Source: Bidens hawaiensis
Taxonomy: Eukaryota > Streptophyta > Magnoliopsida > Asterales > Asteraceae
Direction of reading: 5' to 3'
DNA length: 64,000 nt
Assembly (NCBI GenBank): GCA_021521415.1
Contig: JAIQDT010001748.1
Location: 457,692 to 521,691, forward strand
Positions 1 through 64,000 of this stretch are shown one piece after another (the first letter of the stretch is position 1; each line of letters starts with the position of its first letter). The position numbers were made by a program, and so were the translations under genes. Below the pieces are notes generated by a model, which did not search any database, was not told where the DNA came from, and saw only the letters and a program-made list of their open reading frames with translations.

Positions 1-1503
1 AAGGCTAACGTAGTGGCTGACGCGTTAAGTCGCAAGGAAAGGACCCAGTTGCATGCGATCCGTATTCAGTCCAATCTTCCCTCCTTGGTTCTTGAAGCTC
101 AAAAGCAAGCGATTGCTGGTGGTGATCTCAAAAATATGCTATCTTGCGGTGCCGAACGGAAGTTTGAAACCAAGTATGATGGTATACTTTACTACTTAAA
201 TCGCATGTGGATTCCAAACTCTGAACCACTTCGAGAACTTATCCTGAACGAAGCGCACAAATCCAGATACTCTATTCACCCGGGCAGTGATAAAATGTAT
301 CAGAATCTCAAGTCTCACTTCTGGTGGCCGGGTATGAAGAAAGTCATAGCTTTGTACGTCGGTAGGTGCCTAACATGCTCGCGGATCAAGACTGAACATC
401 AGAGACCATCTGGCCTGTTACAAAAACCGATCATACCGCAGTGGAAGTGGGACGAAGTCGCTATGGACTTCATTACCAAACTCCCGCGGACACCCAGCGG
501 TTATGACACGATTTGGGTTATCGTGGATTACTTGACCAAGTCTGCCCACTTTCTCCCTGTCCGCGAGGACTACACTACGGAGAAGCTGGCGCGGATTTAC
601 ATTCGTGAGATCGTAACCCGTCACGGTGTGCCTAAGGGCATCACGTCTGACCGTGACCCCTCTTTTGCGTCAAGGTTCTGGAAGTCATTTCAGAAAGCCT
701 TTGGGACAAGTGTGAAACTTAGCTCTGCCTATCATCCTGAAACGGACGGACAGAGCGAAAGGACCATACAAACCCTGGAGGATATGCTCAGAGCCTGTAT
801 CCTTGAATTCGGTAGTAGCTGGGAGACTCACCTTCCTCTTGCAGAGTTCTCATACAATAACAGCTATCATGCTACCATCAAATGCGCACCATTCGAGGCA
901 CTCTATGGCAGGAAATGTCGTTCTCCACTGTGTTGGTCCGAGACCGGAGATTCTCAAATCCTCGGCCCGGAACTGATACAGGAAACCACTGACAGTATCG
1001 CCATCATCCAGCAAAGACTTAAGGACGCCCGCTGTCGACACAAGTATTACGCTGACAAACGCCGCAAACCTCTGGAGTTCCAAATAGGCGATCGCGTAAT
1101 GCTCAAAGTTTCCCCCTGGAAGGGCATTGTTCGCTTCGGGAAAAAGGGAAAGTTTGCTCCAAGGTACGTAGGACCTTTCAAGATCATCGAAAAGGTCGGA
1201 CCCGTAGCCTATCGCTTGGAATTGCCTCCAGAACTCAGCCGTGTTCACAACGTTTTTCATGTGTCGCAACTCAAAAAGTGCCTCGTTGACGAGACCGCTC
1301 AAATCCCGATCGACACGGTTCGCATCGACGACAAACTACACTTTGTTGAGGAACCTGTCGAGATCCTAGATCGAGAAGTCAAAAGGACTAAGCGAAGCCG
1401 GATACCCATAGTCAAGGTACGTTGGAACAACCATCGTGGACCCGAGTTCACATGGGAGCGAGAGGATAAGATGAAGGAGGAATACCCTCATCTGTTCGCA
1501 TAG
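1..1503 (+). CDS. Ty3/gypsy (Tekay-type chromovirus) Pol polyprotein, C-terminal part: integrase plus chromodomain
   Basis: The frame is open from base 1, so the RNase H and reverse transcriptase part lies upstream of the window. The first codons read [12 protein letters not shown], the usual RNase H to integrase junction of gypsy elements. An HHCC zinc-binding module follows (His codons 256 and 277, Cys codons 367 and 376). The integrase core shows all three catalytic acidic residues: Asp at 466 (AMDF), Asp at 649 (TSDRD) and Glu at 757 (GQSER), a DD36E spacing. After the GPF/Y-like stretch near 1166-1260, a chromodomain-like tail (VEILDREV, then VKVRW and PEFTWERE) ends at a TAG at 1501. 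The protein should insert cDNA into chromatin, with the chromodomain steering the target site. No stop or frameshift is visible, unlike every other coding region in the window, so this is probably the youngest copy here. A GTG at 13 is only the first start-like codon and not a real start. Confidence 0.93.
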
Positions 1504-1950
1504 TCATCATCTTTGTAATTCTAGAAATCTTGGAGTCTATGTAATCGTAATCATGTAATCAGGGACCAATATCAATCAATGAAGTATCATGTTGTTCCTA
1601 TTTGCTTATAAATATTCTCTTATTTGCATAACACCAAGTTTGGCTACCCATGACTCGTGCTGGAAAACACAAGTTGTGCATACTTAATCATGTAAACATT
1701 GGGGTAAACTATGTATCATTGAGCCAAAATTTGTCATCATTCTAGCATTCATGAAGCATGGTTGTGTGTGTGTGTGTGGTGTCGTGTCGATTTTTCTAGC
1801 CGCACACAATGGAGTTTATACATTGATACAAGGTGAACTCGTAATTATAGTCCGGAATATAATTACATCAAGTTCACAGGTGTATACGTGTATAAACAAT
1901 ATGCTATTGTGTAACTATGAGTCGTGAACTCAAGCTTCGTGTAGGGAATT

Positions 1951-2027
1951 AATCAATGAATGTTGAAGGAGTGGTGGGTTAGCCGCTGGTACACCCTATA
2001 CATAAACCCCTTCGGCACAAGTTGATT
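1951..2027 (+). repeat. Hairpin A of a four-copy family with invariant loop and variable stem
   Basis: An outer stem AATCAA (1951-1956) pairs with TTGATT (2022-2027). A 4x4 internal loop follows, then TGTTGAAGG (1961-1969) pairs with CCTTCGGCA (2009-2017), using two G-T wobbles. The loop core starts AGTGGTGGGTTAGCCGCTGG and continues to the 3' arm. The pairing was read by hand. Confidence 0.8.
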
Positions 2028-2111
2028 ATGTCTGAAGCGAGACTTGGAATTAGGGACTCATAGTTAGCGTGGCAGCTGTGAGGCGTTAAATTCAAGAGTT
2101 ATTGAGGGAAT

Positions 2112-2190
2112 TATTCATTGGAGATTGAAGGAGTGGTGGGTTAGCCGCTGGTACACCCTATATATAAACCCCTTCAATCCGAAATGAATA
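2112..2190 (+). repeat. Hairpin B, same loop core with a different stem
   Basis: TATTCATT (2112-2119) pairs perfectly with AATGAATA (2183-2190). A 3x3 internal loop follows, then GATTGAAGG (2123-2131) pairs perfectly with CCTTCAATC (2171-2179). The loop core of about 39 bases matches hairpin A except for one base. Confidence 0.82.
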
Positions 2191-2279
2191 TGTCTGATGT
2201 AAAGCTTGAAGGTGATGCCTTGTAGTGGAAAATAGTGTGTCGTCCTGTGTGTCATTGAACTAATAGGAGTCGAAAGAAA

Positions 2280-2358
2280 CACCCAAGTGGAGTTGAGGGA
2301 GTGGTGGGTTAGCCGCTGGTACACCCTATATATAAACCCCTTCAACTTGATTTGGGTG
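2280..2358 (+). repeat. Hairpin C, same loop core with a third stem
   Basis: CACCCAA (2280-2286) pairs perfectly with TTGGGTG (2352-2358). A 4x4 internal loop follows, then AGTTGAGGG (2291-2299) pairs with CCTTCAACT (2339-2347) with one wobble. The loop core is identical to that of hairpin B. Confidence 0.82.
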
Positions 2359-2826
2359 GTATCCAAGACGAAAATTAGGGGTAGTGGCGCATAGTGGTCA
2401 TCATGGGATCATTTGATCTAAAACATCATTGCATCAACTATACTAAGTTCTAAATTTTGGGACGAAATTCCTCTAAATTGGGGAGGATGTAACGCCCTGA
2501 AATTCGATTGGTAAACTAGGATCGTGAAATCATCGGAAACTATAGACTTTGGGATTCTGGACGATAAGTTCGGAACCCATATCATTGGAAAAATCTGCTT
2601 TTATCATTTAAAATGTTTATTTTATAAAACGACATTTACGCCTGAAAAATATTAATTTTTATGCTCTCGAAAAATTAAATGTTCTTATTTAAAAAGATTT
2701 CAAATAATTATTCGGAAAATGGTTTTATAAAAGTTTTGCTGAAAAAGTTTTAGGTTGTTTAAAAACTTATGAACTCGACTAGTCTTGACCCGTCGGTAGC
2801 CTAAACCCGAACCCGAGTCACCCGAG

Positions 2827-2834
2827 TATTTAAG
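2827..2834 (+). promoter_or_regulatory. Possible TATA-like element of the chromovirus LTR
   Basis: TATTTAAG lies about 340 bases into the LTR. It is followed by a pyrimidine-rich stretch (2855-2895) that would suit transcription start. The match to a TATA box is imperfect and the call rests on position only. Confidence 0.3.
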
Positions 2835-3256
2835 CGGAAAATCAAGTATTCTTACACCATCTCTTTCATTTCCACCAACACTTCCCACCCAAACACTCTC
2901 ATTCTAGAGAGAGAAACTAGAGAGAGAAAGTCTTCAAACTTCAAATCCGAGTCCACAAATCTGTTTGTTGTTATTCTTGGTAAGATCTTCTTGAAAATCA
3001 TCCATTTTCATAACCATTTTCGGCCTCAAATCGAGCAAAAACACCCATTTTCGTTTCTAGAGTTTTCGGGTCAAAAACCGTCTTGTTTTGGTGTCAAAAT
3101 GCAGGCTTTTGTGTTTAAAATCACTAGGAATCGATAGCCCTTTCAATCCCGAGCATTTCCATGTCAAAAACTTCGATTTTGGGTCAAAAATCTGGAAAAT
3201 CTGAAAAACCCGTAGGTTTCTCCGTCGCCCAGCTTGAAGGAGTCGAATCAGACTCA

Positions 3257-3510
3257 TTCGATCGAACCAGTCGATCGAATCAGTCCAGTCGATCGAATAG
3301 GAAAGCAACCGAATGGTCTCCAACTCATTCGACCGAATGAGTTTCGTATTCGATCGAACGAGTGTCTATTCGATCGAACAAGTTCCATGTTCGACCGAAC
3401 GAGTTTTTCCAACTGGTTCGACCAAATGTGTTTCTAGTTCGATCGAGTGTGCCTCAGATTCGACCGAATGTGTGTCTATTCGATCGAACGTGTTCCTATT
3501 CGATCGAATC
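3257..3510 (+). repeat. Array of about 12 degenerate TTCGATCGAA palindromes
   Basis: The 10-base palindrome TTCGATCGAA, or close variants such as TTCGACCGAA, recurs roughly every 20-25 bases. Some copies have longer pairing arms, for example ACTCATTCG facing CGAATGAGT around 3323-3345. Open frames across this region are by-products of the repeat. Confidence 0.8.
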
Positions 3511-4012
3511 AAGCCAGAACCAAGCTGTTTTCGTCTTTAAAACCCAGTTTTTGCTCGAGGCCGCGTAAGCTCGTTTTCTTAGACTTATAGCACGTTGTTA
3601 ACCTTATATATATGTTCAACTCTAGGCTAAGGAGATCTATTGTAGCACCATCCTAACCCGAGATCAAGGTGAGTTCATAGCCCCTATTTAAGCTTTTCAA
3701 AACTATGGGGTGGAAACATGGTAACTTTACACGTTTGGATAAAATCATTTATGCAAACACTCTTTAAACTATAAACTTTTGGATTTCTACACACGTGCGG
3801 AAATCCACAAGCTTTTTAAGAATCTATAAACTTTGGAAATCTATGAACATGGGGAAAACCCATCAACTTATGGAGATCTAAGAACATTGGAAATCAATGA
3901 GTATGGGAAATTCTATGAACATTGACATCATGGGAATGGGAATCATATTCATATCATCATAGTCATTGTGTCAGCATGGAAATCTAGAGATCAAAGCATC
4001 ATGAGTTGAATT

Positions 4013-4222
4013 GGACGCGAGAGTCTATTCTACTCTCGGTAGAACTCGCGACCATGAGTGGCATTCTATTCTCGGTGGCACTCGTAACTCTTGGGATTTC
4101 ATACTAGTCTCGGTGAAATCCATAACTCTTGAGGACCTATACTAGTCTCGGTAGGGACCAAGGGAACCCAGGATTCTTTGGGGAGTCTATCCTACTCTCG
4201 GTAGAACCTAGCTGAGTCCTGG
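4013..4222 (+). repeat. Cluster of five hairpins sharing a CTCGGT loop motif
   Basis: TCTCGGT recurs at 4034, 4070, 4108, 4146 and 4196. Flanking arms pair but differ between copies: GGACGCGAG with CTCGCGACC (one mismatch), ATGAGTG with CACTCGT, GGATTTC with GAAATCC, a weaker GGACCT pair, and CCAGGATTC with GAGTCCTGG (one wobble). Confidence 0.7.
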
Positions 4223-4615
4223 ATGACAAGAACGAGGTAGTCTTGGTTTAAGTCTTGCGTGGGATCAATCAAGTCTTGTGTGATCATTGAGTTTCATCAT
4301 CATTCATCATCATCATCATTTATTCACCATCATCTTGGATACTAGTAAACAGTGGGATCTTGGTGTTGGTTTATCTAGTAAACTTAGCATGCTCAAATCT
4401 ATATGTCCTTATTTATGCTTAACTGCTATGTGCTACATGTACCGTTGGGAGACCACAAATCTTTGAGTAATCTTATCACAAACGACTCTAATGGGAGAAT
4501 AATAAGCCCGCTGAGAGTCCAGGAGAACATTTCATGTTTTACTTACTACAAAAACCTCTTTGGGAAAACCAAGAGACCTTTTCTTACAAACCATCTTAAA
4601 ACCGGGTATTATATC

Positions 4616-4704
4616 CAAACATAGTAGTATAAGTTGTAGGAGTGGTGGGTTAGCCGCAGGTACACCCTATATATAAACCCCTACAACCTATACTAGTATG
4701 TTTG
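4616..4704 (+). repeat. Hairpin D, loop core of the UTR hairpins with a 25-base stem
   Basis: The 25 bases at 4616-4640 pair with 4680-4704 with two mismatches. The stem sequence is unrelated to hairpins A, B and C, while the loop core differs from B by one base. This copy lies within the LTR and inside the putative intron. Confidence 0.85.
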
Positions 4705-5024
4705 TGTATAAACTCTTTTTCTTTAAACCTATGAATTCACTCATCTACTTTATGTAGTTGACAGTTTGTTACATGTTTTCAGGAAATAATGCAGCAAGAA
4801 ATCCCTAGCAAGTTTAGAGGCCTTAGAGAGATGAAGGCTAGTCTAGGAGTTGTTTGGAAACTTGATATTTTGTATTAAAACAATTTGTTTCATGTTACCT
4901 GGATGGTGTAATATTTGACATTTTGGTTATGTTTATGCATTTAGACTTTTATACTATTGTGCTCAACAATCACGACTTAGTCGCCGCGCCTCGATTATTC
5001 CGCCATCACGATCGGGGTGTGACA

Positions 5025-6275
5025 CCGGATTTTTGTAGATCTGGACGGAAAAGAACAACACAGAGCAGCTGACTTCACTCTCCAATGGAACAATGCTTTG
5101 CTTACGTCATTGTTCTTCTTCAGATCTTCAAACAGCAATAATCAATCAGCAAAAAATCTTCCAAATCAGCAATCAACAAGCTCTGATACCACTTGTCGGT
5201 CCCGAATATTCACTCCATAAACAATAACAATGTCATAACCCACACATATTGTGTCGACAAGAAGGTTAATGACGGACTGCTAAATAAGGAAAGATTCTTG
5301 TTTGTTAATGGCGGAATCAGAAACAAACAAGTTTTGTTGCTAATAGGTTAATAATGGTAACAGACACGAACATTAACTCAAAAGATTTCCATTTATATAA
5401 AGCAATTCACACAAATGATAATCTATTAGGGTTTCTTGTCGGAATGTATAATCAATGAAAACCTGGGAAAGTCGTCACACTCAGAAGGAATATTCGATCT
5501 TATCTGAAAAGTGTAAAGGCTAATCCGTATTCCGTCTTGTCCCCATCTGGAGGCGTGCCCTAAATTATTCCTTTTATAGGTCTGCCACCTCCTGACAACT
5601 GTCATTCATTCTAGAAATCCTAATGATTAAAGCATATTCAAATTACATATTCAAAACTATACTAAGTGTACAAGTCTTCCGGTTAGGCCTTGTAGCAGTA
5701 AACTTTTCCGAGTAGACTTTGTGCTCTGCCTTCCTTTAGACTAGGTAACCTTGAAGTGTGCTCGAGTACAGTTCTCCAGGTAGACTTCACTTAAAGAGTA
5801 TTTCACCAAGGAAACTACTCACCGGGTAGACTTCAATCTTCTTGACTTTATCAGACTTTACCCGACAAAATCCTACTACCATAATGTTCTTCAAGAATCC
5901 CTTCAACTCATTTGTTAGATAACTTATTAAGCAACCATAGTGTGCTCGATACACTGTAGCTTGCTCTGAGTTGAACCTTGCTTGGAAAGTAAGTATGATA
6001 AACTTTCAACAAGCTTGCCCGGATTCCACATTATTAATCAAACCTTTCTCGGTAAGAACAACTTTGCTAGATGTAGTGAACCCTACTCGGGTTATTACAA
6101 AAGAAGACTTCAAGAAGGTAACCCTGCCTGATAGACAAAATATCATGCCCGACTAAGTAAAACCCTGCTCGGATGTCTCAGGTGTGCCTGGTTCCCTACT
6201 TAGCGAATTCTGAGGAGGTTGAGAAGATTCCAATATTCCATATGATCATTTTTAGGTCAAATCTTTGGCTCAACA
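5025..6275 (-). mobile_element. Truncated Sirevirus-like copia element: leader, primer binding site and 5' LTR
   Basis: On the minus strand the LTR begins TGTTGAGCC (6275) and ends CGACA (5194), about 1.08 kb. It is a diverged relative of the LTRs at 31914-33125 and 48767-49976. Two bases further, TGGTATCAGAGC on the minus strand (5180-5191) matches the initiator-tRNA-Met primer binding site. The leader continues to 5025, where the chromovirus LTR has cut it, and the rest must lie to the left of the chromovirus. The right flank is not a polypurine tract, which agrees with a 5' LTR. Confidence 0.82.
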
Positions 6276-6578
6276 AGAGATATACATTCAATTATACTCG
6301 TATCAAAGTTTACTCGACAATATTTCAAAAGTGCAAAGTGTGCTTGAGAAGCATAAAGTGTACTCGGGAAGTAAAGTTTGCATGAAATCTTCTGAAATAT
6401 GCAAGTATGTTCGGAGAGCACCTGAAATATTATTTTAATATACAATGTGCTCTAAGCATGAAGTTTGCTCAATAAACAAAGTTTACCCGAAAAGACTTGC
6501 AAATTCAGATAAAATATTCAGACATATTTAACACATGTAAACCAATATTTTAACATGTATCGTTGACAAATTTACCAT
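6276..6578. other. Old flank rich in TTTACYCGAA-type short motifs
   Basis: No gene is visible. Repeated AAAGTKTRCYCGRA words match the spacer of the complete Sirevirus at 38260-39560. This looks like a remnant of another Sirevirus spacer. It continues after the copia insertion at 17282. Confidence 0.5.
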
Positions 6579-6972
6579 TGTTAGAGCAATTTAGTCTAAT
6601 GCTAGATCTATTGGGCTTATAATGCAAATTGTATGTTTGTTAAGGGCTAAAATGTAAAGTGAAACATATAAGTGATGTAGCGTATAAGGTTATACACACG
6701 TATAAGCTTATACAGTCACAATAACTTATGCGTTGTCACTGCTGACTGTATATAGGGCTTTCATGTTTAGATTTCATAACATTTGACAAATTATTCAGTG
6801 GTGTACTTTCATTGTGATATCAATATACTGAATGTTATGAGTGATTGTGTTGTGACTTCTTTATGATATATTTCCTCTATATCGTATCGTATAGTAAATA
6901 TAATTGAATCGGTCCTAATCATTACGAGTTAACGTACATGATGTTTAACATGAATAGGATCATGTTCCTACA
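6579..6972 (+). mobile_element. 5' LTR of the copia element
   Basis: The LTR starts TGTTAGAGC and ends TTCCTACA. It aligns throughout with 16893-17281. It contains CGTATAAG and CTTATAC words near 6680-6712 that recur elsewhere in the element. Confidence 0.85.
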
Positions 6973-6974
6973 AG

Positions 6975-6986
6975 TGGTATTAGAGC
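6975..6986 (+). other. Primer binding site (initiator tRNA-Met)
   Basis: TGGTATTAGAGC follows the LTR by two bases. It differs by one base from the TGGTATCAGAGC consensus of plant copia elements. Confidence 0.8.
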
Positions 6987-7500
6987 GTAAGGCTTGTATT
7001 TACTACTGATTACAGCACATTCAAGGTCAATTGATTAAGTTTTGAAGCTTTAAAGATCAATGAGATAAGCCGAACACATATTCATCAATTACTCATTGAA
7101 TTATGAAAAATTTTACAATTCGTTTGGTCATTATGATCATGATTACATAATAGTTGTTTCAGCAAGAGTGAATTATGCTAATTTTGGCACAAAATCAGAT
7201 TCTGGATTAAAAAATGGTCAACAGTTCGTCCGACATATACGTGTTATGGTAAACGTATAAGTTGTTACATGCGCGTATTAGGCATATAAGAGGATTACAC
7301 GGACGGATAAGTATTATACGCTAAATTTGTGTGTCATACGTTGAAACAAAGATATATGTTGTTCAAGGTTATCCGTTCTGAATTGGATATCAGGACGCAT
7401 AAGGTTACACGTTTTAGAAGGTTACACATTAGTTCAAGGTTTATACATTTGTTGAAGAGTTTGACGGGTGAAAGAAAGTTATACGTTGGTTGTTTTGAAA

Positions 7501-10356
7501 ATGGAAGACTTAAACGCGTTTGTTACTCATGCTTCACCAATTATTCATAACATAAACTTGGAAAATGAAATGGGGACATCAACCAAGCCCCGAAGATACT
7601 TAGGATGGAAGATTATCCTAATTAGGCCGGCAAATTTGAAACGTTTGTACAGGCTGTGAGCTATGAAACTTGGGAAGCCATTGAAATTGAATACATCATT
7701 CAGAGAAATGAAATTGGCTCAAGTCATAGATTATCTCAAACACCTGAGGCTGACAAACCTAGTTTCATGCGTGAGAAAAAGATGATGAACTTATTTCAGC
7801 AATCTATCAAATCTGTGATATTTCAGCTCCTACAACATAATGGATCTTGTTATTCAATATGGGAGGCTCTTATGAAAAAAGAGTGTGGTAATGCTGACAT
7901 GAGAAAGTCAAAGATGAATTTGATTAAAAAAGGGTTTGATATTTTCATCATGGTCAAAGGTGAAACGATGCCTCAAATGATTGATATATATTGTCACCTT
8001 GTGAACGATATGAAGAGATTAGGGCTTAACAATCAAATCCAATCAATTATGCGAGACTAACTTTGGCTTGATTTAGTGAGAAACAAGAGGAACACGAACT
8101 TGAGTTGAGAAAGAAACAAAAAAATGAAGAATTCATTTATTGTTCAAGATATTGGGTTGTATTTCAACTCTTCACAATCTGTGATTCCCCCAAGTCAAAA
8201 GATCCAAACTTCTTATGCTACCAATAGTGGTTTTGGAGGAAATTCTCAATCAAGTCAACTAGATAACATACCTCATTTTACAAGTTCTTATGTTGGAACC
8301 GGTTCAACAACATCTTTTGTTCCTGATCAATCACCAAAACCTACTAATCCAACATCTGATGTTATTCAATACAATATTGTTGTATTGTGGAGAATGTTCA
8401 AGAACACATGGCATTTCTAGGTTCTGTTTTGGAGTCATACGAATGTCTTATTGCTGGCCGGATTGGAAATTACAATATGACAAAAGAAGATAATGACCAG
8501 ATTGACCCCGAAGAGATGGAAATGCTTGACATCCGTTGGTGTATGGCTAGTGTGGTGAGTATAGCTCAAAGGTTTAGGGAAATCACTGGAAAGAATTTTC
8601 TGGATGGAACTATATCTAAATCGGGTTTTGATAAGTCGAACGTTATATGCTTTTGATGCAAAGAAAAGGGATATTTCAAGAGAGAATGTACCAATCCTGA
8701 AGTAGGAGATTCAAGTCCAAATCCTTTTGGTTGTGACTACAACCGACGAGCAATTTATCATCAAAGTTCACCAACACAAATTAAGTCACCAAAGAAGAAT
8801 GAATCTTCATCTTCAAAGGCTTGTCATGCTCAACTTGATTAGGGATTTAACTAGAATTCAATGGTCCATAAAGCTAATGTGGCAGAAGTTTTTGGTGAAT
8901 GTTCACAAGCTAAAGAGTCTAAGAACAAGAATGATGTAGAAATTGATGATGTAAAAGGAATAAGTGATGCTGATGAAGGGATTTCAACTGTTGATGAGGA
9001 TTCTCCTAAAAGTTTTGAATCGATTCCTGATGTGTTTGAAAGTTTTGCAGGTTGGTTCAATGGTGAAGAAGTTCCATATGGAAAGATTGACTTTGGAACT
9101 GATGATGAGGAGGAGGCTAGTGAAACTGATGGAGTTTAGGAAACATCAAAGTGAAACTAGCGGAGATTTTGATAAAGAAGGAATTCATGATGCACCAATT
9201 CTACAAGCAAACATGGATGGTCAGCTAAAATTTCCCTTAAAGAAATTCAACGCATTTGTAAATCACATGAAGAAAAAGAATTTGTTATTAATTCATTGAT
9301 AACAGATTTTAATTTGCTAAAAGATGATTATAACAAAACATTTCTTGATTATCAAAATGTAAAAGAGGCTTATGGAAAGCTTCAATTGTGTGAGAAAAAC
9401 TTGTGGAATAAAATTTTGCAAGATGAAAAACGATTTCTATGCTCACTCACCCGATTGAAGATAATCAAATTGCCATTAATAGACATGTGGATGAGAGAGC
9501 GGAATTGAAAAGAGAATTGGAGTTGATTAAAATTGAAGTTGAAAAAGTTGAAACCAAACTAAAAAGTTATTCCGCGTCTAAATATGTTTTGGATCCTATT
9601 GTTCCAAAAGAGATTCCAAAATATTATGGTGTTCCGTCGCCAATTTGGAGTTATTATGTTTCAAAAGAACCCAAAGGATTTCTCAAGGTGTTGAACGTGG
9701 TGTCTGATTTACCACAACATGATAATTCATGTGATGAACATGTTGTTCAATCTGTTCATAGTTCTGAGTGTGATAGTGAGATAGTTAAACAAGCATGTGA
9801 ATTTGTGTTGGATTAACCTGAAATATCATCTAAAGAAAGTATTAAATTGGTAATCAATCTGAGAAAACAAAACCCAAAGAAAATGGTAAAACTGATAAAA
9901 ATAATTATCAAAACTCAAGATTTGCTAAACCAGTTTTTATTATAAAGATAGGGTATTGGGTTCAAAGAGGATAATCAAAAGTCGGTAAAAACACAAGATG
10001 GTTTTCAAAAGATTGTTTTTGTTAAAGGTGAGATTATGAGAAAGAAAAGGAGGCTATCTTTACAAGGCAATCAAATGACGAGTTTTATAAACTCAAAGCT
10101 GAAAAAGAGAAACAAGAGAATCATATACATTCTGTTAACAAATTTGTTGATAGCAGGAAGTGTTTTCGTTGTAATGAAGAAGGACATTTGTTCTATTCGT
10201 GTCCTAAAAGATTTTGTGAGTAAACCTACACCTCCACCAATCAAGATTTTAAAGAGAGGTGTAGACAAAGAATATGTCAAAAAGATTTTTGAAGTGGGTG
10301 AATCTTCGAATGCCAAGAAAAATATAAAAATAAAGGTTTTATTGGTCAGAATTGGG
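7501..10356 (+). pseudogene. copia Gag, broken, with two CCHC zinc knuckles
   Basis: The frame opens at ATG 7501 and can be followed through several frame changes. A helical Gag core (7656-8060, with WEAL and MKRLGL-like motifs) resembles the UBN2-type Gag of copia elements. The first knuckle at 8648-8689 reads C-x2-C-x4-Y-x4-C, with a TGA inside it and His changed to Tyr. An acidic region (8861-9139) and a coiled-coil-like region (9439-9816) follow. A second intact CCHC knuckle lies at 10161-10202 (CFRCNEEGHLFYSC). It would bind and package the element RNA. Two knuckles far apart also occur in the Gag of the Sirevirus at 45149-47413, so this is shared family architecture. It is not expressible as one protein. 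Confidence 0.75.
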
Positions 10357-10669
10357 TGATAAAGGTTAAAATTAATGAATATAAACCTAACTAATGAACA
10401 AATTTTTAATCCAACTGATAACCAAGCTACTGATTCGTTGACTAGTCAAGTTGATGAACTGTTTATTGAGTCTTTAAATGAAGTTGTTAATCAAGGTGAT
10501 GAACAAGTTGTTGTTTTATCAAGTTCACGTCCGTCTGATGAATCATTGTCTGATTATGAATATGATGATTTGGATGAAGTATTATATGAAAAAAAAAAGA
10601 AACAACCCAAGACCAAGAAGGCTTGGGTTTCCTTGTTTCACTAAGTGCTTATTTTTGTAGGGGATTTCA

Positions 10670-12090
10670 AGATACAATAATTCATGTTGGATAATGGATA
10701 GTGGAGCCTCTCGACACATGACTGGAACTCTTCATCTATTAAAGAATGTTCAATCTATTCGAGGAGGGAATGTGGGATTTGCAGGAAATCAAGTTGGATA
10801 AATTGTTGGAGAAGGGACATGATCGAATGGGAAACTAATGTTTGAAAACGTGAATTATGTCACCGAGCTTGAGAACAACTTACTAAGCATATCTCAAATT
10901 TGTGACAAAGGCTTTTCAACGCATTTTACAAATCAAGATTGTTTGATTCTTAAGCCTGGGTACAAGATTCCAGAAGAGTGGATATTGATATAAGCACCAA
11001 GAGAAAATGATCTTTACGTGCTTAACATGAATGTTGCTTCATCGACACAAGACACGTTTCAGTGTTTTGTCACCAAAGCATTTGAAAATGGGCTTGTTTT
11101 ATGGCATATTCATATGGGTCACATAAATATTCAAAAAATGAACTATCTTGTTCATAATCAATTGGTTGAAGGAGTGAATCTTAAAGGTTTTCATTTGAGT
11201 TCGCAGTGTTTGAGTTGCAAGAAGGAAAGCAAAAGAAAAGGTTGTACCTGACAAAAGTTGTCAATACAATCAACTACCATTTGAGAGGGTTCATATGGAC
11301 TTATTTGGTCCTTTGAATGTTAAAAGTATTACTAGAGAATTGTATTGCTTGGTGGTCACTTACTCGCGTTTTTTATGGGTAATGTTTGTTGAATCGAAGG
11401 ATGAAGCGTTTGACAACTTGATGATACTGTTCAAAAAGCTTGAAATGCTATACAACTTTCCAATTCGAAGGATGATTCGAAGCGACAATGGTACCGAGTT
11501 CAGAAACTACCGTATGCTTCAATACTTTAATAATCGGGGATTCTTCATGAGTTTAGTGCTCCTTGTACACCACAACAAAATGGTGTTGCTGAACGAAAGA
11601 ACCGTACTCTGATTGAAACAGCTACGGTGATGGCGGATTCGAAATTACCTCTGAGTTTCTGGTCTGAAGCTATTTCCTCAGCGTGTTACACTCTTAACCA
11701 TGTCCTGACAGTAAAGAAGTATGGCAAAACCTGTTTTCAGCTACTTGTTAGATGCAAGCCTAATTTGAAGTGGCTTGAAATGTTCAGATCTCGTTGCACT
11801 ATCTTGGATCCTAATGGTAAATTTGGTGCAAAGTTTGTGGATGGTTTCTTCGTGGGTTATTCTAGTCCTTTGAGAAGAGTATTTATACCTAGCATCAACC
11901 GTATTGTGCAAGTACAACATGTGGATTGTCAAAGGTATGCAACTACTATTCAAAGAAATGGTGATGCATGGATGTTTCATTATGACAGCTTCTGGAACTG
12001 TTTCTCTTTTCCTGAAGAAGAATTACTGATGAAATGGCCACACTGTATTTCAACAATATTTTGGTGAAGTTACACAAGAAGTTCTAATCT
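10670..12090 (+). pseudogene. copia protease and integrase, broken
   Basis: The aspartic protease motif is visible as WIMDSGASRHMTG from 10688. In-frame stops follow, then the pre-integrase zinc region (WHIHMGH around 11103, and CLSCKK). The integrase core runs from about 11295. The RSDNGTEF motif with the second catalytic Asp and, in another frame, QQNGVAERKNRT with the Glu can be read. At the first catalytic site VVT is followed directly by YSRF, so the expected acidic residues are missing there. Frame changes near 11540 and 11612 and the missing Asp make this inactive. Normally the protein would mature Gag-Pol and integrate the cDNA. Confidence 0.78.
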
Positions 12091-12479
12091 TTAATGAAAA
12101 TCCGATATTTGATGGTGATGACCATGTTGATGATACTCCAACTACACCCATCTTTCGATGATGATGGTGAAGATCATACTGATGTGATTGAGTCATTGAT
12201 TCAACCAACACCTGATCCTGTAATTTCTGATCTTATGGTTCCTATTTCCGTGCTTTCTGGTGAGGTGACTACTGATGACAATATTACGAATCTTCTAAAT
12301 GATGTGGTAGTTCCTGGTGAAGTTATGCATCGAACTTTATCATATCACCCGGAAGAAAATATCATTGGATATCTTAACTCTGGTGTCCATACTCGAAGTC
12401 AACTTGATCAAAGCTTAAGTTGTTATTATTCTCAAGTTGCCCCTCTTCAAAACCGATTCTCATTTAAATGTTACATTTT

Positions 12480-13969
12480 ACAATTTGACCTGAAAACATA
12501 CAAGCAAGCATTAAATGAGGAGAGTTGGGTAAATGCAATGCAAGAGGAACTGTTGCGATTTGAAAAACTTGGAGTTTGGAAGCTTATGGATTTACCAGAG
12601 GGTAAACGATTCATTAACACCAAGTGGGTGTTCAAATGCAAGAGAGATGAAAAAGTTATAATTGTAAGAAACAAGGCTCGATTAGTGGTTCTAGGTTATA
12701 TAATCAAAGAGAAGAAATTGATTTTAATGAGGTCTACGCTCCCGTTGCTAGACTTGAAGCAATTCAAATTTTCTTAGCCTTTGCATCTTGGAAGGGATTC
12801 AAGGTCTACCCATTGGATGTTAAGTCTGCTTTACTGAACGGTAAATTAGGTGAAGAAGTCTTTGTTGGACAACCATCGGGTTTGTCATTCCTATTTAAAA
12901 AGACAAAGTGTACCTGCTCAACAAAGCTTTGTACGGTCTTCATCAAGCCCCTAGAGCTTGGTTTGATACGTTGTCCCAAAATCTGTTAGACAAAGGCTTT
13001 ATTCGTGGAATCGTTCATTGTACACTCTTCACAGAGGAAGTGGATGGACACTTGCTGATAGTCCAGGTCTATGTGGATGATATCATTTTTGGGTCAACGA
13101 ATGATGTTCTGTCAAAATTCGAAATGAGTGTTATGGGAGAGTTGAGGTTTTTCTTAGGGTTGCAAGTCGAACAAGAGTCTGATGGAATCTTTATTCACCA
13201 GATTAAATATGTGAATGATATTCATGAAAAATTCAACATGGCTGACTCATCGCAGAGTAGCACTCCTATTCCGTTAATCAAGGAATTGGTCCTGATCCCA
13301 CCGGGAGAAGGTCGATACAATGCTCTACCGTTCCATGATTGGTTCCCTCGTGTATCTTACTGCTTCTAGGCCAGACATCATGTATCCGACGTGTCTTTGT
13401 GCCCGATATGAATCCAGTCCAAGGGTCTCTCACCTAACGTTGGTGAAGCGGAAACATCAGTATCTTAAGGGGAATCCAGGGGTCGGTCTTTGGTATCCTC
13501 GAGACGATGTGTTTGAGCTGAGAGATTTTTCAGATTCGTATTATGGTAGCTGCAACCTGAACGCCAAATCTACCACCGCCAGCTGTCAATCTTTTGTAGC
13601 AGGTTGGTGACATGGCAGTGTAAGAAATAGACGACCGTGTCACTATCCACTTGTGAAGCCGAATATGTTGCTGGTTCTAGCTGTTGTTCCCATGTTTTGT
13701 GGATTCAACAACAAATGCGCGACTACGGTTTTAATTTTCTTACTACTCCTATTTTTGTAGATAATACTGCTGCCATTTCCATAACTAAAAGCCCGGTAAG
13801 TCACTCAAAAACTAAGCATATTGGCATACGTTGTCACTTCATCCGTGACTGTTACGAGATGAAGTTGATTACCATAGATAAAATTCACACCGACAATCAA
13901 AAAGCTTATCTTTTTACTAAGCTTTCGATAAAAACAAATTTTTATATTTGTTGGGGCTTAATGGTATAA
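12480..13969 (+). pseudogene. copia reverse transcriptase and RNase H, broken
   Basis: Reverse transcriptase starts with the typical WVNAMQEEL and NTKWVFKCKRD stretches (12525-12650). It changes frame near 12715 and 12880, and then shows [16 protein letters not shown] and the catalytic YVDDIIFGS (about 13070-13097). RNase H follows in shifting frames from 13320 (GSLVYLTASRPDIMY), with STCEAEYVAGSSCC and the C-terminal HFIRDC stretch ending near 13969. The YVDD box is intact, but the protein is broken by at least three frameshifts. It would copy element RNA into DNA in the virus-like particle. Confidence 0.82.
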
Positions 13970-16881
13970 AGTCTTTGGGCGGTGGGAAAGTGAGTGATAC
14001 CGAGGTTATGAATTCCGACCATTGAGTAATCGTTCATCGAGTCAAATTTTCTTGTAAACATCTTTTTTAAATGATTTTTGTTTTTAGGGGGGATAAATGA
14101 GTTTTAGGAAAAATAAAAAAATAATGTGATTTCAATTTGTATATATAAAAACCAAATACATTCAAATATAGCCTCTCGCGGAAAATTATGTCATTTACTC
14201 ACGTTTAAGGGACATATACTTGTAAATATTATGGAGAGCCATTTACCTGAGAATGGAAAGTAACTAGGACGTTTGGTGAAAATTTCAAAAACATTTGAAA
14301 AATTCTTAAAAGTCAAAAACATTGAAAAATTTGAAAAATACAAAAACAATAAAAAATTGCCCCTCAAAATAAGTTTTGAAGCATAAAAGGAAGATGATAG
14401 TACATTTATTGTCTTGTTTCAAATCCGGTAAATTGGAGTAAAAAAGTCTATTGCTTAATGTTCGGTGTATGGGTAGGCTTTTGAACAAACAAGTAAGGGA
14501 ATAAGTGATATAAACATAAATTTCCATGTTGAAAGATGGTAAGTCTTCTAGCAAAAGTCTTGATAATGAAGACAGAAATGTAATAGCCTGTCATACTCAA
14601 GCCTTATGTTTCAGTAGATCGCAAAAATAAAATGTTAATAAAGTGTTTTAAGCGTTTGGTACATGGTCTACACTTCAATGGTGTATGGTTTTATAGCCTT
14701 CAATCCTATAATGATGGGACACATTAGGTTTCTAGAGCCATGAGGTCTTTATGAGGTTTTCATCTGGGTATTCGAAAGAATGCTTTAAATCCAGCTCAAG
14801 CGAGCGAACCCTTGATAAGTTATTAAACTTGATCGCTATGTACTAATGTACAAAATTTCAATACTGACTTGATCAAAAATGTTAGCAATACATTGTTACT
14901 CCCTTGCGCGCGTCTGAATACCATTATGAAATGGACCCCAGAGGAATACAATGTATGTAAGCCAACAGATGAAATCGTGCATACTTATCCTTGGCAAAGG
15001 AAGCTTAGTGTGTTGCTTGATAACGGGGGTATGCCTTGTTGTGGAAAGTCATTGCTATGATTGCAGAAAATTAAAATTTTTAAAGTTTTGATCTGCTGGT
15101 TCTAAGGTTTAAGTCAAGTTGGGGTTATATGGTATAAATCTAAATAAGCCTGAATCAAGATTAGAAACTGTTCATGTTATGATATTTTGTGCTTAATTGA
15201 ACCTTAATCATATCACTGTTGTCTCTGAATCTTTTGTTACAAAAGTTTAAGTGGACAACAATATCCATAACCGGCTTAACATCAGACATAATAAAACTGA
15301 AAACTGTGATGGAAGAACGGATTGATCAATATGATTCCTTGCTCAACTCACAAAAATATGTGTTTCATTGTGTTTTTTATTCATTCTTAGTTTGATATAT
15401 TTTGTCTTGCTTACATCTTTTTCATAAACCAAAAAGATTTTACATTTTTAAAATTATTTTCAACTTTCGTGAAAGATGATTCGGGTCTGGATATTCAAGA
15501 ATCGGAATTGAGAGATTGTTTTCTGACAAAATTTTCAAAAAATGGATTTAAATGCTTTAATGAATTAATCGAGGTCATTAACTTGGACTTGATTAAATTC
15601 AAAATTATGTGAGGTTGTGTGTTTAAAAATTAAAACACAAAATTGGTTCAAAATTTTCAAAGGATTCATCAAGGTCATTTGTTTGGACTTGATTTGGATC
15701 GTATATGTAAAATCTATTTGATTTGAATGGTTTGTAAATCACAAAAAATCAGATTGAAGAACTTATACGGGCGTATAAGTCAATTTTTGTTTACGGGCGT
15801 ATAAGTGCGTATATAATAAGAAGTTATACGGGTGGGTCTCTTTATTTTTCAAACGCATAACATACTTGAGACTTACACATTGTTTCTTTATTCATATCTT
15901 TTGTCCGCATAGCTGTGTGTTATTGATCTTTAATTGTACTTGTGGTTGATTCGTACACTGCAAGTATCATTCAAGGTATCAAATCGTGTTCAATTGATAG
16001 ATCTGTAATGGGTTTTTCACGATGAACAGTACATTTGATCGTTTGGACTTAAATAAAATTAATATGATCGGTGTTCATAGGGGTTTGGTTAGTGTGTGAT
16101 TATAGATGTAATTTCGAACCTATTCGTCCAAATATTCATGTTTGTTATGGTCTGGATTGTCCAATTGTTGTTTCATATATGTTCATATGCTTATCGGTTG
16201 ATGATCTTATACGTTGAAGGATATTATACGTTGAAGGATCTTATACGTTGCTTATTAAAATATTACATTCACAGAAAGTTCTAGATAGTCACTTTTTGCA
16301 CAGATTTCGATGCTGACCGACAATCTGGTTGTTCAGTATTAAAATGAGTGTCTTTGTATCTTTTTGTACTTAATAAACACCTGCATTCTTTTGTGTTCAT
16401 ATCTGTAAGTTCGGTTGTTATTTCAAGGTGTTAGCTTTCAAGGTATAATTTTTTGCGAGTTCGTCTGTTAGTTAAACAGTTTGTTTCAAATCATATTTGT
16501 CAATTGTAGTTGTATTAACTGTGTTGAGTTTTCAGATTAAGATAACTGAGTAAGATGAAGATGAACTAGAAGATGATGAAGTGACGATATGGTCTTGGAT
16601 TTACAAGGAAAGGATGAAAGGAATAGTACATGATTTCTGTTCAATTCTAATATCCGCAAGTGGGTGGATTATTTCCCATAATATCATCTGTCCGAATCTT
16701 GGATAGATGATTTGAATCTACGATGGTGTTTTCGTAAAAAATTTATTCACCATCACTACTATAGATTCAATCGAGGTCAACAGACTGGATCTTTGGGTGC
16801 ATGGGGTGCTGCCAAAACATCCATGGGTAATTTGATAGATCCAAATTTTCAAGTAAATACGAACGAGGTCTAGCATTATCC
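13970..16881 (+). other. 3' noncoding spacer of the copia element
   Basis: About 2.9 kb without a recognisable protein. It is AT-rich. It contains a perfect palindrome CTTATACG-GG-CGTATAAG (15762-15779), further CGTATAAG words near 15797-15830, and three direct copies of TTATACGTTGAAGGAT-like units with about 18-base spacing (16205-16250). These words are shared with the LTRs and with 7230-7500. Confidence 0.7.
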
Positions 16882-16890
16882 AAGGGGGAG
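16882..16890 (+). other. Polypurine tract
   Basis: AAGGGGGAG lies immediately before the 3' LTR and is the expected plus-strand primer. Confidence 0.8.
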
Positions 16891-16892
16891 TT

Positions 16893-17281
16893 CGTTAGAG
16901 AATTTTTGTCTAATGCTTGTTCTAGTGGGCTTATAATTTAAATTGTATGTTTGTTAAGGGCTAAAATGTAAAGTGAAACGTATAAGTGATGTAGCGTATA
17001 AGCTTATACGCACGTATAAGCTTTTACGGTCACAACAACTTATGCGTTGTCACTGTAGATTATATATAGGGCTTTCATGTTTAGATTTCATAACGGTTGA
17101 CAGATTATTCGGTTGTGTACTTTCATTGTGATATCAATATACTGAATGAGTGATTGTGTTGTGATTACTTTTTGATATATTTCCGCTATATCGTATCGTA
17201 TAGTAAATATAATTGAATCGGTCCTAATCGTTACGAGTTAACGTACATGATGTTTAACATGAACAGGATCATGTTTCTGCA
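16893..17281 (+). mobile_element. 3' LTR of the copia element
   Basis: It aligns with 6579-6972. The first base pair has changed from TG to CG, and the LTR ends TTTCTGCA. Differences from the 5' LTR are scattered, which agrees with an old insertion. Confidence 0.83.
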
Positions 17282-17766
17282 ACTATGTTTACTCGATAGA
17301 GCTAAACAACAAGTAAATAGTCAAGGTTACTCGAAAATATTCATTTGATCAATTTTAATTAAAAGTCATAAAGTAAGCTTAAAATAAACAAGTTGCAACT
17401 AAAATACCCAAGTTTACTCGAAACACTTATTCAAAGAATATTTAGACACGTTTATATCACACATTCATCAAGTATGCTCGAATGATATGATCTTCTAATA
17501 AAACAACCAAGTTTAATTGAATGTACATAAACATCAAAGTCTACTCGAAAATGCATTATCAGTCATAACATAGAAGTATCAAGTATGCTCCAATGAGTTA
17601 AACTTCAAATAAAAACACCTAAGTTTACTCTAAAGTTTAAAAATATAAAAGTTTACTCGAATCGGCCCACATGAAAAGGTCTCTAGACATCCTTGAAGTC
17701 ATCCACTCGGCGTATATTCGGCTCCTAACTCAAGTTACACAAAATCGAACCGTAAATCTACTTTTG
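17282..17766. other. Continuation of the old flank, ending in the TTTTG target site
   Basis: AT-rich, with many AAGTTTACTCGAA-like words as at 6276-6578. No gene. TTTTG at 17762-17766 is repeated at 52554-52558 on the far side of the composite element. Confidence 0.6.
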
Positions 17767-18320
17767 TGATAGAACCGAGCCCTGGTGCGGAAGCATGAAT
17801 AATCGGTGATAAACGAGCTTGGATATTGGATCGAATCATAACATGTATTCACTCTTGAACGATAATAATGGATGAATGTGGAGAGTTCGATTTGATTAAC
17901 AATCAATAATTAGGATGAACAATTGTAATCAAAACACAAAAGATAACTGTAGAAGTATGATTTCATTAACGGAATGATTTTAAACAAGAACACTCATACA
18001 TACATTCATACATACATAATCATAAAGGAACGGCCAATCGGGGAGTGCTCTTCCCTGGGGGCCAACTCTCAACATAATGAAAAATCTCACAATGCATACA
18101 TGACCTAAATAAATGACCTAAATCATCTATTTATACTAGTCTTGTGCATTGGTCTTCACTCCATCACCACTTGGATATGACCAAAGGAATAAAATATAAT
18201 ATAATATTTCACCCGACAAATGCTTCAATTACTCGTTATAATATCTTGTTGTCTTTCTTTAATTTCTTATTATAAACGAGTAACGATTCGATGCTTCAGT
18301 CTAAAATAAAATACCCAACA
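17767..18320 (-). mobile_element. Outer 3' LTR of the composite element
   Basis: On the plus strand it starts TGATAGAACCGAG and ends ACCCAACA. TCTCTCCCTTAGA follows, the polypurine tract read on the other strand. There is no primer site on its left, only the TTTTG duplication, so this is the outer 3' end. Confidence 0.85.
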
Positions 18321-18769
18321 ATCTCTCCCTTAGACCGATGCCATCGAATTTGTAACACCCCGCAACCGCAGCGGAAACGTAAACGGGATGCAACAGACAC
18401 CTCTGATATCAACCACATTGTTTATAAAGAAAACTGAATACATTAATATACTTCAAATTACATTATCTTGTATTTCATTACCGTCTAGGTGATACACGCA
18501 TCATACAATACGATACACAATTCTATTTGTTATAATGTATCCTAACATCCTGCACGCAAATCTTACACACATCAAGCACTTAGCACGTAAGCAATCACTC
18601 CATCTTAATTGTACCTGAAAAGCATGTGAGAAAACGGGTCAACTACGAATAGTTGGTGAGTTTCACAATTCAAGTAAACCATGATAAATCATTATCATAA
18701 AATAATATTATTATCGATGTAATTATGCTGAGCCCACAAGTGAAACCTCTGACTATCACTCACAACCCC

Positions 18770-18819
18770 CCGTGGCATATCCCCCGCCCACGGACCCGTG
18801 GCATATCCCCCGCCCACGG
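18770..18819 (-). repeat. Two tandem 24-base hairpins in the solo LTR
   Basis: CCGTGG pairs with CCACGG at 18770-18793 and again at 18796-18819, with identical loops and a 26-base period. Confidence 0.75.
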
Positions 18820-19298
18820 AACTGCCCCAAACCGCTATGCCTAACATTACATAGCAAAATAAATATAACACCCAATATAGACATGTGCAACTGGCTGGGA
18901 AACATCAGCAAATCCATGCCGGACCAGTTGGGTTTGTCAGACCAATAGTACTATCCACACTCTACCGGCTTTCAGTTAATCACTCGTGTTCCGGGGCCTT
19001 AGAATGTTAGCAACTCTGACAATTACCATCTTAGTACATTTCCGTACGATTCCCGTACAATAAAATATATATAAATCCACGCAAATCCATGCGTTCAGTA
19101 TGTACTTAAACATTTCAGTAAAAACATGCTTCCGCCCCGAGAAAATATTCGAAAACAGTTCAGAAAAAGGGGCTCGTGAAACTCACCTTAGCACATGCAA
19201 GCAGGTAACAACAATCATTATCAGTTAACACGTCCAATCTGTAATATGATCCCTACGATCGTTACTATACACTCATTACTAATATAACTTTAACCGTG

Positions 19299-19368
19299 TT
19301 AACCGGTACATCTGGGGACACTGTTAACCCAGCACTGTACCCGTTCTGGGGGCAAGGTTAACCCAGAA
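19299..19368 (-). repeat. Three hairpins with GTTAA-containing loops in the solo LTR
   Basis: ACCG/CGGT, CTGGG/CCCAG (19312-19332) and TTCTGGG/CCCAGAA (19344-19368) enclose loops that contain GTTAA. The arms differ from copy to copy. Confidence 0.55.
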
Positions 19369-21477
19369 ACACTTCTCCGGACTCAGATTGTGATATCGTT
19401 TAGAGTTCCATGGTCATAATTACTATTAGTTGTTTTTCTCGTTTTGCGTGCCTAGCACGGTTATTCGTTTTTACGTTTAAAAAATGAGTTTGGTCACACA
19501 CGACCCGAAAATAGTCGTTGACTGATCATTTAATTAAAGTGGTGATATTAGAGCTCGGTTTAGACGCCCCGATTGGCTGCGGGACCCGTTTCCGTCTTTA
19601 GTGCACCGGAAACTGTTTTATCGGGTAAAATTACTCAAATCATCCGAATTATTTTCGGATGATTCATTTTTACTTGTTTAGCTCAATTATATGAAAATAG
19701 TTCATTTTTAGGGTTTTTATACACCAGTCAGCTCGCTTAAGCGAGCTTTACCGGTTCACTCGTTTTAAGCTTTAAAAGTTTGTTTTTGCACAAATAATTA
19801 TCCGTTTAATCTCGGATCTTGAAATTTTGCACAAAAGACTTTTTGACAGTGGGGAATTTTATAAAAATATTTCCAGAATTAATTTTTATATTTAAAATTT
19901 ATTTATCTATTTTTAAACACCATTTAAACACTAAATATGTCGTAAATACCAAACGATCTTAGAAAAATCCCAAATTTCTCCTGGATGTCCCCTGCCATCC
20001 ACATAGTCCCCTGTAATATTTCCAGAACCAAAATCTTCTTTTACATGCCATTTTCACTAAAACCGAGCTAGAAAACCCTAGAACTCGTTTAACCAAAAAG
20101 CCTACTTAGACTTCTCCAACTGACCTAAAATTTTGTGTGTGACTTATACATGATATAAAAAGCTTATCTGCAATTTTCCAGAATTTTTCATGATATTTAA
20201 CTATTTTTCACCATTTTTGGCCAAAACCGAGCATTAAATTCCCCAAATATTCATCCTTTGTCCAAAAATTACCAAACATTCACAGAACTCTTATTTTCAT
20301 GTGTAGAACATCCCTGTAAAATTTCATGACCTAACTCTAAACCATCAACAATCTGTCCCAAAACACATACACCGAACATAAACCGAATATACCTTTCGTT
20401 TTCCGCCACTACAAGCTACAAACTCGTCTTTCCGCCTTATCTACCACTAAACATAGAGCTTACAAACAACATACCACAATACCAAGCAAGTTACACTCAT
20501 GATCAAGCCTCTTACACTATAGTTTCGGTTATGATTCAAAAACAAAGATTTAAACCGTAAAAATTCGTTTTTGATTCGTTTAACTCCTTTCTTGGACCAA
20601 GATCCCTTGTATAACCCGTATACATCACTTGATCATGCAAGAATCGGTTTTCATCTTTGAAACCACATTTTCTTGCAAACAAACTCAAGAAACGAAGATG
20701 AACACGTGAATAACTCGATCATTACCTTGTTTTTCTTGCTAGAACTCTCGGTTTTTGGATGAAATTATTGAGAGAATGAATGGATTGTTGATTGTGTTGT
20801 TTTAAAAAAAAATAACAAAGATAATGGGGAAGAAGGGAGGTCCGATCGGTCTTCATGGAGGGGTGGGGTGGGACCCACCTCTTCATTCTTAGCCACACAT
20901 TCGAATTTCGGCAATCTGGATAATGTTTTGGATAATCTGGTTCATTTCATTTTTCGGTTAAATGTTTAATTCGGCTTAAAACGAGGCTAAAACGGTCGTT
21001 TTTCGGCTTAAAAATGAAATTTATATAAAACCGATTTAAAAACTTTAAAAACTTAAACCATGACATTTATTAACTTAAAACATCATATCATTAATTATCG
21101 CGCATCTTTTTCGGCTTGATCGATCATCTCTTGCTCGGTTTGGTATTAAATGTTTCGTTTAATGTACCGACGTATCATTAAATCGAAATTCTTTTTCTGT
21201 GCTTTAATTCACTTATCCCGAAGCTTTAATACTTCGTAAACATCACTAAATATCATATATCTCGTCTATAATTGAACCCTCGATTCGTTCGGGTTTCAAT
21301 AACTATCGATCGATTAATTGCATATTCAATACGATAAATTATATATTCACGTACGATCAATACAGTGAACCATGTATTCTCGTATAATTACTATGGTAAC
21401 TCATGTACCCGACATTAAGTATGACGTAACTATTGTCTACCGGTTAGGGTATACCGGTTTTCGTCGGAATCGTTACA

Positions 21478-23587
21478 GAATTACTTTCACGATCACCTCA
21501 TAACCCGATGCCTTTCATAGAAATTATCCCACTCATAATAAGCGTCTCCCATTTTTCATTACAAATCATCTTCTCTTTTATCACGTTTGGATATAGTTCT
21601 ATAAGCATAAGATCGAGGATTCAAACTTCAATGATCAACTACGAGTTAATCCGAAATCGCAAAAGGAAATAAACTCAAACTTTTCCTTAAAATGAGTCTT
21701 TCACTTGATTCGACCAAAATTTGAAATGAAATTCCATATAATTTTTCTCCCCCAATTTCGTTGCAATATCATAAATGAATGTGTCTTTAAATCAAATGTG
21801 GGTAAACTTCTTCAATTCAAATAATCTTGAGCATTCCTGTCAAGAATTGTTGATAGATATTCAAAATAAACGAATTAAAAGATACCTTTTGTGGTTAAAA
21901 GTTGACATTTTGACATAATCAACTCTTGAAATGATCAGGATAAATGAACCATCTTGTTCTTGTAAGCATCTTGTTGAAGTTGTGAAATTTTCGTGATTTT
22001 TGCCCAATTTTGGTTCAAAAATCATCAAAAATGACCAAAATACCCCTCGTTCACCCGACACAATCAACCGCTAAGTTGACCAAAAAAGTCACTTCCAAAC
22101 GGTCACTCATACTTGGGTAAAAAAATTTCATTTAGAACACAAGGTCAAAAAGTCAACGGATTAGCAAGTACACATCATTTTGTTCATCTTGGCCCGTTTG
22201 ACATTTGAAGGTCAACTAGACATGCTCTCGAGCAAAGGACATTCTCTCGAGCAAAGGACATGCTCGTGAATATGCCTTAACATTTTTCTATACAAACCTT
22301 CACAAGAAATGCCCGAGAATTTACACATGTGCTCCAGAGTAGACATGATATGCTCGAGGCCAATTTTATGTGCTCGAAGCCTTACAAATTTTATCCTTAT
22401 GCTTGGGGCTAGAAAACATTGTGCTCGAAACAAAACTTAAGTTTTGGTTTTAAACGAAGATGTGCTCGAGACAAATATTACATGCTCGTGGCTTCAAATA
22501 ATGACATGCTCGGGGCCAAAATTATGTGCTCGGATCATCAAAATACTCAAACCTTTTTGGACCAAATCGAACACCAAACACATGTAATATTCAATAGCAA
22601 TCTACCCATTTTACCCCTGCATAGATCACATTTACAGCTCGTGTTATCAGCATATCAGCAGCTACAACAAACTTGTTTCAATTACAAATATCTGCAGCAA
22701 ACTTGTTCGGTAACAACATATCAACATCCTTTTTCTACACCGAACATTTGTTTCAGCAGTGAATTAATTATTAACAACTTTGCTGCTGCAGCATCATGTA
22801 CTCGGGATCATTATCAGCAGCAGCCAACTGTATGTGACCAGCAACCAGTCATTTGCGCAGCAGATGCCCCATCTACAAAATTACCAATTTGCCCTCTTCT
22901 GCTAGACCAGTTGTACCAGCAGCTAAACGTTCTGTCTCTAGAAAATGGTGCAGCAACGACTTGTAATAATCACGAGTTATATATCAACAAATAACATCAT
23001 GCAACAACAACTGTAGCAGCTCATAAACAAGTTTTTCATCACCAAATTACTAGTTATAAATCAGCAGCAAACTTGGTTTGAAATAAAACCCGTATATATC
23101 TTCAGTTAAGTGCTCCAAAATAACAAACCATCTCCAACCACTAATTTTTATGACTCTTAACAAAAGATAAGATTCGGTAGCAAACATTAATAACCAACGG
23201 CTGTTCAAACTCAATGAGCTGACACATCTACTAACTGATTGACTCTATACACGGCATCTTATTTCAACCCAACCTATAATTCAAGCACACATCAATATCT
23301 GCACGGACTCACATCTGTTCGAACATGTATTCAGTAACGGCTCGTGTAGGGCTAAAACAAATCTCCAAATCAAGAAATTAATCATCCAAACTATCTCCAA
23401 ATATACCATAATCGTCATACAAATCAGAATCAGTCAACAATATTCCCTAAGTAACATCGATTTTGATTTTCCCCAAACTTTGAACATAAGAACCCTAACT
23501 TTCAGATCTGAAATTAAACACTTCATACATGAAATTAATCATTGATATCTCATCAAACGATTCGGTAACCCCATATGATACCAACTA
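21478..23587 (-). other. Internal region of composite unit A
   Basis: Noncoding on the element strand. It begins with the target duplication of the solo LTR and continues with sequence shared with unit B (24139-24945 and 50585-52018). At 22200-22560 the words TGCTCGAG, TGCTCGAA and CTCTCGAGCA recur. A CAG/CAA-rich tract at 22620-22960 gives a 191-residue antisense frame. It is not a convincing gene, because the copy in unit B is broken. The right end carries the primer site TTGGTATCATATG (minus strand). Confidence 0.65.
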
Positions 23588-24138
23588 ACAGAACCGAGCC
23601 CCGGTGCGAAAGCGTGACTAATCGGAGATAAACTAGCTCAGATCTTGGATCGAATCATAACATGTATTCACTCTTGAACGATAATAATGGACGGATGTGA
23701 AGAGTTCGATTTGATTAACAATCAATAATTATGATGAACAATTGTAATCAAAACACAAAAGATAAATGTAGAAGTATGATTTCATTAACCGAATGATTTT
23801 AATCAAGAACACTCATACATACATTCAAACATACATAATCATAAAGGAACGGCCACCCGGGGAGAGCTCTTCCCTGGGGGCAAACTCTCAACATAATGAA
23901 AATCTCACAATGCACACATGACCTAAATAAATGACCTAAATCATCTATTTATACTAGTCTTGTGCCTTGGTCTTCACTCCATCACCACTTGGATAAGACC
24001 AAAGGAATAAAATATAATATAATATTTCACCCGACAAATGCTTCAATTACTCATTATAATATCTTTTTGTCTTTCTTTAATTTCTTATTATAAATGAGTA
24101 ATGATTCGATGCTTCGGTCTAATATAAAATACCCAACA
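23588..24138 (-). mobile_element. Middle LTR of the composite element
   Basis: Homologous to 17767-18320 and 52019-52553. A primer site lies on its left and a polypurine tract (CTCCCCCTTAGA on the plus strand) on its right, so it is the 5' LTR of unit A and the 3' LTR of unit B. Confidence 0.85.
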
Positions 24139-24945
24139 ATCTCCCCCTTAGACCGATGCCATCGAATCACTTTCACGATCACCTCATAACCCGATGCCTT
24201 TCATAGAAATTCTCCCACTCACAATAAGCGTCTCCCTATTTTCATTTCAAATAATCTTCTCTTTTATCACGTTTGGATATAGTTGTATAGGCATAAGATC
24301 GAGGATTCAAACTTCAATGATCAACTACTAGTTAATCTGAAACCACAAAAGGAAATAAACTCAATGTTTTCCTTAAAATGAGTCTTTTACTTGATTCGGC
24401 CAAAATTTGAAATTAAATTCGATATAATTTTTCTCCCCCAATTTCGTTGCAATATAATAAAGGAATGTTGCTTTAAATCAAATGTGGTTGAACTTCTTCA
24501 ATTCAAATAATCTTGACCATCCCTGTCAAGAATTGTTGATAAATATTCAAAATAAACGAATTAAAAGATACATTTTGAGGTTGAAAGTTGAAATTTTGAC
24601 ATGATCAACTCTTGAAATGATCCGGATAAAATTTTCGTGAATTTTACCTAATTTTGGCTTAAAAATATTCAAAAATTACCAAAATACCCCTCGTTGACCC
24701 GACACAGTCAACCGCTAAGTTGACCAGAAAAGTCACTTCCAAACGGTCACTCATACTTGGGTAAAAAAATTTCATTTAGAACACAAGGTCAAAAAGTCAA
24801 CGGATAAGCAAGTACACATCATTTTGTTCATCTTGGCCCGTTTTACTTTTGAAGGTAAACTAGGCATGCTCTCGAGCAAAGGACATTCTCTCGAGCAAAG
24901 GACATGCTCGTGAATATGCCTTAACATTTTTCTTTACAAACCTTC
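24139..24945 (-). other. Internal region of composite unit B, first part
   Basis: Homologous to 21478-22300 of unit A, noncoding. It ends in CCTTC (24941-24945), which is repeated at 50585-50589 after the inserted Athila-like element. Confidence 0.75.
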
Positions 24946-26111
24946 TGATGACCGTCGTTTGAGTTAATCAAAAACCTAATTATTTTAAATAGTTAGAGCA
25001 AGTAGGGTATCGTATCACAAGGAGTATGTGGTCAATGTAATTCGTGTACATATTTAATATTATGAAGTATCTGGTTTGTTAATGCTTATCACACAAGCAA
25101 TTTAAAATGAATTTAGAGAACTAAGCACCGAACAAGTAAACGAGTATTAAGCAGTTAACAAAGCAAATCACACCTGGGAATTCAAGTAAGTAACCAACAT
25201 TTATCTCATGCAACCTAACAGATTAACTATTAACGATTAACTAAAAACTGATCAATCAGACAAAACCTTAGACATCAAAAATTACTTTACACATGGCACT
25301 GGTTATCAAACAGTCCTTGCCAGTGTGACTCAGTTAAGGGCAATTGTATGTTTTATCGTATTCAATCTAACCAAACAGTTATATGATTAATTATCTAGCA
25401 ACTGGTAACAGATCGTTCAGACCAACGTAAACTTAAACCGACCGAACACACATAAATACCAAACATAAATAATCATATATCAATCATCAATAATAATACA
25501 CAAGTGTTCTTAATCACATGAGAAAAACTGTAAAGATTACAAACTATACATCCCGGATGCGATTCTAAGAGATTAGCCGAGCCGTGAGATCATCAAATCT
25601 TTGATACGAATTATATAGATCATGTAGAAGGTCTTGGCACAAGCTATGGTGGTGGAAATCGACTCTTGGAGCTGCTGGAATCGCCTTTGCTTCGTCAAAA
25701 CGGAGTTAGGGTTGTTTATGATGAAAAATATCATTTAAACCTAATTTTCCCGTCTCCCCCCCCCCCCCCATCGCGGTACGCGATGGAGTCTCTTCACTGG
25801 TCAATCGCGTACCGCGATTGACCAAAAGTCAAACGTCACTTGCTCACGCATCGCGGTACGCGATGGGTCCCTCAGCAAGCCCATCGCGTACCGCGACGGG
25901 TCCTGCTACAGCAAACTTCTACAAACTTCATCGTTTCGCGTGCTGGACATCCCGGGTCTTCATTCTGTGTCACAACAGGTCCATATTGAGTACTTTAACG
26001 CCTGTGACCTGAAATCCAATAATACACGTATGAAGTATCGATAGTTCTAGAATAAACAGTTAAAACTAAACAATAAACGAATTAAAACATATACAAATTA
26101 ACCGACCATCA
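24946..26111 (-). mobile_element. 3' LTR of the Athila-like element
   Basis: On the plus strand it starts TGATGACCGTCG and ends CCGACCATCA. Beyond it, on the minus strand, comes CTTGAGGGCAAGCAAAAG and then AAGTGTAGGGATG, the typical pre-LTR end of Athila/TAT elements. A 13-base C run lies near 25756. Confidence 0.86.
25768..25900 (-). repeat. Four near-perfect TCGCG-TAC-CGCGA hairpins in alternating orientation
   Basis: CCATCGCG-GTA-CGCGATGG (25768-25786), a 27-base perfect palindrome with 12-base arms (25798-25824), CATCGCG-GTA-CGCGATG (25849-25865) and a 9-base-arm copy with one mismatch (25880-25900). The other LTR keeps two complete copies with CG to CA changes and a shortened third (50300-50390). 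Confidence 0.85.
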
Positions 26112-28160
26112 CATCCCTACACTTATCTTTTGCTTGCCCTCAAGCAAAACTCTAAAGCAAACGTCAACCTCCATCATAGGTATGTAGATTATCGCCATTA
26201 ATACTAGTAAGGTTTATGGTCATACCCAGTTTCCCAGACTAACACTGTTTTTAGATTGACATCTGACAAATAAGGTTAAATGCTATAATAAAAACAATAG
26301 AGCCGCCCAGACAAGTGTACTTTGTTTCCGGTTAAGGCACACATGCTCATACCCCTCGTAATATAACATCTCTCCTCTCGGTTTAATATATGGACTAGCA
26401 AAAGATGTGCCAGTATTACTCTGCTCTCAGTATCACTCATAAGTACATATTCATCCATCAAGTTGCTTTGACACAAATGCAAATCAGGAGGTCTTAAAAG
26501 AGTTGTAACGGGGCCAGGTGTAAGGGTATGGAAGGGAAATATTTAAGTAGCTCAAACGATCCGACCCGGCTTATTAGAAAACATCTAAATAAACGAAACT
26601 ACTATACAACTGAATGACTTATTATATACCTCTAAATAAGCAAACTAACATACAAACCGATTTCAACTTTTTTTAACATAAACGAACTCAACGAACTACT
26701 GAATACATACTGAATATAAACAGACATATTTTTTAAGCATAATAACATGATGCTTAATAATGGAATAAATACAATTACAATTACAAATAAACCTAGTAAG
26801 CCGGATCGTCTCGTAACATAATGTCGGGGTTAAACAAATGAAAAATAAGTCCAAGAAATGTTTTCTAAGGGACCCAACCCCCCGCCCCTCACATTAACCA
26901 TCCTCATATGTATAATGTATGAGGCCCCAACCCCCCAGTACCCACACTCACGCTCATCCATACGAGGCTTAACCTAATTGCCTCTATCATTTTTGCATTT
27001 TGCCAACTACGATCCCATAATCCATGAACATCAATGAAAGCACTCAAATGACATGTTTGTACTATATATTATATGTGTATTATATATATTTGGGTCAGCT
27101 CACACACATACCGGAGGAATAGAATTGACGATATAAACTTGTGTACCTGTCCCCATGACTCGTTATCCCCGCCTAAACGACCCCATTTTCAACTTCTCGT
27201 TATAAAAACATTTGTGACTAAGACTAATTAGAAGCTAACAAACCAACCATGACCAGAAACCTATGACTTGACATTAATGGCAATAATTAGCATTTAACAA
27301 CTTTGGTTTCTGAACACTCTTCAAGGTACAATCGGGCTAAAATTTTTCAAATTTCCCCCATCCTCACACTTGAGGTTTACATCGTCGTCAATGTAAGAAT
27401 ACTTAACATTGTCCTCAAAGTTGAAATAGATAAAATGTGGCGGTTCAACTAACAATTATACAATTACACTTTTAACGTTTGAAGTAATAAAAGCAAAATT
27501 AATTATGAAACTGAAATCACCTGATATCAACGGGACTGGAGAAGGACCAGTCGGCTCGTGAACTCTCATAAACACTCGTATACTCTCTTCTCATCCAATT
27601 ACCAAACTGACAATCGAACCTGCAAAATCTCGAGATGTGTAGAAGCAAGTTTCTCACAAGTGTAAGACAAAGGTCTTTTAAGAGTTATGAAAATAAATAT
27701 TTGTTTATATTATTAAACCACTTACCGAGCCAAATTAAGTTGTTTCATAATAAATTCTGTTAAACTAGCTAAAAACGTTAAAAGACCTAACTCACTTTCG
27801 TAGGAATCACGATTGCATTTAGCGTATGCAACAAGCCCTTTAAACCCCTCGGTAGCCAGGGAGGACGAGTGGGGTCTCGTGAGGGTTTATAGTGAACAAC
27901 ACCCACAAAGTTCAAAATACAACATAATATACACATACCTGGATTAACCATAGCAAAAAGAACATGAAAGCACTCTAGGTAGCTAAACTGAAATCTCGTT
28001 TTCTGACAAAAACTTTATCGAACACATCAAAATGCCAACTTTTCTCATGAAGTATCTCCACACTTAGCTTTTGCTATGATGGTACGCTTAAAATACAATT
28101 AGTAATATAAAAACTAAAACAAAATAGAAACTAAAAATATATATATATATATAATGTACA
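26112..28160 (-). other. 3' noncoding region of the Athila-like element
   Basis: No reverse transcriptase or integrase can be recognised. AAGTGTGAGGATGGGGGAA (minus strand, near 27355) and CTAAGTGTGGAG (near 28057) are extra polypurine-like boxes of the Athila style. A TA repeat lies at 28138-28153. Confidence 0.65.
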
Positions 28161-28164
28161 ATTA

Positions 28165-29072
28165 CCACCCTTTTGAAATTTGTATGGCATTCAAGGTTAA
28201 TCCGTGCAACTTTCTCATTATAAGCACGCGTTTCTTCAATCGTTTGTTGTCAGTCTTCCGATAGGCTAGGATCTGGCCCGAACATCCTCAATATCCACTC
28301 TTGATCATTTTGGTTGGGTGTATGTCTAACCTTCTTCTTCCTTTGTCGGCTACCTTTCACTTCCACCTTCTCACTATGTTATTTCTCAAATCCCTTCTTA
28401 TCTATCCTGTCAGTCACAAAACATTCCTCTTTTGTGTGATCCTTGTCCAAGGATACACACTTGTCAACAAGAGGGTTAATAGAATTTTCAAACAATAATA
28501 ACCATTTATCACGGTCTCCACACCTAATTCCCAAAACCCCCTTAGCACAGTCAATTACGCATGTGCAATGGCAAGGAATGGCCTACCCAATATGACTTGT
28601 GGTTGTGCATTATTGACACGTTTAGCATAGTCAAGTACAAGAAAGTCAACTGGGTAAAAAATTCATCCACCTGAACCATTACATTAGTCACCATGCCCCG
28701 AGGAAGTATATGATTTTGGTCCGCCAACACCACGGTGGTGTTCACCCTTTCTAACAGGCCAAATTCATAGTGATCATATAAACTACCGGGCATGATACTA
28801 ACACATGCTCCAATATCTAGAAGTGCCCGATCAGTTTTAAATTTCCCAATTTGAATTGATAAAAGCGGCACTCCCGGGTCTTGAAGTTTACTTGAGGTGG
28901 TATTATTCTCCACCTCCACATCTCCCATGTTGGTCAATTTACCATTTAAACAGTTTTCACATGTGCAATTTTCACAAAAAGACATATCATATGTTTTTGG
29001 TTCTGATTCATTTTGGAAAATTAATTTATTTTGACCGACACAATCACTCTCATCACTAACATATTTCACCAC
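28165..29072 (-). pseudogene. Athila-like protease, broken
   Basis: A retropepsin-like domain reads LLDIGACVSIMPGSLYD, where Athila-type elements usually have an Asp-Leu-Gly-Ala version of the active site. It continues to VILGRPFLAIAHA, which has to be read in a second frame near 28570. After that, charged sequence with TKEECF and SRQRKKKVRH can be followed to about 28165, but no reverse transcriptase motif appears. The enzyme would mature Gag. The frameshift near 28590 and later stops make it inactive. Confidence 0.72.
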
Positions 29073-29109
29073 CCCCTCAACAAACTATGGTGGTGAATCA
29101 ACTTCAACA

Positions 29110-31254
29110 CAAGAAATTTCAAAATGAGGCAAAAGACTTACAGCATTGATGTGCATATTGTTTCCCTTCTTGGAGCTTGAGCTGTAATGGTTCCGGTTGA
29201 CTGTAGTATAACTCGGGAGTTGACCTACGCTCTTTTGAAACTTTGCCATATCTTATGCGAGTTGACCAATCTGCTTTGACATTGCCTCTGCTGACTTATC
29301 ATGTAACTCAAACTGTTTCTTCGTTTCAGCCTTATGATCTGCCATAATCTTAATCAATGCATCCAACTTTGAGTGCACCGACTCATCCGCATTTCCTGAG
29401 GACCCCCTCTGCTGGTCCTGATTACCCGATGAATTTCCACCCCGGTTACCGTCTCTGTTATACCCCCGATTCTGATCATACGAACCCTGCTGACCACCTT
29501 GGCGCTAATTTCCATGCAATCTGTTCTAGCTCGATCCCTGAAAGTTCGAGTTCAACTGTGTCGACGCGTTCCCGTAATGAAAGTTCGGGTGATTCCTCAG
29601 GCCCGGGTGATATGTGTTCGAATTGAACCCTTGGCCTTTGGAATCCCCGTAAGTATAGTTAACTTCCTCGGTATCATCCTCCTCGTCATCATAAAACTCG
29701 GGGCAATTTTTGCCTTATGCCCGAGTTCACCACAATTATCAGAAACCGAAAATTTAACACCAACTTTCCCGACTTCTTTCTTTTTACATGTTCTATACCC
29801 AGCCAGCTCACGTTCCAATTCAACAATCCTTTCTGACTCACTCATTACTAACTTAACTGACCTGGAGGAAGTACCACGTCTTCGCCTTTCAGCTGTTGCT
29901 TCTGCCTTGGAATCTTCACACATAAACTCTAAAAATTCCCAGTCATCTTCCTCAGGCTGATTCAACAACTAACCATTACACGAGGCCTTAAGATGCTTTC
30001 GGTCCTCGTATGTCAAACCATCAACAAAACACTTCACCAGTTCCCACAGTTCGATCTGGTGATGTGGGCACTTTCTAATCATGTCTTTAAATATGATGAA
30101 GGCTTCATGGAACAATTCGCCAGACAACTGTGAAAAATTGTGAATTTCCGAATGGGCCTCGCTAGTCTTCGACTGTGAATAAAACTCGTTTAGAAAAACT
30201 TGTTGCATCTCGGCCCAATTTCTGATACTGCGCATCGGTAGCGAATTAAACCAGAGTTTTGCTTTTTCTTTTAGGGAAAACTGGAATAATCGCAACCGGA
30301 CTTCATCCTGATCGAACGTACCATCACCAATAGACCCGCAAATAGCCGAAAAATTGGTCAAAAGCGAATACGGGTCTTCCGAAGCTATCCCGTTGAAATG
30401 AGGAATGATGTTGATGTAAGATGGACGGGACTTGAAAGTTTGTTGTCCCGGCACTCGTTCCTGTGGGACCAACGGGGATGCTCCATCTGAGATAGCCAGT
30501 CTGAACCGACTGTTAACACCATGAACCGGGGCCATATAATTCCTACTTGCCCCCCCCCGGGGTTCGCCAAACCGCCCCGGTTAACTGGAATACCACGAAC
30601 TCTTTCGGGTCGTTCCGCCTGATTCACTCTTTCTCGAACCCTTCCGTTTCTGTTAACTGGTTCAGCCCGTCTCCGAATGACTGGCTCTTCTACCTCTTCA
30701 TCCCAATTATCATCTCCCACATCTTCCTGCTCAAAACCCTCATTCTCGGGCTCAACTGCCTGATTACCTCTAACCCATCTGTCTACCTCGTTATCGATCT
30801 CCAAACCTTCGTTTCCATTATTATTTTCCCCATCGTCTTCATCTTCTGTCGGAATACTCGGTTGAACATCATCGATATTTATCTGAACTCGGCGGTTGGG
30901 GTTATTATTTGAATCGGATGGTCCGGCTTGGTCAAAGTTGAGGTTTAGGTTTCAGTTTAGGTTTTGATTTCGGAATCTGGAAGCACGAGCTGAGTGATTT
31001 TGGTTATTTTGGTTATTGAAGTTTGGTGGGTCAGGTATGTTTTCTGGGTGAAACGCGTTATTTTGTGGAAGTGGGTCTTGATTTTGGTTATTGTTCTGGT
31101 TCTGGTTTTCATTTTCGTTCTGGTTCTGGTTTTGGTTCTTGTTTTGTTCTTCCATCTTTGAGTTTCTGTTTTGTACTCGGTTCAACCGGGCTAACCTCTT
31201 GATTTCGGGCTCGTAAATTAACGGAGACTGTCGGCCCAAATGGCGGGTGCACAT
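29110..31254 (-). pseudogene. Athila-like Gag, broken
   Basis: The minus-strand frame starts near 31254 with an N/Q-rich leader. It has an in-frame stop at 30952, changes frame at a C/G run near 30550, and then shows the retrotransposon Gag core (30535-29969: FNGIASEDPYSLL, LKEKAKLWFNSLP, FLNEFYS). A stop at 29969 and a degenerate zinc knuckle (CGELGHKAK, near 29720) follow. Further on, NTYHPGLRNHPNFHYGN (about 29600-29550) and KQIGQLA (about 29260) are hallmarks of Athila/TAT Gag. It would form the particle shell. Several stops and frameshifts rule out a functional product. Confidence 0.83.
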
Positions 31255-31394
31255 AAACCTGTAATCTGCAAAACTAACACAACCCCCGTAAAATACAGAA
31301 AAATAAAATTTAAGCTAAAACTGAAAATCAAAATTAAATTAAAACTAAGATGAACACAAAAATCAATTAACACGAAAGACGCTAAGCGCACTAA

Positions 31395-31412
31395 CTCCCG
31401 GCAACGGCGCCA
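31395..31412 (-). other. Primer binding site (tRNA-Asp type)
   Basis: On the minus strand it reads TGGCGCCGTTGCCGGGAG, three bases from the LTR. This is the typical primer site of Athila-type gypsy elements. Confidence 0.88.
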
Positions 31413-31415
31413 TTT

Positions 31416-31913
31416 TGATGACCGTCGTTTGAGTCAATCAAAAACCTAATTATTCTAAATAGTTAGAGCAAGTAGGGTATCGTATCACAAGTAGTATGTG
31501 GTCAATGTAATTCGTGTACAGATTTAATATTATAAAGTATCAGGTTTTTTAGTGCTGATCACATAAGAAATTTAAAATGAATTTAGAGAACTAAGCAACG
31601 AACAAGTAAACGAGTATTAAGCAGTTAAAAAAGCAAATCACACCCGGGAATTCAAGTAAGCAACCAACAGTTATCTCATGCAACCTAACAGGTTAACTAT
31701 TAACGATTAACTAAAAACTGATCAATCAGACAAAACCTTAGACATCAACAATTACTTTACACACGGAACTGGTTATCAAACAGTCCTTGCCAGTGTGACT
31801 CGGTTAAGGGCAATTGTATGTTTTATCGTATTCAATCTAACCAAACAGTTATATGATTAATTATCTAGCAACTGGTAACAGATCGTTCAGACCAACGTAA
31901 ACCTAAACCGACC
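31416..31913 (-). mobile_element. 5' LTR of the Athila-like element, first part
   Basis: Homologous to 24946-25440. It is cut at 31913 by the Sirevirus, where CGACC (31909-31913) is the target duplication repeated at 49977-49981. Confidence 0.88.
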
Positions 31914-33125
31914 TGTCAAGTCCCTTGATTTCAGCTGGATCTTACTTAATCATGTCATAACTCACAAAAATAAATGTGTCAACAAGAGAGTTAATGACGG
32001 GTTGATGTATTCAGAAAGATGACCGTTTGTTAAAGGCGGAATCAATAACAAACATACGGTTGCTTAATCAGTATTTGAAGGTAACCAACACAAACAAGAT
32101 TCACTCAAAAGATTTCCATTTATATAATATCAATCGTACAAACTGGATAATCGATTTAGGGTTTCTTGAAGGAAGGTTTATCCGTACTAAGACAGCCGTC
32201 ACACACACAATATTCTTTCTTAATTAATATGTATGTCTGCCTTGTCCTTATCCCGTTGTTGGTGGCGTGCCCTAAAACATTCTACTTATAGGCCTGCCAC
32301 CCTAGGACAGCTGTCATTCCTTCTAGAAACCCCAAACGTAAATACATATTCAAATTACATAATCAGAAAATATTCTAAGTGTAAAACAAGTCTTTCGGGT
32401 AGACTTTGCATCAGTCTTCATTTTCCGAGTACACTGTGTACTCTGCCATCCTTCACAACTTGGTAACATAGAAGTGTGTCTGGGATCAGTTTCCGGGTAG
32501 ACTTTACTTGAAGAGTATTTTACCAAGTAAAATACTCACCGTGTAGACTTCAATCTTCTTGACTTTGCCAGACTTTGCCCGACAAACCCTTACGAGCAAC
32601 CTTGTTCTTCAATGGTCCATTTCAACTCCTTGCTATAAAATAACTTATTAGCAAAGTGTACTCGGGAGTACTGTTCCTTTCTTGAGTTGAACCTTGCCCG
32701 ATGTTACTTAGTGATATTCCATTTCAATCATCAAGCTTGTTCGGACCACTATTATTAATGAATACCTTGCCCGGTCTTCCAATCACTTGGCTTCATGAGC
32801 TTGGTTAGCCAAAAGCTTACTCGGGAGTGAACTTTACTTGGCTTTGAAGAACAGACTTGCTTGACAAAGTGAACCTTGCCCGGATTTACATAAACTAGTG
32901 AACCTTTCCCGGCAATGAACTAATTTGCAAACCCTGATCGGATATCTACTAAAGAAGACTACTTGAAGATAACCTTGCCCGATAGACAAAATATCGTACC
33001 CGGCTAAGTAAAAGCTTGCTCGGAGGTCTAAGGTGTGCCCGGATCCATACTTAGCAAATTCTGATGAGGTTGAGAAGATTCCAATCTTCCATATACTTCA
33101 TTTTGGTCAAATCTTTGACTCAACA
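31914..33125 (-). mobile_element. 3' LTR of the Sirevirus
   Basis: On the plus strand it starts TGTCAAGTCC and ends GACTCAACA. CTCCCCCTAG follows at once, which is the polypurine tract on the other strand (33127-33136). It holds many CCTTGCCCGG and CCGGGTAGACTT words. Apparent open frames in it are repeat by-products. Confidence 0.9.
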
Positions 33126-33293
33126 ATCTCCCCCTAGATTGGAACACCTCAGCTGGCCCAAAACATTTCTAAGGTTACTTACACTTGGTTAAAATACACA
33201 TCAAATTAAAAGTCAAATTACATAATCAAATAACATAAACAGATTACATAATCAAATGTTGTCCAAAGACATTATATAACAAACCCTACTCTA

Positions 33294-36200
33294 CTAATCT
33301 TGTCTCTTTCTTGCATTATGAGCGGCTTGTCTTCTATTGATTATCTCAGATGCAGCTTTCATTTTGAAGATTTTAAGGATTCGGTAATGAGTATGACTTT
33401 CTGGTATAACCAAATCCCTTATATCCATTAAATCTTCATCATGCAGGCAGGTCAAGTCTTCATCTTTCTTAATGATCCCCAATATTTTTCCATCTGAGTT
33501 TCTCAGTAAGTAATGATCATCCTTTTCTTTATACTCAATTTTAGCTATGATGCCATTCTTTTGTACTGTGTAATTGGGGCGGATCATTCTTCTTCCAAGA
33601 CTTATGCATGTGTTCATATTTGACAGTGGATTCATTCCTGTGATATTCATCACAAAGTCTCTTTCAGCAATATCCATTCTTTTCAACTTTTCTGTCCACT
33701 TTGACCTAAGTGAAGTTGAATCATTCTCCAACTTCTCTTTTCCTTTAAGAACTTGAACCCCTTGTCAGCTTCATCTCTCAAAAATTTTGATAAATCATTC
33801 ATCTGCCTTCCTACCATTCTGTTTCTGTTTCTGTAATCATACAAGTTAAGAGTGACCATCTTTTCCAGTTGTTCTTCAGTAAATTCACGGAAGTCACTCC
33901 TAACAACTATCTCTCTCAGTTGCCTACTCTCCATAATCACCTTCAAGGACTCAGTAACAGAATCAAAGTAGAGTTCTCTTGGCAGATCCACATCAGATTG
34001 TGGTCTTGTTCTTTGTTGTGCAGAACTACTAGATTCACCTCTTCCTCCTTGTGGTTGTCTTCTTGAAATTGGAGGCCTAAAGGGGATAGACTTCTTTGGT
34101 TTACTAGGCCCCAAATTAAAAGTTATGATATAGATGGCCTCAACCATTTCGGTTGGAAGGTTAGCTAATTCAACAACATTCTGTCCTGCTAGTCTTTTAA
34201 GATCCAGCAGCATTCTTGCCATACCAGGAGTGTTTGCCAATCCAGCTGGCACAAAGCTTCCATCCACAAAGCTTCTAGGGTTATCACTTTCCCTAAAAGC
34301 TCTCTCCCATTTAGCCTTTTGTATATAGAAAAGTTCTTTTAAATCTTGTTTCTCCAAGGCATTGAAATCTGCTTCACTCATTCCCCTTTGATCAATCATA
34401 ACCCTTTTTAGAATATTTATCATTTCTTCACTTTCCCAAGGGACTATGGGTTCATCTTCTAGTTCAGGCTTTACTTCTTGTGGGGTAGGAGTTTCAACAG
34501 ATCTGACTTGTTCCTTTAACTTCTCCCTCATGGTTTGAATTCTTCTCTTCTTTGCCTGAGGTTCATCAGTTGATTCAAACTGTTTGATAGACTTTTCAGT
34601 TTGAGCCCTTTTCAGATTTTCTTTTCTTTTCAACTTATTGTACTGGTCTACCACTGATTCTCTTGACAAGTTTTCAACAATTTCATGTTTCAAACCTCTT
34701 TCCAGCAAATATCCACACATGCCTCCATACTTTTTCTTCAAAGATTCAATCTTCTCAAGTTTCTTATTCTCTCTCACACACTTCTCAATCACCTTCTCTC
34801 TTTCACTGTTATATAGATCTTGGAGTTGGTCAAAGTTAAAGTGAGATAGATCTTTCTCTAAATAGTTGTGCCTTCTGAGGTATTCTCTAAACTTTTGACT
34901 CTCCCTGTTTTTCTCTTCCATCTTTTTCTTCAAGGCATCTCTCTCTTTAACAAGTCTCTTTTGCAACTGATCATCATCAAGATCAGCCAAAGTTTCAAAA
35001 CTTATCCCATATCTTCTCAGCTTTACAACCAATGGATTAATCTTTTTAGCTTCTCTCATACTCAACTCAATGTTGGCTCTCTGCACATCTGTCATTTCAA
35101 CTTGTGGAGATTCAACATTCACAGCTTCTCCACCTTTTCCTTGATCATCATTGTTTTCATCAGAATCATCAGTTTCATCATCATCTTCAGTTGATACATT
35201 GACTGCATCTATCTTTGGTTCATCTGAGGGTGGATGATCTGGATTCTGTTCAGAACTAACAGGCACATCAGGAACACCTGGAATCTATTGTCCTGGTTTC
35301 AGTGTCTGTAGTGGAATTGCTCTGATTGGACTAGCATCATTATCAACATCATCAGGAGTCTCAATATAGCATTTGTTCTTTTCATCCCATCTCCCTCTCT
35401 TTGTTTTCTGATCATCTTTTATGCCCTGATCAGTAGCTTTCCTCTTCCTTGAGTGTTTCTTTTCAAATCTTTCCACTCTTTCATGTATTCTTGAGGCCTT
35501 AGCCAACATTTCTTCAACAGATTCTTCATTCTCCTTTTCAGGATTCCTTTCAGGCTCCTGTTGGTGTTCTTTTTCAGGTTGACTCTGTGGTTGAAACATG
35601 CTAACCACCATAGCCAAAGAATTGTCAACTTCCTCAGTTCTGCTCATCATAATCAGTGTTTCAATTGCTTCTTGATCAGCTATATCATCAAACATTTCCT
35701 TTGCAAGTTTGGCTTGTTTGATCAAAATTTCTTGTTCTGCCATTTCTCCCTATCCCTTGTTTCTCTCAGAATGTTCTCTTGTTCTCTTAGGGCATCTTCA
35801 TTGGCAATAGCATCACTTTAAATGACACATCTTTTTTCTGGATATGCCTTAACAGGCTCTTCTACACTGATTTTTGCTTTTCCTTTCTCAATCCTCCTCC
35901 TCACATCCTCTTCATCCTCAGACTGTTCATAGTCATCTATTTCCTTTTCAAGTTTCTAATTCAGGGTCATACTCTCCCCTCTTGGAGCTTTCTGGTTGTT
36001 CTTGATTAATAGGCTCCTCAGTAGCAGTATTCCCTTCATTAGTCATTTCAGTCTCTACACCAGTTTGACTGTCAATTAAGACATCAGTAGTTATATCAGT
36101 AGCAGCTACATTCTCTTCAAAATTTATCTTATCAATCACATTCTCTGTCTCAACATTCCCTTCACCCCATACTACTCTCACAATCTCATCATTCACATCA

Positions 36201-37744
36201 TACTCCTGTTCTGCAACATCAGACATATATGCTTCATAATCCATCTCTTCAATTATCCTCTCCTCACTATCCTCATCCTCACTATCATACATATTCAAAA
36301 TCAATTTCAAACTGTCTGCAGTCTCTACAACTGTTACAGTTTCAGTTTCAACATTTGCACCAGAGACAGTTGGTATTTCTTCATTCTCCCTCTGTTTTGG
36401 GGCAGCTGAGGTCTTCTCAACCTCTTGCTCCAGGGATTTGATTCTCATTTCAGCTTGTACCAACTTCTCTAATAACATCACATTCTCCTCTGTCATCTCC
36501 TCATTCCTTATCTTCAGTTCAGCATTTTCTTTTAACACTGTCAACAGGTCAGTGTCAGTGGGTGGTGTTGTAGGTGGTGATGTAGTGAATTGTTCATATT
36601 CAGGCTGTTCTTGGTTTGTGGTGTGGGTTTGAAACATGGATAGTGGTGGTGATTGTGTATGGGGTGGACTTGGAATAAAAGGATTAGAATGACTTGGGCT
36701 AAATGTTGGTGGTGTTTGTGATGGTGATGGTATAATGGGTTGGTCAATATGTGGTGGTAACTGTGGGGGTGTTGGAATAGGTTGTTCTGTTTGCTCAAGT
36801 TGCTCCCCCTGATCAGGTGCAACTATATCCATAGCTACTCCAGCTCCTCCTTCATCTCCATCAACATTATCATCTTCATCATCAGAACCATCATCATCAC
36901 TCTCAAAATCATCTCCTCCTTCCTCCTCTGAGCTTAACTCAGGCACTGGCATCACATTCAAGTCATGGTCCAACAACCATGGCAAGATCTCAAATGGAAC
37001 TTCAGAATTGAATCTATTGGCCACACCCGGATTCTTAATTCTCTTGTATGTGTCAGGGTTCTGCAGTAGGTGTGTAATTCCCATAGTTGGTAAATCTTGT
37101 AATTCTATGTTAAAGATTATCTACAAGAACCTTGGATATTGTAAGAACCTATCCTTCTCTGCCTTCTTCAGGTTTGAAACTAATCTCTCAAAGATCATCT
37201 TTGAGAAATTAAATGGCAAATCATAAATGATTCCAACAGTGGCATTTGCTAGATCACGACTCATCAAAGTCCATGATCCTTTCCTTGGAGCAAACCCCTG
37301 TATCACATGATGAATGAGGAATCTATACAGCATTGGAAACATCCCCTTTTGAAACTTCCCATCATGTACAGTTCCCTGTTAACCCATCGTCTCTTCAAAT
37401 ATTCTCATCAGATGTGTTGTATTGAAGTTTATTGGGTTATGATCATCATCATTCAACCGTAAACATCTTCTGATCATTCTTTCTGTCACATGTATCTCAT
37501 GACCAGCAACAGATGCTTCGATTCTCTTTCCATTGATATCTTCAATAAGTTCTGCATATCTCCAGAAATCCAGTGAATGATTTCTGTAGATGACAGGATT
37601 TTCAGTGAAGGAAAAACTGACAATCGATCGAGCCATCCATGTTATCATTCTTGCCACCGGCTCATTGTCAGGTGTGACTTGTAAAAGTGCACACATATTG
37701 TGCTTTTTCTCGAAGAAGTATTTGGGTTGTTCTTCTTCTTCCAT
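33294..37744 (-). pseudogene. Envelope-position open frame of the Sirevirus, broken
   Basis: One minus-strand frame can be followed from ATG 37744 to about 33683. It has in-frame stops at 37379 (TAA), 37121 (TAG) and 35285 (TAG), a shift around 35950-35743, and a last shift near 33700 into the frame ending at 33294. The first 250 residues form a compact domain (FSFTENPVIYRN, FLIHHVIQGF, FNFSKMIFERLV) that I recall from proteins linked to SIRE-type elements in Asteraceae. Then come an acidic stretch, a Pro-rich stretch (36550-36800), a Glu/Lys-rich coiled-coil-like region (35266-34500) and a basic end (RRQAAHNARKRQD). I see no clear signal peptide or membrane segment, so a true envelope role is not supported. 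Function unknown. Confidence 0.72.
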
Positions 37745-39353
37745 ATCTGAACATCACAATCAAAGATATTCAAAGTGAAATTAGTCATAAAGTTTTGTAC
37801 TTTAAGTAATTTCAAGGTATAAAAATGAAGAAAAAGAGAGAGAAATTTCATTAAGAACCTGCTCTTCGACAAATTTATAACCTAAACACAGAAAACAAAA
37901 TATTAGTAATTAGATACATAATCAAAGCCCATTATAGTCTAATCGTGATCGGAAAACACATTATTATTGCTTACCGAGTCGGAATTAGAGGGCTAATTCA
38001 AGTTAGGGTTTGGATTAAAGATGAATGTGATAAGTCGGTTTAGGTTTCTTTGCGAGTAAGCAGTTGCAGTGGAAGGAGAGAGAGGGAAAAGTAATGTTGA
38101 AAATTTTGCCTAACTCCCTCTTATATATCTTTTGAAAGTGGGTTTTAAATGCTTTTTTTTCGTTTAGTGAGTTATTAGCTGTCACACAGTAACATTATCC
38201 ACTTGATATATTAAAACATTTCTGTACCCTTTTAGTAAACCTTACTCTGAAAATTTTAACATACAACCAAAGTCTACTCGGTATACTTCCACTTACACAA
38301 AGCTTACCTGAATAATAAAAACATCAAACCTTGCTTGGTCAAACCAAGTAATTTAAAGTCAAGAAACTGTTGAAGAAAGCTTACCCGAAATACCAGATTT
38401 CTTGAGAAATTAATCACAAGGCAAATAATCAACTATGAAATATCAAATAATCATTCTTACTACGAATCAATTAAGATCCCCTTATATATTTCTTGAATTC
38501 AAATTAATTGACTTAATCTAGCATACACCCTAAAGGAATAATGATCATAATCAATCAATCTTACTAAGAAACATATTCACTCAAGCATACTTGGAAACAT
38601 AGTGTGCCCGAGCAACCTTTCTTATGTATAGTGTGCCCGAACAACATTCTTATGCAAAGTATACCCGAATAACCTTCCTATAGTACAAAGTGTGCCCGGA
38701 GAAGGACTTCTAACATACAGTGTACTCGGAAAGTCAAGTTTTGAAATTACCAAGTATATTGAGGGAACAGAAGTGTACCCGAATTATAAAGTGTGCCCGG
38801 AAAACAAAGTTTGCCCGAAAACACTTGTAATTTCAAAGAAAACATAAACACAAATATCACAGAGCATGCTAGGAATGAAATTAAAACATATAAACATATA
38901 AGTGTGCTACAGTATAGAATTTCAAATAGCTTGCCCAAAACACCTATGTCATCAATAAGCTTACTAGGATACACATATTCAATCATCAGGTATGCCCTTA
39001 CCCGAAGGATTTCAACATATCAAACTATACCCGATCATGACAAACTTAAATAATAATATCTAAGTGTGCCCGGAAAGATTAACAAAACTTTTCTAACAAC
39101 ATATTCACACAAATCACAAAGCTTACTCGGTGTACTTACTCAAGTTCACAAAGTTTGCTTGGAATAACAATCAGCATATAAAATGCAAAACTTGCCCGAA
39201 ACAAGAATTTCTTGTTAAAAGCTAGCTATAACATATAATCATCTCAAGACTTCAAGCTTGCTCGGGGAATTAGTACAAAAGTGTACTCTACCCGGAAAGT
39301 GTAAACACTTTAAAGCATGCCTGAAAATCATAAACATGGTCAAATATGACTAA

Positions 39354-39549
39354 GCTTACCCGGAAAGGTCATAAATCATCAAACCTTACCCGAGATAACA
39401 TATTCAAACATATTCAACTGTTTTGTGCCCGGAAAGGTTATAAAACATCAAACCTTACCCGAAATAGCATATTCAAACATATTCAATTGTTTTGTGCCCG
39501 GAAAGGTTATAAAACATCAAACCTTACCCGAAATTACATATTCAACCTA
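39354..39549. repeat. 69-base tandem repeat, nearly three copies
   Basis: GGAAAGGTYATAAAWCATCA starts at 39362, 39431 and 39500, each followed by the same AAACCTTACCCGARAT stretch. The open frame across it simply reflects a period divisible by three. Confidence 0.85.
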
Positions 39550-40535
39550 TTAAAGGCAAAATGCAACACTTTTTTGACTTAAACCACTTTGTCAAAATAT
39601 ATTTTTCATACATATCATAGTTTAAGAGCAAATGGTTCATATAGAGATCAAATTTCAGGTGTATTTCACTTCAAAACAGTTTGTTCCATTTTCTGAAAAG
39701 ATCTCAAGAATGGGATCATATTGACTAAGTAGCTTTCTCAATACTTCATTCTCAGCAATATTATGACAACATAGATAGGTTAACAGCATGTATAAACTTA
39801 GCATGAATTCCATCTCTTTGGTGATATGATTAAGGTTCAATTTAAGCATAATGCATTAATGGTCAACACTGTGCTATGATGCCTCATATCTCTTCTCAAA
39901 GCTTATTTGGCTTTCCCCAGATCACCCCAATTTGACTCCAACCTTCTGTATTTGGTCAAAAAGCTTGATTTTTGTATGACAGAACTTATTGAATCTTTTT
40001 GTATTTTTGATTTTCAAACATATATAGAGGTTGAACGTTGGACTTACAGTTAAATAACAGGCCTTTCATTCAAGATGAGACAGATTTTGTCAACATCTTT
40101 GTAGTTCTTGATGTAACCTTCTTGTTTGATAAAATATTTAAAACGCTTATCAACTTTTGGTTGATTTATTCATTCTTCCCCCTTGTTTTTTTGATATTTT
40201 CTCAAATTTTCTTAAAGCATGTTCTTTGTCATATTTAAAGATGTTTCTTTTTTGGTTGACCAAATAACAACAGGCTTGTGTATGACTGGGTAATCACTTT
40301 TTTGCCTATCATTTGGAGAGATTTATCTTGAGACATGAAAAGACAACTATGTATCTCCACATAAAGATTAGCATATTCATTATGTTTATATCACCTTAGA
40401 TTTTACATCATCATGAGAAAGCGACCATACATGTTAATGACTATACTATGGTCCTTTTGGCCTATTAAATTCATATGATTGGCTAAGTAGTCAATGTACT
40501 ATCATTTCCCAATTTACGTTCAGTTTAGTATTCAA

Positions 40536-40800
40536 TTACCCCAATATCTCTTCATTGGCAGGTAAATGGCTATCCTGTTTGACCACAAGTGGTCAACAGG
40601 ACCAAACATACATGTGAATATATGTCCTTTCAAAGTTAGAGCTATTGACATAGTTTTAAGTGAGGGAATAAGAAACAAGTCATAATTGCCCCAAATGCAT
40701 TTAGTTTTCAGGTCAATGGCTATCCTTTGAATCTATAGAGATTTAAGGACCAAACATACACAAGTGTATGTCCTTCCAACTGGGCAAATGACATAATTTT
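40536..40800. repeat. Two homologous direct repeats, each with a hairpin of different stem
   Basis: Both units read GGTMAATGGCTATCCT, then a hairpin, then AGGACCAAACATACA. In the first (40573-40601) the arms are TCCTGTTTGACCAC and GTGGTCAACAGGA around an AA loop. In the second (40723-40749) they are TCCTTTGAATCT and AGATTTAAGGA around ATAG. Each stem has a single bulged T on the same side. Confidence 0.78.
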
Positions 40801-41412
40801 CAGCAAAAATAAATAGTTGAGTCTTTTCTTTAAAAAATCCTTCTTTTAAGCTTCTTCAAAGCTTGAACTGAATAATCTTATCATATCTTTACATCATTAA
40901 CAACATGCTCATGTTTTGATCAAAATAAAGTATTTATGCAAAATTTATTGGAAAACATCATTTTATCACTTAATTTTGACATAAGACTCATTTTGACATA
41001 AACAGTTGTAACATAATCAAATCTTAATCACACATGATATCATCAAGAGAAATAGACAGCACTAACATTCAAAGTCTAACCTATCTTAATAACATCAAAA
41101 GATCAGATAAAATACATATTCAAGCAATTAAGCAGTGATGTCAGATAAGCTTACACTTCCAAATAATTCATAACAAGACCACTTATCCTAACATCACAAA
41201 TGCACATCAACTGATAAATATGCAAACATATCAATCAAACATCATGTCAAAACTTTGCACACTAAATCAGTTAAGGCACATAACAGTTAACATATCCAGT
41301 AGCATAATCAGTATCATACTCAAGCATATTCACATAACATTCAATTTGTGAAACCTCTAAATAAAATAATCAGTTAACACATAGAGGTACACAACCAAGC
41401 ATACATCCTTAA

Positions 41413-43043
41413 TCAGATCTCATCAGAGTTGATCATCCCCAGGGCTTTCAGAAGAAAGTTGAACCTGGTTCTATCAAGTGGTTTGGTGAATAGATCAGCC
41501 AAATTGTCACTTATATCAACTCTTTGCATTTCAATCAAACCTTTTTCACTACAATCTCTGATGAAGTGATGTCTGATTTCACTATGCTTAGTCTTAGAAT
41601 GTTGAACTGGATTCTTGACAGTAAAGTATGCAGTAGTATTATCAATAAGTATAGGGGTGTTTAGAAAATTCAAACCATAGTCCAGCATCTGATTTTGAAT
41701 CCATAGAACTTGTGCACAGCAGGCAGATGCAGCAACATATTCAGCTTCTATAGTAGAGATTGAGACAGTAGTCTGATTTTTGCATTGCCATGACACTAGC
41801 CTTTCACCCAAAAATTGACATCCACCTAAGGTTGACTCTCTGCTCATGTTACAGCCATCATAATCACTGTCTGTATATGCAATCAGATCAAAAGATTGGT
41901 TCTTTGGGTACCAAATTCCAAAGTCTAGTCTTCCCTTCAAATATCTGAATATTCTTTTAACAGCATTCATGTGGGAGACTTTTGGACTTGATTGGAATCT
42001 TGCACACACGCATACATCAAACATGATATCTGGTTTTGTTGCAGTCAGATACATCAGAGATCCAATTTTGGCTCTATATTCATGTTCATCAACAGGCTCC
42101 CCCTTTTCATCTGCAATTATCTTCTCTTTGGTGTCCATTGGAGTTGAAGTAGTCTGTACTCATGACAGTTGAACTTGTTCAAGATGTCATGCACATATTT
42201 GTTTTGGTGAATGAAGATCCCTTCAGCTTTCTGTTGAACTTGCAATCCAAGAAAGAAGTTCATTTCTCCCATAGAACTCATGCTGTATTTGGACTTCATT
42301 ACCCCTTCAAACTCCATGCACATTTGTTCATTAGTAGATCCAAAGATGATGTCATCCACATACACTTGTAACAGAAGTAAGTCTGATCTCTTTCTTTTGT
42401 AGAAGAGTGTCTTGTCAATGGCTCCTCTTGTAAAACCATTTTCAAGAAGATGATTTGACAGCTCATCATACCATGCTCTAGGAGCCTGATGCAATCCATA
42501 AAGGGCTTTGTTTAGCTTATACACCCTGTTGGGATACATTGGATCCTCAAAACCTGGAGGTTGAGCTACATACACCTCTTCATCAATCTTTCCATTTAGA
42601 AATGTAGACTTAACATCAAGCTGGAACACTTTAATGTTCTTTGAGGCAGCATATGCAAGAAAAATCCTGATAGCTTCAAGTCTTGCAACAGGAGAAAAGA
42701 CTTCCTCAAAGTCTATTCCTTCTTCTTGAAGACATCCCAGTGCTACAAGGCTAGCTTTATTCTTAATCACCAAACCCCTTTCATCCCTTTTGTTTCTAAA
42801 AACCCATTTGGTTCCTATTGTATATCTGTCTATTGGCCAATCAACAAGATCCCACACATGTAGGTCTCTAAACTGTGCCAGTTCCTCTTGCATTGCTTCT
42901 ACCCAACTATTGTCTTTTAGTGCTTGAGCAATGTTCTTTGGCTCTATCTGAGATAGAAAGCATGAGTAAAGACAGATGTTTGCAATTTCAGAATGACTTC
43001 TTGTGACTCTTTCATGAGATAGAAGGATGATTCTTTTCCACAT
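41413..43043 (-). pseudogene. Sirevirus reverse transcriptase and RNase H, broken
   Basis: Reverse transcriptase (43043-42117) shows [54 protein letters not shown] and the catalytic [10 protein letters not shown] one-base shift near 42150 leads into RNase H (42138-41413), with IGSLMYLTATKPDIM, AYTDSDYDGCN (an RNase H acidic residue) and STIEAEYVAASACCAQ. It ends GMINSDEI. Apart from the shift the domains are well kept. The enzyme would make cDNA in the particle and remove the RNA strand. Confidence 0.9.
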
Positions 43044-43164
43044 AAGGAGTTTGTATAATCATATTTGTAGACAAATTTGTGTCAAGATTTGTTTCATTGA
43101 GCTCTGGTTCTTCAATAATCAAATCAGTTTCTGCGTCATGAAATTCTGGTGCTTCATCATTATG

Positions 43165-44226
43165 TTATCCTGAAGTAGATGCACCATTGTTTTCTAAGTT
43201 TAATCTTTGAAATAGATCTTGAAATATTGAAGTAGATGCAGCTTCTTCTCCACTTGCTTGGTTGCTTGTGTCACCCTCATTCTGAACTTGATCATTCTGC
43301 ACATCTTGATTGTCTTGATTGTTCTCAGTATGATCATGTTCACCAATATCCCTTGAGGAATTCTTCACAAAGGTATACTCCTTTTCTTTTCTAGCAACCT
43401 TCTTCCATAATTCTTCCAAGTCCAATGATTTCTTCTTTTTCTCTTCAATTTCACTGATCTTGTAGAAAGATACATCAAAGTCTTCAGGATAAATCTTGAA
43501 GGACCTAATCAACTTCTCATGATCAAACAGCCATGCTGCACCATCAACTGTATTGAATTGATTTTCATTGAAAATGATGTAAGATGATTCTATAACACTC
43601 AAGTGGTCTTTCACATAAACTCTGTAAGCTTTTGAGTGTGTAGAGTATCCAACAAAGAAACAATCCAGGGATTTTGTTTGAAACTTGTTCAAATAGTCCC
43701 TTGTGTTGAGAAAAAAACATTTGCATCCAAAGGGCTTGAAAAACTTGATATAAGGCTTTCTATTATGAAATATTTCATATGGAATTTTGTTATGCCTTTT
43801 GTTGACAAGTACCCTGTTCTGAACATAGCAGGCTGTCTTTATGGCTTTACCCCAGAAAGTGACAGGTAGATTAGCATCTGCTAACATTGTTCTTGCAGCT
43901 TCAATTAAAGTTCTATTTCTTCTTTCTGCAACACCATTTTGTTCAGGAGTTCTAGGAGCTGAGAATTGTTGTTGTATTCCTTTTGCTTCACATAATTCTT
44001 GCATAACTCCATTCTTGAACTCAGTGCCATTGTCACTTCTCATCATCTTGACTTTCTTATTCAATTTGTTCTCAATCATTTTTACACAACCCTTAATCAA
44101 CTCTGCAGTCTCATCCTTGGTACTTAGGAAATAAACCCAAGTGTATCTTGAATAGTCATCAATGATCACAAGACAATATCTTTTCTTCCCTATACTTGGC
44201 ACACTCACAGGACCAAAGAGATCCAT
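43165..44226 (-). pseudogene. Sirevirus integrase, core and C-terminal part
   Basis: MDLFGPVSVPSIGKKRYC leads into IIDDYSRYTW (first Asp), MRSDNGTEF (second Asp) and PEQNGVAERRNRT (Glu), so the full catalytic triad is present. The C-terminal part is typical of copia (FGCKCFFLNTRD, CFFVGYS) and followed by an acidic, Glu/Gln-rich linker ending at a stop at 43165. The frame is continuous with the upstream pre-integrase region except for a TAG at 44266-44268. A shift or stop after 43165 separates it from reverse transcriptase. Confidence 0.9.
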
Positions 44227-44265
44227 GTGAAGTAATTCAAGTACTTGATCAATTGTGTTGATGAG

Positions 44266-44904
44266 CTAAGGCTTATGAGTAGATTTGTGTTGCTTTCCCT
44301 TTTGGCATGAAATACAATGATCTTCCAACTTGAACTCTCTTGTAGGTAAGCCTATGACATGCTCACCTTTAACAAGTCTATTCATGTTCTTCAAGATCAC
44401 ATGACACAGTGTCCTATGCCACAATTTTGACTCATTTTCAGTGGCTTTGGAAACAAAACATGCACCTCCTCTGGAAACAGATTCTTTCATATTCAATTCA
44501 TACAAGTTGCCATTTCTTGGTGCCATCATCATAATCATTTCAGGTGGAATCACAAACTCAGGTTTTAAGATGAAACAGTATGAATCATCAAAACTGACTT
44601 TGTATCCCTCATCACACATTTGTGATATACTCAGTAGATTGTACTGAAGACCTTCAACATGAAACACATTATCAAATGAGACTTTTCCATTTGTTAAAAT
44701 TCCTTTTCCAACAATCTTTCCACCATTTTCATCACTCCCAAATGCTACAGGACCTTCAAACTTTTCTTCATAATTGACAAGAGACCTCTTGTCACAAGTC
44801 ATGTGCCTAGAACAACCACTATCCATGTACCATATGTCATTCAGAAGAGTGGACTGTTCCTGCACATACAAAGAAATTTTGATTAGTTGAGTGATGAAGT
44901 GCAA
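44266..44904 (-). pseudogene. Sirevirus protease and pre-integrase zinc region
   Basis: The aspartic protease motif WYMDSGCSRHMT is complete, with the DSG triplet at 44815-44823. It is followed by GKGILTNGKVSFDNVFHVEG and then the pre-integrase zinc region (WHRTLCH, and CISCQKGKQHKSTHKP). A TAG at 44266 ends the frame where related elements read on into integrase, so it looks like a single-base nonsense change. Confidence 0.85.
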
Positions 44905-45148
44905 GTCTTATCAACTTGCAGCTCATTAGATTCAGTTTCAGACACAGCATGGGAAGTGTGTGTTGTTGGTTCAGGATCTTCATGAGTGAGTTCTAGATTG
45001 TCTGAATTGTCTGTTTCATAACCACACTCTCTTGGGGTTTTGAATAGTGAGGTTTCTGGTACTCAGCTGAGTCAGAGGCATACTCCTTTATCACATAGTC
45101 CTTCTTTTCAGAGTAGTCTCTAACATCAGGAACTTGCTCAACCTTTGT

Positions 45149-47413
45149 TTATGTTTTAGGTTTCCAAAGAAAACCTTGTGGTTCATATCCATGCTTCGTC
45201 AGAAACTTTTCATCACCAGTGAGTTCTGTTGGTTTCTTTCTTGGAAATCCACCTCTTCTTCTTGTCTTCTCACTGCTTGATGATCCTTGAGAACTGTCTG
45301 AGTTGACAGATTGAGTATCTTGTTTGATTCTCAAAGGCTGATAGTTCTTTTTGGTCACATTTTCATGCTTCTTAGGAGATATATTTCTTTTTGCTGATTT
45401 AGTCACTTGCTTATTTGTTATGACATCAGTTTTCTTCTTAATCCTTGTCTCCTTTGTTGATTGCTTTTCTTCTCTGTTCATGATTTCACTTCCACACACT
45501 TTTCCTTTTCCCAGATATTCATCATACTTCTGTTTGTACATAACAAAGTCTTGGCCATACTTTGTTCCATCTGGGACATGAAATGGTTGAAATTTCAATC
45601 TTTCATTGCATGAGTATGTATGGTGTCCATATTCATCACACTTCTTGCACCATACCTTTCCTTTGAATTTTTCATGTTCTTTTGGTTTCTTAAATATTTC
45701 ACTAGGTTTGAGTGACTTGACTCCTAGAGTCTTCTGATTCTTTAAACTATCAAAGTTAATTGAGAATGGCACAAACTCCTCAATCTTGATATCTTGTCTT
45801 TCAAGTTTGCTTTTGACAAAGACAACTTTCTCCATAATCATAGGTTCTTCATCACTGCTTTCTCTAATCATTGATTGTCTCTTCTCATATTCTTCCATAT
45901 TTTCTACTTCTCCAACATCTAACACCTCATGACTAGAAAATACTGGATAAACTGGGATAAAATTTTCTGTATCAATTTCTTCAGTCACCATCTTCTTTAT
46001 ATTTTGTTTTATCCTTTCCAATGCAGCCTTGCTTGGTGGTCTGACTGCATTGTAGCTTATCTTCTTCCTTTCACAAATGTCAAAAGAAACATGTTCTCTC
46101 TTTGTTCTTTCATTATGTTTCTTCATTCTTGGTGTGACAGGTGGATACTTTGGAAGTTTATCAACTGATTCTGGTTTCTTGTATCTTCTTCCTCTCTCAG
46201 CAGCTTTAATTTCCTCTTCAGTAATTTGATCACTTAAATCACTCAAGTCATCTTGGTTCAAATCATCAGTCTCAAGGTCATCTTCAGAGACTTGAAATCC
46301 AATTGAATTTTCTTCTTTCAAGTCTTTCTTCACAACAAACTCTCCTTCTTCACTCACCTCAACATTCTTGTACAAATCTACAAGTTCTTCTTTGTCTTGA
46401 AAAACATCTTTGAATTGTTGTAGATATGCACTTCTTTTCTCTTTATCAACTTTTGGCATAAAGTTGTTGTTGAAAGGTGGTGGTACTGCTTTGTACTTGT
46501 CTTCTTCTTTAACTTGGTTTAAAATTCCACAGATGTTTCCAGTGGAGACCAAGTTCTTCAAGAATTCACTGTCAGCTTGCAGTTTTGTGTTCAGCACCTT
46601 CTCATCTATAATCCTTTTCTTCAACCCATCAATTTCAGTGGTGAATCTTTTCTGATCTCTGTAACTGTTTACACAGTCTTCTTCCAAACTTTTCATTCTT
46701 TCTTCACTCACTAGTTCACTTGCCTCATATGCATTGATGATACTTTGTTTCTTAAAACACTCACTTTCCAGCTTGCCTACTTTCATTTTTAGTTCATTTA
46801 TAACTTCAGTTAAATCAATAGTATGAGCAGAATGTACCTGAGATGATGATCCAGCTTCTTTCTCAATTATAGCCATGAATGCCACATTTTCCCTCTTGAT
46901 ATCATCTGCAATATCTTCTTCATGATTGCTCCAATCAAAGTTACCTTCATGCTGTGTTGTTACAGCAACATTTCCTTGATTTCTGATCTGGTTTTGATTG
47001 GCTGGAACAGTGTTGTTAAGAACATTTTGAAGGTTTTGGTTGTTGTTTCTCTGAAAACCTTGATTTTGAGGCACTCCTTGATCATGATTGTTCATTTGAG
47101 GTTGGAAGTTGTTGAAGTGGGGATTATAGTTGTTGTTGGGATTGTTGTTAAAGTTGTTGTTGAAGTTGTTAGTGTTTGGTCTCTGCTGATATTGAGGCTG
47201 CTGTTGATACTGAGGATGCTGATTTCTTGGTTGGTTCTGAAATTTGTTTACTTGGAAATTTCTTGGCATGTTACATTCTCTTGCAAAATGACCAGGCTGT
47301 TGGCAATTGTAGCAGATGACTTTTGACTTGTCGAAACCAATTCTTTCATTTGGTCCTGATAGGAGTGACCTACCAGTCCTGTTGTAAAGCCTCTTTCTTC
47401 TAAGAGCCAACAT
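45149..47413 (-). pseudogene. Sirevirus Gag, long C-terminal part with two CCHC knuckles
   Basis: 754 open codons. The first knuckle [14 protein letters not shown] lies at 47273-47314 (about residue 34), followed by an N/Q-rich region. A coiled-coil-like middle and acidic stretches come next, and a second knuckle [14 protein letters not shown] lies at 45608-45649 (about residue 589). The C-terminus is basic and Ser-rich ([19 protein letters not shown]). Usual copia Gags are under about 400 residues with one knuckle, so this is an extended Sirevirus-type Gag. The frame continues from 47683 across a single TAA at 47420, which looks like a CAA to TAA change. It would package element RNA. Confidence 0.86.
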
Positions 47414-47419
47414 AGCTGC

Positions 47420-48506
47420 TTACCACTTCAAATCCATGTCCCCCAAATCATCAGCATCTATCTGCTCAAGATCATCTTGTACTACACTTGTGTGAATTAA
47501 GTTCTTTGCAACAAATGCATTATATGACTCAGTGAACATTGAAAGCAATGCCTGTGTATCACTGCTTTGACCATATCCACCATTAGTGTGAGGAACATTT
47601 CCACTTTCCACAGAGGCAGAATCAGTGTCATCAATCAACTGCACATTGAACCTCTGCTGGTTTCCTTGATTGCTTGTGCTCACACCAACAAATGATTTTG
47701 GAGTATAGAATTGAGTTCAACAGGTTCTTCAATGATAGGTATCTGTTGTTGATTCTTGGTAGTCAAATTGCCCATAGGTGCAATCAATGCATTTGAAACA
47801 TTGAAGCAGGGTCTTTCTTCCTTGATCATTTCATTCTCTATCATCTCTATTTCAGCAGCTTGAAGAAAGCACACTACATCATCCACTTTTAGCTCATTGA
47901 AGTTGTGCTTTGTAAGTATGAACTTGTAGGCAGTGTACCATTCCTTTGGCATAGAGTTGCGCAACTTGGTATTGAGGTCAAAATCTGTCATGACATAGTC
48001 TGTGGTTCTGAGATCATTCACAATTGCTAAGAACCTCTCCAGAATTGATTTCAACCTTTCTCCTTCTTTATACTTGAATCTTTCTAGCTGCTGCTTCAGT
48101 CTCTGCTTCCTGATGTTTTTGAGTTCAACATTTCCCTCAAACATTTCAAGTATTGCATCATACATTGCCTTGGCATTGGGATGATGTGCAACCTTGATAA
48201 GTATTTCCCAAGACAGACCTAGCTTCAACATAGCTAAAGCCTTGTCATCTACTTTCCTCATCCTTTCTCTCACAGCAGCAGTTTCTGCCAGATTTGCACT
48301 TCTGCAACTTCCCCTTGTGGACCATTCTTGATGGAATTCCACATATCAACATCATTATAGCAAACGGCTACTTCAAACAAGACCTTCCATTTAGTGAAAT
48401 TTTCCTGTCCATACAGTCTAGGAATCTTGTTAGTAGACACTTCTTGTTCTTCGTAACAGACATTTTGAGAAATCAAAAGTAGTTTCATTGTAAAAACATA
48501 GTTCAA
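47420..48506 (-). pseudogene. Sirevirus Gag, N-terminal part, broken
   Basis: The frames 48506-48270, 48342-47680 and 47683-47420 together carry the Gag core: STNKIPRLYGQENFTKWK, VDMWNSIKNGP, AKAMYDAILEMFEG, ERFLAIVNDLRT and KEWYTAYKFIL. This is UBN2-like copia Gag. Shifts lie near 48300 and 47690. An ATG at 48463, in a third frame, may be the original start, because it directly precedes the conserved EVSTNK stretch; 48506 is only the first ATG of the open frame. Confidence 0.83.
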
Positions 48507-48753
48507 AATAATCAGATCTGAAAACCGATTGTTCAGATCTGAGGTGTCTGATGCGATAAGAACAAGATTTATGTATAAAGATTAAAACTTTAATTAAAAT
48601 AAGGAAGAAAAAACACCAAATGATTGTAGATCTGGAAGAAAAATGAAGAACAGAGATGCTGACGTCAAGTTTCAATGTAACAGTGGTCTGCTGACGTCAT
48701 TCTTCTTCAAATCTTCAATCAGCAACAATCTTTCCAAAATAGCAGAAATCAAG

Positions 48754-48765
48754 ATCTGATGCCAC
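48754..48765 (-). other. Primer binding site of the Sirevirus
   Basis: On the minus strand it reads TGGCATCAGATC, next to the LTR. It differs from the tRNA-Met consensus by a T to C change at the fourth base and at its last two bases. Confidence 0.78.
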
Positions 48766-48766
48766 T

Positions 48767-49976
48767 TGTCAGGTCCCTTGATTTCAGCTGGATCTTACTT
48801 AATCATGTCATAACTCACACAAATAAATGTGTCGACAAGAGAGTTAATGACGGGTTGCTATATTCAAAAAGATGACCGTTTGTTAAAGGTGGAATCAATA
48901 ACAAACATACGGTTGCTTAATCAGTATTTAAAGGTAACCAACATAAACAAGATTCACTCAAAAGATTTCCATTTATATAATATCAATCATACAAACTGGA
49001 TAATCGATTTAGGGTTTCTTGAAGGAAGGTTTATCCATACTAAGACAGCCGTCACACACACAATATTCTTTCTTAATTAATGTGTTTGTCTGCCTTGTCC
49101 TTATCCCGTTGTTGGCAGCGTGCCCAAAACATTCTATTTATGGGCCTGCCACCCTAGGACAGCTGTCATTCCTTCTAGAAACCCCAAACGTAAATACATA
49201 TTCAAATTACATAATCAGAAAATATTCTAAGTGTAAAACAAGTCTTCCGGGTAGGCTTTGCATTAGTCTTCATTTTCCGAGTACGCTGTGTACTCTGCCA
49301 TCCTTCACAACTTGGTAACATAGAAGTGTGCCCGGGATCAGTTTCCGGGTAGACTTTACTTGAAGATTATTTTACCAAGTAAAATACTAACAGGGTAGAC
49401 TTCAATCTTCTTGACTTGCCAGACTTTGCCCGACAAACCCTTACGAGCAACCTTGTTCTTCAATGGTCCATTTAAACCCCTTGCTATAAAATAACTTATT
49501 AGCAAAGTGTACTCAAGAGTACTGTTCCTTGCTTGAGTTGAACCTTGCCCGATGTTACTTAGTGATATTCCATTTCAATCATCAAGCTTGTTCGGACCAC
49601 TATTATTAATGAATACCTTGCCCGGTCTTCCAATCACTTGGCTTCATGAGCTTGGTTAGCCAAAAGCTTACTCGAGAGTGAACTTTACTTGGCTTTGAAG
49701 AACAGACTTGCTTGACAAAGTGAACCTTGCCCGGATTTACATAAACTAGTGAACCTTGCCCGACAATGCACTAATTTGCAAACCCTGCTCGGATATCCAC
49801 TAAAGAAGACTACTTGAAGATAACCTTGCCCGATAGACAAAATATCGTACCCGGCTAAGTAAAAGCTTGCTCGGAGGTCTAAGGTGTGCCTGGATCCATA
49901 CTTAGCAAATTCTGAGGAGGTTGAGAAGATTCCAATCTTCCATATACTTCATTTTGGTCAAATCTTTGACTCAACA
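48767..49976 (-). mobile_element. 5' LTR of the Sirevirus
   Basis: Homologous to 31914-33125 with scattered differences. The right end ACTCAACA is followed by the target duplication CGACC and then by Athila-like LTR sequence. It contains CCCGGGATCAGTTTCCGGG near 49332, an inverted pair of the family motif. Confidence 0.9.
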
Positions 49977-50584
49977 CGACCAAACATAAAGAAATACCAA
50001 ACATCAACAATCATATATCAATCATCAATAATAATACACAAGTGTTCTTAATCACATGAGAAAAACTGTAAAGATTACCAACTATACATCCCGGGTGCGA
50101 TTCTAGGAGATTAGTCGAGCCATGACATCATCAAATCTTCGATACGGATGATATGGATCATGCGGAAGGTCTTGGCACAAGCTATGGTGGTGGAAATCAC
50201 CTCTTGGATCTGCTGGAATCGCCTTTGCTTCGTCAAAACGAAGTTAGGGTTGTTTATGATGAAAAATATCATTTAAACCTATTTTTCCCGTCTGCACCCC
50301 CCATCGCGGTACACGATGGGGTCTCTTCACTGGTCAATCGCGTACCACGATTGACCAATCGTCAAACGTCACTTGCTCGTACCGCGATGGGTTATAAACT
50401 TCATCGTTTCGCGTGCTGGACATCCCGGGTCTTCATTCCGTGTCACAACAGGTCCATATTGAGTACTTTAACTCCTGTGACCTGAAATCCAAAAATACAC
50501 ATATGAAGTATCGATAGTTCTAGAATAAACAGTTAAAACTAAACAATAAACGAACTAAAACATATACAAATTAACCGACCATCA
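49977..50584 (-). mobile_element. 5' LTR of the Athila-like element, second part
   Basis: Homologous to 25440-26111. The palindrome set at 50300-50390 is shorter than in the other LTR and has CG to CA changes, as expected of methylated CpG sites. Confidence 0.87.
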
Positions 50585-52018
50585 CCTTCACAAGAAATGC
50601 TCGAGAATTTACACATGTGATCGAGAGTAGACATGATATGCTCGAGTCCAATTTTACGTGCTCGAAGCCTTAAATATATTATCCTTACGCTTGGGGCTAG
50701 AAAACTTTGTGCTCGAAACAAAACATAAGTGTTCGGTTTAAACGAAGATGTGCTCGAGACAAATATTACATGCTCGTGGCTTCAAAATTATAACATGCTC
50801 AGGGCCAAAATTATGTGCTCGGTTAATCAAAATACTCAAACCTTTTTGGACCAAATCGAACACCAAACACATGTAAAATTCAACAGAAATCTACCCATTT
50901 TACCCTTGCATAGATCGCATTACAGCTTGTGTAATCAGCATATCAGTAGCTAAAGTGAATAGCATCTATAGCAAACTTGTTTTAGTTATAAATATTTGCA
51001 GCAAATTTGTTCGGTAACATCATATCAACATCATTTTTCTGCACCGAACACTTGTTTCAGCAATGAATTAATTATTAACAACTTTGCTACAGCAGCATCA
51101 TGTACTCGGGATCATTATCAGCAGCAGCCAACTGTATGTGACCAGCAACCAGTCATTTGCGCAGCAGATGCCCCATCTGCAAAATTACCAATCTGCCCTC
51201 TTCTGCTAGACCAGTTGTACCAGCAACTAAACGTTCTGTCTTTGGAAAATGGTGCAGCAACGACTTGTAATAATCACGAGTTATATATCAACAACTAAAT
51301 CATAACCAACGGCTGTTCAAACTCAATGATCTGACACATCTACTAAGTGATTGACTCTATACACAAAATCCTATTTCAACCCAGCCTATAATTCAAGCAC
51401 ACATCAATATATGCACGGACTCACATCTGTTCGAACACATATTCAGTAACAGCTCGTGTAGGGCTAAAACAAATCTCCAAATCAAGAAATTAATCATCCA
51501 AACTATCTCCAAATACACCATAATCGTCATACAAATCAAAATCAGTCAACAATATTCCCTATGTATCATCGATTTTGATTTTCCCCAAACTTTGAACATA
51601 AGAACCCTAACTTTCAGATCTGAAATTAAACACTTCAAACATGAAATTAATCATTGAAATCTCATCAAACTATCACGAAATCAACATTCCATAACCAATA
51701 ATTCATCCATTTCATCAAATAATCCGATCATGAACATCAAATATAAACGAGTCGACCAAAAACGAACCGAAATCAATAGATTTGGACGAAACCGTATAGA
51801 TAAACATGATATTGATGTTGAGTCTCCGAACTAATCATCGACCCAAACATCAATCCACATCTATAATCCTTCAATCATCAAAGTTCATCTAAATCCATGC
51901 AAAAACCCATAAAAACTTCAACGAACTTCTAGTTTAACGTCCATGGAGGATTCAAGAGCGAATTGAATCAAGTTCAGCGGTTAGTCTGAACAATTCGGTA
52001 ACTCCATCTGATACCAAC
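50585..52018 (-). other. Internal region of composite unit B, second part, with primer site
   Basis: Homologous to 22295-23587 of unit A, but with an insertion or longer version near 51660-51960. It carries TGCTCGAG-type words (50600-50830) and the CAG/CAA-rich tract (50930-51290). It ends in the primer site GTTGGTATCAG (minus strand, 52008-52018). No gene. Confidence 0.7.
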
Positions 52019-52553
52019 TGACAAAACCGAGCCCCAGTGCAGAAGCGTGAATAATCGATGATAAACAAGTTCGGATCTTGGATCGAATCATAACATGTAT
52101 TCACTCTTGAACGATAATAATGGACGGATGTGAAGAGTTCGATTTGATTAACAATCAATAATAGGACAAACAATTGTAATCAAAACACAAAAGATAGATG
52201 TAGAAGTATGATTTCATTAACCGAATGATTGTCATCAAGAACACTCATACATACATTCATACACACATAATCATAAAGGAACGACCACCTGGGGAGAGCT
52301 CTTCCCCGGGGGCAAACTCTCAACACAATGAAAAATCTCACAATGTACACATGACCTGAATCATCTATTTATACTAGTCTTGTGGCTTGGTTTTCACTCC
52401 ACCGCCACTTGGATAAGCCCAAAGGAATAAAATATAATACAATATTTCACCTGAAAAATGCTTCAATTACTCGTTATCTTGTTGTCTTTCTTTAATTTCT
52501 TATTATAAACGAGTAACAATTCGATGCGTCGGTTTAAAATATAATACCCAACA
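52019..52553 (-). mobile_element. Outer 5' LTR of the composite element
   Basis: Homologous to the other two LTRs. It starts TGACAAAACCGAG and ends ACCCAACA (plus strand), followed by the target duplication TTTTG instead of a polypurine tract. Confidence 0.85.
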
Positions 52554-54722
52554 TTTTGCAACGTTAATTTTTGAGTTTTATAAACATATTAGGCACATAT
52601 GATATCCGTCATGGCCAACAACCTTAACCCACTATAATTACACCACTAACCTGGAGACAATTGCTCGAGACAACCCTAGACATAAATATGAGTAAATCCG
52701 TTAAATATGTTTCTTTCCAGAACATATGCACGTATAAACTTTCCAACATGCATAAACACATAAAGTATTTTCTTGTAACTAAAATGACTTTTCATAAATA
52801 TATTCCCAGGTCTCATAATCTGCCCAAAAGTGTATTTGAGTCCAATACATGAACTTAAAATCGAGCCTTACGTTTAGCCACCCGAAATAGTGACATTTGT
52901 GCATAAAAGATGATATGATAAAAGAGTAAAGTTAAAGATTGCATAATTCATAAAATTTACGTAGTGTGAATCAGATAATAAAGGCCTATAAGACTTAATT
53001 ATGTCTTAAAACCTAATACTAACTTGTTAAAACCCCAAACCAACCCTAACCGCATCAATTTTGGTTTCATATTTTTAAGTCATTTAATTTTACCGTAAGT
53101 AAATGAGCCCAACAATTTAAAACGTATGTTTTCGAACAACATAAAATCTAAATAATACTTAAACTCACGATATGTATATTTAACTTTGCATAACCTGAGA
53201 TAATTTGTAATTATAGTTACTAATTATTTGAATACTAGAGAGTATATTCTTTAGTAAACTTTGAACATAATCCCGTAACCAAGGTGATAGTTATGCCAAT
53301 ATCTTAAAGTGATACCCAAGGACCGATCTGGCCATAAACCCTATTATTTCAAATATGTGAATACCTAAGCATAGATATATAATAGCCTACGAACATGTGT
53401 TTTAGGCAAAACCAAACTGACAAACCTTATGGTGCCAATGAAACTAAAGTGCTCCATTGGTTGGACTTAAACTAATTGATTATTATGAACTATATACTTG
53501 TTATAAGTAGAACATAAACCTAAATAATATTGTTAATTATTAAGCAAACTCCACTAAGTGGAAAACCCGAACCTTCCTAATTTTAGAAACTTTATCGCAG
53601 TAAGATATTATTTATCAAACTTGTTATTTATCTTGTGACATGATTAATAATACCATATAATAATATAACATAAGTCTAAAACACATAATATTACAATTTT
53701 CTAAATAAGGAAACCTTATCACAACTCTTGACACAATAAACTAACAAAATCCCAAAAAACCTTAATTAGTTAAGGTATTAACGTATAAAACTTAGGTCAC
53801 TAGCACATATAATATGATGCATATTATATTTAGTGACATGTTATATGCATTTAGGGATATCTATCAATTGGAGACAATAATGGCATATCATACAAGATTT
53901 CTTCAGTATGGTTTTCTTCACGCATAGACCAGGTGAGTTCATGCACCACCCTTTTTCTTAAATTTTTGGGTGTATACATGCTTCTATATGTTTTTAAAAT
54001 TATTGGTTTATTATTAATCAAGACCAATTTAACTGTCATAAACAATCCCCGACTTTGTAGCACAATCATTAACTCCATTAGGAGCCACGGGATATATGGG
54101 TAGTGATATCTGGGGAAAATCCTCGCACACAATGGGGCTATATCATGGAGACCTCCCACTGAATGATATAATGATTATCTTATGACATATATCGACGCAG
54201 TTTTGTATCTTATGTTAGCAAACATAAGTAAATTTGACCCATAACAATAATGGATATGGGTAAGGGGTTTATATATTTTAGATGTTCATAGGTCATGGAC
54301 ATGGGTTTGATTGGGAACTTGCTTAATGTGTACCATACTATTTAGATCATTTCTATATATACGTTTTTATACATTAAACTCATGAACTCACCAACAATTT
54401 AGTTGACCCATTATTTTAAGCATGTGTTCATGTACTTTTTATTCGGATATGGAGATTAAGAGTCTTAGACAAGAGATCGCTGGGAGATAAAAGATCCTTT
54501 TAGAAGACGCATGCCGAATTGTAGAGCTTAACCCGAAGAAGCCATGATGGATAGTAGAACATTTTCACCTAATTAGATGGTAGTTAAATTTCTAGCTTTG
54601 TAGTTGTATTGGACATTTGATTATAACGTTGACTTAGTGCCTTAAAATAAATTTGTTACCTTATTTCTGTTGCGTTTTGGTTGGTATTCAGTCGTCACGT
54701 CCAGCCCCCTAGTTGTTAAACA
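52554..54722 (+). other. Old flank with a degraded Tekay-type LTR remnant
   Basis: No gene. From about 53900 the order of signals matches the chromovirus LTR: CAGGTGAGTTCATGCACC (53930-53947, compare 3667), a middle part, then CATGAACTCACCAACA and AGTTGACCCATTATTTTAAG (54380-54425, compare 4730-4780). The borders could not be placed. The first 1.3 kb is AT-rich and unassigned. Confidence 0.45.
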
Positions 54723-55970
54723 ATCAATCGTATCACAAGACTAGATCCTTAGAGTATGAATCATGTTGATCATAACATGAATTCTCAAAACCAATCTCCA
54801 GGTTGCCGATACTTTCACGAAGAGTCTACCAAAACCTCTCTTTGAACGGTTTCGCCTCATGCTTCATGTCGGTCCCCCACTTGTTGGATTGACGGGGGTA
54901 ATAGTCCACCGTAATTAATGAGCCGAAATTACAAAGATTGATATTATATAAATGGTAGTCAAACCTTATATTACTTGGTAGAGACGGTCTATCTAATTGT
55001 AGGACAATTCTATCTTTTATACTTGTATATTGTTAATATCAAAATCATCTTTGAAGATTATCACTTTAATTCATTTATACAAGAAAGCATGGATGGTTGA
55101 AAGTCTCACTTAATTTTAGACATAAACTCTAATAACACCCATTGAGTAACATAAATGAAACTCATAAGTTTATTTTTAATTCACCATATTAAGAGTTTCA
55201 TTAATAATTTCACTAAATATATAAATTTTCAACACTAAGTTGGCTAAGTTGGCAATTAATTTTCTAATATATATATAGAGAGAGAGAGAGAGAGTTAGGT
55301 TATCGTAGAATAATTTTTTACCATATAAAAACCAAGGCGAATCACGTTCAAGTCAAAACACAAAATGCTCAGCTCGAAAAACGAAAACGCTCATACGCTC
55401 AAGGAAACCTAGTTGCACTCATGTCAAAAAGTGATTCAATTGAAGATCCAGATCTATTTGTTTGGATGAATTGATGATTATTTAGATATAGATTGATGAT
55501 TCCGGTATCATTTGATGTGATTTCATAGATCTATTTCAAGAAAATGCTCATATGCTCAAGGAAAAACCAGTCACGCTTTGGTAAAAATTGATTCAATTGA
55601 AGATCCAAGTGTGTTTTTTTGGATAAATTGATGATTAATTTGATCAATTTCAAAGTTTAATTGATCAATTGTTAAACCAACTGCTTAAAAATAAACCTGT
55701 AAATAAAGGGGAATGCGTTGTGTTTTTCCGGCGAGTTGTCGGACACTCGATGTCGATGATGGTGATAGTGGTGAGGGAGTGTTGACGCAAGGCGAGTAGT
55801 GGTTAGTTGCATTGGAGATGGCAGCGGTAGTAGCCGGGTAGATGAAGAGTGATTTTAGGGTATAGTGTTTTTTGAAATCAGTGGGTGGAAATAGTCGCGT
55901 ACGTTAATGTACGATAATGATTTTTTTATTTTATCCTTTATATATTTATATATATATATATATATACATA
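54723..55970. other. Unassigned repeat DNA between microsatellites
   Basis: A TA/GA microsatellite at 55264-55293 leads into TTAGGTTATCGTAGAATAAT, a style of boundary common next to small plant repeats. An ACGCTCA-rich stretch is duplicated (55385-55415 and 55545-55575). A TA run at 55946-55966 closes the segment. I see no coding region. Confidence 0.4.
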
Positions 55971-58900
55971 CTAGTAGGTTCCCGCGCGATGCGACGACAA
56001 CAACAATTTACAACACGAAACTCATTTTCTGTTAACCTTCTAATCATGATTCATATCATGGTATATTTTATAATACTTATGTTATGTATAGTACTTACGT
56101 TTGTGTTCTTATTCAAAATACCGGCGGTGTGGGTTATCTATGCTTTATAGTCATGAATCAATGAGCATATTATATAGTAGTCAAAGTGTAAAACACTTGG
56201 TTGTCAACAAGCTTTTACAGCTCATACTCTACGTGCACATCTGATTATCTTTACAACAATTAAAATCCATTTTTTGGATGATTGTTTGACGTTTAAAAGT
56301 CAAAAGTGATCAAATGGTAATGAATTTTAACCATCAACTTTTTGCATTTTGACACATAAGTGCGGGTCATTTCTAGTTAGTTTATAAATTCTCTTGTGAA
56401 ACTTGTTTTTTTAAAAACAAGCATTCTTCACGTATAAACATGAATAAAAAAAATTGTTCATTGATTAATTGATATTTTTCAAATATACAACTGTGAACTC
56501 AGTTATTTAAAACAATAACCAAACATCTCTTCATGTTCCCTTGACTATGGCAGCAGTTGTGGTTTTAGATGTCCCCCATCTACACAACGCAAATTATCTA
56601 GATTATAAATGTCTAGTCATATTTATAAAATGGACTTGTAATTTTTAATATTTTTAATGTTTGGTCAAACAACACAGGTCAACCCAACCTAATTCACAGT
56701 GAAGTTTAGTCAAACAACACAGGTCAACCCTGTTACCAAGTCAGCCCATTTTTACCAGTGACCAACTTGAGAAGTTAAGTGCTTTTAGTACCATTTTAAA
56801 ATCCACTATATTTATTGTAGTTTTTCCAAGTTTATATTATGTAAATAGTTAGGCAATATCAATTGTTCCACTTTGAATCTCAAAGTCATCGAGATTCTCA
56901 GTTAAAGTCTAATAAAAGAAGTCAAACTTGTATGCTTTTGTTCAGGGGTTGTCAAAAATATTCTTTTATTTCAACTTGCTGCTATTTCAAAAACTAACAG
57001 AAGCAGAAACCGAACTAAAAGTTGCTTCCCGCCAAATTAGGTTTAACAATCGAAATGAAGGATTTCAGTTCCATTGTTTAACCAAATATAATACAAAACA
57101 TACCATTTTAAGTTGGTTTCGGGTGTAGTGAACTTAAAAATATACGCATAAAGCTGCCCCTCCCCTATAAACATGTCATATGCCACTGCAATTGTTGCAA
57201 GTGTGTGATTAACAACCTAAAATAAATAACTTTTTGTATTAAAAATAGATATACATTTGGGAACACTTAGTTTAGAAATTTTTTGGTATATATTATATTT
57301 GTACTTGGTAGCTGATGATAAACTTATATATTCTAGTCCACCTAAGCCAAAAGATAGTTTAGGCTCGCAAGCCTACTCAAGCCGAATAAGTGAATCTTGC
57401 CATCGTTTATTAAACAAGTGCAGCGTACTCAAAACAACTAATTATTTTACTAAGACAACATCAAACAACAAAAGCACACCTAAGTAAAAAAGAGCAACAA
57501 TACCATCGAAATCCGTAAATAAAGAGAGTTGTTCAATACCATTAAAATTAGCATGTTCAATACCATTTCCACCCCTTCATATTGAGTAACATTGGCCATC
57601 GGGTCTACACGAACACATACACCATAGATTTTTACTTTTTTTGTGTCTGTTGTTGTATTGCAACCAAACTATATGTGTTTTCTATACGTTCTAGTTGCCA
57701 AAGGCCAATTTTTTTGTCTAGAATAAATCTACAGATAAAATGTGAACCTTGCATCAGGTTGATCAATAATTGTAAATTAAAATAATATAAATAAAGTTGT
57801 TTGTCTTACCCCTTCATCAAAAAAGAAATTTTATAGTTGTCATAGCAATCTTTCTCAGATCTGGCCTAAAATTTCTCTGCATAAACACAAAAAATATATT
57901 AATAAATTTAAATCAAATGTACAATTACAATACTAAAATAGTAAATTGGTATATCTTACGGCATCAAAAACAAACTACATCATCTTTATATCATTAACCA
58001 TGTCCACCGATGCTTTACAAACGTAGGCAACAAAGTCAATTGCTACAAGTATTGTTTCTGGAAATCAAGAAAATTTAAAAAACAAAGCCTAGTTATAACT
58101 ATTTATATTATACATGTTTAACCTAAAATTCAATAATTTTGATTACCATTTGTAGACGGGCACAGTTCTATACACCAATAGCAGTTTTTTGAAGTTTTCA
58201 CATACTCATCTTTAGATATACCCTACGATATCATAAATCTTTCTTTTCATCCAAATGATATAGAAACCAGACTGATAGAAAAACATAAAAAACATCTTAT
58301 ATCTTACCCCGGTACTGTTGCATACCTCTCCTTCAAGATGATCGCGAATACGAATAACTCAATAACCTTCAGGTGGTAAGCATGATTTGATTCAATCCAA
58401 CAAAATCCATACATCATATAACATATTCATAACGTGTGAAACATATACAAATCATTAGGTGGCAGACCTTTACCATACAGATAAGTCTAAGCATTGTCAT
58501 GTTTTGCTGTTGGGATTCAAATCTTGTTATATTGCCTCCGCTAATTCAAGTCTTGTAAATAAGTCAAGAATCCCACTTCCAACTTTCACTTTTGCTTGTC
58601 GTTTAGAAACTTCAATAACCTATCAAATTTTAATATTAATTATTGACCAAAAATTAAATTCAAATAAATTCATTTACAAATGAAAACCTCCGCTCCTGCT
58701 TCTTGTCGCATTATGTCAGAACGTTGAGCAAGATGTCTGACCAAAACTTCTAACCAAAAATACAGCAGCAAGTTACATCCTAAGCTCTGACCAAAACACA
58801 CTTGTATCAACAGACTTGTATTGGCCCGTTTACGAGTTCCAGTGACATCAAATATTGACTGTTTTAAGTAACTTTGGCAGACTTGACTTTGACTGCATGA

Positions 58901-60901
58901 TTATTAGGATTAAACTCATCAATTTTGACCCACAAACATGATTAGAACCATCAAGTAGGCTATGTTATTGCTTGTTTATTTAGTACAAGTTATGTTTTGA
59001 GCTAAGCAAAAAAGCACCACAAGTCACACAATTAATACATCAGCCAAAAAGATCTAAAAGGGTCGTGAATAAGTAACTAATTGTGTACATGAAATAAGCA
59101 GATCATCAATGCCACATTAAGGACAACTTAACAACAAACAATAAGCACTTTTCTGCTTTGAGTTGCGGTATCCATCATTTGTATCCAAATTAAGTTAAAA
59201 AATGCAGTAACTAAAAAGCATATCTTAAAAGTGCGAGTAAAAAATGATTAGGTTTACAACACTTTTAAAAACTTAATTACAATAGGTATGCACTCTAACA
59301 GAAACTCCTAACCAAGACAAGAATGTTTACAATAGGTTAATAACCCAACAAATGACAATTTTACCCTTTTTGAAACTCATTCTTTTAGTCCATAAAGTTT
59401 GTTATTTGTTTTTAATTTTTATAGTTCTCGCAACTAAGTAATCTTTATATATTTGGTAACTCCTAAAAAATTGGGATTTTCAAAAGGGTAAAGTCATCAT
59501 TTTGTTTAAAAAATTAACAGAGATAGAACAATTTGTAATTTTTATATATATGGCAACTCCTAAAAGGAGCCATTTATGTAGCTCAATTTTTAATATATCA
59601 TCTGAAAGTAAATTACCTCTCTTATGATGGGAATTGTGGCTTCGTCATTGAACACCTCTCATGTAAAAATCTGTCTTCCCGTCATTGTTAACAACTCCTT
59701 GTGATTATTACTAAAACATTAGAATTAAAAGAAAAACATTGAGTAATACAAAAATCTTAGCAAGTATAATGGAAGTTAAAAAACGTTCAATTCCAATTCC
59801 ATTGAATTAAAAACATATTCAAATTCCACCAACTCTTATATGACCGATTAGAGTTGGGACAAAACCAACAAATACAGTTATCCATTAAAACATGAAAAAA
59901 TAACTAAACAATATATATAAAGTGTTGTATATAATTCTAATTAAAATATATATAAAAAACAATTTTAGATGTACATAATTTTTTTTAAGAAGAATAAACA
60001 AGCTGAGCCGAGCCCGGATCGAGCTTGAAGAACTACTCACGAGCAGAGCTCCATCTTTAGAATAAAGCTCGAAATGAGCCGAGCTCAAGATCGATTATGT
60101 TAAAGGAGACAAGCTCAAGCCTAGTGAAGCTCGGGCTTGGCTCGTTTACACCTCTAATCATCTGAAGAAATGTATAATAAATATTCAGTTTCATCTACGA
60201 TGATAAAAACTATTATTCAATAAGTACCCACATTTTTTAATCCAACTCATATATGTTACAACCAACTTAAACCTAAATCTAATGAATTAAAAACTTCACA
60301 ATGAATTTTAGCTCTCATTTTTATGCTCAGAACATCCAAGAATCATATTACAAATCAAAGGTAGAAACCGACACATACTTGCCGCCTGCATACCGGGGAC
60401 TCCAAGCATCTTTGATCAGTCCATTTAAACATCGAATACACCTTAAAAAACACCTATGTAGATCAATCTTAGTCAATTATCATCATAACGGACATAATCA
60501 AACCCAAAAGCATACCTTTAAAGTATCTTGGAACCCTAGGGCGACAGCTCTCTCGAATCTAACCCAAGCCGAGTGCCGGCCAACGATTAGTGTGAGACCC
60601 AAAAACATCGATTCAGAGATCTTTGGCAAGTGACATATACTGGAACGATTCTTGTAGGGGATTTGGGTATGAAAGATTCTCACCATCAGTTTCATCCTTG
60701 AGATGAGTGAGTGGGTTTTGAATTTTGAATCTGATTGAACGTTACCACGCGATCCAGTTGTATATTCAAGGGTTTTGTGCTTTCATGCATTAGTGGGTTG
60801 TACATTAAGCACCATGACTTGTAAAACTCTTAAATTTAAGAGTTTTTTTTTGATGAAATTACGTTATTGCACTTCCTGTATGTATTTTAATATAGTATAG
60901 A
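55971..60901 (-). mobile_element. Helitron-like element 1 (about 4.9 kb)
   Basis: On the minus strand it begins TCTATACTATATTAAAAT after an A (60901) and ends CTAG before a T (55971), as Helitrons do. The terminal hairpin is decayed here but intact in the sister copy. No replication initiator or helicase is seen. Several short open stretches on the minus strand are bordered by splice-like signals (donor GTAAGA near 57795, 57955 and 58305; acceptor CAG near 57880 and 58050), which suggests captured exons. An additional open stretch lies at 60498-60620 before a GTATGC donor. I cannot name the source gene. Confidence 0.55.
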
Positions 60902-60911
60902 TATACACACA

Positions 60912-62277
60912 CTAGTAGAAACCCGCATGATGCGGCGGGAAGGACAATTTACAAAACATTACTCTTTTTTGTTAGTTTATTAATTCTCTTCTGATATATT
61001 GTATAGTACTTATGTTACTTTTTTAATCGTAGCATTGGTGTGGTTTATCTATGCCATGAGCCTTACAAATCTGAATTAAAAAACATTGAATACACAAATA
61101 ACGTCTTGGTTCTGGTTTGCTTTCACAATATGGACTTATTGGGCTTTTATACAAGTCGAAACATTTAATTACTGGGGTGTCCCCTCTTGTCGGGCTTAGG
61201 GACACCGGGTTTGTTGCTAGGAAGGCTGTGCTAAAGGCAGAAGCAGGAAAAATTGCTAAGCACGAGAAGGCGTGTGCTGAGAATCAACATGCCTTCATTC
61301 CCTTTGCTTTTGATACATTTAGGTCCCTTGCCCCCGAGGCTGCTATGTTTTTAAAAAGAGTTCAGCGGGTCGTGCACAGTAACTCAACAACACCGAAGAA
61401 CGATAACTTTAATTTCAGTAGGATCGGTTTTTCCATTCATAAAGGGGTGGCGGCGCAGCTTGTTGCCCGCTTACCTGCCTCTATATTGTAATTGGATCAT
61501 TTTTAAAATACAAAAACGAAAATTATTTTAATTATTCTACGGTTTTATTTTAGTGTTTCACCCCAAGGGTTTGATTCTCCGTTATAGCCTTAGGAGCTCT
61601 TTTACACAACTAAATCTTGATAATCACAAGCGTAAGTACATAGATTTCTCATATATATAGCACTCCAATTATAAGCGATATTCAGATTCTCTCATATATA
61701 TAGCACTCCAAACATTGTATAAAAAAACGGATGAACTATTAACTGTAATTAGCCTAAAAAACAAAATCAGAGCAATGATTAACCCAAAAACTTGTAAACT
61801 TTTAGAGAACCTTGAAAAACCAACTTTTAATGCTGAACGAAAACCCACAAATCAGAATCTCCTAGTAAAATTTTTAAAACTTGCAAACCGTTAGAATCTG
61901 AACTGTAGATGTACCTCTGATGGCTTTTGAAAGATGATGTACCTCTGATGGCTTTTTAAAGATGTTGAATAACTTATTTGTTGTATCTCGAGAAGAGAAA
62001 GAGATGCTTCTATCATACAATTTGAACTAAATCTGAGAAAAGAACAAATAAAGGCTTCAATCGGTCCCCATAAACACTGATTACACCTTCAAAAAACGGG
62101 TATGAATCAGTCTCAGTTGATTATCATCATTACCTAGCATAATCAAACACAAAAAACATACCTCTTGAAGTCTCTATTGGAACTCTAGGCCTCGAATCTG
62201 ACTTAAACCGAGTTCAATATAGGTAGATTGCTACTCCCATTCATAGATCTCAGGTAGGGGTGTTAATTGGGTCAACT
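60912..62277 (-). mobile_element. Helitron-like element 2, truncated on the right
   Basis: The minus-strand 3' end has the hairpin CCCGC-CGCATCAT-GCGGG, then TTTCTA and CTAG followed by T. Its first 150 bases and its 62050-62250 part resemble element 1 (for example TTATCATCAT and the CTCGAATCTRAC stretch). The 5' end is missing because the LTR at 62278 begins there. Confidence 0.55.
61165..61491 (+). pseudogene. Fragment resembling the C-terminal tail of a plant LINE-type ORF
   Basis: The frame reads GVSPLVGLRDTGF, KIAKHEKACAENQHAFIPFA, PEAAMFLKRVQRVVHSN and RIGFSIHKGVAAQLVARLP before a stop. I recall this pattern from the end of plant reverse-transcriptase-like ORFs of the non-LTR type. The reverse transcriptase itself is absent, and the fragment lies inside the second Helitron-like element. 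The assignment is from memory. Confidence 0.45.
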
Positions 62278-62532
62278 GATGTACATATAAATATACATCT
62301 TTTCGGCATCAAATAATCTCTAAAAACTGCAATTATATCTAATAACATAACATAAAAGGCTACTTATCATAATAAACATAATTTCAGGTGAAACCAAGCC
62401 CCAAACGAATAACCAAGCAAAAAGACGAAGAAAAACAGAAGAAAACACAAGAAAACAAAGAAACACGCCCCCATGCCTCAAGAAACACGCCCCATGCTTC
62501 TGACACAAGAAAAGACAAAATCTGGAAGCAAA

Positions 62533-62732
62533 AGCACGGGGTCGTGCTCATCATGCACGGGGTCGTGGACGAGAATGCAGAAAAGACAAAGAAGAATTGA
62601 GCACATGTCACTAAAAACCACGGGGCCGTGCCTGCTAACCACGGGGCCGTTGCCACCTCACAGAAAAGACAAAACAAATCTGGCACATGTCATAAAAATG
62701 CACGAGGGCGTGCTCATCAAGCACTGGGGCCA
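62533..62732 (+). repeat. Array of about six CACGGGGYCGTG hairpins
   Basis: AGCACG-GGGT-CGTGCT (62533-62548), CACG-GGGT-CGTG (62556-62567), CACG-GGGC-CGTG (62619-62630), a decayed copy from 62640, GCACGAGGGCGTGC (62700-62713) and a decayed copy at 62721 all fold on themselves. Confidence 0.8.
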
Positions 62733-62753
62733 TGCGTCATCATCCAGATTGCC

Positions 62754-62762
62754 TATAAATAG
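62754..62762 (+). promoter_or_regulatory. TATA box of the LTR promoter
   Basis: TATAAATAG is a full match to the plant TATA consensus. It lies just after the hairpin array and about 30 bases before a plausible start region. Confidence 0.6.
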
Positions 62763-64000
62763 TGGCTCATGTTGAATTCATTTGGTGTGCCTTGAAAAGA
62801 ATTCTCTCCGGTTTTCACTTATAAAAACACACACTAACACTCACTTTGAAGATCTAGTGAAGAGTTTGAAGGTTTGGAGGTCATCACCACTAATCATCAT
62901 CATCAACCATCATTAAGAGAAAGATTCATCTACATTTGGTTAGATTGTTCCAAGTGTAATCATGTATTGCTATTATCAATCATCTTAATGTTTATCATCA
63001 TGCTCATTATGAGCTAAACTCCTTTTGCCATCTAAAATCTATGAAGAAGCTTTGTTTTACTTGATAATTAATCAAGACATGTGATGTAGTCTAGTAAAGT
63101 ACATGTTATATTACAATTATCTTTTGATGAGAAATGTTTCAACATCTTAAATCACTAATTCAAAGTTGGTGGTTGTCAATCTCATTGGCAATCGTTCATG
63201 ATCGATTCATGTTCTTGAAAGATAGAAATACTTTGATACATTATCGAAACATGAATCCTTATATTGTATTTAGAAATGATGAGATATAAGTTATGGTGTA
63301 TTTTTCTAAACCTTGGTAATCCGAAAATGGCTTTGCTTAGGATATCAAATTAGTTAAAGAAACCATATGTTAACGGAATGTGTAATTATAACCTACATAA
63401 ATCAACCAAGGGGAGGTTGTGTGGTGAACTACAACCACCCGAAGTTGTTAGAATTGGTATTCGAGAAATTGAAGTCAATCCTAATCTTTCTACTTTACGA
63501 AACTACTTGCCAACTTAAATTGACATCATTGAGATGATATGACATTAGGAAAGGGTGGACTTTAAAATGCGCATATCATCTCCTTAGCGCCATAGATGCT
63601 CACTAAGGTTTAAGGAGCAATCTATCATATATTGCTACGGCAAGTTTATCACATGTCTACATATTAATTATCAATGCTAAAATGGAGTGGATTCTTGATC
63701 TTAGATGGTAACCTTTGCATAAATGAACAACTCGTATAGAATCTCTTGTCTTGGACATCTATATATTTATATAAGTATTTATATTTATAAAAAGTTAAAA
63801 AAAATTTAACCCCAAAATGATTATAACCTCCGATTGAAGCAAAACAACGATTCATTATTAGAAACATTTGTGTCCACGGATCGATACTTGGTTCTTACCA
63901 TACTATTCTACGTATACGATATGTACACTTGCCTATTTTTTTTGTGTTTAGTCTTGTAGAAATCACTTTTATAAATTTAAAACATGATCTTTTGCAAAAG

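Follow-up and report, generated by a model that had tools for sequence, protein, structure and literature searches.

Four hairpins with an almost invariant 39-base core, carried on paired stems of changing sequence, lie at the 3' end of a Ty3/gypsy LTR retrotransposon of Bidens hawaiensis, and the sequence comparisons described below indicate that they are very probably a structured cis-acting RNA element under selection. The retrotransposon is found at the start of the window, by which we mean the whole 64,000-nucleotide stretch of DNA analysed here (GenBank assembly GCA_021521415.1, contig JAIQDT010001748.1, positions 457,692–521,691; the features below are given in window positions and are all on the plus strand).

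The retrotransposon and its four hairpins

The window opens inside the pol gene, the 3' end of which (1–1503; the end of RNase H, recognised by eye, and the integrase) is in a frame already open at the window start and closes with a stop codon at 1501–1503. In a Pfam search of this region Integrase_H2C2 and SH3_Tf2-1 scored above their cut-offs and rve and Integrase_p58_C below theirs. The first-pass annotation had called the element a chromovirus, a label which was not confirmed as Pfam found integrase domains and no chromodomain after the integrase at E ≤ 1e-3, and we note that the end of the ORF looks, presumably, chromodomain-like. The named pol homologs examined, from amongst the best 120 of 8000 scored, are all from Asteraceae (Tanacetum, Mikania, Tagetes, Smallanthus, Arctium and Helianthus), with identities of up to 74% in those best 120. 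A purine run, GGGGAGGA (2480–2487; by eye a likely polypurine tract), directly precedes the 2537 bp 3' LTR, TGTAACGCCC...GGGTGTGACA (2488–5024), the end of which was checked on other insertions and recovered in 18 of 21 sequences, 16 having differing flanks beyond it. At two loci (L074 and L091) the LTR end is followed by GAT and the PBS-like sequence TGGTATCAGAGCC, which we take to be a PBS of the tRNA-Met kind. The LTR also contains a TATA-like sequence, GTATTTAAGC (2826–2835), which is present too in the about 18%-diverged copies at L104, L110 and L118.

Hairpins A (1949–2029; 81 nt in the register of the covariance model described below), B (2111–2191) and C (2279–2359) form a tandem series downstream of the pol stop codon and upstream of the 3' LTR, and hairpin D (4616–4704) lies inside the LTR. 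The four cores (A, 1970–2008; B, 2132–2170; C, 2300–2338; D, 4641–4679) were where the first-pass annotation had placed them, with a 40-base pattern giving four matches against 0.00 expected (100 shuffles), and the loop is near-invariant as it had reported, the B and C cores being the same and those of A and D each differing by one base. A full element (C1:220028–228364) has five hairpin sites, A–C once and D in each LTR; the two D hairpins are 8.2–8.3 kb apart in three window-type elements, and the window-type element in L140 encodes Gag and protease.

The description of the stems required more revision. Those of A–C had been regarded as unrelated, and this is not so: these hairpins are borne by diverged tandem repeat units (1943–2345; 75.3% over 243 bp) with arms which align without gaps, and the stem differences are therefore compensatory changes. 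Hairpin A has 8+9 pairs with G.U counted, not 6+9, and the 3x3 or 4x4 internal loop said to be common to the tandem hairpins is a 3x3 loop in A and B; at this place C has no more than a G.G mismatch next to a G.U, and D is paired. In one ungapped register (columns 17–33), 14, 14, 16 and 15 of the 17 positions are paired in A, B, C and D, respectively (G.U counted), against a shuffled mean of about 7–8 (p from 2e-4 to 1.5e-5), and arms swapped between copies pair worse (8–12 of 17). When 63,913 positions of the window were scanned for 24-base arms around a 39-base loop, D ranked first and C in the top two, with A and B tied within the top 15; the RNA folding z-scores for A–D were -2.1, -3.0, -4.5 and -5.7.

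Covariation between the stems

Across A–D, 10 of the 24 pairs changed on both sides, a count reached by none of 500 column shuffles, and 97.9% of the 96 cells were paired compared with 38–50% in slid registers. When a set of 15 hairpins was used, both the covariation score and the number of paired cells were above those of all shuffles, 9/500 of which reached the number of pairs and 162/500 the number of pair types. Inclusion of a second family, described below, gave a set of 18 hairpins with 14 of 24 pairs changed on both sides (3–8 in slid registers) and 94.2% of 432 cells paired, and here none of 500 shuffles reached the covariation score and two the number of pair types. It should be noted that these 18 are chosen rows which omit 122B and 134D1 (with the same letters as 107B and 138D1, respectively), 121D, 134D2, the hairpins of L128, L137 and L141, the L104-type copies L110 and L118, and single-copy variants, and that covariation counts take related rows as separate and are thus inflated, while the shuffles keep the relatedness. 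RNAalifold recovered the same stems unprompted. Inside the core, no pair changed on both sides.

A covariance model (R2) built from the 15 hairpins gave 82 strong matches (63–102 bits) in the window plus 30 genome loci, some of these being its own source as the model was built partly from loci later searched with it. No strong match was obtained in 30 prokaryote loci, the reverse strand gave at most 26.2 bits, and the strong matches within any one searched locus were all on one strand.

Divergence amongst genome copies

Further copies were sought in the B. hawaiensis genome (3.47 Gb in 15,902 contigs), where a 28-base core pattern had 4414 exact matches and the reversed control none, and where a search with hairpin B produced 736 candidates, of which the 40 scored were all 100% matches. 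In the young family represented by the window (28 loci, including five second fetches of the same insertion, plus the window) the stem is fixed at each position and only single letters vary, and some single copies carry indels or changes which break pairing.

Comparison with more diverged subfamilies separates the core from its surroundings. Against L104, 128 of 748 spacer positions (17.1%) and 19 of 114 arm positions (16.7%) differ, compared with 2 of 117 (1.7%) in the three cores, and L110 and L118 are similar; against L107 the corresponding values are 105/749, 18/114 and 3/117, so that for these four copies core divergence is 1.7–2.6% versus 14.0–17.1% for the spacer. The contrast is weaker with the closer L122, with 43/753 (5.7%), 10/114 and 4/117 (3.4%). 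The loop is thus almost frozen and the arms drift like the spacer, which together with the covariation in the window, across subfamilies and in the diverged family supports the earlier suggestion of selection on the fold.

The first-pass annotation had also raised the question of whether stems are fixed per position and changes break pairing as often as they keep it. Between subfamilies, the changes mostly keep pairing in A, C, and D when the latter is compared with the LTR hairpins of the second family. Changed pairs in the L104 comparison number 10 kept (two changed on both sides) and three broken; in the individual hairpins, kept and broken changes are 4/1, 4/2 and 2/0 for A, 5/0, 5/0 and 4/0 for C, and 3/1 to 4/2 for D against the second family. 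When the same substitutions were re-dealt over the arm positions as a null, there were too few breaks in A (p = 0.009 for L104 and 0.04 for L107), in C (0.03 for L104) and in D against the second family (0.0004–0.017), and the deficit was not clear for C/L107 (0.07), A/L122 (0.11) and C/L122 (0.47). The other part of the answer is less favourable, as the young family has one fixed stem per position and pairing is not kept in B (1/2 and 0/2; p = 0.41 and 0.37) or in D against L121 (0/1; p = 1.0), neither of which shows a break deficit.

Paired arms of changing sequence would likewise be produced by a mutational process without selection on the fold, in which one arm is rewritten from the other through conversion between arms or through template switching by reverse transcriptase, the latter being the alternative offered by the first-pass annotation. 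We regard this as highly improbable because templated copying would erase the 3x3 loop in A and B, the G.G in C and the G.U pairs, all of which persist, the G.U pairs also in subfamily copies; moreover, many of the changes are one-sided wobble steps, and the frozen core would be left unexplained.

Strand, core fold and known RNA families

The position of the hairpins in the transcript suggests that they act on the sense strand. Our strand test was not decisive, with G.U outnumbering A.C by 41 to 18 cells but by only 8 to 7 distinct types, and the plus strand folded lower in only 17 of 30 hairpin sequences. These 30 were taken from 42 distinct 81-mers, the 12 omitted because of shifted register or decay all coming from L124–L137, loci chosen by a mutant-favouring pattern in which the covariance model still finds hairpins (63–102 bits). 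A site acting at the DNA level, where a protein of the host or of the element would bind the core in DNA, or the hairpin would form as a foldback in single-stranded DNA, would agree with this result and with the fact that the DNA folds too, B and D doing so on both strands. We nevertheless consider it improbable, since a site in duplex DNA needs no pairing of variable arms, the strong matches of a locus are on one strand, and G.U pairs are kept in subfamilies.

The core itself is compatible with both a nested stem-loop and an H-type pseudoknot, with pairing in 96.7% of 180 cells for the latter. Ribozymes and ligand-binding RNAs typically combine an unchanging core with stems of varied sequence, and this, the equal compatibility of the pseudoknot and the location of D about 80 nt 5' of a putative splice acceptor would suit some other RNA function, such as translation, stability, poly(A) control, control of splicing by D, dimerisation, or self-cleavage or other catalysis by an RNA whose stems vary. 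This group of functions seems rather unlikely to us, as none of the 4227 Rfam models, ribozyme families included, matched at gathering score in window positions 1–8000, L138, L139 or L141, and the core shows no internal covariation. No hammerhead family matched in these same stretches, and by eye we take the core to be without the hammerhead consensus. A match to MIR7994 on both strands of D was weak (31 bits against 100) and a miRNA reading was rejected. Searches of IMG/VR by core pattern and by integrase found no relatives, and a 16-base core pattern returned 65 stretches from prokaryote genomes, the best of which has 14 mismatches to the 42-base core and was taken as chance. We found no description of this hairpin element in the titles and abstracts consulted, and one may still be in print.

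A second family with gag

A donor-site pattern excluding the window's own family identified 246 exact places in the genome, and of the 100 listed, 75 were in same-strand pairs 4.5–5.3 kb apart, a shorter spacing than the 8.2–8.3 kb of the window-type elements. One copy of this far diverged family (L139, on C4) has about 2.8 kb from the PBS to the start of the 3' LTR and encodes a 410-aa Gag (Ty3_capsid and Retrotrans_gag), with longest open stretches of 76–150 codons in each of the five other frames. Its blastn matches to the window, and the ten tblastx matches shown, are all 3' of the window ORF, and from this and the short frames it seems that the copy has no pol. The Gags of the two families are 54% identical over 394 columns. 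L139 has four hairpins before the 3' LTR (78.9–87.0 bits with R2), three at the places of A–C and the fourth with a new stem, and four at corresponding places are present in another copy, L141; the LTRs at L138, L134, L128 and L137, which belong to this family, each have two further hairpins, 130–132 nt apart. The cores of the second family differ at 0–3 of 39 bases.

Packaging needs to be considered here, in which the cores would bind Gag in the manner of a psi signal and the intronic D would restrict packaging to unspliced RNA. Retroviral packaging signals located 3' of the splice donor restrict packaging to unspliced RNA in this way, and packaging signals are usually near the PBS and gag start, which counts against this reading. 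The hairpins are retained in a family which has gag and, in the copy read, no pol, and which would thus depend on pol supplied in trans; this agrees equally well with packaging and with export, and as a gag-only family must obtain its pol elsewhere, packaging becomes nearly as likely as export. It would also agree with the repetition of one core in several copies, with the position of D inside a putative intron, and with our finding of no intron-less window-type LTR copy (see below); A–C, however, are outside that intron, and the two Gags are only 54% identical while the cores differ at 0–3 bases. There is a precedent in BARE2, described as a parasitic family that retains packaging signals (PMC3735527). 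We consider packaging possible, if doubtful.

Export and packaging alike predict a protein that binds the core, and we suggest that the core is recognised as part of the sense transcript. With cores so alike and Gags so different, the ligand is more likely to be a host protein than Gag.

A putative intron in the LTR and a possible role in RNA export

The LTR contains splice-like sites, AAG/GTGAGT and TTTTCAG/G, which would delimit a putative intron of 1114 nt (3669–4782) with hairpin D inside it, about 80 nt upstream of the acceptor. Both sites are found in all 21 sequences compared, 1112–1259 nt apart. Between the window LTR and that of L138, the donor block is identical at 34 of 40 positions, the hairpin blocks at 35 and 37 and the pre-acceptor block at 30, compared with only 12–22 of 40 in the blocks from donor to hairpin, and the interior is unalignable; the acceptor CAG is kept in L134, L128 and L137, and the AG is lost in L138. 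Splicing of 3669–4782 is suggested by these sites. A junction probe for an intron-less window-type LTR had no match with up to two mismatches in 3.47 Gb, a result which would also be expected from an unused intron.

Reverse transcription copies the R and U5 regions of the RNA into both LTRs. If spliced RNA were reverse-transcribed, the new LTRs would no longer contain an intron lying in their transcribed part, and the element would therefore need a means of favouring unspliced RNA. We tentatively propose, by analogy with retroviral CTE and RTE elements, that the job of the hairpins may be to allow nuclear export of genomic RNA which is unspliced and retains the intron. Frozen-core hairpins ahead of the 3' LTR (A–C) and within the putative intron (D) would suit such a role; since A–C would sit in both spliced and unspliced RNA, they alone cannot discriminate between the two.

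Comparison with known systems

CTE-type elements sit downstream of the last ORF and ahead of the 3' LTR, as A–C (not D) do here, and the presence of several copies is a further resemblance. The MPMV CTE recruits NXF1–NXT1 for export (PMC7551171) and the mouse IAP and MusD elements are described as carrying an RTE and MTE (PMC12786077); these, too, are structured cis-acting RNAs of reverse-transcribing elements, and the CTE and RTE are described as exporting full-length or intron-containing RNA (PMC7551171; PMC12786077). The likeness is one of kind and we claim no sequence match, as the CTE is described as a single stem-loop of 150–175 nt with two internal loops (PMC7551171), whereas here the 80–90-nt hairpins are separate and have a frozen 39-base core in common, with one hairpin placed in the LTR.

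Other systems are similar in part. BARE1 and BARE2, and retroviral packaging and dimerisation signals, are alike in that cis signals are common to an autonomous family and its defective partner (PMC3735527), but BARE is a Copia element and BARE2 is without Gag, while our partner family has gag and, in the copy read, no pol. The Conserved Hairpin Site of the fungal Copia element GalEa is another conserved hairpin in an LTR retrotransposon, in which, as described, conservation is stronger in the stem sequences than in the loop, the reverse of the situation here; the GalEa site is reported to follow the 5' LTR directly, in elements that lack a PBS (PMC5445492). Retrozymes, described as hammerhead ribozymes in plant LTRs, also place structured RNA in plant LTR elements, but here there is no hammerhead match and the element has coding capacity. 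Finally, repeats occupying the same interval between pol and the 3' LTR are described as family-specific tandem arrays (PMC11963269), while the units here carry a covarying hairpin with a near-invariant core that is also found in the LTR.

The hairpins may be a repeated RNA handle, a frozen core which each element displays five to eight times on stems that drift, which would protect the LTR intron through export or packaging of unspliced RNA only and which the autonomous family shares with its gag-only partner; we consider this reading plausible, though somewhat less likely than not. Being shared, the handle may also be the partner's ticket to ride along. What we describe is a concrete RNA element, compact and present in several copies, for which the stem is well supported, together with a putative LTR intron, and given the Rfam result for the stretches searched it could be a new RNA family. 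The pol-bearing and gag-only families form a natural comparison pair, which would make RNA export and packaging in plant retrotransposons directly testable.

Core variation and other features of the window and related loci

The nearly invariant 39-base core varies at two places in hairpin D of the window, in the diverged subfamilies at loci L104 and L107 and in the gag-only family at L139: at core position 18, the apical base after GCCGC, which may be T, A or C, and close to the core 3' end, where AAACC and AAGCC are found. The gag-only family also carries a fourth hairpin 5' of the 3' LTR (L139, 2638–2719; L141, core at 907–945), the stem of which differs from those of the other hairpins, and in L139 a change in the core converts an inner-stem G.U pair to G-C.

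At two window-type insertions (L074 and L091) the LTR is directly followed by a PBS and internal region, and at three further loci in the Bidens hawaiensis assembly (C116:603088-613187, C258:1578483-1588622 and C279:571127-580505) the LTR donor sites are regularly spaced in steps of 4.7–5.1 kb; these are elements in tandem, seemingly with LTRs in common.

Within the LTR of the window, imperfect palindromes of the type TTCGATCGAA are arrayed at 3240–3520, 5' of the putative donor, and this array is repetitive by internal blastn matches. Elsewhere in the window, ORFs with integrase and reverse transcriptase motifs recognised by eye mark Ty1/copia-like polyprotein pieces at 41413–44904 (minus strand) and 12094–13369 (plus strand).

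Hairpin D gave a weak match to the Rfam family MIR7994 at 4605–4716 on both strands, far under the cut-off. Retrotransposon hairpins of this type may be the source of some plant miRNA entries.
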